From contig NZ_CP040602.1 in NCBI RefSeq assembly GCF_005885815.1, positions 883,630 to 947,629 on the forward strand: DNA of 64,000 nt. The letters are read 5' to 3'. Below, one piece after another: positions 1 to 64,000 of this stretch. A program made the position numbers and the translations under genes. Positions within the stretch are counted from its first letter, which is position 1; each line of letters opens with the position of its first letter. A model generated the notes under the pieces. That model was not told the origin of the DNA, did no database searches, and was given only the letters and a program-made list of their open reading frames with translations. Source of the stretch: Thiomicrorhabdus sediminis (GTDB taxonomy: Bacteria > Pseudomonadota > Gammaproteobacteria > Thiomicrospirales > Thiomicrospiraceae).

Positions 1-2
1 CT

Positions 3-2462
3 TCCATGCTTGATGAAGCGACCGCTTGCGCTGAAGCCATGACCTTGTGTCAGCGCATGAGCAAATCCAAAGGTAAGGTGTTTTTTGTCGCCGAAGACTG
101 TCATCCGCAAAATATCGATGTTGTCAAAACTCGAGCCGAGCCGATGGGCATCGAAGTGGTCATCGGCAATCCGGCCGATGATATTGCTGACTATGATCTG
201 TTCGGTATCTTATTGCAGTATCCGAATACCTATGGCGATGTCATTGATTACCGGGCGTTGATCGATCAGGTGCACGCTAAAAAAGCATTGGTGGTCATGG
301 CGGCCGATCTATTGGCCTTGACCATTATGAAACCACCCGGCGAGATGGGCGCGGATGTCGCCGTCGGCAATACCCAACGTTTTGGAGTGCCTTTAGGTTA
401 TGGTGGGCCACATGCCGCTTATATGGCGACCAAGGATCAATTCAAGCGTTCCATGCCGGGGCGTTTGATAGGCGTGTCGCTGGATAGCCGTGGTAAACCG
501 GCATTACGTCTTGCTCTGCAAACGCGAGAACAGCATATTCGCCGTGAAAAGGCGACCAGTAATATCTGTACTGCCCAGGCGTTATTGGCGGTTATGGCGA
601 GTATGTATGCGGTCTATCACGGCGCTGAAGGTTTGACTAAGATTGCCTATCGCGTCAATCGCTATACTCAGGTTCTGGTTAAAGGCTTGCAGAGTCTCGG
701 TTTTGAAATCACCAACCCGTGTTATTTCGATACGGTGAAAATCCATACCCCGAATCAGGCGCAGGAAATTTATCAGCGCGCTTTAGATCATCAAATCAAT
801 TTACGCATGATTGATAATGATCATCTCGGTTTATCGATTGATGAAAGCACTACGATTGAAGATATCGAATCGCTATGGCTGGTGTTTGTCGGCAGTGATG
901 GCATCACCTTTCTTGCCGAAGATATTCTGCCGCAATGTGAAAGCTGCATTATCAATGGCGATTTGTACCGTAGCAGCGAATTCCTGCAACAGGATGTCTT
1001 TAAGCAGCACCGCTCGGAAACTGAGTTGATGCGTTATATGCGCAAGCTTGCCGATAAGGATTTAGCGCTTGATAGGGCAATGATTCCTCTAGGTTCCTGT
1101 ACTATGAAATTAAACGCCGCCGCCGAATTGATGCCGATTTCCTGGCCGCAGTTTGCCGGACTACACCCGTTTGTTCCATTAGAGCAAGCCAAGGGGTATC
1201 AACAGCTTTGCCAGGAATTGGAGCAGATGCTCTGCGCTGCCACCGGATATGATGAAGTCTCATTGCAGCCCAATTCCGGCGCGCAGGGTGAATATGCCGG
1301 TCTATTGGCGATACGCGCCTACCACCAATCCAAGGGGGAGCAGCGTAATATCTGCCTGATCCCGGCATCGGCACATGGCACCAATCCTGCCTCGGCACAG
1401 ATGGTAGGCATGGACGTCGTTGTCGTGAAAACCTCGGCTAAAGGAGAAATCGATCTTGAAGATCTACAAGCCAAGCTGGATAAGTATGCCGATCAGGTCG
1501 CCGCGATTATGATTACCTATCCGTCCACTCATGGCGTATTTGAACCTTCGGTGAAGACGGTTTGTGAGATGGTGCATCAAACCGGAGGACAGGTATATAT
1601 CGATGGCGCCAATATGAATGCGATGGTCGGCCTTGCCGCGCCGGGGCATTTTGGTGGAGATGTCTCCCATCTCAACCTTCATAAAACCTTTGCCATTCCA
1701 CATGGTGGGGGAGGACCGGGAGTAGGACCGATTGGTGTCAAAGCCCATCTGGCACCGTTCTTACCGGGCTATTCGGTTGTGCAGGACGATAGTGCGCCTC
1801 AGTATGTGGGCGCGGTATCTGCGGCGCCGTGGGGAAGTGCCGGGATTCTGCCGATCAGTTGGAGTTATATCCGCATGATGGGGCGAGAAGGTGTGTACCA
1901 AGCAACAGCAATTGCTATTTTAAATGCCAATTACATCGCCAGCCGTCTGGCCGATCACTATCCGATTTTATATAGCGATGACAATGGTCGTGTCGCTCAT
2001 GAATGTATTGTCGATATTCGCGCCATTAAAGAGGAATCGGGTATCAGTGTAGAGGATATCGCCAAGCGTCTCATCGATTACGGTTTTCATGCGCCGACCA
2101 TGTCTTTTCCGGTCGCCGGAACCTTGATGATTGAACCGACCGAATCGGAATCGCAATATGAGCTGGATCGTTTCTGTGATGCGATGATTGCCATTAAAAA
2201 AGAGATCAACGATGTCATTGCCGGTGTTTTGGATCGAGAAGACAATCCTCTAAAAAATGCGCCACACACCGCAGACATGTTAATGACCGATGACTGGCAG
2301 CACGCCTATAGTCGTGAATTGGCCGCTTATCCCTTAGAGAGTTTGCGCAGTGATAAATACTGGTGCCCGGTCGGCCGGGTCGATAATGTCTATGGCGACC
2401 GTAATCTGATCTGCTCTTGTCCTTCAATCAGCGATTATATGTACGAGGAGGCCGAATCATGA
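3..2462 (+). CDS. gcvP: glycine dehydrogenase (decarboxylating), P-protein, 5' end cut by window
   Basis: PLP-dependent P-protein of the glycine cleavage system. It decarboxylates glycine and passes the aminomethyl group to lipoyl-GcvH in the cytoplasm. The frame is open from base 3 and the first visible residues ([13 protein letters not shown]) belong inside the N-terminal half, so roughly 140 residues of the usual ~950 lie upstream of the window. The PLP-lysine motif [20 protein letters not shown] is present, with the Schiff-base lysine at 1683-1685. Both homologous halves are on one chain, so this is the fused type and not the split GcvPA/GcvPB type. The stop overlaps the next start by 4 bp (ATGA), which indicates translational coupling to the ACT-domain regulator. 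Confidence 0.97.
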
Positions 2463-2986
2463 AGCAGTCAATTGTAATCAGCGTATTGGGTGATGATAAG
2501 CCGGGCTTGGTGGAAAGCTTGTCGCAATTGATAGTCGAGCATCAGGGGGAATGGGTGGAAAGCCGAATGGCCAGTCTGGCCGGTAAGTTTGCCGGGATTT
2601 TGAGTGTCAGTCTACCAAAAGAGAATATCGAGTCATTCAAAACGGCTTTGCAAAACTCTGAAAAGCTCTGTTTGAAAGTGATGTTTGAGGACTCTCTGGC
2701 CAGTAATCATGGCATTGCCTCAAAAACCTATCATATAGAACTATTGGGGCAGGACCAGCCGGGTATTATTCATAAGATATCTTCGGTGCTGGCGCGTTTG
2801 AATGCCAGTGTCGATGAACTCTATACCGAAGTGGTGGAGGCTTCAATGTCGGGTGAGCAACTGTTTAAAGCCAATATCGAACTACAGGTGCCTGCTGATG
2901 TCAGTGCCGCATTGATACAGCAGGAGTTAGAGCATTTGGCGAATGAATTGATTGTCGATATCGCGTTGCAGCCTAGCGAAAACTGA
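2459..2986 (+). CDS. ACT-domain regulatory protein, GcvR-like
   Basis: A 175-residue protein with two ACT domains, roughly residues 4-80 and 90-170. Each opens with the characteristic turn ([13 protein letters not shown] and [13 protein letters not shown]). This tandem arrangement and length match the glycine cleavage transcriptional repressor GcvR family, which in E. coli binds glycine and the activator GcvA. The start chosen is the ATG at 2459, which overlaps the gcvP stop and follows GAGGAGG. An in-frame upstream ATG at 2417 lies inside gcvP and is unlikely. Coupling to gcvP supports a role in glycine catabolism. Whether it represses, or allosterically senses an amino acid in another way, cannot be read from the sequence. 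Confidence 0.85.
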
Positions 2987-3034
2987 CCGCTCTGCCCAAT
3001 CATCAAAACTCTCTTTGCGATTGCTTGGGGATTG

Positions 3035-3046
3035 GCGCAATTGCGC
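3035..3046. repeat. perfect 12-bp palindrome upstream of serS
   Basis: GCGCAATTGCGC is a perfect palindrome just upstream of a TAAAAT hexamer (3060-3065) that could be the serS -10 element. It could be an operator or chance; no regulator is implied by the neighbours. Confidence 0.35.
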
Positions 3047-3145
3047 TGAAAATAAATGCTAAAATACGCAACAATTTCATGCCGGCTTGTAGTTGCAATC
3101 TTCTATAAGCCAGATAAAGCTTAAAGTAAAATTTTATAAGGATGA

Positions 3146-4471
<1,326 letters not shown>

Positions 4472-4494
4472 GCCAGCTTTCATGGCAATAAAAA

Positions 4495-4522
4495 AGCCCG
4501 CATTAAACGGGCTTTTTTTTTC
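4495..4522 (+). terminator. intrinsic terminator of serS
   Basis: AGCCCG pairs with CGGGCT around the 7-nt loop CATTAAA, followed by an unbroken T run. A run of A on the left arm also lets it work for the convergent MGMT gene. Confidence 0.9.
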
Positions 4523-4563
4523 GCTAATTTATATATTGAGCTGCTGTCGAACTTTATCGAGTG

Positions 4564-4878
4564 TTATGAAAAATCAAAAAAGCAGTGCTCTAAATCGACA
4601 ACTTTGTTGTCTTTGATTTCAATGCCTTCCGAGCGCAACAATTCAATCTTTTTTGCTTCTCCTAAGGCAAACTTGCCAATACGACCATCGCTGTTAATGA
4701 CCCTGTGACAGGGAACGCTGATTAAGTCAGGATTAGCGGCCATTGCACTGCCTACTGCTTGATAGGCTTTAGTATTCAAAGCATTCGCCAACGCTTTATA
4801 GGTAGTGACTTTGCCTTTCGGAATTTTTTTTAAAAGCTGCCAGCACTGCTGGTTAAAACTTAAATCTTTGTTTTTCAT
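4564..4878 (-). CDS. single-domain MGMT family DNA alkyltransferase
   Basis: A 104-residue protein that corresponds only to the C-terminal DNA-binding/active-site domain of O6-alkylguanine-DNA alkyltransferases. The active-site motif PCHRVI is intact, so the alkyl-accepting cysteine is present. Alkyltransferase-like proteins, which replace it with Trp (PWHRVI), are therefore excluded. The helix-turn-helix region GKVTTYKALANALN and the downstream GKFALGEAKKIELL also fit. It lacks the N-terminal RNase H-like domain of Ogt/Ada-C, which makes it one of the short stand-alone forms. It could repair O6-methylguanine directly or flag lesions for other repair systems. It is convergent with serS and shares that terminator. 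Confidence 0.85.
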   Translation of the reverse strand: MKNKDLSFNQQCWQLLKKIPKGKVTTYKALANALNTKAYQAVGSAMAANPDLISVPCHRVINSDGRIGKFALGEAKKIELLRSEGIEIKDNKVVDLEHCFFDFS

Positions 4879-4951
4879 CTATTTTATATATTTCGATTAA
4901 ACCATGGCCAAATTTTATAATAAATTTTGTAAAAAAAGCGTTTAAAACGCC

Positions 4952-4979
4952 TTGCAAAATCTCCATAGCCCTATATAAT
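4952..4979 (+). promoter_or_regulatory. sigma-70 promoter of tRNA-Ser
   Basis: TTGCAA (4952-4957), a 16-bp spacer and a perfect TATAAT (4974-4979). A GC-rich discriminator (ACGCC) follows directly, as is typical of stringently controlled stable-RNA promoters. The tRNA begins 17 bases after the -10 element. Confidence 0.8.
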
Positions 4980-4996
4980 ACGCCACATCAAACAAA

Positions 4997-5087
4997 GGTG
5001 GACTGGCTGAGTGGTTGAAGGCGGCGGTCTTGAAAACCGTTGTAGGTTTGTAGCCTACCTGGGGTTCGAATCCCTAGTCCACCGCCA
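4997..5087 (+). tRNA. tRNA-Ser (anticodon UGA)
   Basis: The acceptor stem pairs GGTGGAC with GTCCACC, followed by G73 and an encoded CCA. The anticodon loop CTTGAAA gives TGA at 5031-5033. A long variable arm and GGTTCGAATCC T-arm are visible, as expected for class II tRNA-Ser, which reads UCA and related codons. Confidence 0.97.
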
Positions 5088-5098
5088 TATTTCAAAAG

Positions 5099-5123
5099 AA
5101 CCCGCGATCATGCGGGTTTTTTT
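5099..5123 (+). terminator. intrinsic terminator after tRNA-Ser
   Basis: AACCCGC pairs with GCGGGTT around a 6-nt loop, followed by a T run. Confidence 0.88.
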
Positions 5124-5190
5124 ATGTCTCCGAAAACGTAATATCAATAAGTTACGTGTATTTTTCCTGTTTTATTGTCCTTGTTGTACT

Positions 5191-5219
5191 TTGACAGCTT
5201 AAAGTTTTATGAGTAAATT
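5191..5219 (+). promoter_or_regulatory. candidate promoter of the stator pair
   Basis: A consensus TTGACA (5191-5196) is spaced 17 bp from TAAATT (5214-5219, four of six consensus bases). The same region contains TAAAGTTT (5200-5207), a perfect sigma-28 -35 box, but no good GCCGATAA-type -10 follows at 11 bp. A sigma-70 reading is therefore preferred. Confidence 0.5.
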
Positions 5220-5261
5220 GATGTATAAAGTTAATTACCAATTCTTGGTATCTTTCTAGAC

Positions 5262-5275
5262 AAGGAATATTCCTT
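5262..5275 (+). promoter_or_regulatory. palindrome enclosing the motA Shine-Dalgarno
   Basis: AAGGAATATTCCTT is a perfect 14-bp palindrome ending one base before the ATG. In mRNA, AAGGA can pair with TCCTT across a 4-nt loop and hide the ribosome binding site. It may also be a DNA-level operator. Confidence 0.45.
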
Positions 5276-5276
5276 A

Positions 5277-6071
5277 ATGCATATATCAAAATCAGCCCTA
5301 ATCGGCTTCCTGTTGGGCATATCTCTTTTTACTTCTGCAATTATTTTAAATACTAATAATTTTTTTATGTTCTTCAGTTTGTCTAGCCTTCTGATTGTTT
5401 TGGGAGGGACCCTTGCATCAGCGATGATGTCCTATGAAGGGCGAAATGTATTATTGGCATTGAAAGAATTAGGTTATACGCTAATCGCATCAAAGGTAAA
5501 TCCTAATACTTTATATAAGGATGTTGGAACCTTGATCGATTGGTCAAAAATTGCCAGGCAAGAAGGAATTGTAAGGCTCGAGAACACTATTATGATTCCA
5601 GAGCATGAATTGAATTTTCTGAAACAGTCATACCTTTACTTGGTCAATGGCTACTCGGGGGATAAGTTGAAGAATCTAATGTTGCATCAGCAACAATACA
5701 TTTATGAACGAAATCTTGTCCAAGCGAAAGTGTTGCTTACCATGGCTTCTTCGGCACCAGCTTTTGGAATGGTAGGTACTTTGGTTGGGTTGATTATTAT
5801 GCTCAATAGCATGGAAGGCGATTATTCTCAGATGGGTACTGGGTTAGCGGTAGCTTTGCTTACAACCTTGTACGGCGTTTTATTGGCCCAATTACTGTTT
5901 AAGCCTGCGGCAAGGAAAGTTGAGCAAAAACAAGATTTGGAATTTTATCGAAATCAGATTCTTATCGAAGGTCTTACGCTTTTATCGGAAGGAGCGTCCC
6001 CTCTTATTATTGAAGATGCGATGAATGCATATATCGAACCGAGATACCAATTTAATAGAACAGAACGATGA
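5277..6071 (+). CDS. motA: MotA/PomA-type flagellar stator subunit
   Basis: A 264-residue inner-membrane protein with four predicted membrane spans (about residues 7-25, 30-50, 155-177 and 187-208) and a large cytoplasmic loop between spans 2 and 3. Span 3 carries APAFGMVGTLVGLIIML, and span 4 MGTGLAVALLTTLYGVLLAQ, the signature of MotA/PomA, which forms the ion channel of the flagellar stator with MotB/PomB. The loop contains the expected charged helix. The length is close to PomA (~255), and the short first loop suits the PomA/MotA2 group more than E. coli MotA. The next gene starts within its stop codon. No other flagellar gene is nearby, so this is a detached stator locus. Ion specificity (H+ or Na+) cannot be decided by eye. 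Confidence 0.88.
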   Translation: MHISKSALIGFLLGISLFTSAIILNTNNFFMFFSLSSLLIVLGGTLASAMMSYEGRNVLLALKELGYTLIASKVNPNTLYKDVGTLIDWSKIARQEGIVRLENTIMIPEHELNFLKQSYLYLVNGYSGDKLKNLMLHQQQYIYERNLVQAKVLLTMASSAPAFGMVGTLVGLIIMLNSMEGDYSQMGTGLAVALLTTLYGVLLAQLLFKPAARKVEQKQDLEFYRNQILIEGLTLLSEGASPLIIEDAMNAYIEPRYQFNRTER

Positions 6072-6838
6072 GACATAAAAGTACAGTCACATTTCAAAAC
6101 AAACAGGCAGAAGAGACAAAAAACCAAGGTTTTTTTCAGCCTGTTTCTCCTGTAAAAAAGAAAAAATTAACTGAAGAAAATGACGACTGGCTTATTACTT
6201 ACTCCGATGCAGTGACATTATTGTTGGCTTTTTTTGTATTAATCCTGTCAGTTTCTGAAATTAGCCAAGAAAAATTCGAATATATCACCCAAGGAATTAA
6301 TAAAGAACTATTGGAGAGGGAAAATTATAAATCGCCATTAAATGACCTTCATGAAAGTCTTTTTTTTGTTTTCAGCAGTAATAATATTAATCCTGATGAG
6401 GCTTTAACTAAGGGTGATAACTTCCTTAAAATCGAATTACCAAGTGAATTACTCTTTTCAAGTGCATCAAGTGAACTAAGTGAAAAATCAAAAACGCTGC
6501 TATCCAATATAGCTGATCGAATAAAGTTATTTCCTCTGGATAACTTTCGCGTCGAAATAGAAGGCCATTCAGATGATGAACCCATTCACACGACTCGATT
6601 TCCATCTAATTGGGAATTGTCTTCGAGTCGTGCTATTTCCGTACTGAAAGTCTTTATTCTCCGAGGTGTAGACAATAATAAACTTAAGGCTGTTGGTTAT
6701 GCGGATACAAGACCAAAGGTTCCTAACAGAGATGTAAATGAGAACCCTATACTTGAAAATCAGAAAATTAACCGAAGAGTTGAGATTATGATAGTTAAAG
6801 AGTTTAACCAGAAAGGGGATATGAACTTCTATTTATGA
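6068..6838 (+). CDS. motB: MotB/PomB-type stator subunit with OmpA-like domain
   Basis: A 256-residue partner of the preceding channel protein, with an ATGA overlap. A basic, polar N-terminus (residues 1-40) leads into one span beginning WLITYSDAVTLLLAFFVLIL. Asp47 in it corresponds to the ion-binding aspartate (Asp32 of E. coli MotB). An amphipathic plug and linker follow, then an OmpA-like peptidoglycan-binding domain (about 120-245) with EGHSDD, NWELSSSRA and NRRVEIMI. It should anchor the stator to the cell wall when the motor assembles. Pairing with MotA upstream and its isolation from flagellar operons suggest an extra or swappable stator set. The c-di-GMP genes downstream fit motility control. 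Confidence 0.9.
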   Translation: MRHKSTVTFQNKQAEETKNQGFFQPVSPVKKKKLTEENDDWLITYSDAVTLLLAFFVLILSVSEISQEKFEYITQGINKELLERENYKSPLNDLHESLFFVFSSNNINPDEALTKGDNFLKIELPSELLFSSASSELSEKSKTLLSNIADRIKLFPLDNFRVEIEGHSDDEPIHTTRFPSNWELSSSRAISVLKVFILRGVDNNKLKAVGYADTRPKVPNRDVNENPILENQKINRRVEIMIVKEFNQKGDMNFYL

Positions 6839-6942
6839 ATTGGAATTTTCAAAACAGACACATATTAGATCAAATCAATCCGGGGTATGCTAAGAAGTTA
6901 GGTTGAGACTGTGTGAATGCATAAATACAAAGAGGGATAAAT

Positions 6943-6987
6943 ATGTTTATATTGAAAACATTTTTTTCAGTCTGTGTAATGCAGTAG
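6943..6987 (+). CDS. 14-codon open frame with a good ribosome binding site
   Basis: ATG preceded by AGAGGG at 6 nt opens MFILKTFFSVCVMQ and stops at TAG. The hydrophobic start resembles the first half of a signal sequence. It may be a leader peptide, the remnant of an exported-protein gene, or chance. It lies in the 200-bp gap between motB and the convergent diguanylate cyclase, in which I see nothing else. Confidence 0.2.
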   Translation: MFILKTFFSVCVMQ

Positions 6988-7040
6988 ATAGATTTTGCGA
7001 TTTCAACGGCTGTAGAACCTTTATGTGATTTGTCGAGGGA

Positions 7041-8618
7041 TTATTCTGCGATCACTATCTGATTGCGGCCGTTATGTTTTGCCTGGTAAAGTGCTTTATC
7101 CGCTTTTTCGCAGAACTCTTCTATGCTACCGTGTGCGGCGGCAATACCTATACTGGCCGTAATATTGAATTGATTATCGGAGTTTGGGGATTCGATTACG
7201 GCATGACGAATATCTTCTAAAATGCGTTTTGCGATTTTCTCGGCACTTTTAATATCGGCATCAATCAATAACATGGCAAATTCCTCACCGCCGATACGGG
7301 CAACAATATCCTGTTGGCGGCGATGTGAGGAAAGCATATTGGCGAATTTAATCAGGGCGGCGTCACCGGCGGAATGGCCATAACGATCATTTATCTGTTT
7401 GAAATTGTCAATATCGAACATTAAAAAGCTGCTGTGGGATTGTTCCCTGTTTGCCTGACTGAGTACCGTTTTAGCCTGTTCAAGAAAACCGCGACGATTT
7501 CTGACTTGGGTGAGTTGGTCAATCAAAGCCTGTTGAGCCAATAGTTGATTACTTTTGTGAAGTTGTTGGGATAGTTTGCGGAACTTAAAAATAATCAGTG
7601 CGGCGATGAGCAACAGCAGAGCGCTGCCCAGTGCGATATTTATTGCCAAGGTGTAGTTCGGTTTGAAGTCCGCCTCAAAAAGAAAACCTTTCAGGCCGGC
7701 ATCTGCCTGAGTCATATTCAATTGTTGGTAACTGTTGGCGATAAACTGCCATCGACCAGGATTCATATGGCCTACCTGAACCAGTTCGGGCATAATCAGT
7801 TTTTTCAGCGTTTGCGCCTCAAAGCGCAGGTGGTCAAGCGTTTTCTGCGGTGCATATTGATTATGGATGAGTTGCACCGTCTCTTCTATATTATCCAGTG
7901 CGTATTCCCATCCTTTTAAGGTGGCGGCTTTGAAATGTTCCACCAATTCGGGCTGGTTTTTGGCAAAGGTTTGGCTGGTAATGAGTACGTCGCTATAAAA
8001 GTTGATGCCGTATTCACGCGGATTGATAAGGTTGTATTCAATGCCTCGCTGTTTTAGGTAATAGGGTTCGTTGGAGATATAGCCGTCATAGGCGTCCGCT
8101 TTGTTGTCGATTAGGTCTTCAATTCGGTAGCTGGTATTGCGAATATCAAGCTGGTCGATATCAATCCCTTCATGCTTGAGCATAGTGAGTAGTTCAGCGC
8201 TCTCAGGGGGCGGCATAATCAATAGACGTTTATTTGCCAAATCAATCGGGCTACGGATATTGGACGATTTGAGCGATATCCAGACGATTGGCGAGGTTTG
8301 CATAATTGCGGCGACCGCCACCACCGGTTTACCTTCCATGCGGTCAATCACCACTCCTGAACCGGTAATGGCGAAATCCACCTTACCTTCAAGGACATCG
8401 TCAATCGGTTTTAGCGAGTTCGGACCGCCTTCAATCAGTTCGACATCCAATGCATAATTAGCGTAATAGCCTTTTTCTAAAGCCATGTAGTAACCGGCGA
8501 ATTGAAACTGGTGTAGCCAGCGTAGTTGTACCTTGATGGATTCTGCCGCTTGTGTGTTTGGTAAGAAAAATGCAGTGGCAATAATCATTAAAACAAAACG
8601 TCGAACGGAACTAGGCAT
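7041..8618 (-). CDS. NMT1/THI5-like periplasmic sensor fused to GGDEF diguanylate cyclase
   Basis: A 525-residue membrane sensor. A signal peptide (about 1-24) precedes an NMT1/THI5-like solute-binding domain (25-310) that opens with the family's QLRWLHQFQFAGYYMALEKG. One span (324-344), a short coiled coil and a GGDEF domain (365-522) with GGEEF at 443-447 follow. The active-site glycines and acids are intact, so c-di-GMP synthesis from two GTP is expected. No clear RxxD inhibitory site precedes the signature. The binding domain probably reads a small periplasmic ligand; pyrimidine, sulfonate or similar compounds are bound by relatives, and this ligand is unknown. It is divergent from a second locus that keeps the same kind of binding protein as a separate lipoprotein. 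Confidence 0.9.
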   Translation of the reverse strand: MPSSVRRFVLMIIATAFFLPNTQAAESIKVQLRWLHQFQFAGYYMALEKGYYANYALDVELIEGGPNSLKPIDDVLEGKVDFAITGSGVVIDRMEGKPVVAVAAIMQTSPIVWISLKSSNIRSPIDLANKRLLIMPPPESAELLTMLKHEGIDIDQLDIRNTSYRIEDLIDNKADAYDGYISNEPYYLKQRGIEYNLINPREYGINFYSDVLITSQTFAKNQPELVEHFKAATLKGWEYALDNIEETVQLIHNQYAPQKTLDHLRFEAQTLKKLIMPELVQVGHMNPGRWQFIANSYQQLNMTQADAGLKGFLFEADFKPNYTLAINIALGSALLLLIAALIIFKFRKLSQQLHKSNQLLAQQALIDQLTQVRNRRGFLEQAKTVLSQANREQSHSSFLMFDIDNFKQINDRYGHSAGDAALIKFANMLSSHRRQQDIVARIGGEEFAMLLIDADIKSAEKIAKRILEDIRHAVIESPNSDNQFNITASIGIAAAHGSIEEFCEKADKALYQAKHNGRNQIVIAE

Positions 8619-8647
8619 ATTAGGTCTTTGAAATTTGCATCATGTAT

Positions 8648-8700
8648 ACTCAGTCATTTAACCATAACTATTGGAAATAGTCAGTATATATGGACTGAGT
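8648..8700. promoter_or_regulatory. inverted repeat in the divergent sensor promoter region
   Basis: ACTCAGTC (8648-8655) and GACTGAGT (8693-8700) form a perfect 8-bp inverted repeat. TGGACTGAG at 8691-8699 recurs as a direct repeat at 8837-8845, just upstream of the solute-binding lipoprotein. These three half-sites lie between the two divergent c-di-GMP loci and could be a shared operator. No regulator gene is adjacent. Confidence 0.35.
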
Positions 8701-8881
8701 TTAACTTAGAGGGCTATTACGTATCAATAATGGATGCAAACTCGAATGGGGTGACGATGCTCTCCTGAATTTTGAAACTTACCTTATTGACTTATCTAGT
8801 AATTTTTTATGTTATTCTCTTTCTAAAAGAGTATTTTGGACTGAGATTTTATTTCTATTGGCTGGCTTAAAGGTGGTGGAT

Positions 8882-9763
8882 GTGTTTAAAAAACTGGCAA
8901 TATTTTTATCATTATTGTTCTCGCTTACGGGGTGTTCGCAGAATGAATACAGTCAATTAAAAATTTCAGCAACCACTTGGGTCGGCTATTCGCCACTTTT
9001 TTATGCGAAAGAGAAAGGCTGGTTGGACGATTTGAATATCAAATTACTCCATGTTGTTTCCCTTAGTGAAAATATGTATTTATTTGAGGCTGGCAATGCT
9101 GATGCTTATGTGGGCACTCAGTATGAGTACAGTCTGTTGATTGAAAAAGATCCTTCACTAATGCCTGTTATGTTGTTTGACCGTTCTTATGGCGGAGATA
9201 TCATTTTGAGTAATGTCTCGTTGGCGGAATTGCAAAACACGTCAGAAACCATTGATGCTTATTTGGAGATGGATTCAATTAATAGCACTTTATTGAAGGA
9301 TTTCATTCCTCACTATGGGCTTGAAGGTAAAAAAATCCAGTATATCAACCGGGATCAAGCCACCTTGTCGTCTTTAAAGGCCGGGGAGTTATCACGCCCG
9401 AGTTTATTGGTGACCTATACGCCCTATGACATCCAGCTGGAAAAACAGGGATTTGCAGAGGTCGCTTCCACTAAAGATGGCTTGAATCTTTTGGTGGTGG
9501 ATGCGTTGTTTACACGTGAATCTTCTCTGAATAAACACCGTAAACAATTTGAAGAGCTAAAAAAGTTGGTTAACAAGGCCACAGAAGCGCTCAAACAAAA
9601 TCCACAAGAATTCTATACAACAATCAAGCCTTATATGCTAGAACTCAGTTATGAGGAGTTTGTGCAATCCCTTGATAGTATTGTTTGGATCAACAGTGGC
9701 ATAAGTCCTGAACTTGAAGAACGTATTCAGGAACTAGGCTTTCCAATTAGAGGGTTGATTTAA
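8882..9763 (+). CDS. solute-binding lipoprotein (NMT1/SsuA-like)
   Basis: A 293-residue periplasmic binding protein of the ABC-transporter type II fold. The start chosen is GTG 8882, with AGGTGG five bases upstream, which gives a short lipoprotein signal ending in lipobox LTGC (Cys18). A TTG at 8858 would add eight residues. The mature protein opens with KISATTWVGYSPLFYAKEKG, the usual first strand and helix of SsuA/NMT1-like proteins. Its stop is followed immediately by the GTG of a GGDEF-EAL gene, and no permease or ATPase gene is present. It therefore probably works as a ligand-sensing partner of that membrane protein and not in transport. The arrangement parallels Vibrio NspS-MbaA. The ligand is unknown. 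Confidence 0.8.
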   Translation: MFKKLAIFLSLLFSLTGCSQNEYSQLKISATTWVGYSPLFYAKEKGWLDDLNIKLLHVVSLSENMYLFEAGNADAYVGTQYEYSLLIEKDPSLMPVMLFDRSYGGDIILSNVSLAELQNTSETIDAYLEMDSINSTLLKDFIPHYGLEGKKIQYINRDQATLSSLKAGELSRPSLLVTYTPYDIQLEKQGFAEVASTKDGLNLLVVDALFTRESSLNKHRKQFEELKKLVNKATEALKQNPQEFYTTIKPYMLELSYEEFVQSLDSIVWINSGISPELEERIQELGFPIRGLI

Positions 9764-11770
9764 GTGCGCTTGAGCATCAAACATTTCATGATAATCAACT
9801 TATTGACCATATTGGTCATCCTCTATGCAATTTTCGCAGATTATTATCAAGAGCAGAAAAGCCATACCGCTGAGGTTATTCTGGGCAGTTTAAAAGATGA
9901 TATGTCGGAAATCAGTTATTTGCTGTCTAAGCAGATAGTAGACAAGAAAATGGTTCGAACCACTCGTTCTTTGCTGGATAGGGCAGTGTCAAACAATGAC
10001 TTTATTAAGGCGATTATGATTCTAGATGACCAGAAGGTTTTACTGACGACTGACCCAAGATACCGAAAAGTTCCAGATAAAAAAAATGTATTTCTTGATC
10101 CAGATTTGAGCGCAGAAAATATATTGCTGGACCATGTCGGGTTTGAGGGGACTATTAGATTTTATAAAGGAAAAGATCTACAGAAACTAACGCTGGTATT
10201 TTTATTTGATCATCAAGAGGCGGCGGCTTTCTTAAATCAAAACAGTTTAAAATTTTTGCTGTATTTTGGCTTGTTGCCCGGTTTGATTATCCTTGTGATG
10301 TGGTTATTGATGATTCGCTACATTATCAAACCGTTGGAACGTTTACGTCAATATGCCTATTACCAGAGTGAAACACCAAGTGTTTTCAATCTCAAAGAGC
10401 TTGAATATATTCGCAGCTCAATGGCTCAGACTTTTTCACGTTTAGATAGTGAACAAAAAGAACTTTTTAACTTAGCTAGAACTGATTCTTTGAGTGGGTT
10501 GGCAAATCGTCATGCTTTAAATGAGAATCTAAAATGTTTGATTGCTGATGCTGCTCGAAAAAATTATGAATTTGCGTATTTGTTTTTGGATTTAGACAAC
10601 TTTAAAGCGGTGAATGATGCTCTTGGTCATAATGTTGGTGATGAGTTATTGCAACAGGTCGCAGGAGTAATCTCAGAGGTGCTTCGAACCAATGATTTTG
10701 TGGCTCGTGTTGGTGGCGATGAGTTTGTCATAGTTTTGCATGACTACGAGTCTTTAAGCGAGATTTCAAATATATTGGAAAGAATTCAAAGTCGTTTAAA
10801 TGTTCCGTGGATCATTCAGGGACACCCAATAAAGATTACCAGTAGTATCGGTATAGCGCTTTATCCAAAGGACGCTCAAGATATGATTGGGTTAATGAAA
10901 TCTTCAGATATTGCTATGTATGAAGCCAAGAAGCGAGGCCGCAATCAGCATTATTTTTATACTGAAGAGTTAAATGTTACGGTGCAAAAAAATATAGCAC
11001 TGGATAAAGCAATGCGGCAAGCTCTGGAAGACCATGAATATCATTTGTATTACCAACCTAAAGTGAATCTGCTGAATGGAGATATCATCGGCCTAGAAGC
11101 GCTGATCAGATGGTTTAGTCCTACTAAAGGAATGATAATGCCTGATCAATTCATTCCTTTGGCGGAGGAAAATGGTTTTATTTTAGAGTTGGGAAAATGG
11201 GTGTTACAAGAAGCTTTTCGTCAACAGAAAATATGGCAGCAACAAGGAATGGATCTGCATGTGTCAGTCAATGTAGCCACAAAGCAACTTTTGGATAATC
11301 AATTCGAGTCTTTATTAGAACATCTTGTTAAAGAAACAGGTGTTGATCCAAATAAGATTCACTTGGAAATCACTGAATATTTATTTATGGACCAAAACGA
11401 CAAAAACCTAAATCTAATGAAGCGCTTGCGTAGTAAAGGCTTTTCAATCTCTCTGGATGATTTTGGTACGGGTTATTCCTCCTTGTCTTATTTGAAGACA
11501 TTTCCTATTAGTGAACTCAAAATAGATAAAGCTTTTGTTCGGGACTATAATACGCCAGATGGCGCTGTTTTCTTAGAGACCATTGTAAAGATGGGACAGA
11601 CTCTGAAATTGCAAGTGATTGCAGAAGGGGTGGAGACTGAAGCGCAGGCAAGGTATCTTAAAAAGATTGGTTGTGAATGTTATCAAGGATATTTATGCTC
11701 TAAACCTTTACCAGTAAAAGAACTAGATACTTTTTACCTTAAGCATAAGTCTTGTATGTTAGAAGATTAA
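9764..11770 (+). CDS. membrane GGDEF-EAL c-di-GMP enzyme
   Basis: A 668-residue protein with spans at about 8-25 and 163-185, enclosing a ~135-residue periplasmic sensor of no recognised family. The GGDEF domain (~235-400) has an intact GGDEF at 317-321. The EAL domain (~410-655) has EAL at 445-447, an intact DDFGTGYSSLSYL loop and the later EGVETEAQ. Both cyclase and phosphodiesterase sites look competent, so net output probably depends on the sensor. GTG directly abuts the stop of the upstream binding lipoprotein, which implies co-expression and probable physical partnership. It is convergent with the hybrid kinase gene downstream. The ~100-bp gap has no obvious terminator. Confidence 0.92.
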   Translation: MRLSIKHFMIINLLTILVILYAIFADYYQEQKSHTAEVILGSLKDDMSEISYLLSKQIVDKKMVRTTRSLLDRAVSNNDFIKAIMILDDQKVLLTTDPRYRKVPDKKNVFLDPDLSAENILLDHVGFEGTIRFYKGKDLQKLTLVFLFDHQEAAAFLNQNSLKFLLYFGLLPGLIILVMWLLMIRYIIKPLERLRQYAYYQSETPSVFNLKELEYIRSSMAQTFSRLDSEQKELFNLARTDSLSGLANRHALNENLKCLIADAARKNYEFAYLFLDLDNFKAVNDALGHNVGDELLQQVAGVISEVLRTNDFVARVGGDEFVIVLHDYESLSEISNILERIQSRLNVPWIIQGHPIKITSSIGIALYPKDAQDMIGLMKSSDIAMYEAKKRGRNQHYFYTEELNVTVQKNIALDKAMRQALEDHEYHLYYQPKVNLLNGDIIGLEALIRWFSPTKGMIMPDQFIPLAEENGFILELGKWVLQEAFRQQKIWQQQGMDLHVSVNVATKQLLDNQFESLLEHLVKETGVDPNKIHLEITEYLFMDQNDKNLNLMKRLRSKGFSISLDDFGTGYSSLSYLKTFPISELKIDKAFVRDYNTPDGAVFLETIVKMGQTLKLQVIAEGVETEAQARYLKKIGCECYQGYLCSKPLPVKELDTFYLKHKSCMLED

Positions 11771-11870
11771 GGTTTATTTATACCATTCATTTTTTAATGA
11801 GTATTAAAAGGCTTGCAGAGCGCAGTCAATATTGTTTGCGATATTCAATGTTGTTCTCGTGGGTAGATAA

Positions 11871-14033
11871 TCAAACAATCTTTTTTATCAATTCCGCTAG
11901 AACATCAAAGTCAATGGGTTTGGTGATGTACTCGGAAAACCCTGAAGCTTTGCCTTTAGTAATATCATTAGGCATGGCGTTGGCAGTGACTGCGAAAACA
12001 GTAATATCCTTTGTAATGTCGTCTTTTTTGAGTTGCTTTAGCACCTCATACCCATCCATTCCCGGCAAATTGATATCCAATAAAACAAGATCGGGTTTGT
12101 GTGTTAAAGCCAGCTGAATGCCTAGTTCCGGCCGTTGTGCAGTTAGTAATTGGAGTTTCGTCTCTTTTTCAATAAAAGACTTCATTAAACTGATATTTGA
12201 AGGGTTGTCTTCAATATAGAGAACGGTCTTTTCCAGTCCTATTTTGTAGTCGTTGTGAGCGTTGCTTTGAGTATGTTCGGGTTGATAGTCAAGGGTTTTT
12301 TCAAGAGGTAATTCGATCCAAAAGCAACTGCCTTGATTCAAAGTGCTGGTAACGCCTATTTCGCCGCCCATAATACTGATTAGTTTTTTACTCAGGGATA
12401 GGCCAATTCCTGTTCCTTGTATCGCTAGATTTTCACGACCTAAGCGGTCGAACGGTTTAAATAAAAGCGGAATTTGGTTTTTATCGATTCCCATGCCGTT
12501 ATCTATGACATTGAGGCGTATGTGTTCAGCTTTAATGTCTGCTCTAAAGACAACAGTACCATTGTCATGGTTATACTTAATCGCATTCGAGAGCAGGTTA
12601 ATAAGTACCTGTTTGAGTCGGCTTAAATCGGCTCTGACGTAAACTCCATCCAGGTTGTGACATTCAATTTGAATGTTCTTTTTGCTGGCCAGAGTCTTTA
12701 AGAATGCAATGCTGCTGTCGACGGCAGAGCTTAGTTTGACAGGCTTGATAGAAATACTTAATTTACCGGCATCAATAGCGCTTAAGTCCAAGATGTCATT
12801 TATAATGGTTAAAAGATGTTTGCCGGCGTTATGAATGGTTTGAATATCTTCTTTATGTTGCGGTGAAGTTTCTGGATCACGTTCGAGTAATTGACTAAAT
12901 CCGATAATTGCATTCAAAGGCGTTCTCAGTTCATGAGACATATTGGCAAGAAACTCTGATTTCGAACGACTTGCTTCAAGAGCTTGATCCCGCATTTCGA
13001 CCAGTTCTTTTTCCAATGCTTTTTTGTCAGAGATGTTTTCAATCAGTCCAAAAACCTTGGTCAACTGACCGGCTTCATAAAGAGCAATACCTTCAACTCG
13101 TACCCAAAGCTTGTTTTCTTTAAATGTGATAATTTCAAGCTCTTCGCTAAAGCTTTCGCCCTTGCTAATGGCATTGCGAATCGCAGTATCAATCGTTTTT
13201 GCGTTTTCACCATATTTGAAGAAGCTTATAAATCGATCAGTATCCATTTGCATGTCCTGCGGAGTTTCAAGAATCTGACTGCAGGTATCGTTCCAATTGG
13301 TTTTACTTTGATCTTTTAGGTCGATTTCCCATAAGCCGACATTGATCGAATCAATAACCTCTTTTACTTTAACGGCTTCAGTGGTTAAAAAAGCGAATTT
13401 AGTATGGTATCTGTAGAGAATGGCAACCGCTAAGAAAAAGCTTATTAAGATGACTAGCCGGCTAAACCATAAAAACTGCTGCGCTTCCGAATATTCCTTT
13501 TCGACGGCTAACTTAATTTCTACTAAGCGTTCATTAATTCGGTTTTTGAGAAAGTTAAAGGATTCCAAAGCGAAAGTATCGTCGACCTTAACTAGTTTAT
13601 CGATTTGCTCACTGGTACGGTTTTTATTAATCAAACGTTTGACGGTTTGGTATTGAGAATAATACTCCTCTATGGTCGCGTGAATATTTGATAAGTGGAG
13701 TATGTCAGTGTCGACCTTAAGTTCATATTGAAGCAGTCTCAATGAATTCTCTAGGTTGGTATAGTTCTGTTCAATTTTTGCTCCGTAGGTATCCAGGTCT
13801 TGACGAATCACCAGGTTTTTAAAGTTGTGAATAAAGCCGCCATAGCCCATTGCGCCTTGAATGTCTATCATCAGGCGGTCTAGCTGATTACTGCGTTCGG
13901 CATAACTTAACCAGGATTTTTCAACTTCATTAAATTTTCTTTCGCTTTGAATACTGAAAATTGCAGCAATCAATAACAAGACTATAGCTAATGCCAAAGG
14001 AAGGAATTGATATTGTTTTAGTGAGGGAATCAT
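11871..14033 (-). CDS. membrane hybrid sensor histidine kinase (PAS, HisKA, HATPase, REC)
   Basis: A 720-residue kinase. Spans at about 10-28 and 189-207 enclose a helical periplasmic domain with GYGGFIHNFKN, a motif seen in several bacterial sensor ectodomains. A PAS domain (~222-338), a coiled-coil linker and HisKA with MSHELRTPLNA (phosphorylatable His367) follow. The HATPase domain shows the N box (LINLLSNAIKYN) and GTGIGLSLSKKL. The C-terminal receiver carries Asp653 in LLDINLPGMDGYE and the TKP lysine. It lies 122 bp downstream of an H-NOX gene on the same strand, so it is the likely H-NOX-associated kinase, although those described in Shewanella and Vibrio are soluble. No output regulator is adjacent; phosphate may pass to a distant Hpt protein such as that at 42.1 kb. 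Confidence 0.92.
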   Translation of the reverse strand: MIPSLKQYQFLPLALAIVLLLIAAIFSIQSERKFNEVEKSWLSYAERSNQLDRLMIDIQGAMGYGGFIHNFKNLVIRQDLDTYGAKIEQNYTNLENSLRLLQYELKVDTDILHLSNIHATIEEYYSQYQTVKRLINKNRTSEQIDKLVKVDDTFALESFNFLKNRINERLVEIKLAVEKEYSEAQQFLWFSRLVILISFFLAVAILYRYHTKFAFLTTEAVKVKEVIDSINVGLWEIDLKDQSKTNWNDTCSQILETPQDMQMDTDRFISFFKYGENAKTIDTAIRNAISKGESFSEELEIITFKENKLWVRVEGIALYEAGQLTKVFGLIENISDKKALEKELVEMRDQALEASRSKSEFLANMSHELRTPLNAIIGFSQLLERDPETSPQHKEDIQTIHNAGKHLLTIINDILDLSAIDAGKLSISIKPVKLSSAVDSSIAFLKTLASKKNIQIECHNLDGVYVRADLSRLKQVLINLLSNAIKYNHDNGTVVFRADIKAEHIRLNVIDNGMGIDKNQIPLLFKPFDRLGRENLAIQGTGIGLSLSKKLISIMGGEIGVTSTLNQGSCFWIELPLEKTLDYQPEHTQSNAHNDYKIGLEKTVLYIEDNPSNISLMKSFIEKETKLQLLTAQRPELGIQLALTHKPDLVLLDINLPGMDGYEVLKQLKKDDITKDITVFAVTANAMPNDITKGKASGFSEYITKPIDFDVLAELIKKIV

Positions 14034-14155
14034 GCCGTGTTCTTTAAGTTGACTTGGTTTGTATTTTAACAGTAAAGATTACCTTTGAGATCAACGTTTA
14101 ACGGCGTTTTTGATTTTTGAATTACAAAGCGAGAGCGCTGGAACGTGCTTGGTGC

Positions 14156-14713
14156 TTACCGGCGTTTAATGGTAAATTTGGAGAAGGTGTTTTGCGGGTC
14201 ATCGTTAATCGTCATGCTGAGCTCAAGCGGTTCGTCAAAGAAATGGATGCAGCCAGACAGCAAGCCTTTAACAAAGTGATGCAGTTTCATCTCCGAGCTG
14301 TAGATCAGGGTGATTTGGTCGTCTTCACGCTCAATACCAAAACGTGGAAACTGTGCATTCGGATAGATTTTCTTCAACTCGGTAAAATGCATGATATTGA
14401 GTTGTTCGACGAAATCGAACACATTGTCATTAAAGATAGGGCTTTCTTTATCATCATAGATTTCTCTAAACTGCGTCACTAGGCTGGTAAAGGCATAAAA
14501 ACCGTATTTGTACCAGAGTGAGTTCATTTCAATATCGGTCTTTGCAGACAGGTGTTGCAACATTTCTACCAGTACAGCAGGGTTGTAGGTTTCTCCGGCG
14601 CAAAAACCACCGTCATTGGGGAATTCACCTTGTAACAGAATGTAATCCAGTGTTTCGTAACCAAATTCATTTTCAACGAATTCGTTAAAGGTTGTAAAAA
14701 TAACGCCTCTCAA
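14156..14713 (-). CDS. H-NOX haem-based NO sensor protein
   Basis: A 185-residue stand-alone haem-NO-binding (HNOB) domain, the usual length. The start is TTG at 14713, preceded by GAGAG; residues MRGVIFTTF fit the family N-terminus. His109 in NIMHFTELKKIYP matches the proximal haem ligand, and YPNAQFPRF, with its conserved proline, follows. The YxSxR haem-propionate motif is altered: Tyr138 and Ser140 are present, but the Arg position is Met142. Bacterial H-NOX proteins bind NO and control a co-encoded histidine kinase or diguanylate cyclase, often switching between motility and biofilm. Here the next gene on the strand is a hybrid kinase, and two GGDEF genes lie beyond it. Haem binding with the missing arginine is plausible but not certain. 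Confidence 0.87.
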   Translation of the reverse strand: MRGVIFTTFNEFVENEFGYETLDYILLQGEFPNDGGFCAGETYNPAVLVEMLQHLSAKTDIEMNSLWYKYGFYAFTSLVTQFREIYDDKESPIFNDNVFDFVEQLNIMHFTELKKIYPNAQFPRFGIEREDDQITLIYSSEMKLHHFVKGLLSGCIHFFDEPLELSMTINDDPQNTFSKFTIKRR

Positions 14714-14871
14714 AATGACTCTCTTTTTATTGGATATTAAACGCAGTAGGCTAAATCAAGTTACTAATGATACTGACCGTAAATTGATATTTTATGCTAA
14801 ATACATGCGGAGTTTACGCTAAAAGGGTGATTTAGATTTAGATAGGTTTATTGAAACTTGTCCGTGGACAT

Positions 14872-14897
14872 AAAAAATCCCGCATAAAACGGGATTT
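14872..14897 (-). terminator. intrinsic terminator of the coiled-coil/acidic gene pair
   Basis: AAATCCCG and CGGGATTT form an 8-bp stem around CATAAAA. On the minus strand it is followed by a T run (complement of 14872-14877). Confidence 0.8.
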
Positions 14898-14919
14898 GGA
14901 TTTTAATTTAAGGTGTTGA

Positions 14920-16188
14920 TTATTTCGCTTTATAGCTATACGGCTGAGGGTTTTGCGCTTTATCGAGTAAAACCTGCAATGCCTTTTGCATACTGATTAT
15001 TTGCTGTTGCAAAATCGACTGCTGTTCTTTCAGAGCCTGCAGTTCTTGGCTGACAGTAGCGGATGATTTTTGTTGCGCTTTACCTAAGCGGCCTTCAATC
15101 GCTTCCAGAGTCTTGCTTTGTTTACGAATCAGCCAGCTGATTCCATTAAGTTTTTTCACCTGTTCCGCAGTCAGTCCCGAACCGGCGATAGTCGCGCTAT
15201 CCGGGTCTACAGTGGTTTGTTTATCGCTACTTTGCATCTGTTGTTGTAGAGCCTGCTGTTGAGCACTGACTTTTTCAACCAGTTCACGAAGTTTGGCCAA
15301 CTCTTGTTTGCTCACCGCATTCTGCATTGCTGTATGGCTATGACGGGCAATCGCCTCATCAATAACCGGTTTTACCGCTTCGGCAATGGCTTGGTTGTCC
15401 AGCGTCTCAGCAACGCTTGGCATCGCTTGAGAAGAGATTATTTCATCAGCCATGGTTTTCTCTTCAACTGCTGTATTTTGCGGTTCGGTTGTTGTTGACG
15501 CCTCTAGCGCTGTCTCGCTGTTTTCGGTGACAGTATCCGTGACACTGGTGATTGTTGTTTCGTTCTTGTCTACCGCTTTTTTTTCAGCCTCCGTCATCTT
15601 TTCAGGGGGTGTTGCGGTTGGCGCCATGGTTACTGTGTTTAGCATGCTCACCTGTTGTCCCAGGGTTTCCACCACCGCGGCAAGTTCATCAATTTTAAGC
15701 GTGATTTTTTTGGTTAAGAGAGTGGTTTCAGTGGTGATGATATCAAGCACCTCGCCTTTAAACTGTGCCTGCTGTTTTTGCATCGCATACATCTGATAGC
15801 TGACTACGCCGATGGCGATCGCACTCATGACAATGGCTGCGCCCATCATGACCGCAAAGCTGGTTTTAGCGGCTTGAAAGTCTTTGGCGGCATTACGGAC
15901 AGATTGGCGCCAATTAAAATTGGATTCATTCAATTCCAGCGCTTGCGCTTTAAGTTGTTCGGCTTGTTTGATTGAGGTCTGCGCAGCCTTATGACTCTGC
16001 TCAGCTGCCGCTTGTGCTGTTTTAGACGCTTCTAAAACAAGCAGGTTGGCATCTGCGCTGGCATTGTCAGAGGTTTTTTGCGCCTGTTTGACTTGTTGAT
16101 TAACTTTTTCCACCGAAGATTCTAGTTCCTGGGTGGACTCTTCAAGTTGTTCAACTTCTTGTAAAAGGTCGTCAACAATTTCACTCAT
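14920..16188 (-). CDS. single-span coiled-coil membrane protein of unknown function
   Basis: A 422-residue protein that I do not recognise. Residues 1-105 are an almost continuous coiled coil rich in Glu, Gln and Ala. One span (about 111-133, FAVMMGAAIVMSAIAIGVVS) is followed by a second helical stretch (~140-190), a low-complexity Thr/Glu/Val region (~195-260), and a Gln/Lys-rich coiled coil (~290-410). There is no signal peptide, so the N-terminus is probably cytoplasmic. Residues 31-80 (QQVKQAQKTSDNASADANLL onward) resemble residues 426-470 of the acidic protein encoded 52 bp upstream on the same strand. This suggests the two interact or arose by segment duplication. Structural or scaffold roles are possible; no enzymatic motif is visible. 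Confidence 0.75.
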   Translation of the reverse strand: MSEIVDDLLQEVEQLEESTQELESSVEKVNQQVKQAQKTSDNASADANLLVLEASKTAQAAAEQSHKAAQTSIKQAEQLKAQALELNESNFNWRQSVRNAAKDFQAAKTSFAVMMGAAIVMSAIAIGVVSYQMYAMQKQQAQFKGEVLDIITTETTLLTKKITLKIDELAAVVETLGQQVSMLNTVTMAPTATPPEKMTEAEKKAVDKNETTITSVTDTVTENSETALEASTTTEPQNTAVEEKTMADEIISSQAMPSVAETLDNQAIAEAVKPVIDEAIARHSHTAMQNAVSKQELAKLRELVEKVSAQQQALQQQMQSSDKQTTVDPDSATIAGSGLTAEQVKKLNGISWLIRKQSKTLEAIEGRLGKAQQKSSATVSQELQALKEQQSILQQQIISMQKALQVLLDKAQNPQPYSYKAK

Positions 16189-16240
16189 TGGTTTGGCCTA
16201 TGTTTCGCATAAATTTAATCAGCTGGGTTAATCTGTCTAC

Positions 16241-17809
16241 TTAATCGGCTTTCAATTCAGCAATTCGTGTTTTGATGCTGTCATTGACCGATTTCAGTTG
16301 CTGGTTCTTTTCTTGGATTTGACTAATCTGTTGAGCGATGTCATCAGCACTGACATCTTTTTCTAAACAATTCAAATCCACACTGTATCCTGCTTTTTTT
16401 GCCGCTTCAAATGCGCGTTCCGCGGCGGCAAAGGTTGCCTCTATGGCTTTTTGCGTCTGTTCGGCTGAGGCTTGTGCCTGCTTTGAGGTTTCCAAAGCCA
16501 AGTTATTAGCTTGACGAGCGGTCTGCTTGACCTGTTGGGCAATTTCTTGAATGGATTGATCGATATCAATCGATTCTTCCATTGCCGAGACCGATTGCGC
16601 CGTCTGCTCAATAATCGCCAAATCCTCATCGCTAGCAGTGTTGTCGCTGTTTGCCTCGGTCGCAATAGCATTTGTTGCAGCAGGTGTTTCTGCGTCAGCA
16701 CTATTGTCATTAACACCATCAAGCTCATCAATATTATCCATTTCAGATGCCGCTTCATCCGTTGGCGTTTCGACTTCGCTGGCCGCTTCGACTTCATCTA
16801 GCTCTGGAAGCTCATTCATGTCGTCCATGTCATCGATATCGGCCATCATTGCCGCTTCATCGGTGAAATCACCAGTTTGGTCGCTGTCATCAATGATTGA
16901 ACCGGCATCGCTGGCTTCTGCGATATCCGCCGCCAGGTTTTCATCGAGCTCAAGGTCTTCAGTTTCGGTTATGCCGGTTTCTGCTGCGTCGCTAGCGATA
17001 TCCTCAACGGTGGTTTCGGCAGATGCGCTGTCATCAGTCATTGCCGCCATCATCGCATCCAAGTCGTCATCGGCGGATTCAACGGTTTCAGCGCTTGATT
17101 GAGTTTCATTTTCCGCTAAATCCATATTGTCTAAATCCAAATCAGCTGCATCAGGCATGTCAGCAATATCAGTCTGGTCATCGGCGGCGTCAGCGCTTGC
17201 AGGTTCTGTATCGTCTGATTCACTATCCAGACCAGTCGTTTCGTTTGTTGTTGCGTTTGTTTTATCGTCCGATGCACTCATCGCGGCCTCAAGTTCGGCA
17301 AGGTTTGCCAAATCATCCAGATTGTCCGCATCAGGAACAATTTCATCCACATCGGCCGCAGTTTCTTCTGGGTCTGTGGCGCTTTCGGCTTCACTCAGCA
17401 GGGCATCAATATCATCCATTTCTTCGATATCAACACTGGCGGATTCTTCAGCGGGCGCTTCGGAAGCGACATCATTAACTTCAGCCTGTGTTTCTACTTC
17501 ATCGCCCATTTCTGCCATCAAGGCGTCCAAATCGTCCATATCCAACTCATCAATCGCGCTGTCGTTTTGCTTTTGATCGTTTTCAGAGGTGGTTTCAGCG
17601 CTTTGTGAGAGGTCTATCGAGACTTCATCGCCCATGTCATCAGGCAGTTGAATGTCCTCAGCCGGTAAATCGGCAATGGCATTAAGCAGTTCGTCGGCAT
17701 CGAGAGATGCATCATCCAGCGTTTCGCTCAAGTCTTCTGAGGCATCGTTCATCATTGCCAGCATTTCTTCGGTGGCTTGGTCATCTTTTTCTTGGTCGAT
17801 CTCTGCCAT
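16241..17809 (-). CDS. highly acidic repeat protein with C-terminal coiled coil
   Basis: A 522-residue protein of unknown function. Residues 1-395 are dominated by Asp, Glu, Ala, Ser and Met and are probably disordered. They contain loosely repeated amphipathic modules, for example MDDLDALMAEM (91-101), MDDIDALLSEA (131-141) and DDLDAMMAAMT (248-258). Residues ~400-470 form a coiled coil related to one in the neighbouring membrane protein, and a last helical segment (485-522) follows. Net charge is extremely negative. Only one cysteine (481) is present, and there is no signal peptide or span. It is the first gene of a two-gene unit ending at the terminator at 14.9 kb. It may be a docking or scaffold protein, but no role can be assigned. 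Confidence 0.75.
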   Translation of the reverse strand: MAEIDQEKDDQATEEMLAMMNDASEDLSETLDDASLDADELLNAIADLPAEDIQLPDDMGDEVSIDLSQSAETTSENDQKQNDSAIDELDMDDLDALMAEMGDEVETQAEVNDVASEAPAEESASVDIEEMDDIDALLSEAESATDPEETAADVDEIVPDADNLDDLANLAELEAAMSASDDKTNATTNETTGLDSESDDTEPASADAADDQTDIADMPDAADLDLDNMDLAENETQSSAETVESADDDLDAMMAAMTDDSASAETTVEDIASDAAETGITETEDLELDENLAADIAEASDAGSIIDDSDQTGDFTDEAAMMADIDDMDDMNELPELDEVEAASEVETPTDEAASEMDNIDELDGVNDNSADAETPAATNAIATEANSDNTASDEDLAIIEQTAQSVSAMEESIDIDQSIQEIAQQVKQTARQANNLALETSKQAQASAEQTQKAIEATFAAAERAFEAAKKAGYSVDLNCLEKDVSADDIAQQISQIQEKNQQLKSVNDSIKTRIAELKAD

Positions 17810-17995
17810 GACGCTAAATCCTGTTTAGGTTTTGCAGGCTTTACATGCCTTGTAAAGCCAAGAGTTACAATTCAATAGTGGTTCGAAAGCATAAACTGTG
17901 CCACTGGTTCGGTATGGTCTATTCGCCGAATTTTCCGGCCTGTAAGAGGTTTATCGGCCGTTTTTCATTAAATAAAGCTGTCAGGTTTTTTGAAT

Positions 17996-18670
17996 TTATA
18001 CGGATAACGTTAGCATAAACTCAGCAGGGCAGTAAAATGTTTGCCGCTCTTTGCGAGTTGGGTGGGTGATGCTCAGTTCACTGGCGTGCAGCATTAAGCG
18101 AGAGCTTTTCATTAGACTGGTGGAATCGGCATAGAGGTTGTCGCCCAGAATTGGATGGCCGAGCATTTTCATATGCAGACGCAGTTGATGTGAGCGGCCG
18201 GTTATCGGGGTAAGTTCGATTAAGCAGCGCTCTGCATCTTGTTGCTTGAGTTGCCAAAGCGTCGATGCGTGTTTGCCATGAATGCAATCGATCATTTGCA
18301 AAGGTCTGTTCTCCCAGTCGCAACGCATCGGCAGTTGAATTTTACCGGATTTTACCGAAGGCATTCCGGCACAGACCGCATGGTAGCGTTTCTCGGTTTG
18401 GCGATCTTGAAACTGGCGGCTCAGGTGGCGGTGAGCATCGCTATTTCTTGCTAGCACCATAATGCCGGAAGTGTCCATATCCAAGCGGTGGACGATTTTC
18501 AGTTCGCCGAAAATCGGCTCCAAGTGATAACCGAGGCATTCATATTTATCCTCGCCGCGCCCGGGCACAGACAGTAGTCCGCTGGGTTTGTTGACGACAA
18601 CGATATCGTCATCGCTGTAGATGATCCAGTTATCTTCATAACGGAACCTTGCAGGGGGTAAAGAGTGCAT
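17996..18670 (-). CDS. rluA: RluA-type pseudouridine synthase
   Basis: A 224-residue single-domain enzyme without an S4 domain. It closely tracks E. coli RluA (219 residues), which converts U746 of 23S rRNA and U32 of some tRNAs to pseudouridine. Landmarks include VNKPSGLLSVPGR near the N-terminus, the catalytic aspartate in HRLDMDTSGIMVLA, and ITGRSHQLRLHM followed by LGHPILGDNLYA. The reaction is cytoplasmic and needs no cofactor. It is upstream of the acidic-protein gene on the same strand, but a gap of about 185 bp separates them. An RluB/RluE or TruC relative is less likely given the LLSVPGR motif. Confidence 0.88.
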   Translation of the reverse strand: MHSLPPARFRYEDNWIIYSDDDIVVVNKPSGLLSVPGRGEDKYECLGYHLEPIFGELKIVHRLDMDTSGIMVLARNSDAHRHLSRQFQDRQTEKRYHAVCAGMPSVKSGKIQLPMRCDWENRPLQMIDCIHGKHASTLWQLKQQDAERCLIELTPITGRSHQLRLHMKMLGHPILGDNLYADSTSLMKSSRLMLHASELSITHPTRKERQTFYCPAEFMLTLSV

Positions 18671-18778
18671 TTTGATGGCGTGCCTTGTAAACTAAGCGCA
18701 TATTTTATCTTAATCGTGGCTTTAAATGAGGGCTTTCACGGTTTGAGACAAGTTTATAAATAAGGGTATAGTGAATCA

Positions 18779-19261
18779 ATGAGTAAGGTATCTGTATTAT
18801 TTGTCTGTCTGGGCAATATTTGCCGTTCGCCTACAGCGCATGCGGTATTTCGTAAATTGGTGATTGATCAAGGTCTGCAACAGCATATCGATATCGATTC
18901 AGCCGGTACAGCGGCTTATCATATCGGTAAGCATCCGGATACACGTTCTATGCAAGTGGCGAGAAACCGTGGTATTGAGATGTTGGATCTTCGCGCCCGA
19001 CAAGTGGATATGGGGGATTTCTATCAGTACGATTATATTCTGGCGATGGATGATTCCAATTACCATAACCTAAGGGAGTTGGCGCTTCCCGAGCATTACG
19101 ACAAGATCCAGATGTTTTTAGAGTTTGCCTCAGATGAGTTCTCGGAAACGGAGGTGCCTGATCCTTACTATGGTGGCGATCAAGGTTTTGAACATGTTTT
19201 TGATTTGGTTGAATCCGCCTCTGAAGGCTTATTGACCCATATTCGTCAGCATCATCTGTAA
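18779..19261 (+). CDS. low-molecular-weight protein-tyrosine-phosphatase
   Basis: A 160-residue LMW-PTP, typical length. The N-terminal P-loop CLGNICRS is the CX5R(S/T) catalytic signature (nucleophile Cys10, Arg16). The general-acid loop is DPYYGG near residue 125. Such enzymes dephosphorylate tyrosine on proteins, including bacterial tyrosine kinases of exopolysaccharide systems, but no polysaccharide gene is nearby. Here it stands alone between rluA and rne, as a housekeeping copy does in many gammaproteobacteria. It ends in a strong terminator shared with the convergent rne gene. Confidence 0.93.
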   Translation: MSKVSVLFVCLGNICRSPTAHAVFRKLVIDQGLQQHIDIDSAGTAAYHIGKHPDTRSMQVARNRGIEMLDLRARQVDMGDFYQYDYILAMDDSNYHNLRELALPEHYDKIQMFLEFASDEFSETEVPDPYYGGDQGFEHVFDLVESASEGLLTHIRQHHL

Positions 19262-19290
19262 TCCATTGTTAAATGTCACAGATAAAAAAA

Positions 19291-19325
19291 GCCCCGCTTA
19301 AATAATTTTAAGCGGGGCTTTTTTA
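19291..19325. terminator. bidirectional terminator between the phosphatase gene and rne
   Basis: GCCCCGCTTAAA (19291-19302) and its complement (19307-19318) form a perfect 12-bp stem with a 4-nt loop. It is flanked by A on the left and T on the right, so it works on both strands. Confidence 0.93.
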
Positions 19326-19348
19326 TTGAGCTGTTTAAAACTTAAGTT

Positions 19349-22042
19349 TTATTCAGCTGGTGATCCACCATCAGAGTTTGAGCTCTCCGCTGGTTTACGG
19401 CCACGGTTTGAACGTGAACGTGTATTAGGACGGCGAGGGCGACGCGCACGACGGCGTTGACGCGGCTTATCTTCATCCTGATTGGCAGACTCATCACTGT
19501 TTTCCGAGGCAGTTTCATTATCTGCAACCGTTTCAGCTTGAGCTGCTGTTTCGTTTTCAGAGTCAGAAACTACAGGCTCATGAGCGGCTTGTTCAGACGC
19601 GTTTTCTTTAGTCTGCGCAACCTTAGCCGGTTCGTTTGTAGCGTCGTTGTCAGCGGCTTCAACTTTGGTATCGGCTTGGCTTTCAACATGGGGTTCAGTT
19701 TTGGCCGACTCATCGGAAGATTTCACCTCGGCTGTTTGTTCAACATTTACCGCAGTGTTTTCAACTACCGCTTCATTTGTCTCGACGTTTGTTTCAATGT
19801 TGTTATCGACTGGCGCTTGATTATCTTTGTTTTCAGCGTGTTCCGTGCCGGGAGCCGGCGAGTCGATCGACATGGTCGCGGCATTAGCCGGTGCACGACG
19901 GCGACTGTTGTAACGGCTGCTACGCCCTCCGCGACGACGGCCGCCACGTTCTTCACGAGGTTTACGTTCTTTTTTCGCTTCGCTTGCCGGTGCATTGCTT
20001 TCGGCAGCGTTATCCGCTTGTTGCTCTTGAGGTTGATTGTTATCTAGCTCGTTCGCAGCGGTATTGTTAACGTTTGTATCGCGATCACGACGGTTGCGAC
20101 GACGACGACGGCCACCACGTTCATTTGGAGTGCTGTCGTTTTGCGCTTTATTGTCTTGATGCTTATCTAGATTGCGGTCTTGATTCTTGTCATGAGCGCG
20201 ATTCTGTGACTTGTTGTCATCGTTGTCTTGATTGTTATTGCGGTTGTTGCGACGGTTACGACGACGGCCATCATTACGGTTCTCTCCATTGTTGCGGCGG
20301 CGCCCGTTATTACGACGATTGCTGTCGTTGCGACCACGTGTTTTCTTTTTGGTCTCTTCTTCGTCATCTTTACTGAATAAAGCGCGCCAAACACGAGCAA
20401 ATAGTCCCGGTTTTGCCGGTTCTGCTTTAGGTGCCGGTGGTGGAGCTGTCGGCTGAATATTCTGTACAGCCGGCTCTTCTTTAACCTTTGGTTTAACCGG
20501 TTCTGCCACTTGTTCCAAGTCTTCGCTGATAATCTCTTTGACTTCATAACTGGCTGCACTACTGGTTTCTTCACCAATACGGGTACGCTCCATCATATAC
20601 TGCGGAGTTTCCAAGTGTTCATTTGGAACGATCAGGATATGTAGGCTATAGCGGTCTTCGATTTTAGTAATCTGGTTACGTTTTTCATTCAATAGGAAAG
20701 TCGCCACATCAACTGGTAACTGAACCGTTACGCGTTTGGTGTTTTCTTTCATGCTCTCTTCTTCAAGTAGACGCAATACTGAAAGACCCAGTGACTCGAC
20801 ACCACGGATTACGCCGACACCGTGACAGCGAGGGCAGACGATCTGTGTCGATTCTTCGATAGAAGGGCGCAGACGCTGGCGTGACATTTCCAGTAGGCCG
20901 AAACGTGAGATCTTGCCGATTTGCACACGGGCGCGGTCCGTTTTCACCGCTTCGCGCATTTTGTTTTCCACTTCTCGCTGGTGACGGTTCGAGTGCATAT
21001 CGATAAAGTCGATCACCACTAGACCACCCAAGTCACGCAGGCGTAACTGACGGGCGATCTCGCAAGCCGCTTCCATATTGGTGTTAAAGGCGGTCTCTTC
21101 GATATCACCACCTTTGGTTGCACGGCTTGAGTTGATGTCGATCGCAGTCAAAGCTTCGGTGATGTCGATGACGATTGAGCCACCAGACGGTAGGGTCACT
21201 TCACGCTGATAAGCCGATTCGATTTGCGATTCGATCTGGAAACGGGTGAATAATGGAATCTTGTCCTGATAAGGCTTAACTTTATAAACCTGTTGCGGCA
21301 TAACGTGCTGAATGAAATCACGCGCCTTATGATAGACATCCATATTATCAATAATGATTTCACCGATGTCCTGACGTAGGTAGTCACGAATCGCCAAAAT
21401 GACGATATCCGATTCCTGGTGGATTAGGAAAGGCGCTTCACGCTGTTCAGAAGCCGATTGAATCGCCTCCCAAAGCTGAATCAGGTAGTTAACACCCCAT
21501 TGCAGTTCTTCGGTGCTTTTACCGACACCGGCAGTACGGATAATCAATCCCATACCTTCAGGCGTGTCTAGGTCGCGAAGATTATCGCGAATATCGCTAC
21601 GGTCATCACCTTCAATACGACGAGAGATACCACCGGCTTTAGGGTTGTTCGGCATCATTACCACATAAGGGCCGGCGAGAGTGATTTGCGTGGTCAGGGC
21701 GGCCCCTTTGTTACCACGCTCTTCTTTTTGCACCTGAACGATGATCTCTTGACCTTCTTTAAGCACATCTTTAATGCTTAAACGGCCTGAATCCGGTTTT
21801 TTGTCAGGGTAGTATTCTTCGGCGACTTCTTTAAAAGGTAGGAAACCGTGTCTTTCAGCGCCGTAATCAACAAAGGCTGCTTCCAGGCTTGGCTCGATTC
21901 GGGTAATTTTACCCTTATAGATATTGGCTTTTTTCTTTTGGTGTTGTGGGGTTTCCACATCTAAATCGTAAAGGGTTTGACCGTCTACAAGGGCAATGCG
22001 AGTCTCTTCGACTTGGGTCGCATTTATGAGCATTCTTTTCAT
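19349..22042 (-). CDS. rne: ribonuclease E
   Basis: An 897-residue endoribonuclease that leads mRNA decay and rRNA/tRNA processing at the inner membrane. The catalytic half (1-~510) holds an S1 domain (~38-120), a 5'-sensor region, and the Mg-binding aspartates at 302 and 345 within [10 protein letters not shown] and [10 protein letters not shown]. The zinc-link CPRC (Cys403, Cys406) fits too; these sit one residue off the E. coli numbering. The C-terminal half is low-complexity: an Arg/Asn-rich RNA-binding region (~560-740), then a long Glu/Ala/Asn acidic stretch, then a final Arg-rich tail. That is the expected layout of a degradosome scaffold and separates it from the short RNase G. The leader is long and structured, as in E. 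coli autoregulation. Confidence 0.96.
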
Positions 22043-22150
22043 GCTTGTCTCTTTATGGTTTAAGCTGAACCTTAAGCCTAAGACCGATGCGGGGCAGACG
22101 AGAAGCTGCTAAGACGGAGATTGTTAGGGCGGTTTGTTATCACAAATTAT

Positions 22151-22199
22151 CTACCTATCTTTATGTTGTTCAATGACGTGAGGTCATTGTGATAGGTGG
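22151..22199 (-). promoter_or_regulatory. stem-loop in the rne leader (inner hairpin)
   Basis: CAATGAC/GTCATTG (22171-22177 and 22183-22189) is a perfect 7-bp stem with a 5-nt loop. It is nested in an outer 9-bp stem, CTACCTATC (22151-22159) with GATAGGTGG (22191-22199). In the rne transcript this lies about 110-160 nt before the start codon. Confidence 0.6.
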
Positions 22200-22272
22200 C
22201 TGTTTTTGGTTAGGCCGTATGCATAACCGGTTGCGTTGTCGCATTCATCTTGTTTTGTGTAACACTGTTATC

Positions 22273-22314
22273 GAGCAGAATGAGTTTTGTTATTTGAATT
22301 TTTTCATTCTGCTC
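22273..22314 (-). promoter_or_regulatory. stem-loop in the rne leader (outer hairpin)
   Basis: GAGCAGAATGA (22273-22283) and TCATTCTGCTC (22304-22314) make a perfect 11-bp stem with a 20-nt AT-rich loop. That loop would be a good RNase E cleavage target. There is no terminal T run long enough to call it a terminator. Confidence 0.6.
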
Positions 22315-22881
22315 TAGCCGGGTACTTCTAGAATCTGTGGCCTTGCTTCACTCGTGTCACTTAGTTGGTGTCTTACTGCAAGGACAGTAAATCAGAACAA
22401 CTGTGGTCTGTTTATTGCCCATTTAGTGCTGCACTAACTAAATGTTGCCGTATAACATGAATTTATAGCTTTTTAGGAAAAGCCCGCTTTCGTTAGCGGT
22501 TAAACAGCGGTTATACGTATTGTAATCGTCATCTGTATCTTAGGATTATGGCTCAGGGTTTTTAACTAAAAATACAGTCTTTCTAATAAGTTATAGAGTC
22601 TGTAGATTAAAAATTCCTGCACATATTCGCGTGCTACGAGTACATTACTTATTTTTATAAGCACGGCAAATATATCACTCATTTTCTATGCATGCAATGA
22701 CAAGATGGTGATATAAGGGTAAACTGTGCGCAATTTTATTTTTATAGGGTTATAACTGCTCATTCACAACGGGAGATAACCTTGCTATGTTTTTGTTAAA
22801 TCAGATAAAAGTGTGCCGTTTTAAGGTGAGGTGCAGGGCTGATGCATGGCGTAGATTAAAAGCGGTCAATCAAGGATAAAT

Positions 22882-23820
22882 ATGTCAGCAAAAGTGCAGT
22901 GGGTTGAAGTTGGTGAGGAAGATGCCGGGCAGCGTTTGGATAATTTTCTGATGCGTCAGCTGCGTAAAGCCCCGAAAAGTCTGATTTACCGCATTATCCG
23001 TAAAGGCGAGGTGCGTATCAATAAAGGCCGAGCCCAAGTCAGCACGCGTTTGCAAAATGGTGACGTGGTGCGCATTCCGCCGGTGAAGGTGCCGCCCAAG
23101 GTTGAAATTGCTGATTCGCAAATTCCTCAGTCTGAGCTGAAACGCATCGAAGCCAATATTATTTATGAAGATAAGGACCTGTTGGTTGTCAATAAGCCCA
23201 GCGGAGTTGCCGTTCATGGTGGTGGCGGTATTTTATTCGGACTGATTGAAGTGTTGCGCGCCTTGCGTCCGTTGGCAAAACGTTTGGAGCTGGTGCATCG
23301 TATTGATCGAGATACATCCGGTTGTCTGTTGGTGGCGAAAAAAGCCTCGGTGTTAAAACACCTGCATCAACAGATGCGTGACAACCAATTCGATAAGCGT
23401 TATTTGGCAATTGTCACCAATCATTGGCCGCAGGGCGTTAAAAAAGTCGATTTGCCGTTACGTAAAGATCACCTGCCTGATGGTGGTTGGCATGTTAAGG
23501 TAGCGCAAAACGGTAAAAGAGCGGTGAGTTTCTTTAAGGTGGAAAAACGCCTCAAGGATGCCGATTTGGTGTCGGTCAAGCTGCAAACCGGGCGTACCCA
23601 CCAAATTCGCGTACACGCCTTGTCGCAAGGTTGCGCTTTATTGGGTGACGATAAATACGGTAACCGCGATATCAATAAAAAATATCGCCCGTTGGGGATG
23701 AAACGTTTAGCGTTGCACGCCCAGTTTTTAGGTTTTACCCATCCGGTGAGCGGTGAAAAGATGTTGTTCGAAGCGCCTTTGTGGCCGGATTTTAATAAAA
23801 TTATCAAGGCGCTGAGTTGA
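22882..23820 (+). CDS. rluC: 23S rRNA pseudouridine synthase RluC
   Basis: A 312-residue enzyme with an N-terminal S4 RNA-binding domain (about 15-75: QRLDNFLMRQL ... KGEVRINKGR) and the RluA-type catalytic domain with HRIDRDTSGCLLVAKK (catalytic Asp) and QTGRTHQIRVHA. In E. coli, RluC modifies U955, U2504 and U2580 of 23S rRNA. Divergence from rne is the conserved gammaproteobacterial arrangement and supports RluC over RluD. The start at 22882 follows AAGGA. A HAD phosphatase follows after ~50 bp and is probably co-transcribed. Confidence 0.95.
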   Translation: MSAKVQWVEVGEEDAGQRLDNFLMRQLRKAPKSLIYRIIRKGEVRINKGRAQVSTRLQNGDVVRIPPVKVPPKVEIADSQIPQSELKRIEANIIYEDKDLLVVNKPSGVAVHGGGGILFGLIEVLRALRPLAKRLELVHRIDRDTSGCLLVAKKASVLKHLHQQMRDNQFDKRYLAIVTNHWPQGVKKVDLPLRKDHLPDGGWHVKVAQNGKRAVSFFKVEKRLKDADLVSVKLQTGRTHQIRVHALSQGCALLGDDKYGNRDINKKYRPLGMKRLALHAQFLGFTHPVSGEKMLFEAPLWPDFNKIIKALS

Positions 23821-23872
23821 TTCGTTATTGTTGGTGTTCGGCGTGAGTAGAAAGTTAAAAAAGGAATTTATT

Positions 23873-24544
23873 ATGAGTAGTGCTGTAGCCCCTAAAAAAT
23901 ATAAAGCAATTATTTTTGATTGGGATGGCACCTTAATGAATTCCGAAGCGCGAATTGTCGATGCGATACAAATGGCGGCTCGTGAGTGCGGTTTAGAGGT
24001 TTTGCCATATGATGTTTCCAAGCAGATTATCGGGTTGAGTCTGGAAAACGCGATTTTAGGTTTGTATCCAACGCTTGATCAGGCAATGGTGGTCGCGATG
24101 TCGGAGGCTTATACCCAATCGTTCCTGGAGCAAAGTGATGTCGAAATGGTACCGTTTGATGGCGCCGAGGTGTTGTTGCTGAATTTAAAACAGTCGGGTT
24201 TGATCACCGCTATCGCCACTGGTAAAAGTCGCAAGGGCTTGAATGCAGTGCTTGAAGAAACCGGTTTTGGAGTCTATTTTGATATGACTCGAACTCCGGT
24301 TGAGTCGGCCTCCAAGCCGGATCCTTTGATGTTGCAGCAGATTTTACAAGAGTTCGATCTCGATGTTTGCGATGCGGTAATGGTGGGAGATACCAGTTTC
24401 GATATGGAGATGGCGCAGAATATCGGTATGGATCGAGTCGCGCTGACCCATGGTGTGCATCAAACCGAAGTGTTGCAAGCCTATGAACCGGTGGCGGTGT
24501 TGCATTCATTGCAAGAGCTGAATAACTGGTTGCTCGCGCACTGA
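23873..24544 (+). CDS. HAD-superfamily phosphatase, Gph-like
   Basis: A 223-residue HAD subfamily IA hydrolase. Motif I is FDWDGTLMNSE (nucleophile Asp plus general acid), motif II the ATGKSRKGL region, motif III the SKPDPLML lysine, and motif IV VGDTSFDMEMA. The helical cap after motif I fits the phosphoglycolate phosphatase/beta-phosphoglucomutase group. The ATG at 23873 is preceded by AAAGGA; a longer frame from 23828 has no ribosome binding site. It follows rluC in the same direction, a pairing common in Pseudomonas and relatives. The substrate is not known; general small-phosphate housecleaning is likely. Confidence 0.85.
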   Translation: MSSAVAPKKYKAIIFDWDGTLMNSEARIVDAIQMAARECGLEVLPYDVSKQIIGLSLENAILGLYPTLDQAMVVAMSEAYTQSFLEQSDVEMVPFDGAEVLLLNLKQSGLITAIATGKSRKGLNAVLEETGFGVYFDMTRTPVESASKPDPLMLQQILQEFDLDVCDAVMVGDTSFDMEMAQNIGMDRVALTHGVHQTEVLQAYEPVAVLHSLQELNNWLLAH

Positions 24545-24569
24545 TTCGATTTTGTATAGGGTCTGGCGT

Positions 24570-25211
24570 CTAAAGTGCTCTAGGTAACGCGTAACCCATT
24601 TGATAGAAAATATCGGTCAAAGCCATTAAAGGCAGGCCGATTAGTGCATTTGGGTCACGACTTTCAATTTTCTCAAATAGGGTGATTCCCAAACCTTCCG
24701 ATTTAAAGCTGCCGGCACAATCCAGCGGCTGTTCCCGATCAATATAATTTTCGATAACCTCTAAACTTAGCTCGCGAAAGTGTACGATGGTGGTGTCTAG
24801 GTATTCATAACTGTTTCCCGTTGCAGTGTTCTCCACGACTAGGCCGGTATAAAAAATCACCGCTTGGCCACTAAAGTCTTGCAGCTGTCTAATGGCGTCG
24901 GTCCGGTCTTTGGGTTTGCCAACCGGTTTGCCATTGAAGCTGGCGCTCTGGTCCGAGGTGATAATGATGTGTTCACTGTATTGGTTTTGAAAAACCTTGG
25001 CCTTACCTTTGGCAAGACGTATTACCATTTTTTGTACCGATTCCCTGCTGTGCGGGGTTTCGTCTATTTCCGGTTTGTCTTGGATAAAGTCCAATTGCAG
25101 TTTATCAAGCAGTTGTTTGCGATAGATTGAGGTCGAGCCTAAAACAATGGCCGGTAAAGGCGCTGAGGTGGATTTCAGTTCGCTATTGTTTGGGCTGGGT
25201 GTTGGTGTCAT
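24570..25211 (-). CDS. yceF: Maf-family nucleotide pyrophosphatase (YceF type)
   Basis: A 213-residue Maf protein. The YceF subgroup hydrolyses 7-methyl-GTP to the monophosphate, clearing modified nucleotides. Landmarks are LGSTSIYRKQLLDKL near the N-terminus, IDETPHSRE, SDQSASFNGKPVGKPK, and CAGSFKSEGLGITLFEKIE with RDPNALIGLPL. The start is the ATG at 25211; a TTG six bases earlier is also possible. It has a ~20-residue N-terminal extension of low complexity. It is divergent from yceD, in the order found in E. coli, where yceF also neighbours yceD-rpmF. Confidence 0.92.
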   Translation of the reverse strand: MTPTPSPNNSELKSTSAPLPAIVLGSTSIYRKQLLDKLQLDFIQDKPEIDETPHSRESVQKMVIRLAKGKAKVFQNQYSEHIIITSDQSASFNGKPVGKPKDRTDAIRQLQDFSGQAVIFYTGLVVENTATGNSYEYLDTTIVHFRELSLEVIENYIDREQPLDCAGSFKSEGLGITLFEKIESRDPNALIGLPLMALTDIFYQMGYALPRAL

Positions 25212-25491
25212 AGTCAATCTCGTGTTGTGCGATGGTTAAGGTGTTTTTGTGGAATATTTAACGCATCTTACCACTATTTACCCGAATTTACGGATAAGCG
25301 AAACGCTGGGCAAAAGTACGCTTTTTAAAATCAAAAAATCTATTGTGGTGAATCGTGTTGCACACTATTTATAATTGCTTGTTTTTAAATAAAAAAGCTA
25401 AAATATGGCGATTGAATTGCGGGTTTGTCGAGACGGAAAATTGCCAGCAGAAACAATCCGCAATTTTTTTAGTTAATTTACGGAGTTTTTT
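25212..25491. other. gene-free region between yceF and yceD
   Basis: No gene is seen in this ~280-bp stretch. It is AT-rich, contains a TATAAT hexamer at 25370-25375 without a well spaced -35 box, and holds the terminator-like hairpin listed separately. Confidence 0.5.
25415..25471 (+). terminator. terminator-like hairpin upstream of yceD
   Basis: AATTGCGG (25415-25422) pairs with CCGCAATT (25458-25465) and can be extended by G-U and two A-U pairs. A T run follows directly. No gene on the plus strand precedes it. It would therefore stop readthrough from a promoter in the divergent region or act as an attenuator. Confidence 0.5.
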
Positions 25492-25520
25492 TTGACTTCA
25501 AGACACGATACGAGTATGAT
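25492..25520 (+). promoter_or_regulatory. strong sigma-70 promoter immediately before yceD
   Basis: TTGACT (25492-25497), a 17-bp spacer and TATGAT (25515-25520) form a near-consensus promoter. The yceD ATG begins at 25529, only 8 bases after the -10 element. Transcription would start at or within 1-3 bases of the start codon, so the mRNA would be essentially leaderless. Confidence 0.7.
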
Positions 25521-25528
25521 TCGCGCCT

Positions 25529-26062
25529 ATGTTTAATAAGCTACCTGAACTCATTGACCCGATTTACTCGGTAAATCACAATAAGCGATTTACTGGAAGC
25601 GTCAATCAGAGCCGCCTTAAACGTTTGGTTGAAGCGGTTGTCGATGCTGATCGTGAGGTCGAAGTTCAGTTAGATTTTTTTTATGATAAAGCGCTGAAGT
25701 TTCCAGCCTTTATTATGAAGCTTAATACCAGTTTGAATTTGCAATGTCAGCGCTCGTTACAAGCATTTGACTTGCCTGTGAATACCGAAGTTAAAGGGGT
25801 GTTTACGGAGTCGCTGGCATTAACTGAAGATTTGCCGACGGACGTCGAAGTCTACGAATTGGATGGTGAGAAGGTTTCACCGTTCGATTGGATTGAAGAA
25901 GAGCTTTTGTTGTGTGTGCCTTTGGCGCCTATTGATGAAAGCAGCAGTGCACCGGCTTATAAAGCGGAGTCACCGGAAGCAAATAAGAAATCGCAGGGTT
26001 TGATCGATGATGAAGCCCAGAAGCCTAACCCTTTTGCTGCATTGCAAGGGTTAAAAAAATAG
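25529..26062 (+). CDS. yceD: YceD / DUF177 family protein
   Basis: A 177-residue protein of the YceD (DUF177) family, linked to 23S rRNA accumulation in bacteria and plants. The conserved core is LQCQRSLQAFDLPVN with the following acidic region; the usual second CxxC-like pair is partly replaced. The C-terminus (ANKKSQGLIDDEAQKPNPFAAL) is the typical acidic-to-NPFA.L tail. It is co-oriented with rpmF, 27 bp downstream, as across the gammaproteobacteria. No Shine-Dalgarno precedes the ATG, which fits the leaderless arrangement suggested by the promoter position. Confidence 0.93.
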   Translation: MFNKLPELIDPIYSVNHNKRFTGSVNQSRLKRLVEAVVDADREVEVQLDFFYDKALKFPAFIMKLNTSLNLQCQRSLQAFDLPVNTEVKGVFTESLALTEDLPTDVEVYELDGEKVSPFDWIEEELLLCVPLAPIDESSSAPAYKAESPEANKKSQGLIDDEAQKPNPFAALQGLKK

Positions 26063-26089
26063 ATTAAGTTGTAATTTTAGGAGATTGCC

Positions 26090-26266
26090 ATGGCAGTTCA
26101 AAAAAGTCGTAAAACACCTTCAAGACGTGGTATGCGTCGTTCACATGACGCTTTAAACGCGCCAGCAACGACTGTTGATGAAACAACAGGTGAAGTACAC
26201 CGTCGTCACCACGTAACTGCAGACGGTTACTACAAAGGCAAAAAAGTCGTTCAAGATAAGGCGTAA
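26090..26266 (+). CDS. rpmF: 50S ribosomal protein L32
   Basis: A 58-residue basic protein beginning [20 protein letters not shown], the invariant N-terminus of bacterial L32, and ending in [12 protein letters not shown]. It has an excellent ribosome binding site (TTAGGAGA, spacing 6). It contains no CxxC pairs, so it is the zinc-independent (C-minus) form normal for gammaproteobacteria. It binds 23S rRNA near the peptidyl-transferase region of the large subunit. It lies between yceD and plsX, and plsX begins only 6 bp later, which supports co-transcription and coupling of ribosome and membrane synthesis. Confidence 0.98.
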
Positions 26267-26272
26267 TTTATC

Positions 26273-27346
26273 TTGGCTATTAATATTGCCGTTGATGCAA
26301 TGGGCGGTGATCACGGTCTTCCGGTCACCGTTCCGGCATCATTAGATGCTTTAAAACTTTACTCTGATATTCATATCACTTTAGTCGGTCGAGAATCCGA
26401 GATTCGTGAAGAGCTGGCTAAGTATCAATATGATTCCTCACGTATCACCGTTCAGCATGCTGAACAGGTGGTTGAGATGGATGACCTTCCTTCCAAGGCT
26501 TTGCGTAACAAACGCCAGTCTTCAATGCGTATCGCCCTAAATCTGGTTAAGGATGAGCAAGCTCAAGCCTGTGTCAGTGCTGGTAACACCGGTGCTTTGA
26601 TGGCGGTAGCCAAGTTTGTTTTAAAAACCATTCCTGGAATTGATCGTCCGGCTATTTGTACCTCTATGCCGACAATGAAAGGCCATGTTCATGTTTTGGA
26701 CTTGGGTGCCAATGTCGGTTGTGATGGCGAAGCCTTGATGCAGTTCGCCCTGATGGGATCGGTGTTGACTCGCGCGGTAGACGACAACCCGGCACCACGT
26801 GTTGGTTTGTTGAATATCGGCGAAGAAGAGATTAAAGGTCATCAACGAATCAAAGATGCCCACGCCTTGTTAACTCAAACGTCAATTAACTATATCGGTT
26901 ATATTGAGGGCGATGATATTTATAAGGGTGATGTGGATGTTGTGGCTTGTGACGGTTTTGACGGTAATGTCGCCCTGAAATCAAGTGAAGGCGTTGCCAA
27001 AATGATCGCTTTCTATCTCAAGCAGTCATTTAGTAAAAATCTATTGACCAAGCTCGTTGCGCTGATTGCCTATCCGGTTTTGAAATCTTTTAAAGACAAG
27101 GTTGATCCACGCCGTTACAATGGTGCATCCTTGTTGGGGTTACGTAAGATCGTTATTAAGAGTCACGGCGGCGCGGATCAGTTTTCATTTTTGAATGCGA
27201 TCTCTGAAGCGCGTCTTGAAGTGGCGAAAAACGTACCCGATTTGATTTCGGCGGAAGTGTCCCAGCTTTTGCAGGAACTAAAACCGCTAAAGTCTGCCGA
27301 TGACGCAGCTCAGGTCGAACAGGTAAAAACTGCTAAGTCAGTCTGA
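26273..27346 (+). CDS. plsX: phosphate acyltransferase PlsX
   Basis: A 357-residue enzyme that converts acyl-ACP plus phosphate to acyl-phosphate, the first step of the PlsX/PlsY route to phosphatidic acid. It works at the inner face of the membrane. The N-terminus INIAVDAMGGDHGLPVT is the family hallmark, and the central SAGNTGALMA and ACDGFDGNVALKSSEG are conserved. The start is TTG at 26273 with no clear Shine-Dalgarno, so translation probably depends on coupling to rpmF six bases upstream. The C-terminal ~25 residues (lysine- and alanine-rich) are variable. Confidence 0.97.
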   Translation: MAINIAVDAMGGDHGLPVTVPASLDALKLYSDIHITLVGRESEIREELAKYQYDSSRITVQHAEQVVEMDDLPSKALRNKRQSSMRIALNLVKDEQAQACVSAGNTGALMAVAKFVLKTIPGIDRPAICTSMPTMKGHVHVLDLGANVGCDGEALMQFALMGSVLTRAVDDNPAPRVGLLNIGEEEIKGHQRIKDAHALLTQTSINYIGYIEGDDIYKGDVDVVACDGFDGNVALKSSEGVAKMIAFYLKQSFSKNLLTKLVALIAYPVLKSFKDKVDPRRYNGASLLGLRKIVIKSHGGADQFSFLNAISEARLEVAKNVPDLISAEVSQLLQELKPLKSADDAAQVEQVKTAKSV

Positions 27347-27458
27347 CTTGGCGGTGTTTAATTACTCGATAGCAGTAGTTAACCCCTAACTCACAGCTTT
27401 AATGCAGCATGATAAAAGCGCACTGCGCTGATCGGCTACAAACTGATAAGAATATAGT

Positions 27459-28436
27459 ATGAGCGAAAAAATCTATAGCCGTATTATCGGTACGGGCGGT
27501 TATTTACCGGAAAAAATTCTCACTAATGCGGATCTGGAAAAGATGGTCGATACCAGTGACGAATGGATTCGTGAGCGTACCGGTATTCAACAGCGCCATA
27601 TCGCTGCCGATGGGCAGACTACTTGTGATCTAGCCGAGGTCGCTTCTCAACGCGCGCTGGAAATGGCGGGAATTGATGCTCAATCGATTGATCTGATTAT
27701 TGTTGCTACGACCACTCCTGATAAAATTTTCCCAAGTACTGCGTGCCTATTGCAGCAGCGCTTGAATATCCACGGCTGCCCGGCATTTGACGTGCAAGCG
27801 GTTTGTTCCGGTTTTGTCTATGCATTAAGTGTTGCCGACCAGTTTATTAAAACCGGTATGTCGAAACGCGCTTTAGTGGTCGGTGCAGAGACCCTGTCTC
27901 GTATTACCAACTGGGAAGACCGTAATACTTGCGTATTATTTGGTGACGGCGCCGGTGCGGTGATTTTGGAAGCTTCAAACGAAGCCGGTATCCTATCGAC
28001 GCATATTCATGCCGATGGCGAATATGAAGAGTTGTTGCATGTGCCGTCAGGGCCTTCGAAAAAGCCGCAGACCGACGAGATTGCGGAAAGAACCATGTCG
28101 ATGAAAGGCAATGAGGTCTTCAAGGTTGCAGTGAATACCTTGAGCCGTATCGCGACGGAGACTTTGGCTGCCAATAATATGCAAAAGGAAGATATCGATT
28201 GGCTGGTACCGCACCAAGCCAATATGCGTATTATTAATGCGACCGCTAAAAAATTGAAATTGCGTGATGACCAAACCGTGGTTACAGTACACAAGCACGC
28301 AAATACCTCAAGCGCATCGGTACCGATGGCGTTGGATGAGGCGATCCGAGACGGCCGCATTCAGCGCGGCCAGACGCTCCTGCTGGAAGCGTTTGGCGGT
28401 GGCTTCACTTGGGGCTCAGCCTTGATTAAATATTAA
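27459..28436 (+). CDS. fabH: 3-oxoacyl-ACP synthase III
   Basis: A 325-residue thiolase-fold enzyme that condenses acetyl-CoA with malonyl-ACP to start fatty-acid synthesis. The catalytic triad is visible: Cys116 in VQAVCSGF, His in [10 protein letters not shown] and Asn in [12 protein letters not shown]. The glycine-rich C-terminus [16 protein letters not shown] is typical. The ~110-bp gap from plsX has no terminator. A small hairpin follows the gene before fabD. Confidence 0.98.
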
Positions 28437-28448
28437 ATTACTTTTCTA

Positions 28449-28471
28449 AAAACCCTCAAAACGAGGGTTTT
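28449..28471 (+). terminator. hairpin between fabH and fabD
   Basis: AAAACCCTC and GAGGGTTTT form a 9-bp stem with a 5-nt loop. The following sequence (GTACTTTTA) is not a clean T run, so it is probably a partial terminator or an mRNA-stabilising hairpin inside the operon. Confidence 0.5.
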
Positions 28472-28509
28472 GTACTTTTATAGTCGGATAAACTTACAGG
28501 AATTACGCT

Positions 28510-29433
28510 ATGTCATATGCTTTTGTTTTCCCGGGACAGGGTTCACAATCGGTTGGAATGTTGGCAGAGTTGGCCGAAAGCCACGCTACCGTTACTCAAG
28601 TGTTTGAAGAGGCTTCACAAGCACTGGGTTATGATCTTTGGGATGTGGTGCAAAACGATGCTGAAGGTAAATTAAACCAGACCGATGTCACGCAGCCTGC
28701 GATGTTGGCTTCCGGGATTGCCGTATATGAAACACTTAAGTCTCAGGTGGAAACTGCACCGGCCTTTATGGCAGGGCACTCATTGGGTGAATATACCGCG
28801 TTGGTGGCAAGTGGCGCTATGAGCTTGGCTCAAGGTGTGCAGTTGGTAGAGTTGCGTGGTCGTTTAATGCAAGATGCAGTGCCTTCAGGTCAAGGTGCGA
28901 TGGCGGCAATATTGGGTTTGGAAGACGCTCAGGTTGTGGCTGTCTGCGAACAGGCTGAAGGTGTGGTTGAAGCGGTTAACTTCAACTCTCCGGGGCAAGT
29001 GGTGATTGCCGGTAATAAGCCTGCGGTTGATGCGGCGATGTCACTGGCGACTGAAGCCGGGTCTTCGCGTGTGGTGCCGCTGCCGGTATCGGTACCGTCG
29101 CACTGTTCCTTAATGAAACCGGCTGCGGATGAGTTGGCGAAGACTCTAGCGGATATGGATTTGCAGATGCCACTAGTACCGGTATTGCATAACGTCAATT
29201 TCAGTCAGGCGGCTTCAACCGATGAAATTAAAGCGTTACTGGTTCAGCAGCTTTACCGTCCGGTACAGTGGGTGGAAACGGTAAATGCCATGAAAGCGCA
29301 AGGTGTGGAAGGTTTGTACGAATTAGGTCCTGGCAAAGTTTTGATGGGCTTGAACCGTCGCATTGACCGTAAAATGGGGATGCAGGCGGTATTCGACAAT
29401 GCCTCTCTGGAAAAAGCCTTGGCAAGTTTGTAA
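28510..29433 (+). CDS. fabD: malonyl-CoA--ACP transacylase
   Basis: A 307-residue acyltransferase that moves malonyl from CoA to ACP. It opens with FVFPGQGSQSVGM. The nucleophile is Ser91 in GHSLGEYTALV, the substrate-binding arginine lies in LRGRLMQDAV, and the catalytic histidine in VSVPSHCSLM. An AGGAATTAC element precedes the ATG. Its place between fabH and fabG is conserved. Confidence 0.98.
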   Translation: MSYAFVFPGQGSQSVGMLAELAESHATVTQVFEEASQALGYDLWDVVQNDAEGKLNQTDVTQPAMLASGIAVYETLKSQVETAPAFMAGHSLGEYTALVASGAMSLAQGVQLVELRGRLMQDAVPSGQGAMAAILGLEDAQVVAVCEQAEGVVEAVNFNSPGQVVIAGNKPAVDAAMSLATEAGSSRVVPLPVSVPSHCSLMKPAADELAKTLADMDLQMPLVPVLHNVNFSQAASTDEIKALLVQQLYRPVQWVETVNAMKAQGVEGLYELGPGKVLMGLNRRIDRKMGMQAVFDNASLEKALASL

Positions 29434-29538
29434 GCAAATTATTAGAATAAGCAAAAAATTAATACAGATTTAGGCGCTTGCTGTGCTGAATCAGATAATC
29501 TAAAACGACACTTTATATAAAGAAGAATCAGGGTGGAA

Positions 29539-30282
29539 ATGATGTTAACAGGTAAAATCGCTTTTGTTACCGGTGCGAGCCGTGGGATTGGTAAAGCCAT
29601 TGCCTTGGATTTGGCGGCAAACGGTGCCACAGTTATTGGTACAGCGACTTCGGAAGGTGGTGCGCAAGCGATTAGCGACTATTTAAAAGAAGCCGGTGCA
29701 ACAGGTTGTGGAAAGTGCCTGAATGTGACCGAACCGGAAATGATTACTGAAGTTCTGGCAGAAATCACTAAGGAGTATGGCACACCGACAATTTTGGTGA
29801 ATAATGCCGGTATCACTCGCGACAATCTATTGATGCGTATGAAAGACGATGAGTGGGATGATATTATCCAAACCAACCTTAATTCGGTATACCGAATGAG
29901 TAAGGCGTGTTTGCGCGGCATGATGAAAGCCAAAGGCGGTCGTATTATCAATATCGCTTCTGTAGTCGGTGTGATGGGAAATGCCGGTCAAACTAACTAT
30001 GCGGCCGCAAAAGCCGGTATTATCGGTTTCAGCAAGTCTTTGGCTCGTGAAGTCGGTGCGCGTAATATTACCGTTAACACCATTGCGCCTGGATTTATCG
30101 AAACCGATATGACCAAAGCCTTGCCTGAAGAGCAGCGTGAAGCCTTGGCAGCACAGATTCCATTGCAGAGTTTGGGGCAGCCGGAAGATATCGCTCGTTC
30201 GGTAACTTTCCTGGCTGGTGATGGCGGAGCTTATATCACCGGTCAGACGCTGAATGTTAATGGCGGAATGTATATGGTTTAA
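29539..30282 (+). CDS. fabG: 3-oxoacyl-ACP reductase FabG
   Basis: A 247-residue short-chain dehydrogenase that reduces 3-oxoacyl-ACP with NADPH. The nucleotide-binding TGASRGIG, the NNAGITRDNLLMRMK segment, the catalytic Ser in NIASVVGVMGN and the YAAAKAG Tyr-Lys pair are present. VNTIAPGFIETDMT and the C-terminal GQTLNVNGGMYM are standard for FabG. The start is ATG 29539 or the adjacent ATG 29542; AGGG lies 5-8 bases upstream. A GTG at 29533 overlaps that element and is less likely. Confidence 0.97.
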   Translation: MMLTGKIAFVTGASRGIGKAIALDLAANGATVIGTATSEGGAQAISDYLKEAGATGCGKCLNVTEPEMITEVLAEITKEYGTPTILVNNAGITRDNLLMRMKDDEWDDIIQTNLNSVYRMSKACLRGMMKAKGGRIINIASVVGVMGNAGQTNYAAAKAGIIGFSKSLAREVGARNITVNTIAPGFIETDMTKALPEEQREALAAQIPLQSLGQPEDIARSVTFLAGDGGAYITGQTLNVNGGMYMV

Positions 30283-30458
30283 AAGTCAAAAAAAGGCTTT
30301 TAAATCAATAAAGTAGATTTTATTAACTGGAATTTGGATTTTGGTTTTCTGATTCACCTATTTTAGGGCTTGAAAAACTTGCTCTTTAGAGGGAAAATAC
30401 CCGAATTGAATTTCAATAACATTTTTTAAACAGACATATATTTATATTGGAGAATTCC

Positions 30459-30692
30459 ATGAGCAGTATTGAAGAACGCGTAAAGAAAATCGTAGTAGAG
30501 CAACTAGGTGTTGAAGAAGATCAAGTAACAGCTGATGCCTCATTTGTTGATGATTTAGGTGCGGATTCTCTAGATACAGTTGAACTAGTAATGGCTTTGG
30601 AAGAAGAGTTTGATTGCGAAATTCCTGATGAAGAAGCAGAGAAAATCTCTACTCTAGCTCAAGCTACAGCTTACGTAGAAGCTAACCTATAA
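30459..30692 (+). CDS. acpP: acyl carrier protein
   Basis: A 77-residue acidic four-helix protein that carries growing acyl chains on phosphopantetheine. The attachment serine is Ser37 in [16 protein letters not shown]. The length equals E. coli AcpP. The ATG at 30459 has GGAG at 6 nt. A longer frame from TTG 30447 overlaps the Shine-Dalgarno and is rejected. It is followed by an intrinsic terminator before fabF. The ~175-bp AT-rich gap from fabG is likely to carry its own promoter, given the need for high ACP expression. Confidence 0.98.
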
Positions 30693-30724
30693 TAAGTTTT
30701 ACTGCTTGCAGTGAGATTTCGAAA

Positions 30725-30750
30725 AAGCCGTGTTAAAGCGGCTTTTTTTA
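30725..30750 (+). terminator. intrinsic terminator after acpP
   Basis: AAGCCG (30725-30730) pairs with CGGCTT (30739-30744) around an 8-nt loop, followed by seven T. It would reduce readthrough into fabF. Confidence 0.82.
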
Positions 30751-30844
30751 TGTATAAAGAATTTGTGAAGCAGAGATCATATCTGTTGAGAACCGAAAAG
30801 CTTTCCCCTTAGCTATCGGTTCTATTTGGTAAGAGGATGAAATT

Positions 30845-32083
30845 TTGTCTAAGCGTCGTGTCGTGATTACAGGTTTAGGTGTTCTTTCCGCCATCGGTTT
30901 GGATGTTGAAGAGAACTGGGCAAGTCTAATGGCTGGTAAAAGTGGAATAGACTATTTCACTAAATTTGATACCGAAGCTTATGCGGTCAAGTTTGGTGGT
31001 GAGTTGAAAGGCTTTGATGTGACTCAATACATCAGCCCGAAAGAAGCCAAGAAAATGGATCCTTTTATTCATTACGGTATTGCAGCCGGTGCTCAGGCGA
31101 TTCGCGACTCAGGACTGCAAGTGACTGATGAGAACGCACCGCGAATCGGTGTGTCGATGGGCTCCGGGATTGGTGGTATCGGTTCTATCGAAACACAACA
31201 CAACACCATGTTAAAAGGTGGCCCACGTCGTGTGTCGCCATTTTTTGTGCCGAGCTCAATTATCAATATGATCTCTGGTAACCTGTCGATTATGTTCGGC
31301 CTAAAAGGACCGAATATGGCGATTGGCACCGCTTGTGCCACCGGTACCCATAGTATTGGTGATGCGGCACGTATGATCGAATATGGCGATGTCGATGTCA
31401 TGGTGGCCGGTGGTGCCGAATACGCCACCACCGAAATGGGGCTGGCCGGTTTCGCCGCCGCTCGTGCCTTGTCTACCCGTAACGATAACCCGCAAGCGGC
31501 CAGTCGTCCTTGGGATAAAGATCGTGACGGCTTTGTCTTGAGTGACGGTGCCGGCGCGGTCGTTTTGGAAGAGTACGAGCACGCCAAAGCGCGCGGTGCG
31601 AATATCTACGCTGAAGTGATCGGTTTTGGCATGAGCGGCGACGCTTATCACATGACTTTGCCGGCTCAGGGCGGTGAAGGTGCGGCACGTTGTATGCAGA
31701 CCGCGTTGCAAAATGCCGCCATTGATGCGGATAAGATTGATTATATCAATGCGCACGGGACTTCAACGCCTGCCGGTGATGTCTGCGAAACCTCGGCGGT
31801 GAAGTCGGTGTTTGGCGAGCACGCTTATAACTTGGCGATGAGCTCGACCAAATCGATGACCGGTCACGCTTTGGGTGCGGCTGGTGCAATGGAAGCGGTG
31901 TTTACCGCATTGGCGATTAAAAACCAGATGTTACCGCCGACCATCAATCTGGAAAACCCGGAAGAGGGTTGTGATCTGGATTATGTCGCCGACGGTGCGC
32001 GTGCGGCGAAAATCGATTATGCCTTGTCGAACTCTTTCGGTTTTGGCGGTACCAACGCGACTATAGTGTTAGCAAAAGTTTAA
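30845..32083 (+). CDS. fabF: 3-oxoacyl-ACP synthase II
   Basis: A 412-residue elongating condensing enzyme. Cys164 lies in [18 protein letters not shown]. The catalytic histidines are in [11 protein letters not shown] and [13 protein letters not shown], and the C-terminal [13 protein letters not shown] is conserved. It elongates malonyl-ACP with acyl-ACP, including the palmitoleoyl-to-vaccenoyl step in temperature adaptation. The start is TTG 30845 with AGAGGATG upstream. A 13-bp-stem terminator ends the fatty-acid operon after it. Confidence 0.98.
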
Positions 32084-32100
32084 TTTCAGGGTTTGCTGCA

Positions 32101-32140
32101 AAAAGCGCTACAGGGTCTCTCTGTGGCGCTTTTGTCGTTT
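32101..32140 (+). terminator. intrinsic terminator after fabF
   Basis: A 13-bp stem (32101-32113 with 32121-32133, one G-U pair) with a 7-nt loop ends in TTTT and a T-rich tail. Confidence 0.88.
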
Positions 32141-32226
32141 AATAAACAAGCAAAAAACAATCAACTCAAGTAAACTGTACGCATTGAATCAAGGCGTATT
32201 GTGTCACTCCACATGACAATCAAAGT

Positions 32227-33657
32227 ATGACAACCTTAATTTCCTCACCAGCCCATCAAGCCAGTAGCCAAGTCGAAACGGTTGCTCTGGATAATCTTCG
32301 TGTTAGTGATTTCGATTTGAGTGCTCTGCATGAAATCAACCGCGCGCGCTATCCGTTTTTATTGGAAAGCGTCGCCAAAGGCGAGTTGGGGCGTTTCGAT
32401 ATTTTGATGGCGTTTCCACAGCACACCCTACAGCTGGATAACCCAGCCGAAGCGACGGACTTTGTTAAAGAGGTTGAACAACAGTTCATCGAATCCATCA
32501 ATCCACAACATCAGTGTGAATATGATTTACCGTTTATTGGCGGTTGGTATGCTTATTTCAGTTATGACTATGCACAGATTGTCGAGCCGGTTTTGGAACT
32601 ACCGCAATCGGAGTTTCCGCTTGCTTATTTGAGTCGTATTCCGGCTGCGGTGATTATCGACCATGAAAACGGTAAACTGTTGCTGGTCGCCGAAACCGGT
32701 TTCGCGCAGCTATTGCCTAAAATGCAAGCCGATATCGAAGCGCTGCTGCTTAGCCAGGCCGACAACAAGCAAAGCCCGCAGCAGAGCGCCGAGCATATCG
32801 AAGTCAGCGCTGAGCAGGAAGAGCCGGAAAGCAAATACCTGCAAGGTGTCGAAGCCATTAAAAACTATATTCTTTCCGGCGATATCTTTCAGGTCAATCT
32901 GTCGCGTTTATGGCAGGTGGCATTGGCGCAAAACACGGATTATCTTCAGGTTTATCGCGCCTTACGGGATTCCAATCCGGCACCTTTTGCGGCTTTATGC
33001 TGTATGAGCGATGCTCAAGGCAAACCTTGGCAGGTGATCAGCTCCTCACCGGAGCGTTTGGTCAAATATAAAAATGGCTGGGTCGAAACCCGACCGATTG
33101 CCGGTACACGAAAAAGGGGCGATGATTTAGTCAAAGACAAGGCGTTGATCGAAGAGTTGATCCAACACCCGAAAGAACGCGCCGAGCATATCATGTTGAT
33201 TGATCTGGAGCGCAATGATCTGGGGCGCATCAGCGAGCCGGGAACGGTCGAGGTGAATGAGTTGATGGTGGTCGAAACCTATCAGCATGTGCATCATATC
33301 GTTTCCAATGTTCGTGGTCGTCTAAGAGAAGGCTTCTCACCATTGGATATTGTCCATGCGCTGTTTCCCGGCGGCACCATTACCGGTTGTCCGAAGATTC
33401 GCTGTATGCAGATTATCGCCGAGCTTGAACAGATGCCGCGCGAAGCCTATACCGGTTCTTTAGGTTATATCAATATCGACGGTTCAATGGATTTGAACAT
33501 CCTGATTCGTACCATGATGCAGTTTGAGCAGGATAATAAACCGATTGTGCAGTTCAGAGCCGGAGCCGGAATTGTCGCCGATTCCGAAGCGCAGTTTGAG
33601 CTGGTGGAAAGTCGCCATAAAGCCAAGGGCTTGGTGATGGCTTTGCAAAAAGGGTAA
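32227..33657 (+). CDS. pabB: aminodeoxychorismate synthase component I
   Basis: A 476-residue chorismate-binding enzyme of the TrpE/PabB family. It aminates chorismate to 4-amino-4-deoxychorismate for folate synthesis, with ammonia from a PabA glutaminase. C-terminal landmarks are SSSPERLV, ETRPIAGTRKRG, HIMLIDLERNDLGR, FPGGTITGCPKIRCMQII and FRAGAGIVADS. The ITGCPK motif and the adjacent pabC support PabB. However, the lysine of the classic PIKGT motif of E. coli PabB is alanine here, as in anthranilate synthases. A residual doubt about substrate outcome therefore remains. No pabA or trpG gene is in the window. Confidence 0.85.
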   Translation: MTTLISSPAHQASSQVETVALDNLRVSDFDLSALHEINRARYPFLLESVAKGELGRFDILMAFPQHTLQLDNPAEATDFVKEVEQQFIESINPQHQCEYDLPFIGGWYAYFSYDYAQIVEPVLELPQSEFPLAYLSRIPAAVIIDHENGKLLLVAETGFAQLLPKMQADIEALLLSQADNKQSPQQSAEHIEVSAEQEEPESKYLQGVEAIKNYILSGDIFQVNLSRLWQVALAQNTDYLQVYRALRDSNPAPFAALCCMSDAQGKPWQVISSSPERLVKYKNGWVETRPIAGTRKRGDDLVKDKALIEELIQHPKERAEHIMLIDLERNDLGRISEPGTVEVNELMVVETYQHVHHIVSNVRGRLREGFSPLDIVHALFPGGTITGCPKIRCMQIIAELEQMPREAYTGSLGYINIDGSMDLNILIRTMMQFEQDNKPIVQFRAGAGIVADSEAQFELVESRHKAKGLVMALQKG

Positions 33658-33666
33658 CGGTAACCG

Positions 33667-34581
33667 ATGAGCGCAAGCAAGCCAAACCTATGGATTGACG
33701 GTGTCTTACAAAGCCAACTTGATCTTGATGATCGGGCCATTCAGTATGGTGACGGTTTCTTTACCACGGTTGCGGTATTTGAACAGCAGGTTTTGAATTG
33801 GTCAGCGCATCAACAGCGTATACATAACGGTTTTAGTAAGCTGAAAATCACCGCGATTGATTTGACTTTGATTGAAAAATGGTTGGCCGAAGCTTTGCAA
33901 TATTATTTTTCCCAAAACCACGCTAGTAATGCGGTGGCCAAAATACTCATTAGTCGCGGACGAGGAGGCATCGGTTATCAACTGCCTGAAGCGCAAAAGC
34001 CTCGCTGTCTGATTTATATCAAACCCGCACCACAAGCGTTATTGCAAAAAAACGGCGCGATTAATGCCATGCTCTGCGAAACGCAAGCCTCCATTCAGCC
34101 GTTTGCCGGAATCAAGCATTTAAACCGTCTGGAAAATGTTATGGCGCGCTCTGAACTCTTAAACGCGGCGCACTGTGCCGAAGGGCTGATGCTAAACGCC
34201 GATCAAAAAGCGGTTTGCGGTACTCAATCGAATCTGTTTTTTATCGCATCAGCTAAAGACAGAGAACAGAAAATCATTTGCACGCCTAGACTCTGTCAAA
34301 GTGGAGTGCTCGGCACGACTCGACAAAGTCTGATTGCATTATTGAAAGAGCATGGTTGGCAGATTAATGAATCGGATTTTGCCTTGGCTTCAATCACCCA
34401 GGCGATAGAACTGTTCTTTTGTAATGCGGTGCGAGGTATCCAGTCTGTGGATAAGTTGTGTTTGGATGAGGTTGATATCGAGTTTGAGACAACAGAGACG
34501 ACAAATTTACAAAAACTATGGAATGACTGGCAATATAGTCATGCATTACCCATTAGTCGGTTCAATCAAGAGAAACAATAA
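33667..34581 (+). CDS. pabC: aminodeoxychorismate lyase
   Basis: A 304-residue fold-type IV PLP enzyme that splits 4-amino-4-deoxychorismate into p-aminobenzoate and pyruvate. DRAIQYGDGFFTTVAV near the N-terminus and the PLP lysine in GIKHLNRLENVMAR are diagnostic, and the later QSNLFFI and GVLGTTRQ segments fit. It starts 9 bp after pabB. Position pabB-pabC-mltG-tmk-holB matches the conserved gammaproteobacterial order, with pabB inserted between fabF and pabC. Branched-chain and D-amino-acid aminotransferases share the fold but lack this context. Confidence 0.92.
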   Translation: MSASKPNLWIDGVLQSQLDLDDRAIQYGDGFFTTVAVFEQQVLNWSAHQQRIHNGFSKLKITAIDLTLIEKWLAEALQYYFSQNHASNAVAKILISRGRGGIGYQLPEAQKPRCLIYIKPAPQALLQKNGAINAMLCETQASIQPFAGIKHLNRLENVMARSELLNAAHCAEGLMLNADQKAVCGTQSNLFFIASAKDREQKIICTPRLCQSGVLGTTRQSLIALLKEHGWQINESDFALASITQAIELFFCNAVRGIQSVDKLCLDEVDIEFETTETTNLQKLWNDWQYSHALPISRFNQEKQ

Positions 34582-34593
34582 AACGGCATTTTA

Positions 34594-35715
34594 ATGACTC
34601 AGCATAATAGCGATCATCATTCACATCAGCACTCAGGTCAACATCCGCAACAGCATCATGCGACGACGAAATCACGGTTTTCCCTTGGACGTTTTTTACT
34701 TTTATTGGTCACCCTATTGGCCTTGATTTTTGTCGTTATCATTTATGCCAAATTTCAGCAGTTTGTCAGTCAACCGATCGGTCAGGACAGCCAGACTAAG
34801 CAAAGCCAAGTTATCGAAATCAAACCGGGCAGCTCTTTACACAAGGTTGCCAATCAACTGCAACAGCAGGGCTTGATCAGCGATGCCAGAATGTTGGTCT
34901 GGTATATGCGTTATTTGAATAAGTCTCATGTGGTTAAGGCGGGTGAGTTTGAAATCAACCCTCAGTGGACAGTCGACGAACTGATTCGTGAACTGGAAAA
35001 CCCGACCATCAAACATTATCCGGTGACATTGATTGCCGGGCAGACCATTGCACAGAACTTAGCGGCTATTGCCGAGCTGGAAAAAATCAAACGTGAATTG
35101 GATTTCAGTGATATAGAATCTTTGCAGGCATTGTTTTCTGTCGATAAAAAGGTTGATACAAAATACCCTTATGCCAATATCGAAGGCATGTTGTTGCCGG
35201 AAACCTATTATTACTTGTCCGGTGACAGTGATAAAACCATTATTTTGCGAGCCAAAAAAGCCGCGCAGGATTATCTCGCCAATGCTTGGCAGAATCGTGC
35301 CAAAAACCTGCCTTATAAAACACCTTATGAAGCGTTGATTATGGCATCGATTGTCGAAAAAGAGACCGGTTATGCACCGGAGCGCGCCTTAATCGCCGGG
35401 GTGTTCGTTAATCGTTTAAAACGCGGTATGCGCCTTCAGACCGATCCTACCGTGATTTACGGTATTGGTGCCAACTATGACGGTAATATTCGTAAACGCG
35501 ATTTGCGCACCAAAACGCCTTACAATACCTATACAATAACCGGACTGCCGCCGACCCCAATTGCCTTACCTAGCAAAGAAGCGATTGATGCGGTGATGCA
35601 CCCGCAAGCGACCAAGGCGTTGTATTTTGTCGCCAAAGGGGAAGGCAAACACCATTTCTCCAATACGTTGGTGGAACACAATAGAGCGGTAAACAAATAT
35701 CTTTTAAATAAATAG
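34594..35715 (+). CDS. mltG: endolytic murein transglycosylase MltG
   Basis: A 373-residue inner-membrane enzyme that cuts nascent peptidoglycan glycan strands and may set their length. A cytoplasmic N-terminus (1-~28) precedes one span (~29-50, FLLLLVTLLALIFVVIIYA), a LysM-like subdomain and the YceG fold. The catalytic glutamate is in ASIVEKETGYAPERALIAGVF, and QTDPTVIYG is conserved. The first 25 residues hold eleven histidines (DHHSHQHSGQHPQQHH), an unusual cytoplasmic tail. It is in the conserved place between pabC and tmk. Confidence 0.95.
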   Translation: MTQHNSDHHSHQHSGQHPQQHHATTKSRFSLGRFLLLLVTLLALIFVVIIYAKFQQFVSQPIGQDSQTKQSQVIEIKPGSSLHKVANQLQQQGLISDARMLVWYMRYLNKSHVVKAGEFEINPQWTVDELIRELENPTIKHYPVTLIAGQTIAQNLAAIAELEKIKRELDFSDIESLQALFSVDKKVDTKYPYANIEGMLLPETYYYLSGDSDKTIILRAKKAAQDYLANAWQNRAKNLPYKTPYEALIMASIVEKETGYAPERALIAGVFVNRLKRGMRLQTDPTVIYGIGANYDGNIRKRDLRTKTPYNTYTITGLPPTPIALPSKEAIDAVMHPQATKALYFVAKGEGKHHFSNTLVEHNRAVNKYLLNK

Positions 35716-35746
35716 ATACTTAACAGACATTATTCACTTTAATTAA

Positions 35747-36394
<648 letters not shown>

Positions 36395-36444
36395 CATTAG
36401 CAGATAACATTAAGTTTATTTCAAGCAAAAGAGAGGTTAGCTAA

Positions 36445-37455
36445 GTGCTGACAAGTGAAAACCTATATCCTTGGTTACAGCCGGTCTGGCAGCGTTGGCA
36501 GCAGATGCAGACGCGCTTGGGTCATGCTTATCTGCTTTCCGGGCCAAAAGGTATTGGGGTGGAGCAGTTTGTCGAACTCGCAGTGATGTCGTTGATGTGT
36601 CAAAACGGTTCCCAGGCTTGTGGAAACTGTGCCAATTGTCATCTGCTGGAAACACATCAGCATCCGGATTATTTTGTGCTGCGTCGGCTTGAAGAGAAAA
36701 AAGAGATTACCGTCGATCAGGTACGTGAGTTGATTTATAAACTCAACGAGACCTCTCACCAAGGTGGCTATAAAATTACCTGGGTTGATGGGGTCGAGTA
36801 TCTTAATCAATCGGCCTTTAATGCGATTTTGAAAAACCTCGAAGAACCGGCGGCCAATACCCTGTTTATCCTTACCACTCATCAAATAGAGCGTTTACCG
36901 GCAACGATTAAAAGTCGTTGTCAGCTGATCGGTTTGCAGGCGCCGGCTTTAGCCGATGCCCAAAACTGGATTCATCAGCAAGCCCCGCAAGCCGATGCGG
37001 CTTTGATTAAACGTGCCTTGCGGCTGAATTGGGGCACTCCGGTGAATGCGTTGCAGTGGATTGAAAACTCCCGTTTTGAACAGGATAATCAGTGGAAAAA
37101 CGATCTCAAACAGTTACAAAGCGGGCGTAAACTGCCTTCGCAGGTGATCGGCGATTGGCTCAAATGGCCGGAACCGGAAAGCGTATTCGATTATTTCTAT
37201 CAGTGGACGGTCGGGGCGATTCGTTCGGTGATGTATCAAAGCGATGCACCGACGGATGACAGCCAGCAGGCCAATGTGCAGAATTGGCTGCGTTTCCAGC
37301 AAGCGGTATTGACCGCTCAGCAGTATTGGCAAGGTAATGCCAATAAAGAGCTTTTGCTGGAAAGTCTGTGTATGGAATGGTTGCAGATTCAACAGAGTCA
37401 GGCACCGCTTCAGAGTGTATTTAAATCAAAAATTCAAAGGGGACAGTTAGCGTGA
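36445..37455 (+). CDS. holB: DNA polymerase III delta-prime subunit
   Basis: A 336-residue clamp-loader subunit that with HolA and the DnaX products loads the beta clamp. The N-terminal AAA+ domain has the degenerate P-loop LLSGPKGIGVEQFV, a zinc-binding cluster around CGNCANCHLL, and the delta-prime SRC arginine finger in LPATIKSRCQLIGL. GTG 36445 is preceded by GAGAGG. Its stop overlaps the GTG of the TatD gene by 4 bp (GTGA). The N-terminal P-loop lacks the usual GKT, as in other delta-prime subunits, which do not hydrolyse ATP. Confidence 0.94.
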   Translation: MLTSENLYPWLQPVWQRWQQMQTRLGHAYLLSGPKGIGVEQFVELAVMSLMCQNGSQACGNCANCHLLETHQHPDYFVLRRLEEKKEITVDQVRELIYKLNETSHQGGYKITWVDGVEYLNQSAFNAILKNLEEPAANTLFILTTHQIERLPATIKSRCQLIGLQAPALADAQNWIHQQAPQADAALIKRALRLNWGTPVNALQWIENSRFEQDNQWKNDLKQLQSGRKLPSQVIGDWLKWPEPESVFDYFYQWTVGAIRSVMYQSDAPTDDSQQANVQNWLRFQQAVLTAQQYWQGNANKELLLESLCMEWLQIQQSQAPLQSVFKSKIQRGQLA

Positions 37456-38231
37456 TTATCGATTCACATTGCCATCTAAATATTTTGCCAGAAGACAAAG
37501 TGGGCAGCGTTGAAGAGGTATTGGCCAATGCCAAAGAGCTGGGTGTGGAAAAAGTCTTGTGCGTGGCGATTAATCCAGAGCAGTGGCATGAAGTAATCGC
37601 CTTGGCGGAAAAGCACCCGCAAGTTTATGCCTCAATCGGCGTTCACCCTTGCGAAGACAAAGAAGTGGTCGTCACCGATGAGCAGTTGATCGAAGCGGCC
37701 TCTCACCCGAAAGTTTTGGCGATCGGCGAAGTCGGGCTGGATTATTTTCATTTTGAAAACGAGCCGGATATGAGTTGGCAGCACGAACGTTTCAAGCAGC
37801 ATATTCGCATCGCCAAACAGTTGGATAAGCCGTTGATTATCCATACACGTAACTCTACTCCGGATTGTTTGAGCATTTTGGAACAAGAAGGTGCCGATGA
37901 AGTGGGCGGCATTATGCACTGTTTTGTCGAGGATATGGCTACCGCCGAACGTGCCATGGCGATTAATTTCTATATTTCGTTTTCCGGTATCGTCACCTTC
38001 AAGAATGCCAAAGAACTCAAAGAAGTGGCGGCACAGATGCCTTTAGATCGAATTTTGGTGGAGACCGATTCACCTTATCTGGCACCGGTGCCTTATCGTG
38101 GTAAAACCAATCAGCCTGGCTATACCCACTACGTGGTGCAGGAGATTGCCGATTTGAAGGCCTTGCCTTTCGAGTCGGTGGCGCAAGCCACCACCGATAA
38201 TTTTAATCGCCTTTTCAAACAAGCAAGTTAA
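37452..38231 (+). CDS. TatD-family metal-dependent hydrolase (YcfH-like)
   Basis: A 259-residue TIM-barrel metallohydrolase. Metal ligands are visible: DSHCHLN at the start, the Glu in GEVGLDYF, HTRNSTPDCL, a histidine in IMHCFVED, and the aspartate in VETDSPYLAP. TatD relatives act as 3'-5' DNases/RNases in repair. The gene follows holB in the order seen with E. coli ycfH. It starts GTG overlapping the holB stop, so expression is coupled. An exact substrate is not established. Confidence 0.92.
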   Translation: MIIDSHCHLNILPEDKVGSVEEVLANAKELGVEKVLCVAINPEQWHEVIALAEKHPQVYASIGVHPCEDKEVVVTDEQLIEAASHPKVLAIGEVGLDYFHFENEPDMSWQHERFKQHIRIAKQLDKPLIIHTRNSTPDCLSILEQEGADEVGGIMHCFVEDMATAERAMAINFYISFSGIVTFKNAKELKEVAAQMPLDRILVETDSPYLAPVPYRGKTNQPGYTHYVVQEIADLKALPFESVAQATTDNFNRLFKQAS

Positions 38232-38242
38232 GGCGGTACAAA

Positions 38243-40069
38243 ATGCGTGGTTATGCACAGGAAATGCCAAAACAAAAGGTCAAAGTAACGGCTTTAAGTG
38301 AGCACTCCTATACTTGGCAACGTATTTTCAATTTGGTTAAGCGCCATAAACCGGCGTTAATCAAAGCGCATATTATTGCGCTTCTGGCAATGCTCGCCAC
38401 GGTGCCTTTACCGTTGCTATTGCCCATTCTGGTGGATGAGGTATTACTGAATCAACCCGGATTTATCGTTAATACCTTAAATAACTGGGTATCGCCTAGC
38501 TGGCACGGTCCTGTCTATTATATTGTTGCCATTACCATTGTAACCGTCGTACTGCGTTTTGCCGGACTGCTGTTTGGAGTCTGGCAGATGCAGCAGTTCA
38601 CCGTGATTGCCAAAGAGGTCACCTTTCAAATTCGCCGCGATCTATTGGCCAAGGTGCAACATGTTGCTATGGCGCAGTATGAAACCATGGGTAGCGGTAG
38701 TGTTTCAGCGACTATGGTGAACGATGTTAATACCATCGATACTTTTCTTGGTACAACCGTTAGCAAATTGTTGATTGCGCTGTTCAGTCTGGTTGGGGTG
38801 ACCGCGGTATTGCTTTGGCTTAACTGGCAGTTGGCGCTGTTTATTCTGTTTATGAACCCGCTGGTAATCTATTTCACCATGCGCATGGGGCGTAAGGTCA
38901 AAACGCTGAAAAAAGATGAAAACTCGGCTTTAGATATTTTTCAGCAATCCTTAACCGAGACGCTTGATGCGCTGCAGCAGGTGCGCGCCGCCAATCAGGA
39001 CAGATCGTTTTTCGATCGCATTCGCGGCAATGCGTTGGACATTAAAAAGACCTCGGAGGCCTTTACCTGGAAAAGTGATGCGGCCAGTCGTTTCTCGTTT
39101 ATGATTTTTTTGGTCGGTTTCGATATTTTCCGCGGTGCCAGTATGCTGATGGTGGTGTTTTCCGATCTGTCCATCGGGCAGATGATGGCGGTATTCGGTT
39201 ATCTTTGGTTTATGATGGGGCCGGTTCAGGAGGTCTTGGCGATTCAGTACGGTTACAGTGCCGCGAGCGGCGCTTTGCAACGTATCAACGAGGTATTGGA
39301 TTTACAACAAGAGCCGCGTTATCAAGAAAAGCATAATCCGTTTATCGGTGCTGACCCGGTATCGGTTTCCGTCAAAGATTTGTGTTTTAAATATCCGGGT
39401 AAAAACGATACCGTCTTGCAAAACCTCAACTTTACCATTGCACCGGGGGAGAAGTTGGCACTGGTGGGTGCCAGCGGCGGCGGCAAAACCACGCTGGTGC
39501 AATTGCTGCTCGGGTTTTATGAAGCCAGTAGTGGACAGGTGCTCTATGACAATGTGCCGATAGAGCAGATAGGTCAATCCGTAGTTCGCGAACATGTCGC
39601 CACCGTACTGCAGCATCCGGCACTGTTCAACCAAACCATCCGTTTTAATCTGACGCTTGGCCAGGAGATTGATGATGACAAGCTCTGGCAGGCATTAGAA
39701 CTGGCTCAGCTGGCGGATAAGATTAAAGAGTTGGATAAGCAGCTCGATGCAGTTGTCGGGCGCAGTGGTATCAAGCTTTCCGGTGGTCAGCGTCAACGTC
39801 TGGCAATTGCGCGCATGATTCTACAAGATCCGAAAGTGGTGATTATGGATGAGGCCACCTCGGCATTGGATATGGAAACCGAACGCCAGTTGTATCAAGA
39901 TCTGGCACCGTTTTTAGAAAACCGTACCACCTTGATTGTCGCGCATCGTTTAAGCTCGATTCGTCAGGCCGATCGCATTATGGTATTTGAAGACGGTCAT
40001 ATTATCGAATCCGGCAGTCATGATGAGTTAATACAGCAGGAGGGGACTTATCACAAGCTGTATCGCTAA
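38243..40069 (+). CDS. ABC exporter, fused permease and ATPase (MsbA-like)
   Basis: A 608-residue half-transporter: an ABC type I exporter transmembrane domain (~25-330, six spans) and a nucleotide-binding domain (~365-600). Walker A is VGASGGGKTT, the signature LSGGQRQRLAIARM, Walker B VVIMDEATSALD, and the H-loop histidine is in VAHRLSS. It should form a homodimer that exports a lipid, drug or peptide. There is no peptidase domain or adjacent membrane-fusion gene. MsbA is possible, but a kdtK/lpxK neighbour that would support it is absent, so the substrate is left open. It is 11 bp after the TatD gene and ends the operon. Confidence 0.9.
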   Translation: MRGYAQEMPKQKVKVTALSEHSYTWQRIFNLVKRHKPALIKAHIIALLAMLATVPLPLLLPILVDEVLLNQPGFIVNTLNNWVSPSWHGPVYYIVAITIVTVVLRFAGLLFGVWQMQQFTVIAKEVTFQIRRDLLAKVQHVAMAQYETMGSGSVSATMVNDVNTIDTFLGTTVSKLLIALFSLVGVTAVLLWLNWQLALFILFMNPLVIYFTMRMGRKVKTLKKDENSALDIFQQSLTETLDALQQVRAANQDRSFFDRIRGNALDIKKTSEAFTWKSDAASRFSFMIFLVGFDIFRGASMLMVVFSDLSIGQMMAVFGYLWFMMGPVQEVLAIQYGYSAASGALQRINEVLDLQQEPRYQEKHNPFIGADPVSVSVKDLCFKYPGKNDTVLQNLNFTIAPGEKLALVGASGGGKTTLVQLLLGFYEASSGQVLYDNVPIEQIGQSVVREHVATVLQHPALFNQTIRFNLTLGQEIDDDKLWQALELAQLADKIKELDKQLDAVVGRSGIKLSGGQRQRLAIARMILQDPKVVIMDEATSALDMETERQLYQDLAPFLENRTTLIVAHRLSSIRQADRIMVFEDGHIIESGSHDELIQQEGTYHKLYR

Positions 40070-40101
40070 CAGCGTGGTGAGAAATGGCAGGCAATAAAAA
40101 A

Positions 40102-40131
40102 GCCGGAGAGAATTATCATTCCGGCCTTTTT
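40102..40131. terminator. bidirectional terminator between the ABC exporter gene and folD
   Basis: GCCGGA (40102-40107) pairs with TCCGGC (40120-40125), with A-rich sequence left and T run right, serving both convergent genes. Confidence 0.85.
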
Positions 40132-40151
40132 GTTTGCAGCGGAATTTTCAA

Positions 40152-41015
40152 TTATTTCAGCTTGCAATCCAACTGATAGGCCACCTTCATGGTGTTTTCC
40201 AATAAGGTCGCGATAGTCATCGGACCAACGCCGCCCGGAACCGGTGTGATCCAGCTGGCTTTTTCTTTGGCTACATCATATTCAACGTCACCACAAAGCT
40301 TGCCATCGTCCATACGGTTGATACCGACATCAATGACAATTGCGCCGTCTTTAATCCAGTCACCTTTGACCATGTTCGGAATCCCGACACCGACCACGAC
40401 TAAGTCCGCGCGGCCAACCTGTTCCGCCAAATCTTTGGTCGCACTGTGACAAATCGTTACGGTAGCGCGTTCATTTAACAGTTCCAACATCATCGGTACA
40501 CCAACGATATTCGACGCGCCGACCACAACCGCATTCAAACCACGCAATGGAATCCCTGTTTTTGCCAACATGGTCATAACACCGTGTGGCGTGCAAGGCA
40601 TTAGTTGCGGCATACGTGTCGCCAAACGACCGACATTGTATGGGTGGAAGCCATCGACATCTTTGCAAGGGTGAATACGTTCGATGATTTCTTCCGGGTT
40701 GATATGGTCCGGAACCGGTAACTGCACAATAATACCGTGTACATCATCATCCGCATTTAGCTTATCGATTAATGCCAACACTTCCTCTTGTGAAGTCGAA
40801 GCCGGTAAGACTTCAGAGACATCTTTAAAACCGGCTTTTTCACAAGCCAGTTTTTTATTGCGCACATAAACTTGAGAAGCCGGGTCTTCACCAACCATAA
40901 TCACCGCAAGGCCAGGGCGCTTATTTCCCTGGGCAACTTGACGTTCCACTTCGTCTTTAATTGAGTTGCGTAACTCTTCTGCAATCGCTTTACCGTCAAG
41001 AATTTTTGCGGTCAT
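40152..41015 (-). CDS. folD: methylenetetrahydrofolate dehydrogenase/cyclohydrolase
   Basis: A 287-residue bifunctional enzyme interconverting 5,10-methylene-, methenyl- and 10-formyl-tetrahydrofolate with NADP. The catalytic lysine lies in [25 protein letters not shown] fits the cyclohydrolase loop, and [17 protein letters not shown] is the NADP-binding segment. [18 protein letters not shown] closes it. One-carbon units it handles link to gcvP at the start of the window. It is monocistronic, divergent from the tRNA operon. Confidence 0.97.
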
Positions 41016-41193
41016 CGCTGGCTCCTTAAAATCATTTAGCTGAATATGAGAAAAATAATGTCGATTATTTTAACCGATTTCTTAAATTTCAGAAAAAAAA
41101 GCCATTATTTAAAAGGTTTTTTTATAGAGTCGAAAATGCCGGCAAAATCGCAATCTATATTGAATCAAATAATGAATCAAATACTTAGCAAAA

Positions 41194-41209
41194 GCCCGCT
41201 GGAGCGGGC
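41194..41209. repeat. GC-rich hairpin upstream of the tRNA operon
   Basis: GCCCGC and GCGGGC form a 6-bp stem with loop TGGA, preceded on the plus strand by AAAA. It lies in the 279-bp gap between folD and the tRNAs. On the minus strand it is followed by TTTTGC, so it may be a weak leftward terminator. Confidence 0.5.
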
Positions 41210-41252
41210 GTAAAATATATGCGAAAAAAACCATTTTTTTTATAAATAGCAG

Positions 41253-41281
41253 TTGACAGTTTTCGGGGGCGTCTATACAAT
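41253..41281 (+). promoter_or_regulatory. sigma-70 promoter of the tRNA operon
   Basis: A perfect TTGACA (41253-41258), 17-bp spacer and TACAAT (41276-41281). ACGCCCC follows as a GC-rich discriminator, like that of tRNA-Ser at 4.98 kb. The first tRNA starts 14 bases after the -10. Confidence 0.88.
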
Positions 41282-41294
41282 ACGCCCCATCTTA

Positions 41295-41371
41295 CGGAGT
41301 GTAGCGCAGCTTGGTAGCGCACCTGTTTTGGGTACAGGTGGTCGGGGGTTCAAATCCCTCCACTCCGACCA
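41295..41371 (+). tRNA. tRNA-Pro (anticodon UGG), copy 1
   Basis: Acceptor stem CGGAGTG/CACTCCG with A73 and encoded CCA; anticodon TGG at 41329-41331. Identical over all 77 nt to the copy at 41666. Confidence 0.97.
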
Positions 41372-41435
41372 TATTCTGATTATGGTGAAGACAAATCTGT
41401 TGTTTTCACCATAATGAGTCAAAAGGTTCGATAGA

Positions 41436-41512
41436 GCGCCCATAGCACAACTGGATAGTGCATCGCCCTTCTAAGGCGAGGGTTTCAGGTTCGAATCCTG
41501 ATGGGCGTGCCA
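41436..41512 (+). tRNA. tRNA-Arg (anticodon UCU)
   Basis: Acceptor stem GCGCCCA/TGGGCGT with G73 and encoded CCA; anticodon loop CTTCTAA gives TCT, reading AGA/AGG. The first acceptor pair is G-U. Confidence 0.96.
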
Positions 41513-41541
41513 TTTTTGGTTCGTTTATCAATATCTACCAT

Positions 41542-41618
41542 GGCGGATGTAGCTCAGTTGGTAGAGCCCAGGATTGTGATTCCTGTTGTCGCGGGTTCGA
41601 TCCCCGTCATTCGCCCCA
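41542..41618 (+). tRNA. tRNA-His (anticodon GUG)
   Basis: Anticodon GTG in loop TTGTGAT. The extra 5' G (position -1) opposite C73 is encoded at 41542, the identity element of histidine tRNA. CCA is encoded. Confidence 0.97.
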
Positions 41619-41665
41619 TTTTCTTTATGTTTTTATCTCAATTCTTAGATAAGGGCATTTCTGTT

Positions 41666-41742
41666 CGGAGTGTAGCGCAGCTTGGTAGCGCACCTGTTTT
41701 GGGTACAGGTGGTCGGGGGTTCAAATCCCTCCACTCCGACCA
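41666..41742 (+). tRNA. tRNA-Pro (anticodon UGG), copy 2
   Basis: A perfect duplicate of the tRNA at 41295, with CCA encoded and unrelated flanks. It is the last tRNA of the operon. Confidence 0.97.
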
Positions 41743-42087
41743 TTATCCTCATATTTATTATTCTTCAATATCTTTTTGCTTAATCCTGGTTCGACGATCT
41801 GTTTCTATAACTTTATTTTGAAGTTCTTTTCATTGATGTCTGAGGTTCAATTTAATCAAGTGACAATGCTTGTTTGATGGCTTTCAGGATATAGACCTCT
41901 ATCATTCGTTCCATTTGCTTTATACTGTCTTTATAAGAGCTCTCCTCTTATAGGTTTATTTTTATTAAAGCCACTCTACAAATATTTGCTAAATTTATTA
42001 CGCCATCATTCAAGCTATTCCAATGATTATCGGTGAGCTTAACCCGAATAAATTTATTGGAATCTTATTTTAATTTAAGGTGAATCA
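41743..42087. other. gene-free region after the tRNA operon
   Basis: No gene is seen. The one clear structure is an 8-bp inverted repeat, TATAAGAG (41932-41939) and CTCTTATA (41945-41952), with a 5-nt loop and a T-rich downstream sequence. It may end the tRNA transcript or be an operator for the Hpt gene. An AAGGTGA ribosome binding site precedes 42088. Confidence 0.4.
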
Positions 42088-42420
42088 ATGATCGATTTTG
42101 AAAAGTTTGAAGCGCAATTCGGTATGAATAAAGACGATTTTTTGATGTTTTTGGATGAGTTTGAACAAAGATTGACAGATGATCTGCCCGAACTTGAATC
42201 TTTATTGGCTCAGCTTGATTTTCCCAAAGTGTCTGCTGCGGCACATAAGCTAAAAACCCCAGCGGCAACCTTAGGTTTAACTAACTTGAACAGCTTGTTT
42301 TTAGCCATGGAGACAAATGCGAAGTCTGAGCCGGATATTGATTTTCTAAAAGAAAATATGAAAAAAATAGAAGAGGAATCCGCCTTGTTCCGTAAGGAGT
42401 TGAATGATTTCAAAAGCTAA
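42088..42420 (+). CDS. stand-alone histidine phosphotransfer (Hpt) protein
   Basis: A 110-residue four-helix Hpt domain. His53 in AHKLKTPAATLGL is the phosphorylatable residue. Such proteins shuttle phosphate from the receiver of a hybrid kinase to a terminal response regulator. It is alone on the plus strand, with a REC/HD-GYP gene convergent and a large signalling island beyond. It is a good candidate link between the hybrid kinases of this window, including those at 11.9 and 46.8 kb, and the receivers here. No enzymatic activity is expected. Confidence 0.87.
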   Translation: MIDFEKFEAQFGMNKDDFLMFLDEFEQRLTDDLPELESLLAQLDFPKVSAAAHKLKTPAATLGLTNLNSLFLAMETNAKSEPDIDFLKENMKKIEEESALFRKELNDFKS

Positions 42421-42502
42421 GCGGGTGTTGCTGAGCCAAATCATATCTTGACACTGTGACAATCGCTAAATGGATTTTAGTTTGATCGATCTGCGCGTTG
42501 TA

Positions 42503-43555
42503 TTATGCAAATTGATTTTTGATCTTTATTATTTCTTCTAACTCAGATTCAAACACCGATACCACTTTGGGATCGAAATGTTTTCCACTCAGATCCTTTA
42601 TTAGTTCAATAGCGGCCTCAACCGTCCATTTTTGCATATAAGGTCTAGACGAAGTTAAAGAATCAAATACATCGGCAACGGCAACGATGCGACCTACCAT
42701 GGGGATTTCATCACCAGCAAGCCCGTTTGGGTATCCCGAACCATCCCATTTTTCATGATGCGTCAAGGCGATCTCTTTGGCCATTGTCATCAAGTCACTG
42801 TCATTACCATCCAGTATTTGAGCACCTAATAAAGTGTGTTGCTTCATCACTTCCCACTCTTGAGCGTCAAGTTTCCCGGGTTTGCTTAGAATGCTATCGG
42901 GAATATTGATTTTCCCTATATCATGCATTGAGCTAGCATTTAAAATCAATTCACATTGATAGTCATCAAACCCCAGATTTTTAGCAAGGAGGGCGGAAAT
43001 ATTGCTTATACGAAGAATGTGGTTACCGTTTTCCTTTTCGTTGAACTCCGCCGCCCAACCTACACGTTGGATAATCTGCAAGCGTTCTTCATGTAGCTGT
43101 CGGGTGCGTTGCAGTACCATTTTTTCGAGATCTACTTTTTGCATGTACAGCGATTTATGAGCGAGTTGTATTTCAATTAGATTTTTCACTCGCACCAGTA
43201 GTTCATCGACTTTAAATGGCTTGGTAACGAAATCTCGAGCTCCAGCTTCTAGGGCTTTGACTAAAAACTGTTCGGTGTTTTGTGCGGTCAAAATCACAAT
43301 AGGAGGAAGTAAAGGGTCATTCAATGCCTTTAGTTGTGCCATTACTTGATAGCCATCGCAATGTGGCATATTAAGGTCAAGTAAAATCAGGTCTGGGCGG
43401 TTGGTTTGATAGATGGCAGATACATTTCTGGGGTCGGTTTCTGTCAGTATCGATGTATAGCCGTTGTTGCTTAATATACGCTCCAGTAGTTTTAAATTGA
43501 TTGGTTCATCATCTACTGCAAGAATTACCGCATTTTTAAACTCAGTGTCATTCAT
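42503..43555 (-). CDS. response regulator with HD-GYP c-di-GMP phosphodiesterase domain (copy A)
   Basis: A 350-residue protein: receiver (~8-125, Asp60 in LLDLNMPHCDGY, TKPF lysine), a coiled-coil linker (~135-165), and an HD-GYP domain (~165-340). The metal motif HDIGK (His211-Asp212), HHEKWDGSGYPNG (GYP at 274-276) and VADVFDSLTSSRPY are intact. It should hydrolyse c-di-GMP to pGpG and GMP when the receiver is phosphorylated. It is closely related to the protein at 50647. It is convergent with the Hpt gene and divergent from the chemoreceptor gene. Confidence 0.93.
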   Translation of the reverse strand: MNDTEFKNAVILAVDDEPINLKLLERILSNNGYTSILTETDPRNVSAIYQTNRPDLILLDLNMPHCDGYQVMAQLKALNDPLLPPIVILTAQNTEQFLVKALEAGARDFVTKPFKVDELLVRVKNLIEIQLAHKSLYMQKVDLEKMVLQRTRQLHEERLQIIQRVGWAAEFNEKENGNHILRISNISALLAKNLGFDDYQCELILNASSMHDIGKINIPDSILSKPGKLDAQEWEVMKQHTLLGAQILDGNDSDLMTMAKEIALTHHEKWDGSGYPNGLAGDEIPMVGRIVAVADVFDSLTSSRPYMQKWTVEAAIELIKDLSGKHFDPKVVSVFESELEEIIKIKNQFA

Positions 43556-44013
43556 TGAATTTTCCGATTGTTTTCTGTTTGTGATGCTTTGCTTGAAAAC
43601 ATTAAATCACATTCACGATAAATAATCTTAACAGTGATTTAGCACCATTAGATGTATATGAATGGAACCTTACTTGAAAAATGATGATCCGTTCAGCACA
43701 AATTCTAGCGTGTATAAGTGGGCAGGTTTTATTTGTCGCTTTTATTGAATACTGAGTGAATCGGTCATGTCTAAGTGTTTCTAGCTCGGCATTTGGCCTC
43801 TATAAAGTCAATTTGAGATCTGCGCTACAAAAAAATGTGGCACGCTTATTTCTTTCTGATATATTGAGTTAAAAAATAATTCGGGAAAAATGATTAAAAG
43901 TCAGTGGTTAACTGGTTGTTATTCCAGTTTATTTAGTACTTTTGCCTATTTTTACCTGCCTGTATGGTTTTTATTGTCAGCTTTAAACCATGCGCTTTTA
44001 GAGGAGAGGTTTA
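43556..44013. other. 458-bp divergent region between HD-GYP copy A and the chemoreceptor gene
   Basis: No gene is seen. It should hold promoters for both neighbours. AACTGG and CCAGTT (43910-43929) form a small hairpin. No convincing sigma-28 box was found; a TAAAGTCA with 11-bp spacing to GCGCTACA at about 43.8 kb matches poorly at the -10. GAGGAGAGG precedes the chemoreceptor ATG. Confidence 0.4.
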
Positions 44014-46191
44014 ATGAGTTCTGCCAAGGAATATATCCTGCCTGATGATTTGGTAATACTTTCAACATCTGATTTACAAGGCAATATTATCGACTACAAC
44101 GCCGGCTTTCGCGAAGCCTCGGGGTACACAGATAAAGAAATTGCCGGTAAGCCACATAATATCCTCAGGCATGAAGATATGCCTAAAGAAGCTTTTCAAG
44201 ATTTTTGGAATACCATACAGGCCGGCATGCCTTGGCGAGGACTGGTCAAAAATAAGCGCAAAAACGGTGATTATTACTGGGTAATGGCTAATGCTACCCC
44301 AATTATTGAAAACAAAAAAATCACCGGTTATCTTTCTGTTCGTTATCCTGCAACCGATGCTGAAAAACAATTCGCTACCAAGCTTTATGCGAATATCAAG
44401 GCAGGTAAAGCCTCATTTCCTTGGACTCAAAAAGAGTCTAAAATCAAAAAAATTGCAGCACCTCTAACAGGGGCTGTTGTTGCCGGTCTGGCTGCCTTTG
44501 GGTTGTTCATGAACACCCCTATGGACTCCGCAGCGACTGGCTTTTTTGTACTTAGCATTTTAACGATGCTATTTACCTTGGTGACCTTGTCTAAAACGAA
44601 TTCAATCAATGAAAATCTGTTGAAAGGCATTGAAAATATCGCCAACGGCAAACTTCAGCAAATTGTTGAAGATAAATCTGAGCTTGGTTTTATGTTGAAT
44701 ATGATCAGAACCAGGGTGGCTGAGGCTGAAGCCAAAAACTATGACGCGGCAAAAGAGTCCGCCATTCTAACCACAGCGATGAGTAGCGCCAGTACTAACC
44801 TGATGGTTGCGGACGCAGACTTTAATATCACCAGTATCAACCAATCGTTAGCGGAAATGTTTAAACGCAATGAGCAGCGTATCCAGCAGGCGTTACCTGA
44901 TTTCGATGCAAATGCCGTTGTCGGTTCCAATATGGATGTTTTCCATAAGGACCCGGCGCACCAAAGAAAGATGGTTGCTGCATTACGTGAGCCATGGAAT
45001 GGCGATCTGTTCGTTTCGGACTTGATTCTTGAATTGACCGTGGTGCCGATCGTTCACAATAACAAAAATGACGGCTATGTGGTCGAATGGTTGGATAAGA
45101 CGGATGAAATCAACAATATCAAAGATATCACTCGAGTGCTGCATCATATTGAGGAAGGCGATTTCAACTACCGTGTTGATGTACAGCCTGGCGATTTAGA
45201 GGAGTTGGGTAACGCCATCAATAGCACTATGACCACATTGGGCGGTGTCATGACGGCAATGAGCGATGTGATGTCCGCCCAAGCATCCGGGGATCTTACC
45301 CAAGAGCTGCCTAAGGGGGTTTTCAAAGGACAGGTGCATAACCTAAAAAATGCGATGAACTTTTCATCCAATAAAATGAAAGAAGTTGTAGGTATGACCG
45401 TTAATGTCTCCAATCAAGTCAATACTACAGCGATTGAAGTTGCTCAAGGTTCAAGTGATTTGAGTCGTCGAGTTCAGCAACAGGCCGCTGCTTTAGAAGA
45501 GACCTCTGCCACAATGGAGGAAATCAACTCTCAAGTACAAAGCAGTAGTGCTAATGCGCAAGAAGCGCATAAACTCTCCAGTGATGTTCAGAGCAAGGCT
45601 GAAAGTGGTGTAACTGTGATGCAAAGAACGATTGAAGCCATGAACGCAATAGATGAATCAAGCAATAAAATCTCCGAGATTGTGACTTTAATCGACAGTA
45701 TCGCTTTTCAGACTAATTTGTTGGCATTGAACGCGGCGGTTGAAGCGGCGAGGGCTGGAGAGCACGGTAGAGGTTTTGCCGTGGTCGCTGGTGAAGTACG
45801 AAGCCTGGCGCAAAAATCGGCCGATGCCGCTAAAGACATCAAGGTGTTGATTGAAGAAACTGTGCAGCGAGTTTCTCAAGGTTCTTCATTGGCTAGCCAA
45901 TCCGGTGATATGCTGGATGAAATTAACCAGGCAATCTTGTCTGTCACAAATATGGTTTCTCAGATTGCCGCAGCTTCAAAAGAACAGGCAGAAGGGGTTG
46001 ATCAGGTAAACAAAGCGATTACGCAAATTGATGATGTGACCCAACAAAATGCCGCTTTGGTAGAGCAGACCAACGCTTCTGCAGAAGACTTGAAAAATCA
46101 GGCCGAGATTTTGCAAGAAGAAATGTCTTATTTCAAACTGGGAGAGACGAAGACGCTTGATGAGAAAAAGTATTCTTTAAAGAAAAAGTAA
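44014..46191 (+). CDS. PAS-containing methyl-accepting chemotaxis protein (Aer-like)
   Basis: A 725-residue receptor without a periplasmic domain. The N-terminal PAS (~10-125) resembles Aer ([20 protein letters not shown]), which suggests redox or energy sensing through a bound cofactor. Two spans (about 149-168 and 175-194) form a membrane hairpin. A second PAS-like segment (~250-360) and HAMP-like repeats follow, with [14 protein letters not shown]. The MCP signalling domain (~450-700) has the conserved hairpin [20 protein letters not shown]. There is no CheR-binding pentapeptide at the C-terminus. The two-PAS layout is longer than Aer (506 residues). It neighbours receivers and kinases, so its input may feed a dedicated pathway. 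Confidence 0.92.
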
Positions 46192-46226
46192 TGTTCTGAT
46201 TACTTGTTCTGTTGATTGGAAAGGTT

Positions 46227-46589
46227 ATGCAAAATTTAAACATCCTTCTGTTTGAAGATGACGAGCTTTTACAACGCCTTCAGGTGAAGCTATTCGATTC
46301 AATGGGACATAGCACGACAGGGGTTGAAGATTGTCAAAAGGGTTTGGAGGTGTTAAAAAAACAGACCTTCGACATTATTTTCATGGATATTAATATGCCA
46401 GGCATCAACGGCATCGAATGTACGCGGAAAATTCAGGCTTTGGGAATTGACACACCGATTGTTGCTTTAAGCGGGCATGACAGGGAGAGTACTCAGGAAG
46501 AGTGTTTTGCAGCCGGAATGTGTGCTTTCCTAGAAAAGCCGACCAATAAAGTAAATTTTAATGCCTTGATTTCTGAGTTGCTGGGGTAG
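46227..46589 (+). CDS. single-domain response regulator (CheY-like), A
   Basis: A 120-residue lone receiver. The acidic pocket is FEDDE at the N-terminus, phospho-acceptor Asp54 lies in IFMDINMPGING, and the conserved lysine is in LEKPTNK. The ATG at 46227 follows GGAAAGG; a TTG at 46212 is an alternative. No output domain is attached, so it acts by binding a partner or as a phosphate sink, downstream of the adjacent chemoreceptor or kinases. The DINMPGINGIE pattern resembles receivers from hybrid kinases more than CheY. Confidence 0.9.
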   Translation: MQNLNILLFEDDELLQRLQVKLFDSMGHSTTGVEDCQKGLEVLKKQTFDIIFMDINMPGINGIECTRKIQALGIDTPIVALSGHDRESTQEECFAAGMCAFLEKPTNKVNFNALISELLG

Positions 46590-46618
46590 ATTTTATAAAA
46601 CTTCATTTTAAACAGTAT

Positions 46619-46641
46619 AAGCCGTGTTTAACGGTTTTTTT
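46619..46641 (+). terminator. short intrinsic terminator after the lone receiver
   Basis: AAGCCGT and ACGGTTT pair (one G-U) around GTTTA and lead into a T run. Confidence 0.6.
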
Positions 46642-46800
46642 ACATGCTTTTTATCAAATTATCCAACGGATATTAGTGCACTCTGTTTATAGGGGGCCTA
46701 CCTAATCATAACCTTGTCTTTTAAGGTAAAATACACGCTACAGTGATGCACGTTTTTTTCATATTGATGTCTCACTACTTTAAAAACATAAAGTATTTAT

Positions 46801-49800
46801 ATGTCTGAATTTGATGATATTTTTCAACAGTTGAAACTTAAATTTATCGAGTCTTTACCAAAAAGGTTATCTTCGCTTGAAGAGTCTTTCAAGGGTTTGG
46901 ATCTTTCCGCTTTCGATCAAGCTTTATTGATGAGCTTCTACAACACCGTTCATAGCTTAAAAGGCACGGCGGGTACTTTCGGTTTTAAGGCTTTAGCTGA
47001 AATGGCTGAAAAGATTGAGGTTCAGATACAACCGTTTGTTGATGATAAAAAAGTGCCAGATAATGATCTGTGGCAAACATTGGCTAGTGATCTGAATACC
47101 TTAACGCATATTATCCAACAATTTGATCCAGTCGATTTTCCGGTTGATACCCCTTTTATCAAACAAGTTGAAGGTTCAAATGAAAGCTTATTAGTATATT
47201 TTTTCATAGAAAATGACATTTATTCATCAGTAAACAACCTGCAGCTAGAAAAGCAAGGTTATCTGGTCAAGGTATTTAATTCACAAGAAGATGTTTGTTC
47301 CATTCTGAAAACGTCTGAAACTCCTGATGCCATAGTGCTTTTCAGTTCGTTGACTATTGAAGACAATAATTTGCATCTTGGCGTACTAAAAGATTGCCGC
47401 GCTGTTTTAAAGAATGAACAGTTACCGATTATTCTTGTTGCTCCGCAAGATAGCCTAGAAGAACGTTTGGTTTCCTACCGCAACGGAATCAGCCGGTACT
47501 TGTTGTTAAGCTCAATTGAAAAAGACAATCAGCTACTTGTCAGATCATTAAATGAGCTTCTGCAAACAGTACCGCAGGAACCTTACAAAGTCATGCTGGT
47601 TGATGATGATGAGCTTTTATTAAAAGTTCAGTCAACGATTTTAGAGTCGGCAGGCATGAATGTACTAGCTATGAGTAATCCTTTTGAGGCGGTTGACAGT
47701 ATAGAGGTGTTTAAACCTGATGTCTTGATTTTGGATGTCTATATGCCAGAAATCAGCGGGCTTGAAATTGCGGCAATATTGCGTGATAAAGAGACGCTTT
47801 TGAATTTGCCTATCCTGTTTTTATCTACAGAAACCGATGTGCAAAAACACGCTAAAGCCTTGGCTCTTGGTGGAGACGATTTTCTGGTTAAGCCTGTGGA
47901 GGTCAACTGTTTCGTTTCTGCGATAGCCGCTCGTGCCAAGCGAGCCAGAAAAATGGAGGAGATGCATTCTCGTCTGACAAACGAACTTTATGAGAGACAA
48001 CGAGAACAGCTGGCATTGAACCAGCATGCCATTGTCAGTATTGCAGACAAACATGGAAATATTATCAGTGTTAATGACAAGTTCTGCGAAATCAGCGGTT
48101 ATAGCAGGTCTGAACTTTTAGGCAATAATCACCGTATTGTCAAATCAGGCCAGCATCCCCCCGAGTTTTATAGAGAAATGTGGCGTACCATCTCAAGTGG
48201 AGAGGTTTGGCAGGGACAGGTTTGCAACCGTAAAAAGGATGGTAGCCTGTATTGGGTTGAGTCAACTATAACCCCCTTTATGGATGAAAAAGGCAGGCCT
48301 TATCAATATGCCTCCATCAGAACGGATGTGACACAACAGCGTTTAGCCGAAAAAGCGGTTGAGTTGGCTAAGGAACGTCTTAGACGCGGTCAGGCTTATG
48401 CCAATATCGGTACATGGGAATGGAATATTGTTACAGGAGAGCTCTTCTGGACGGAACGAATTGCCCCTTTGTTTGGTTATCCAGAAGGGGATTTGGAAAC
48501 CTCTTACGAGAACTTTGTTGCGGCTTTGCATCCGGAAGACCGACAAGCCGTAATCGATGCGGTGAATGCCACCATAGAACATGATGAACCTTATGATTTC
48601 GAGCATCGTGTAATCTGGCCTGATGGCACCGTTCGCTGGCTACAGGAACGCGGTGCGGTGATGCGCAGTGATAATGGCTCTGCTATCAGTATGTTGGGGG
48701 TTGTTCAGGATATCGATGACCGCAAACGCGCGGAATTGAAGCTCGCGGAACGTGAGCAGTTATTGCTTGAGGCGCAAAACCTGGCATCGATCGGAAACTG
48801 GAGTGCCGATATGAAAACGGGGGAATTGTTTTGGTCAGATGAAATATACAAAATTTTCGGTTATGAGCCAAGAAGTATCACGCCCAGTGTCGAGCTTTTC
48901 CATTCAGCGGTCCATAAGGATGATGTCGAGCTTGTCAGGGAAAGTGAGCGGAAGGCTGTCGCAACGGGACGTCATGATGTTGTGCACCGAATAGTCAGAC
49001 CTGATGGCTCCATTCGTTATGTCCATGAACTCGTCGAAATGAAAGTCGATAGTCACGGGCAGCCTCTGAGCATGACTGGAACCGTTCAGGACGTCACTCA
49101 GCTTAAACAGGCAGAGCAGGAATTACAAATTTTCAGACGCGTTTTCGAATCCTCTGATCAAGCCGTCTGGGTTGCGGATGCTGGGGGTTATTTAATTTAT
49201 GCCAATGCGGCGCATGAAAAGCTATTTGGTTATTCGAAGCAAGAAAGTGTTGGCATGCATTATAGCGAGTTTCTCTCAAAAGAAGCTTTTCAATGGGTAT
49301 CTGATGCGATTGTTGAGGCTCTAAATGGTGGTAAAAACTGGACAGGGCAGTTACCGGTAATCAGAAAAGATGGTGAGGAGTTAATCACATTTTCCAATTT
49401 TGGCCATATTGTCGGTGAGGATGGTAAAACTCAGTATTTGTTCGACATTATGAGTGACTATACCAAGGAACTCAATCGCCAAGAACAGCTGGCAAAAGCC
49501 AAAGAGGAAGCGGAAAGGGCAAGCAAAGCCAAATCGGAATTTCTGTCTTCAATGAGTCATGAACTGCGCACACCGATGAACGCCATTTTAGGTTTTGGCC
49601 AATTATTGGAATATGACGATAGCCTAAATAGCGGGCAAAAAGACAATGTCAAAGAGATTATCGATGCCGGTAAACACCTGCTAGAGCTGATTAATGAAAT
49701 ATTGGACTTGTCGAAAATTGAAGCCGGTCATGTCAATCTTGTCCTGGAACCTGTGAGACTTTGTTCGGTATTGGATGAAAGCCTTTCATTATTGGTGCCA

Positions 49801-50643
49801 ATGGCTGTTAAACAAGGTATCCGGGTGCAGCACACTTGCAGTAAAAACGTGACTTTAAGAGCCGATAAAACACGCTTGAAACAGGTGTTGCTGAACTTGA
49901 TCTCCAACGCGATTAAATACAATAAGAAAAACGGTTCGGTCACCATTTCAGTTTATATCGAACACAAGGTGGCTATTCAGATTATCGATACCGGTATTGG
50001 TATTGCTGAAGATAAACTTTCGGATTTATTCCAGCCCTTCAAGCGTATTGCGGATAATCAAGCAGAAATAGAGGGAACCGGTATCGGTCTGACAATCACC
50101 AAAAGCCTGGTCGAGATGATGGGGGGTGAACTTGAGGTTTCCAGTGAAGTCAATGTAGGAAGCACATTCACCATCTTCTTACCGATAGAAAAAGAGCTGC
50201 AGCCAGAGTCTAGTTCGCATAATGAGCAGAGTGGGGCGGGTGAAAATGCTTCTATCGCTGATGACCAATCACAAAGACATCAAATACTATACATTGAGGA
50301 TAATATCTCCAATATCAAGTTGGTTTCTCAAATCCTTTCCGGTTTACCGGATATTTCATTATTGACGGCTGAGGATCCTGTAATGGGTATCGATTTGGCG
50401 AAACAACATTGTCCAGATTTGATTTTGCTGGATATTAACATGCCTAATATGGATGGCTATGAAGTGATTAAGGTTTTGAAATCTGAACCGTCGTTACAAT
50501 CGGTTCCGGTTGTTGCGGTAACCGCTAATGCGATGTTGCACGATATAAAAAAAGGCGAGGCGGCAGGATTCGATGATTACGTCGTTAAACCGTTTGAAAT
50601 TGAAGGCTTCATAGAAACTGTCAAAACGCAGCTAGAGGGGTAA
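46801..50643 (+). CDS. giant hybrid histidine kinase (Hpt-REC-PAS x4-HisKA-HATPase-REC)
   Basis: A 1280-residue, apparently soluble kinase. An Hpt domain (~1-105, His51 in VHSLKGTAGTFGF) is followed by a degenerate receiver (~135-250, no clear acidic pocket) and a good receiver (~260-380, Asp312 in ILDVYMPEISG). Four PAS domains (~400-900) show PAS/PAC endings. HisKA carries His920 in SMSHELRTPMNA, the HATPase has LISNAIKYNKKNG and EGTGIGLTITKS, and the C-terminal receiver (~1155-1280) Asp1211 in LLDINMPNMDGYE. No membrane span is visible. It carries its own Hpt, so a multistep relay can be internal. The stop is 3 bp before the next gene, a REC/HD-GYP protein. Confidence 0.93.
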   Translation: MSEFDDIFQQLKLKFIESLPKRLSSLEESFKGLDLSAFDQALLMSFYNTVHSLKGTAGTFGFKALAEMAEKIEVQIQPFVDDKKVPDNDLWQTLASDLNTLTHIIQQFDPVDFPVDTPFIKQVEGSNESLLVYFFIENDIYSSVNNLQLEKQGYLVKVFNSQEDVCSILKTSETPDAIVLFSSLTIEDNNLHLGVLKDCRAVLKNEQLPIILVAPQDSLEERLVSYRNGISRYLLLSSIEKDNQLLVRSLNELLQTVPQEPYKVMLVDDDELLLKVQSTILESAGMNVLAMSNPFEAVDSIEVFKPDVLILDVYMPEISGLEIAAILRDKETLLNLPILFLSTETDVQKHAKALALGGDDFLVKPVEVNCFVSAIAARAKRARKMEEMHSRLTNELYERQREQLALNQHAIVSIADKHGNIISVNDKFCEISGYSRSELLGNNHRIVKSGQHPPEFYREMWRTISSGEVWQGQVCNRKKDGSLYWVESTITPFMDEKGRPYQYASIRTDVTQQRLAEKAVELAKERLRRGQAYANIGTWEWNIVTGELFWTERIAPLFGYPEGDLETSYENFVAALHPEDRQAVIDAVNATIEHDEPYDFEHRVIWPDGTVRWLQERGAVMRSDNGSAISMLGVVQDIDDRKRAELKLAEREQLLLEAQNLASIGNWSADMKTGELFWSDEIYKIFGYEPRSITPSVELFHSAVHKDDVELVRESERKAVATGRHDVVHRIVRPDGSIRYVHELVEMKVDSHGQPLSMTGTVQDVTQLKQAEQELQIFRRVFESSDQAVWVADAGGYLIYANAAHEKLFGYSKQESVGMHYSEFLSKEAFQWVSDAIVEALNGGKNWTGQLPVIRKDGEELITFSNFGHIVGEDGKTQYLFDIMSDYTKELNRQEQLAKAKEEAERASKAKSEFLSSMSHELRTPMNAILGFGQLLEYDDSLNSGQKDNVKEIIDAGKHLLELINEILDLSKIEAGHVNLVLEPVRLCSVLDESLSLLVPMAVKQGIRVQHTCSKNVTLRADKTRLKQVLLNLISNAIKYNKKNGSVTISVYIEHKVAIQIIDTGIGIAEDKLSDLFQPFKRIADNQAEIEGTGIGLTITKSLVEMMGGELEVSSEVNVGSTFTIFLPIEKELQPESSSHNEQSGAGENASIADDQSQRHQILYIEDNISNIKLVSQILSGLPDISLLTAEDPVMGIDLAKQHCPDLILLDINMPNMDGYEVIKVLKSEPSLQSVPVVAVTANAMLHDIKKGEAAGFDDYVVKPFEIEGFIETVKTQLEG

Positions 50644-50646
50644 TTG

Positions 50647-51726
50647 ATGAAATCTGTTCACGATAGTAATGATTGCCATACTGCCAAGATAATGGTGGTG
50701 GATGATGAACCTGTAAACCTCAAGTTGGTCGATAGAATTTTACGATCTCAAGGCTATGGATCCATTGTTTTGGAGAGCGATCCTAGGAATGTACTTGCCC
50801 TATATAAGTCAGAAATGCCTGACTTGATTTTGCTTGATATCAATATGCCTTACCTGGATGGTTATCAGGTCATGGAGCAATTGAAAGCGTTGAATGATCC
50901 TTTGCTTCCGCCGATTGTCATTCTGACCGCGCAGAGTAGCGAAGAATTTCTATTGAAAGCATTGCAACTAGGAGCTCAGGACTTTTTGGTCAAGCCTTTC
51001 AATGTCAATGAAATGGTAATGAGGGTACGTAACTTTCTACAGAGTCAGCTTGCGCATAAGGCCTTATACAATCAAAAGGCCTTATTGGAGGCTGTGGTGC
51101 AGGAGCGAACCGAAGAGTTGCATCATACGCGTTTGCAAGTCGTGCAAAGGCTGGGTAAGGCTGCCGAGTATCGCGACGAAGAGACTGGCTATCATATTTT
51201 GCGAATGAGTCATATGTGCGCCCATCTGGCGAAATCAATTGGATGGGACGATTATCAATGTGACTTGGTTCTTAATGCCAGTCCCATGCACGATATTGGA
51301 AAAATAGGGATTCCTGATTCAGTGTTATTGAAACCGGGTAAACTGGATGCCGAAGAATGGAAAATCATGCAGTCCCATACCACGATCGGTGCAAGAATGT
51401 TAGAAGGTGATGACAGTGATTTAATAAAGATGGCTCGTGAAATCGCATTGACCCATCATGAAAAGTGGGATGGTAGCGGTTACCCAAATGGTCTGGCTGG
51501 AGATTCGATTCCGCTAGTTGGTCGAATCGCTGCAATTGCCGATGTCTTTGACGCTTTGACTTCTGAAAGACCATATAAAAAAGCTTGGTCTGTCGAAGAT
51601 GCGGTGAGTTTAATCAAGGAATCAAGTGGCAAACACTTTGATCCTGAGTTGGTGGAAGTTTTTGAACAAGTGCTGCCAGAGATGCTGCAGATTAAAAACC
51701 AGTTTCAAGAAAAAGAGATATTGTGA
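50647..51726 (+). CDS. response regulator with HD-GYP c-di-GMP phosphodiesterase domain (copy B)
   Basis: A 359-residue paralogue of the 42503 gene: receiver with Asp64 (LLDINMPYLDGY), linker, and HD-GYP domain with HDIGK (His215-Asp216) and HHEKWDGSGYPNG (GYP at 278-280). It is expected to degrade c-di-GMP on phosphorylation. It starts 3 bp after the giant hybrid kinase gene (TTG 50644 abuts the stop; ATG 50647 is preferred). It overlaps the next start by 1 bp (TGATG). That operon layout makes the kinase its probable phosphate source. Confidence 0.93.
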   Translation: MKSVHDSNDCHTAKIMVVDDEPVNLKLVDRILRSQGYGSIVLESDPRNVLALYKSEMPDLILLDINMPYLDGYQVMEQLKALNDPLLPPIVILTAQSSEEFLLKALQLGAQDFLVKPFNVNEMVMRVRNFLQSQLAHKALYNQKALLEAVVQERTEELHHTRLQVVQRLGKAAEYRDEETGYHILRMSHMCAHLAKSIGWDDYQCDLVLNASPMHDIGKIGIPDSVLLKPGKLDAEEWKIMQSHTTIGARMLEGDDSDLIKMAREIALTHHEKWDGSGYPNGLAGDSIPLVGRIAAIADVFDALTSERPYKKAWSVEDAVSLIKESSGKHFDPELVEVFEQVLPEMLQIKNQFQEKEIL

Positions 51727-54593
51727 TGCAAGAGGCTGCCATTCCTGAAAACGAGAAGGCACGTTTAGAAGCCCTGTATAAGCTTGAAATTCTCGATACC
51801 GAGCAAGAAGAACGTTTTGATCGAATTACCCGTTTAGTCAAGACGATGTTTGATGCTCCCATAGCATTAATTACTTTGGTGGATGAAAACCGCCAGTGGT
51901 TCAAGTCCCGCCAAGGCTTTTCGGTTTGTGAGACCGATAGAAGGGTTTCTTTCTGCGCGCATGCTATTTTAGAAGAGAATGTTTTTGTCGTTGAAAATGC
52001 GTTGGAAGATACGCGTTTTGCAGACAACCCATTGGTCTTAGATCCGCCACATATCCGTTTTTATGCGGGAGCTCAACTTGTCACCCGAGACGGCTTTGTC
52101 ATTGGTACCTTGTGCATTATTGATACCAAACCTCGAACGTTTGATGCACAACAGCAAAAATCGTTGCAAGAATTCGCCAGTTTGGTGATGACCGAAATCG
52201 AATATTCCGATAATCGAATTTTTGTCCACGAAATGGAGCGTTCCAAAAAACTGACAGAGATTGTCTCAAGAGCTCAGTTGAATTTTATTCTGCAGGATGA
52301 CCGCCAAAAAGCCTTTGATGGGTTACTCAACGATATTTTGACTTTGACAGAGAGTGAATATGGATTTATTGGCGAGGTCTTATATAGACAGGATAACGAG
52401 CCTTACTTAAAAACCTATGCCATAACCAATATTTCCTGGAATGAGAATACTCGTACGTTTTATGAGAAAAATGCACCAGTAGGGATGGAATTTTATAACC
52501 TACATTCCTTGTTTGGTGTCGCCTTGACAACCGGAGAACCGGTTATTTCCAATAATCCATATCAAGACCCACGGCGTGGTGGCTTACCTGAAGGGCATCC
52601 TGATCTTAACGCCTTCTTGGGGGTGCCAATTCATTACGATGGTAAATTGGTGGCGATGATCGGTATTGCGAATCGTCTTGATGGCTACGATGAAAAATTA
52701 ATCGATTTTTTGAATCCTTTGCTTGTGACCATAGGGCAATTAGTCTCATCGGCCAAGATCAAACAACAGTTTATTCAGGGTAAAGAAGAGTTAGTGCTTT
52801 TATCCGAGGTGGTCAACCAAACCACTAACGCTGTAGTAATTACTGATTTGGATGGAAAAATAACCTGGGTAAACCCGAGTTTCAAAAGACTTACAGGGTA
52901 TGAGAACGAAGAATTGATCGGGAAAAAACCGGGAGATATTCTGCAAGGGCCAGAAACCGATCCGTCTGTTGTCGAGCAAATAAGAGAGGCTTTGTCGGCG
53001 TCTACGGGTTTTGATGTAGAGTTATTGAATTACAGCAAGAGCCAAACGCCTTATTGGGTGCATATCCAATGTAATCAACTTAGAGACGCTCAGGGAAAGC
53101 ATACGGGTTATATCGCGGTTCAATCGAATGTCACAGAGTCAAAAAAATATGAACAAGCGCTATTGGAAAGTGAGACACGTCTTCGCGGTCTGTTTGAATT
53201 GTCTTCCATGGGGATTGCTCTGAACGATTACGATACCGGTGCATTTATCGAATTCAATAATGCCTTGCTGCAACAGACCGGCTATAGCAGAGAAGAGTTT
53301 AACGCACTGAGCTATTGGGAGCTGACCCCTAAAGAATATCAAGAGTCTGAAGCTATACAGTTGAAAAACTTAGAACTCACAGGGCGCTACGGCCCTTATG
53401 AAAAAGAATATATTCGTAAAGACGGCAGCCGTTTCCCGGTGGTGTTAAACGGTATGCTGATCGAAGGTCCTAGTGGGCGTAAATTGATTTGGTCTTTTAT
53501 CGAAGATGTGTCCGAAAGCAGAAAGAACCAAAGAGAATTGAATCAATTCAAAACCACTCTGGATCAGACATTGGATTGCGTATTTATGTTCGATGCCGAT
53601 CAGTTAAAGTTCTTTTATGTCAATCAGGGGGCGATTCAGCAACTGGGTTACAGCAAAGAAGAGCTTCTGGCAAAACATGCATACGATATTAAATCGGAAT
53701 TCGATAAGAAACAGTTTAAGCAGAAGATCATGCCTTTGTTAAATGGAGAGAGCCCTTCAATCAGGTTTGAGACCATTTATCAGCATAAGGATGGCAAGCT
53801 TATTGATGTTGAAGTGTTCTTACAATATATCTCACCGAAAAACGAGCAGCCAAGATTTGTTGCCATTGTTAGAGATATTTCCGAGCGTAAGCGAATTGAG
53901 CGCATGAAAAGTGAATTTGTTTCCATGGTCAGTCACGAATTAAGAACGCCATTGACCTCGATATCCGGAGCTTTGGGATTGGTGGTCGATGGTAGGTTTG
54001 GCAATTTGGACAAAGATGTCCTGCAAATGTTGTTGATCGCCTATAAAAATACCGGGCGTTTGTCGCATTTGATAGATGATTTACTGGATATGGAAAAGCT
54101 TTCCGTCGGTAAGCTAAAGCTTGCCATGCAACGCGAATCTGTGGCGGATATGATTCAGCATTCGGTAGATGCTCACAAAACTTATGGTGTCGAAAAAAAT
54201 GTCAGTATTGAAGTTCAATCGATTGATGCAGACCTTGAAGTTGAAGTAGACAGCATTCGTTTTGAGCAGGTGATGGCGAATTTACTGTCAAATGCGATAA
54301 AGTTCTCTCCGAATGATTCTTTGGTTACCGTTTCAGTCGAGGTATTGAATGGTTACGTCAGAACCCGTGTGACCGATAATGGCTGTGGTATTCCTGAAAG
54401 CTTCCATGACAAGATTTTCGATAAATTTTCTCAAGCGGATTCATCCGATACCCGAAAAAAAGGTGGAACAGGCCTTGGGTTGGCTATTACCAGAGAATTG
54501 GTAGAGCGCATGCAAGGGCATATAGGCTTTAATTCGGTTGAAGGTGAGGGTGCGGAATTCTGGTTTGAATTTCCGCTATATCGAAGTGTGTGA
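51726..54593 (+). CDS. GAF/PAS sensor histidine kinase
   Basis: A 955-residue, apparently soluble kinase. An N-terminal GAF domain (~20-160) with SFCAHAI and FYAGAQLVTRDGFVIGTL, typical of phytochrome-unrelated GAFs, is followed by a second GAF-like domain (~175-340). Three PAS domains (~350-715) precede HisKA with MVSHELRTPLTS (His737) and HATPase (~800-950: LLSNAIKFSPNDS, GGTGLGLAITREL). It has no receiver of its own. The single-receiver gene 72 bp downstream is the likely acceptor. The start is ATG 51726, which overlaps the HD-GYP stop. The ligand is not known; GAF and PAS domains often bind haem, flavin or nucleotides. Confidence 0.92.
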   Translation: MQEAAIPENEKARLEALYKLEILDTEQEERFDRITRLVKTMFDAPIALITLVDENRQWFKSRQGFSVCETDRRVSFCAHAILEENVFVVENALEDTRFADNPLVLDPPHIRFYAGAQLVTRDGFVIGTLCIIDTKPRTFDAQQQKSLQEFASLVMTEIEYSDNRIFVHEMERSKKLTEIVSRAQLNFILQDDRQKAFDGLLNDILTLTESEYGFIGEVLYRQDNEPYLKTYAITNISWNENTRTFYEKNAPVGMEFYNLHSLFGVALTTGEPVISNNPYQDPRRGGLPEGHPDLNAFLGVPIHYDGKLVAMIGIANRLDGYDEKLIDFLNPLLVTIGQLVSSAKIKQQFIQGKEELVLLSEVVNQTTNAVVITDLDGKITWVNPSFKRLTGYENEELIGKKPGDILQGPETDPSVVEQIREALSASTGFDVELLNYSKSQTPYWVHIQCNQLRDAQGKHTGYIAVQSNVTESKKYEQALLESETRLRGLFELSSMGIALNDYDTGAFIEFNNALLQQTGYSREEFNALSYWELTPKEYQESEAIQLKNLELTGRYGPYEKEYIRKDGSRFPVVLNGMLIEGPSGRKLIWSFIEDVSESRKNQRELNQFKTTLDQTLDCVFMFDADQLKFFYVNQGAIQQLGYSKEELLAKHAYDIKSEFDKKQFKQKIMPLLNGESPSIRFETIYQHKDGKLIDVEVFLQYISPKNEQPRFVAIVRDISERKRIERMKSEFVSMVSHELRTPLTSISGALGLVVDGRFGNLDKDVLQMLLIAYKNTGRLSHLIDDLLDMEKLSVGKLKLAMQRESVADMIQHSVDAHKTYGVEKNVSIEVQSIDADLEVEVDSIRFEQVMANLLSNAIKFSPNDSLVTVSVEVLNGYVRTRVTDNGCGIPESFHDKIFDKFSQADSSDTRKKGGTGLGLAITRELVERMQGHIGFNSVEGEGAEFWFEFPLYRSV

Positions 54594-54665
54594 CAGAGTA
54601 TAAATGATCCATGCAGACTTTAATCCAATAAAAAAGTTGAAGCGTCTGCTTGATAGAGGGTTGAA

Positions 54666-55046
54666 ATGAAAGATTTTAAAAAAATTCTTTATATTGAAGA
54701 CGATCTGGATATCCAGATGGTTGCCAGTATGACACTGGAAAAAATCGGCGGTTTTGAGGTGACCGCTTTTTCTTCTGGGCATGCGGCACTTGAGAATTTA
54801 GGTGATTTTTGTCCGGATATCCTGTTACTAGATGTAAGGATGCCGGAAATGGACGGTCCTTCAACACTAAAGGCATTACGGGAAAATTTTGATTACCTTT
54901 CTGATGTCCCTGTCGTGTTTATGACAGCTAAGGTCCAACCTGACGAGATCAAGTTTTTGCAATCTTTGGGGGCGAAAGGTGTGATCAAAAAACCTTTTGA
55001 TCCGATCACTTTGTCGGACGAACTGTTGAAAATTGTCAAAAGCTAG
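54666..55046 (+). CDS. single-domain response regulator, B
   Basis: A 126-residue receiver with Asp56 in LLLDVRMPEMDGPS, an acidic pair (IEDD) at the start, and KKPFDP with the conserved lysine. It has no output domain. It lies downstream of the GAF/PAS kinase in the same direction and ends this signalling unit. It could be a phosphate acceptor for the kinase, or pass the phosphate on to the free Hpt protein. Confidence 0.9.
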   Translation: MKDFKKILYIEDDLDIQMVASMTLEKIGGFEVTAFSSGHAALENLGDFCPDILLLDVRMPEMDGPSTLKALRENFDYLSDVPVVFMTAKVQPDEIKFLQSLGAKGVIKKPFDPITLSDELLKIVKS

Positions 55047-55177
55047 TTGGCAAAAAACTGACTTGTTCGACAATAAAGGCACCTTTATTTTATCTAGAAT
55101 TATTCAAATTCAAATACAAGCCAGCTACCAATAGTTTGAGTTTATGCCCATTTAGTTTTGTTTCGTCTGCAGTCTAG

Positions 55178-55360
55178 GCGAGGGGTTTAGTAATTGTTCA
55201 CAATATTTATGTGTCTGAACTGCAAACAAGAGTTAGCGAAGATGCATTTGTGGTTGAAGGCAATGTCAAAGCTAAAGCCGAAATCCTTTAGGTTGACCCT
55301 AAGAAAGCCGGCCAGCGCTTACAGTTTGTTATTGATTAGTTCATGGGAGCGATAAATTGA
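55178..55360 (+). pseudogene. possible decayed gene remnant before tag
   Basis: One frame reads as plausible coding sequence (for example YVSELQTRVSEDAFVVEGNV and VDPKKAGQRLQFVID) but is broken by amber codons at 55289-55291 and 55337-55339. It ends at a TGA overlapping the TTG start of the next gene. Another TAG in frame closes it on the left at 55175. Both interior stops could arise from CAG or TGG by one change. I do not recognise the family. This 310-bp gap holds nothing else that I can support. Confidence 0.35.
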
Positions 55361-55972
55361 GTTCAACCGTTATTGGTGATGATGGAAAACCGCGCTGCAG
55401 TTGGTGTTCTGCGGCCTCAGAGTTCGTTGAATATCATGATAAAGAATGGGGCTACCCTGTCGATAATGATATCCGACTATTTGAAAAATTGTGCCTTGAA
55501 AGCTTTCAGTCAGGGTTAAGTTGGCGCACGATTCTCGCCAAGCGGGATAATTTTCGTTCAGCGTTTCACGGCTTTGATTTTAACGAAATAGCGCGATTTA
55601 CAGAAAAGGATGTTGAGCGCTTATTGACAGATAAAGGCATTGTTCGTCACCGTGGAAAAATAGAAGCGGTTATCAACAATGCCAAGTGCGCACAAAAATT
55701 TGGTCGCCGAAGCTGGGTCTCTGGCGGCGTTTTTCTGGAGTTATGAACCCCGCGAAGAAGAGTTGGCCAAGCCTCAAACCGTTTCAACCTCAGAGGCATC
55801 GAAAGCGTTATCAAAGGCGTTAAAGAAAAAGGGCTGGAAATTTGTCGGTCCTACAACCCTATACGCCTTTATGCAGGCTATGGGGTTGATCAATGACCAT
55901 GCGGAAGGCTGTGTTTTTAGGGCTGAGGTAACAAAGGCCCGTGAGAAATTCAATAAGCCTCAAATGCGTTAA
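55357..55972 (+). pseudogene. tag: DNA-3-methyladenine glycosylase I, frameshifted
   Basis: A Tag-type base-excision glycosylase that removes 3-methyladenine from DNA. The frame starts TTG 55357 with CSWC near the N-terminus and YHDKEWGYPV, and shows SFQSGLSWRTIL. It then shifts at a tract of five A and three T (55694-55701). The rest, GSLAAFFWSYEP ... GWKFVGPTTLYAFMQAMGLINDHAEGC, lies in the next frame and ends at 55972. Removing one base from the tract restores a 204-residue protein (E. coli Tag is 187), with its zinc ligands (Cys, His near the start; HAEGC at the end) intact. It is either a recent pseudogene or a sequencing error in the homopolymer. Confidence 0.85.
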
Positions 55973-56111
55973 CACTGAGATGCTATTGGCGGTGGGGCAT
56001 CAAAAGCGACATCAACCCGGATATCAGTGTTAGCCAAAGGCAACCAAGGTTGCTTTTGGCTGTAGAAATTTCATATTCAAAATTCGCTTAAATGTTTTTG
56101 CTTATAAAAAA

Positions 56112-56132
56112 GCCCGCGATACGGGCCTTTTT
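56112..56132. terminator. bidirectional terminator between tag and the reductase gene
   Basis: GCCCG (56112-56116) pairs with CGGGC (56122-56126) around CGATA, with A on the left and T on the right. Confidence 0.85.
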
Positions 56133-56153
56133 AATTTAGCGTTTTTTAAATCA

Positions 56154-57236
56154 CTATACCGACATAAAAGGGTAGTCGTTGTAGCCTTTCGCTCCCGGTG
56201 TATAGAAGGTATCGGGATCGGCCTGATTGAGCTCTGCATTGGCTGCAATGCGCTCCGGCAGATCGGGATTGGCGATAAAAGGCACACCAAAGGCGACCGC
56301 CGCTGAATTACCGGTGGCGATTTCCGCTTCGGCTTCTTCAGCACTGTAACCCATATTGGTAATCAGATTGCCCTGGTAGACTTTTTGCGCGACCGATAAA
56401 ACGTCTTCGGTTTGCTCGCCATAAAAATCGCTGCGCATAATATGCAGATAAGCCAGGTCATACTGGTTTAGCCTTTCACACAAATACTGCGTCAAGCCAC
56501 ATGGGTCACTGTCTCGCATCGAGTTGAAGCTATTGATTGGTGAAATTCGGATACCGATACGCTGTTCATCGATAACACTCATACAAGCATCGAGGATTTC
56601 AAATAATAAACGAGAGCGGTTTTCCAAGCTGCCGCCGTATTCGTCTTCGCGTTTGTTTGAACCGTCTCTGAGGAATTCATCAATCAGATAACCGTTGGCG
56701 GCGTGGATTTCGATGCCGTCAAAACCGGCTTTGACGGCATTGATCGCCGCTTGTTTAAAGCCTGCCACAATTGCCGGGATTTCCGCTGTCTGCAAAGCAC
56801 GTGGAAGGGTATAAGCCTGTTTTCCATTTGGGGTATGCACATCGGCATTGGTGATGGCTATTGCGCTAGGAGCAACAGGTGTGCGGCCATTGTTTAAATC
56901 CGGGTGACATGCGCGTCCGCCGTGCCAGACCTGCACAAAAATGCGCCCGCCTTTATCGTGAACGGCTTGAGTGACTTTCTGCCAACCTTCAATCTGTGCT
57001 TCTGAATAGATTCCCGGTTCTTTCCAAAATGCACTGCAGCCTTCCATTGCCATCGTCGCTTCGGCAATTAACAGGCCGGCACTGGCTCTTTGCGCATAGT
57101 GCTCCACCATCAATTCATTAGGAATATGGTCTTGCTCGGTTCTTGCTCGTGTTAACGGTGCCATAACGAAACGATTCGGTAATTCTACAGCACCGAGTTT
57201 TAGTGGCGTGAATAGATTTGGAAATTGATCAGACAT
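56154..57236 (-). CDS. old yellow enzyme family alkene reductase (NemA-like)
   Basis: A 360-residue FMN-dependent enzyme that reduces activated C=C bonds with NAD(P)H; relatives are N-ethylmaleimide reductase and nitroester reductases. The N-terminal FTPLKLGAVELPNRFVMAPLTR is the FMN-binding start. The catalytic HAANGYLIDEFL and the NKREDEYGGSLENRSR segment are intact, and ISPINSFNSM is conserved. It is preceded by ~100 bp of gap on its own, and it may defend against electrophiles. No regulator is adjacent. It is not obviously linked to the lipid cluster beyond it. Confidence 0.92.
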   Translation of the reverse strand: MSDQFPNLFTPLKLGAVELPNRFVMAPLTRARTEQDHIPNELMVEHYAQRASAGLLIAEATMAMEGCSAFWKEPGIYSEAQIEGWQKVTQAVHDKGGRIFVQVWHGGRACHPDLNNGRTPVAPSAIAITNADVHTPNGKQAYTLPRALQTAEIPAIVAGFKQAAINAVKAGFDGIEIHAANGYLIDEFLRDGSNKREDEYGGSLENRSRLLFEILDACMSVIDEQRIGIRISPINSFNSMRDSDPCGLTQYLCERLNQYDLAYLHIMRSDFYGEQTEDVLSVAQKVYQGNLITNMGYSAEEAEAEIATGNSAAVAFGVPFIANPDLPERIAANAELNQADPDTFYTPGAKGYNDYPFMSV

Positions 57237-57397
57237 ATTGTGCTTCCCATTAGATATACAGATAAATAACTGCTCATTTAGTTTTCAATAAATTCGCTTG
57301 AACAGTTTGTGTTTGCGTTAACTATAGCAAATCGTAAGGTATATCAATGTTCGAGTCTAAGGAAAACTGAGTTAAGCAATGTGCAACAAAACGCACT

Positions 57398-58693
57398 TCA
57401 AAATTGCAAAAAAATCCGTGTCTTTAGTATGTGCAGTACCCAAGTTTTCAATACGATTGCCGGTAATGCATATAACAGTAATAACCCCGTATCCGGTTCT
57501 ATGCCAAGCCAGTTGAGGCCGTCTAACGCCGGTAAAGAAAATCCGATGGCAACCGCCAAACTTAATTTGGTTGTCATTCCCCAAATACCGAATAAAAATC
57601 CATTTAAATTTTCTGAACGTTGCGAAACTTGTCGGCTAATATCGGTTTGTATTGATGCTGGAATGGCAATATCGACGACCAGGCTGAGACCGGTTAAAAC
57701 ACAGATAATCAGATAAAGGGTTTCATTGGCCTCGTCTAAAGCAAACACCGCTAAAAAACTCATGGCGGACAGAGCAATCGATAAACGCCAAATTTTGATG
57801 TTACCAAAACGTCTGGCCAAATAAAGCCAAACTGGTAGGGCGAGTAACCCGGTTAAAAAATAAACCAACAGAAATACGCCGACTTGATCTTTGAGCTGCA
57901 GATATTGGTCGACAAAAATTATAAACAGCGTCGCAGGAATGGCATTGGCTAGGTTATTTAAAAAATAAGGTTTGAAAATCTTTAAGGCAAAAGAGTGATG
58001 GCAACGGATTATTTGCCACTGCTGAAAAAAACTATGCGCTTTGTGGTCGGTAGGGGGGCTAGGCTGAAGTTTTGCTCTTTGCGTTATCAAAAGCAGTAAT
58101 GAGAACATGAAAATGGCCACCAGAATAAGCCAGAAACTGTTGTAAAAGCGTTGTTCTGTGACCTCTGTCTGTAACAAGAAAGGCAGTAGCAGCATAGCCA
58201 TAACGCCAATGATGGAAAGGCTTTCTCTGGCGCTTATCAATGGATTTTGTCGGTTTTCAATATTACGGCCTGTTGCAGAATTGTCTGCAGGAGAGATTTC
58301 TGCGGCAAGTGCAAGGTAGGGAATTTGTACCAGTGTCCAAAAAAAATAACTGATGAAACTCAGGGCAAAGATTAAAATCCAGGAAGGGTTACTCTCACTA
58401 ATCAAGGTAGGTTGAAACAGGAATAATAAGCTGATCAACAACAAAATGCTGGCGATGAAGATCTGTTTGATTCGATCAAACTTTACCCTGAATTTGTCAC
58501 TCCAGTAACCAATTAATGGGTCTGTAAACACATCCAGTATTCTCGCTAACAATAGCGCCGAGCCAATCGCGGTTAAACTCAATGAGAATTGTTGATTATA
58601 AAAAGAGGGCAGGTAGATATAAACCGGCAAGCCAAGCATGGCAATAGGCATTGCCAGTAAAGCATAGGAAAAATGGTTTGCTATGGGTCGCAT
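57398..58693 (-). CDS. MFS transporter of the GPH/MelB-like type
   Basis: An approximately 431-residue protein with about 12 spans, from the MFS_2 (glycoside-pentoside-hexuronide-like) family. It is marked by ARILDVFTDPLIGYWSDK near the N-terminus, the segment that holds the conserved acids of the family. Such proteins also occur in cyclopropane-lipid clusters with unknown substrates. The start preferred is ATG 58693. A TTG at 58717 would overlap the upstream NTF2-like gene by 8 bp and is possible. It is the last gene of the leftward unit SDR-NTF2-MFS. Confidence 0.85.
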   Translation of the reverse strand: MRPIANHFSYALLAMPIAMLGLPVYIYLPSFYNQQFSLSLTAIGSALLLARILDVFTDPLIGYWSDKFRVKFDRIKQIFIASILLLISLLFLFQPTLISESNPSWILIFALSFISYFFWTLVQIPYLALAAEISPADNSATGRNIENRQNPLISARESLSIIGVMAMLLLPFLLQTEVTEQRFYNSFWLILVAIFMFSLLLLITQRAKLQPSPPTDHKAHSFFQQWQIIRCHHSFALKIFKPYFLNNLANAIPATLFIIFVDQYLQLKDQVGVFLLVYFLTGLLALPVWLYLARRFGNIKIWRLSIALSAMSFLAVFALDEANETLYLIICVLTGLSLVVDIAIPASIQTDISRQVSQRSENLNGFLFGIWGMTTKLSLAVAIGFSLPALDGLNWLGIEPDTGLLLLYALPAIVLKTWVLHILKTRIFLQF

Positions 58694-58709
58694 CGATCTA
58701 TCTCTATGC

Positions 58710-59180
58710 TCAAGCAACGGTGAGTTTGCGTTTTACCAATCTAATCAGGCTACCCAATAGAGGCAGTTTCTCGTAGAAGTACTCTGCCGCGTCCCAAAAA
58801 TCGATATGCTTGGTTATCAATCCGGTTTCATCCAGTTGAATAAGGCTATTGCCAATAATGGTTTCCAGCTGATTGGCGTTTGGTGAAAGCTTAAAACTGA
58901 ATTGCCAGTAAGCACTACCCTGGTTCTCGTCAAAATAAACGTTGATAATTTTGAATTCAGGCTCATAACACTGACTGAACATATGGAGGAAGATTCGCTC
59001 ACAGTGTTGCGCATCAAATACATGGTTAAAGGGGTCCTTAAACTCTATTTGAGGATGCCATCTAGGCGTTAAATCCTCAGCCAGATTATTGATAGACAAA
59101 TTTTCAAAGCATGCCAAATAATCCTCAAGTGATTGTTTTAAAAGATTATTGTTTATGGGGTTGTCTGTTGCGGTCTTCAT
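58710..59180 (-). CDS. NTF2-like (SnoaL-type) protein of the lipid cluster
   Basis: A 156-residue protein with the fold features of the nuclear transport factor 2 family: an N-terminal helix pair, then FKDPFNHVFDAQ (a fold-typical turn), and a beta-rich end with LDETGLITKHIDFWD. No signal peptide is present. Members are common in cfa-type clusters, where they may bind or act on a lipid intermediate, but a function is not established. It overlaps the upstream SDR gene by 35 bp, so translation is coupled. Confidence 0.78.
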   Translation of the reverse strand: MKTATDNPINNNLLKQSLEDYLACFENLSINNLAEDLTPRWHPQIEFKDPFNHVFDAQHCERIFLHMFSQCYEPEFKIINVYFDENQGSAYWQFSFKLSPNANQLETIIGNSLIQLDETGLITKHIDFWDAAEYFYEKLPLLGSLIRLVKRKLTVA

Positions 59181-59946
59181 CTTTCAAAGCCTTTTGGGTG
59201 ATCGCTAAAGTCCAACTTTTAGGGAGTCGTTTAAGGGTTCCCAGCAAGCTGGAAAGTGAAAATGGAAAGCGGGTTTCAAATTTATTATGGTTGAACACCT
59301 TGGCAATCTTTGCTGCAGCTTGTTCGGCATCCATCAATCCCAGCATGACAAAATCGTTTTTTGCGGTCAATCTGGTCTTCACAAAACCGTGGTTAATGAC
59401 CTGTAATTGGATATTGTGTGCTTTGAGTTCGGGTTGCAGTGATTCAGCCAGATTCATTAAAGCCGCTTTGGGAGCGGAGTAGGCCCCTCCATAGGGCAAG
59501 CCGAAATCAGCTGCAAGACTGATATTCCATATCCAGCGGCCGTGACCTTGATTCAAAAAGCACTCTTTTAAGGCTATTAACATGCGAACTGCACCCAGAT
59601 AGTTTATATCGTTGGTTTTTTCAAATTCTGTCATTTGCCATTCAGACATTTTCATCGGAGTATAGGTGCCAGCGTTATAAAAAGCGATATCGACCACCTC
59701 TAAAAAGGCAATGGCTTCTTTAACTGCGCTTTCGATCTGTTGATTTTTCGTTACGTCTAGGTTTAGTAATTTAAGTTGAGAGTGATGTTTTTTTTGCAGC
59801 TTCAGTAGCGATAGTGAAGATTCTGCGCCACGCGATGAAACCACCAATTTATGGCCTTGATCAAGCAAAATCTGAGTCAGCTCAAAACCGATTCCCTGTG
59901 AGCCACCAATCAACCAGATTCGATGAAGCTTATGTTCGCTATGCAT
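59146..59946 (-). CDS. short-chain dehydrogenase/reductase
   Basis: A 266-residue SDR. The NAD(P)-binding motif is GGSQGIGFEL with NAGTYTP following, and the catalytic Tyr-Lys pair is YSAPKAAL. The C-terminal end diverges from FabG-like members. It is the first gene of the leftward unit, divergent from the FAD oxidoreductase, DUF1365 and cfa genes. The substrate is not known; the context suggests a fatty-acyl or membrane-lipid modification. An RNA start close to the intergenic repeats is likely. Confidence 0.88.
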   Translation of the reverse strand: MHSEHKLHRIWLIGGSQGIGFELTQILLDQGHKLVVSSRGAESSLSLLKLQKKHHSQLKLLNLDVTKNQQIESAVKEAIAFLEVVDIAFYNAGTYTPMKMSEWQMTEFEKTNDINYLGAVRMLIALKECFLNQGHGRWIWNISLAADFGLPYGGAYSAPKAALMNLAESLQPELKAHNIQLQVINHGFVKTRLTAKNDFVMLGLMDAEQAAAKIAKVFNHNKFETRFPFSLSSLLGTLKRLPKSWTLAITQKALKDEDRNRQPHKQ

Positions 59947-59971
59947 TTTGACCTCGATAGTTGTTAAAACT

Positions 59972-60053
59972 TATACAGAGATTGTATTTAATTGTACAGC
60001 ATGGCTTGACTAATTGTATAGTTATTGTATAAATTGTATGTAAAACCTATACA
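59972..60053. promoter_or_regulatory. TTGTAYA-type repeat array in a divergent promoter
   Basis: The 160-bp gap between the SDR and FAD-oxidoreductase genes has seven TGTAYA-like hexamers. They are TATACA 59972, TGTATT 59983, TGTACA 59993, TGTATA 60015, TGTATA 60026, TGTATG 60035 and TATACA 60048. Several are spaced 9-11 bp in direct orientation. A TTGACT (60006-60011) with TATAAA (60028-60033), 16-bp spacing, suggests a rightward promoter covered by them. MerR-type light-responsive LitR/CarH regulators bind such TGTAYA repeats, so a member elsewhere in the genome is a candidate. No regulator gene lies in the window. Confidence 0.6.
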
Positions 60054-60106
60054 GAAAGTCTGTTAGCGATTGACAGCAAAAGGCTCATCGAGTCACTGGA
60101 ACGAAT

Positions 60107-61531
60107 ATGAAATCTTCAATAAATCAAGATAACTCAATGCACAAGACGAATCAGACTATAAAGGGTTCCAATCAGCCTAAACGTATCGCTGTCATTGGTA
60201 GTGGTATCAGTTCCTTAAGTGCGGCTTGGTTTTTGGGTCAAGAGCATGAGGTTGTCTTGTTTGAAAAGGATAGCCGTCTTGGCGGTCATACCAATACGGT
60301 CGATGTATATGAAAAAGTCGGTAAAGCCTTGTCTATAGATACAGGGTTTATTGTATTTAACCGCCCAAACTACCCGAATTTAACCAAGATGTTTAAGTAT
60401 TTAGGCGTTACTACTCAGAATACAGATATGAGTTTTTCGGTATCGATTGATAAAGGGAATAACTCAAAGCTTGAATATTCAGGTACCGATTTGAACGGTT
60501 TGTTCGCCCAGAGGAGCAATATTTTATCCTGGCAACATTGGTCGATGATTGGTGAAATTCTGAGGTTTAATCGCTTGGCCAAATCTCAACTCAAAGCTAA
60601 CAGCTGTTCGAATATGTGCTTGAGCGATTACCTGGACAAGTTTAACTTTTCCACAAAAATGCGGGAGCATTATTTATTACCTATGGCAGCCGCTATCTGG
60701 TCATGCCCTGTGGAGACGATGTTGAGGTTTCCGACAAGAAGTTTTTTACAGTTTTTTGAGAATCATGGACTGCTCAACATCGAGGACCGCCCTCAGTGGG
60801 AAACGGTAACTAATGGTTCCAAGACCTATATTGATAAAATCCTTGCACAGGGAAATTTTGAATGTCGCCTCAATACGGCAGTAGTGAGTATTGAGCAAGA
60901 AAACGATCAAGTTGTATTACACACCAATAAAGGTCAATTATTGGTATTTGACGAAGTGATCCTGGGCTGCCATGCCGATCAAGCCTGGCGAATGATGGAT
61001 GCCAATCTTCGTCAAACATTCAGTCCTTTGGCAAATTTTCGATACCAAGAAAATATCGCCTACCTGCATTGCGATAGTTCATTGATGCCTGAAAAAAAAC
61101 GCGCCTGGTCAAGCTGGAACTATCTGCGCGATATGCAAAAACAGGAATCATCGGTCGCGGTTTCTTATTGGATGAATTTGCTGCAACAACTTGATACTTC
61201 GATAGATTACTTTGTCACCCTTAATCCATCGGTAGTTCCGCAGCAGGATAAAACCATTAAAAAAATCGTTTATGAACATCCGGTATTTGATGAAGCCGCT
61301 GTGAATTCGCAGAGCGAATTGTGCCAGTTACAAGGGCAACACCATATTTGGTTGTGCGGCAGTTATTTTGGCTATGGTTTTCATGAAGACGGCCTAAGCA
61401 GTTCTGTGGCACTGATGCGTCTATGGGGTATTGATTTGCCTTGGGAAAGAGCTGTCGGATTTGATCAGGAATCATCGGCCAATAACGCCGATCTGACCAA
61501 TCAATACGAATTTGAGTCAAAAGCGAGCTAG
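60107..61531 (+). CDS. FAD-dependent amine-oxidase-like oxidoreductase
   Basis: A 474-residue flavoprotein. The dinucleotide-binding motif is IAVIGSGISSLSAAWFLG after a ~25-residue polar N-terminal extension, with EVVLFEKDSRLGGHTNTV as its second half. It belongs to the NAD(P)/FAD-binding amine oxidase group found beside cyclopropane synthase genes. A membrane-lipid desaturation or dehydrogenation role is inferred from context only. It starts the rightward unit, with DUF1365 28 bp further on. Confidence 0.87.
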   Translation: MKSSINQDNSMHKTNQTIKGSNQPKRIAVIGSGISSLSAAWFLGQEHEVVLFEKDSRLGGHTNTVDVYEKVGKALSIDTGFIVFNRPNYPNLTKMFKYLGVTTQNTDMSFSVSIDKGNNSKLEYSGTDLNGLFAQRSNILSWQHWSMIGEILRFNRLAKSQLKANSCSNMCLSDYLDKFNFSTKMREHYLLPMAAAIWSCPVETMLRFPTRSFLQFFENHGLLNIEDRPQWETVTNGSKTYIDKILAQGNFECRLNTAVVSIEQENDQVVLHTNKGQLLVFDEVILGCHADQAWRMMDANLRQTFSPLANFRYQENIAYLHCDSSLMPEKKRAWSSWNYLRDMQKQESSVAVSYWMNLLQQLDTSIDYFVTLNPSVVPQQDKTIKKIVYEHPVFDEAAVNSQSELCQLQGQHHIWLCGSYFGYGFHEDGLSSSVALMRLWGIDLPWERAVGFDQESSANNADLTNQYEFESKAS

Positions 61532-61559
61532 AACGGTTAAACCAAGCGGAGAATTATAA

Positions 61560-62342
61560 ATGCCAAGTACCTTATATATAGGACAGGTAATGCACCAACG
61601 TTTCTTCCCATTTGAATACCGGTTCAACTATGGAGTGTTTAGCCTGCGTGTCGATATTGATGAGATTGAATCAGAGACTGACTCATTGGCAATTCTCAGT
61701 TTTGATAGATTCAATCTGTTAAGTCTTTATCGTCGTGACTTTGGAGCACGATCAGAACAGTCGTGGCGTAGTTGGTTTGAACAACTGCTTTTGTACTATG
61801 GTGTCCATAATAAATTTGCACGCATCGAGTTGGTTTGTATGCCTCGATGTTTGGGTTATCAATTTAATCCTTTGGCAATGTGGTACGGCTACGATGAACA
61901 GGGGCAACTGATTGCTGTGGTGGCCGAAGTCAGTAACACTTTTGGCCAATGGCATCATTATGTTTTAAGTGATCAGGGACGACCATTGAACGAGAAAATA
62001 TGTGCCGGAGCCGACAAAGAGTTTCATGTTTCACCATTTTTGAATATGAATTGCCATTATCGTTTTCGGTTACGAAAGCCCGATCTCAATTATCAGTTAG
62101 GAATCTATGAGACTCAGAATCAACGGCCGGTTTTAAATGCGATTCAGGTCGCTAAAGAACAGGATTTGGTTAACAGCAATCTGCTCAAGGCATTTTTAAA
62201 ATTGCCATTCAATAGTTTTAAAGTGATTGTCATGATTCATTGGTGGGCGATGAAAATTTGGTTCAAAGGAGGCAAGTTTCATACGACACCGAAATATCTG
62301 GCTAATACTCAATACAGCCATACGGAGATGACGTTATGTTAA
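61560..62342 (+). CDS. DUF1365 family protein
   Basis: A 260-residue protein of the DUF1365 family, which nearly always lies between an FAD oxidoreductase and a cyclopropane-fatty-acid synthase. The start is LYIGQVMHQRFFPFEYRFNYGVF, followed by the conserved LVCMPRCLGYQFNPLAMWYGYD and VAEVSNTFGQWHHYV. Neither a signal peptide nor a clear membrane span is present. The biochemical role is not known. The stop overlaps the cfa start by 7 bp. The C-terminal HWWAMKIWFKGGKF is typical. Confidence 0.9.
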   Translation: MPSTLYIGQVMHQRFFPFEYRFNYGVFSLRVDIDEIESETDSLAILSFDRFNLLSLYRRDFGARSEQSWRSWFEQLLLYYGVHNKFARIELVCMPRCLGYQFNPLAMWYGYDEQGQLIAVVAEVSNTFGQWHHYVLSDQGRPLNEKICAGADKEFHVSPFLNMNCHYRFRLRKPDLNYQLGIYETQNQRPVLNAIQVAKEQDLVNSNLLKAFLKLPFNSFKVIVMIHWWAMKIWFKGGKFHTTPKYLANTQYSHTEMTLC

Positions 62343-63586
62343 GAAATAATGCAGCGCTAAAATCTTCCTCTTTTGCCAAACTGGCCTTTTTAGAAAAATT
62401 ACTGCCTGCTTCTTTATTGCAGCGTTTTATTATTAATTTGCCTTTTAAAAACATCGAGAAGGGTGTTTTAGTGATCAGTCTGGCAGAGAAAAGTTATCGT
62501 TTTGAGGGTGCCAGCCTAGGCGCGCATGCCGAGTTGATAATTGTTCATCCGGTGCGTGCATATTGGTTGATAAAAACCCAAGGTGAACTTGGTTTTGCCC
62601 AAGCATATTATGAAGGTGCCATTGATACCAGTTCTCTGTACCAATTGATGGATCTCGCTTTTGAAAATCAAACCGTTTTTGAACCGTTATTGGCACAAGG
62701 TAAACTGTCTTTTCTGAAGTTACTTGAGCACAGAAAAAACCATAATTCTATGGTCAATAGTCGAAGCAATATTTCCTATCACTACGATTTGGGTAACGAC
62801 TTCTACAGTCTTTGGTTAGATAAAACCATGTCCTATTCGAGTGGTATCTTTGCGCACAAAGATGATTCGTTGTTTGAGGCGCAACAACAAAAATACGGCA
62901 AAATTCTCAATGATCTATGTATTGGTGAAGACAGCACTGTATTGGAGATTGGTTGTGGTTGGGGCGGTTTTATGGAGATGGCTTTGGAAAAAGGTGCCAA
63001 GGTAACTGGTTTGACCCTATCGGAAGAGCAAAAGAAATACGCCCAACACCGTTTGCAGCAGCAATTTTTGGCAAACCGTTTTGATATAAAGCTACAAGAT
63101 TACCGTTTGGAGCAACAGCAATACGATTTCATCGTCAGTATAGAAATGTTCGAAGCGGTAGGTAAAGAGTATTGGCAGCAATATTTTGCCACCTTAAAGC
63201 GCTGTTTGAAACCGGGAGGAAAGGTTGCTATTCAGGTCATTACCATTAGCGATGCTGTCGTTGAAACTTATCAAAACTCGGTTGATTTCATTCAAGCCTA
63301 TATTTTTCCGGGCGGATTATTACCGAGTGTTGAGCAGCTTTATCTATTGAGTACTGAGAACGGTTTTAGCGTTGAGCAAAACTTTGATTTCGGTGCCGAT
63401 TACGCCAGAACCTGTCAAATCTGGAAGCACGACTTCAATAACCATGCCGAAATACTTACTGAAAAAGGCTATGATCAAGCCTTTCAACGATTATGGAACT
63501 ATTATTTGGATTATTGCACCATAGGATTTGAAAAAGGCCATATTTCGGTCAATCAGCTCGTGCTCAGTAGACATGGCGATTCATAA
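62336..63586 (+). CDS. cfa: cyclopropane-fatty-acyl-phospholipid synthase
   Basis: A 416-residue S-adenosylmethionine-dependent enzyme that adds a methylene across cis double bonds of phospholipid acyl chains in the membrane. The SAM site is VLEIGCGWGGFMEMAL with TGLTLSEEQKKYA, and the Cfa signature YDLGNDFYSLWLDKTMSYSS is in place. The C-terminal QAYIFPGGLLPS fits. Length 416 is above E. coli Cfa (382) because of the N-terminal region. The start is ATG 62336 with GGAG upstream, overlapping DUF1365. A DUF3833 lipoprotein gene follows, as in other clusters of this kind. Confidence 0.95.
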   Translation: MLRNNAALKSSSFAKLAFLEKLLPASLLQRFIINLPFKNIEKGVLVISLAEKSYRFEGASLGAHAELIIVHPVRAYWLIKTQGELGFAQAYYEGAIDTSSLYQLMDLAFENQTVFEPLLAQGKLSFLKLLEHRKNHNSMVNSRSNISYHYDLGNDFYSLWLDKTMSYSSGIFAHKDDSLFEAQQQKYGKILNDLCIGEDSTVLEIGCGWGGFMEMALEKGAKVTGLTLSEEQKKYAQHRLQQQFLANRFDIKLQDYRLEQQQYDFIVSIEMFEAVGKEYWQQYFATLKRCLKPGGKVAIQVITISDAVVETYQNSVDFIQAYIFPGGLLPSVEQLYLLSTENGFSVEQNFDFGADYARTCQIWKHDFNNHAEILTEKGYDQAFQRLWNYYLDYCTIGFEKGHISVNQLVLSRHGDS

Positions 63587-63606
63587 GACGATATGTGGAG
63601 GCTTTT

Positions 63607-64000
63607 ATGAAAATTCAATCAATAAAAGTTTTATTGGCTTTGGCTACTATGACGCTTTTGCAAGGATGTTCCAGTATGAATGTGGATATGTATCAAAACG
63701 AGAAACCTCAATTGGATCTATTTAGCTACTTTGATGGCTATACTAAGGCTTATGGTCAGTTTCAGAATCGTTCGGGTCAACTGATACGTCGCTTCGAGGT
63801 CGATATACAAGGCTCCATTAATAAGCAGGCGGAACAACTCAAGCTGGATGAAAGCTTTGTATATCATGATGGCGAAAAGCAAACCCGTGTTTGGTATATC
63901 GACAGAGCAGGGGACAAGCGTTACAGCGGAAAGGCCGACGATGTGATTGGCCAAGCGAACGGCAAAGTAGCTGGTAACGCTTTTCGTTGGCAATACACCT
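63607..64000 (+). CDS. DUF3833 lipoprotein, 3' end cut by window
   Basis: A partial gene of 131 visible codons. The start is ATG 63607, 20 bp after cfa. A lipoprotein signal ends in LLQGCSS (Cys21), so an outer- or inner-membrane-anchored lipoprotein is expected. Beyond it lies LDLFSYFDGYTKAYGQFQNR, the DUF3833 opening; the family belongs to cfa clusters. The frame runs off the window. The function is unknown; the cluster context suggests lipid handling. Confidence 0.9.
   Translation, partial: MKIQSIKVLLALATMTLLQGCSSMNVDMYQNEKPQLDLFSYFDGYTKAYGQFQNRSGQLIRRFEVDIQGSINKQAEQLKLDESFVYHDGEKQTRVWYIDRAGDKRYSGKADDVIGQANGKVAGNAFRWQYT

Follow-up and report, generated by a model that had tools for sequence, protein, structure and literature searches.

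The window, by which we mean the whole 64,000-nucleotide stretch of DNA that was analysed, is part of the complete 2.37 Mb genome of Thiomicrorhabdus sediminis. Three of its genes carry, between them, two NMT1-type solute-binding domains and two GGDEF domains. One gene encodes a fused sensor and the other two, on the opposite strand, form a pair. Their features are as follows.

7041-8618, minus strand: fused sensor gene, encoding a signal peptide, an NMT1 domain, a transmembrane (TM) helix and a GGDEF domain; a neighbour outside the pair (ORF list and Pfam)
7890-8510, 7581-7655 and 7059-7529, minus strand: NMT1 domain, TM helix (residues 326-344) and GGDEF domain of the fused sensor (Pfam, hydropathy)
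8882-9763, plus strand: solute-binding lipoprotein of NMT1-like type, 293 aa (ORF called from TTG at 8858, the GTG at 8882 being the likelier start)
8933-8935, plus strand: predicted lipidation Cys in the lipobox LTGC; the +2 residue is Ser and the tether is short (family alignment)
9764-11770, plus strand: membrane GGDEF-EAL enzyme, 668 aa (ORF list and Pfam)
9764-10312, plus strand: TM1 (residues 7-25), periplasmic domain (about 28-162) and TM2 (164-182) of the enzyme (AlphaFold, hydropathy)
10478-10948, plus strand: intact GGDEF domain of the enzyme, with RVGGDEF and the I-site RTND (Pfam, motifs)
11009-11707, plus strand: EAL domain of the enzyme, with EALIR and every catalytic motif intact (Pfam, motifs)

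The ORFs and Pfam agree with the initial annotation on the positions of these genes and on their nature: a fusion, a lipoprotein and an abutting GGDEF-EAL gene. The NMT1/THI5-like domain and the GGDEF domain that it placed in a single chain match Pfam with 182 and 159 bits. It had also described the lipoprotein gene as abutting a separate enzyme gene without transporter genes. Indeed, the enzyme's GTG start at 9764 is the next base after the TAA stop of the lipoprotein (9761-9763), with 0 bases between, and the window holds no transporter gene, and no permease, near the pair. The lipoprotein most likely starts at the GTG at 8882 rather than at the TTG at 8858: AAGG lies upstream of this GTG, the signal read from it is MFKKLAIFLSLLFSLTGC, and the signal peptides of relatives are similarly short in the family alignments, in line with this start. 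Scans for promoters and terminators gave results at chance level, and a search for RNA families between 4000 and 15000 returned nothing besides tRNA, and no riboswitch.

The lipoprotein matches NMT1 in Pfam (23.3 bits, cut-off 20.5) and falls just short of the cut-off for NMT1_2 (24.2 bits, cut-off 24.7). By sequence, it has no relative in the PDB up to an E-value of 1. Its AlphaFold model (pLDDT 93.7) best matches SsuA (2x26, Z 22.1, rmsd 3.5 over 263 residues), followed by TauA, ThiY and CmpA/NrtA, and the modelled fold is that of a two-lobe type II (NMT1/SsuA-like) binding protein. The protein is also a predicted bacterial lipoprotein, with a signal peptide, a lipobox and a lipidation Cys that is invariant in the family (46/46 members).

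The enzyme matches GGDEF with 164 bits and EAL with 239 bits, and it carries, judging from its sequence, intact motifs for the synthesis of c-di-GMP, for its inhibition and for its hydrolysis. In the family, 39/39 partner enzymes have kept the catalytic motifs of both GGDEF and EAL intact, and most of them also retain the RxxD I-site. In the AlphaFold model of the N-terminal part (pLDDT 90.1), a long helix forms TM1, a PAS/Cache-like sheet follows, and TM2 extends as a signalling helix. Foldseek alone gave weak E-values for this model; PDB matches to the periplasmic domain include WalK (Z 10.7, rmsd 2.9 over 120), CdgS9, which is an orthologue of LapD (Z 8.4), and LuxQ (3c30, Z 8.2). The model thus points to a PAS/Cache-like receptor domain of the WalK, LuxQ and LapD class. 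This periplasmic part has about 135 residues, with no HAMP match in Pfam, the model or hydropathy.

A genome search for the pair, proposed in the initial annotation, revealed that it is conserved. We counted as relatives the distinct loci with a lipoprotein of at least 33% identity and with downstream sequence (n = 69); two further loci above this threshold, L088 and L097, lie at the end of a contig. In 67 of the 69 relatives, the lipoprotein gene is directly adjoined by one for a c-di-GMP enzyme, mostly with gaps of 0, 1 or -4 nt. The genome of T. sediminis encodes about 63 GGDEF domains in 2.37 Mb, which gives a chance adjacency of about 3% per locus, so the observed frequency is beyond chance. 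At L109, an EAL-coding stretch downstream of the lipoprotein gene is masked by a false minus-strand ORF, and this lipoprotein probably also abuts a c-di-GMP enzyme. At L233 (1/69), the neighbour is a hybrid histidine kinase, not a c-di-GMP enzyme. Among close relatives, each lipoprotein homologue with more than 40% identity sits before a GGDEF-EAL gene, and a scan of the genome collection added Hydrogenovibrio, Sulfurimonas, Sulfuricurvum and Arcobacter, with the adjacency kept. Of the 11 loci below 33% identity, eight abut a c-di-GMP enzyme, two a kinase, and one, in Acidobacteria, an ABC permease and an ATPase. At L065, L067 and L245, distant relatives of the lipoprotein abut receptors bearing a Phosphonate-bd domain, and there two binding proteins may feed one receptor.

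NMT1-class proteins are usually components of importers, and the lipoprotein could be an ordinary binding protein that serves an ABC importer whose genes lie elsewhere, and stand before the enzyme by coincidence. Its genome has 12 matches to BPD_transp_1 permeases, not all of them assigned, and the distant relative abutting a permease and an ATPase (L110, 26% identity, Acidobacteria) has the layout expected of an importer. Yet a signalling enzyme lies downstream in 69/69 relatives of at least 33% identity (L109 being a probable case), and none of these relatives has an ABC importer of its own beside the lipoprotein. Permeases do occur at four Sulfurimonas-type loci, but at the three of these loci checked by Pfam (3/3) the binding protein beside them is a PBP_like_2 protein, and these permeases appear to belong to another importer. 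We thus regard the importer reading as very unlikely.

The flanks of the pair vary between loci, which suggests that it moves as a unit. Maximum-likelihood trees of the lipoproteins and of the enzymes show the same two main clades. One is restricted to this genus and family; the other mixes Gammaproteobacteria and Campylobacterota and includes the pair of the window. The genome of T. sediminis and two others have one pair from each clade. The distances between lipoproteins track those between periplasmic domains once the effect of GGDEF and EAL is removed (partial r 0.57, reached by 0 of 1,000 permutations), although the shared ancestry of the sequences makes this statistic weak and supportive only. 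In the class around a Sulfurimonas genome, 21 of 249 genomes contain the pair; in 369 genomes across the window's own class, T. sediminis itself gave the only strong matches. In summary, these comparisons identify the lipoprotein and the GGDEF-EAL enzyme as a conserved two-gene system, inherited as a unit, in sulfur- and hydrogen-oxidising bacteria of two phyla. The adjacency of the genes shows that they are functionally linked, which is distinct from physical docking of their products.

In our view, 8882-9763 and 9764-11770 probably encode the two subunits of a single split receptor, lipoprotein and GGDEF-EAL enzyme, in which docking of the ligand-closed lipoprotein shifts the c-di-GMP balance. 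The binding protein would then serve sensing, not transport. A ligand outside the cell would close the lipoprotein, which would dock on the PAS/Cache-like periplasmic domain of the enzyme, and docking would act through TM2 and the signalling helix to shift how much c-di-GMP the enzyme makes relative to what it breaks down. The output would probably be the choice between motile and sessile life. Three loci carry motA, motB, fliP, the lipoprotein gene and the GGDEF/EAL gene in a single run (L089:2698-7858, L246:4288-9448 and L247:4587-9759), and motA-motB genes lie in the window at 5277-6838, suggesting a link between the pair and flagellar motility.

The division of labour within such a receptor could be different. 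PAS/Cache domains often bind small molecules directly, and the fold of the enzyme's periplasmic part matches ligand-binding receptors, so the enzyme could sense the ligand by itself, with the lipoprotein merely concentrating or delivering it. A conserved pocket in the enzyme would predict a receptor domain better kept than the binding protein, and the reverse is observed: mean identity is 50% for the binding protein and 28% for the periplasmic domain, the least conserved part of the system. This pattern fits ligand recognition in the lipoprotein, and makes recognition by the enzyme unlikely. The anchor is harder to reconcile with the split receptor. The +2 residue is Ser in 35 of 46 family members and Asp in none (0/46), and by the Lol rule of E. 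coli, which may not hold in these bacteria, it would send the lipoprotein to the outer membrane. In 38 of 46 members, 15 residues separate the Cys from a conserved Trp, and an outer-membrane lipoprotein on so short a tether would be out of reach of an inner-membrane partner, which counts against docking.

Another reading concerns the fused neighbour. The initial annotation took the fused and split proteins as variants of a single sensor that respond to the same ligand, with opposing or layered control of c-di-GMP. In favour of this reading, both binding domains are of the NMT1 class in Pfam, their genes are divergently placed, and by its motifs one protein is a cyclase only (GGEEF motif, I-site RQQD) and the other a cyclase plus phosphodiesterase, from which opposing control by the fusion and the pair is possible. 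The statement that the binding domains are of the same kind holds only at the level of the superfamily. Below that level it does not: the two domains have no pairwise similarity (BLASTP E > 5), and the fused one matches ThiY (PDB 3ix1, E 2.4e-23), unlike the lipoprotein. The homology to ThiY is distant and does not by itself define which ligand the fused domain would bind. The layout is not conserved, and the region is part of a variable segment next to tRNA-Ser. In another genome, an orthologue of the fusion with 73% identity is located some 19 kb past serS, beside a second GGDEF gene and with no lipoprotein/GGDEF-EAL pair next to it. Of about 80 family loci, L238 in Campylobacterota is the only other with an NMT1-GGDEF fusion near the pair, at a distance of one gene; by a rough estimate, about 0.3 chance neighbours are expected over the loci examined, and L238 is thus within chance. 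The lack of similarity between the binding domains and the lack of conservation of the layout indicate that the side-by-side arrangement is local and not the product of one duplicated sensor. A single sensor in two versions is therefore highly improbable, and the fusion is best explained, on its sequence, as a diguanylate-cyclase sensor in its own right, whose binding domain resembles ThiY.

Genomes of this genus often carry ThiY-like domains in long open frames, up to nine each, and those examined in the genome of T. sediminis are fused to GGDEF or PAS domains. In the literature collection searched, no paper joined NMT1 with GGDEF, or ThiY with formylaminopyrimidine. The genome of T. sediminis also has a tandem of three large GGDEF proteins (L060:3341-12103), two of them with NMT1 and SBP_bac_3 in one chain, and an NMT1-PAS protein of 603 aa adjoining a GGDEF-EAL protein of the LapD/MoxY type (L059:5105-8853). 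At L061:6023-7021, an NMT1 binding protein adjoins genes for a fatty-acid desaturase, a metallo-beta-lactamase-fold protein and a TIM-barrel protein, with no permease among the genes checked.

The variable segment extends from tRNA-Ser(TGA), at 4997-5087, to 14920, and differs between relatives: in one, the orthologue of the gene at 14920 directly follows the tRNA; in another, a restriction-type methylase takes the place of the segment. Most of its genes have lower GC than the flanks. We checked for integration at tRNA-Ser, and no repeat of the 3' end of the tRNA was found elsewhere in the window; the comparison establishes a variable segment, not an integration event. Beside the c-di-GMP genes, a gene for a haem-NO-binding protein (H-NOX/HNOB; 14156-14713, minus strand) immediately precedes one for a hybrid histidine kinase (11871-14033, minus strand), and the two are, by their domains, a pair of the NO-sensing type.

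The closest functional parallel of the lipoprotein/GGDEF-EAL pair, already pointed out in the initial annotation with the remark that the binding family differs, is NspS-MbaA. In this system of Vibrio cholerae and Sinorhizobium meliloti, a binding protein controls a GGDEF-EAL enzyme and signals without transport (PMC8967002, PMC9993111). The gene adjacency was found here too, with the binding-protein gene directly upstream of, or overlapping, the gene of an inner-membrane GGDEF-EAL enzyme that has its periplasmic domain between two TM helices. The binding protein, however, is not of the PotD/PotF type: NspS is a PotD-like polyamine protein, whereas the lipoprotein matches only NMT1/NMT1_2 in Pfam, has a fold nearest to SsuA, TauA and ThiY, and carries a lipid-anchor signal. 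The enzyme differs as well. MbaA of S. meliloti, which we compared by its published description, has a HAMP domain and a periplasmic part of about 232 residues (PMC9993111), in contrast to the shorter PAS/Cache-like domain without HAMP found here, and MbaA of V. cholerae carries SGDEF (PMC8967002) where the GGDEF of the present enzyme is canonical. By analogy, the pair would work like NspS-MbaA, yet it lacks two defining features of that system, namely a binding protein of the PotD type and a large periplasmic part accompanied by HAMP.

Other systems share single traits with the pair. In LuxP-LuxQ, a binding protein gates a receptor with periplasmic PAS folds, in line with the presence of LuxQ among the structural matches; LuxQ is a hybrid kinase and the output here is GGDEF-EAL, though the relative at L233 does pair with a hybrid kinase. 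In YfiBNR, a c-di-GMP enzyme of the membrane is under the control of periplasmic partners, among them a lipoprotein. There, YfiB resembles OmpA, direct regulation falls to YfiR, and YfiN lacks an EAL domain; here, the lipoprotein is of the binding-protein type and the enzyme has an EAL domain. The fused neighbour, for its part, differs from ThiY and other NMT1/THI5 binding proteins in that its domain is tied to a TM helix and a GGDEF domain, not to an importer.

A broader scenario, which we hold as tentative and somewhat short of an even chance, is that a lipid-anchored NMT1-like family left transport and became a portable sensor subunit for GGDEF-EAL, GGDEF, EAL with degenerate GGDEF, and hybrid kinase outputs. 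It would have spread between sulfur- and hydrogen-oxidising Gammaproteobacteria and Campylobacterota, with one conserved ligand setting flagellar motility via c-di-GMP. According to a review (PMC8846402), domains of the PBP clan are widespread among c-di-GMP proteins, yet SBP_bac_3 was the one family that had been studied. The c-di-GMP enzymes gated by a binding protein are best known from one system, NspS-MbaA. If the split-receptor interpretation is true, the same task would be performed by a second binding family unrelated to the first, lipid-anchored and with interchangeable outputs, and this receptor design would have arisen more than once. The pair would also provide a defined two-gene test case in chemolithoautotrophs, whose cues for settling and swimming are little known.
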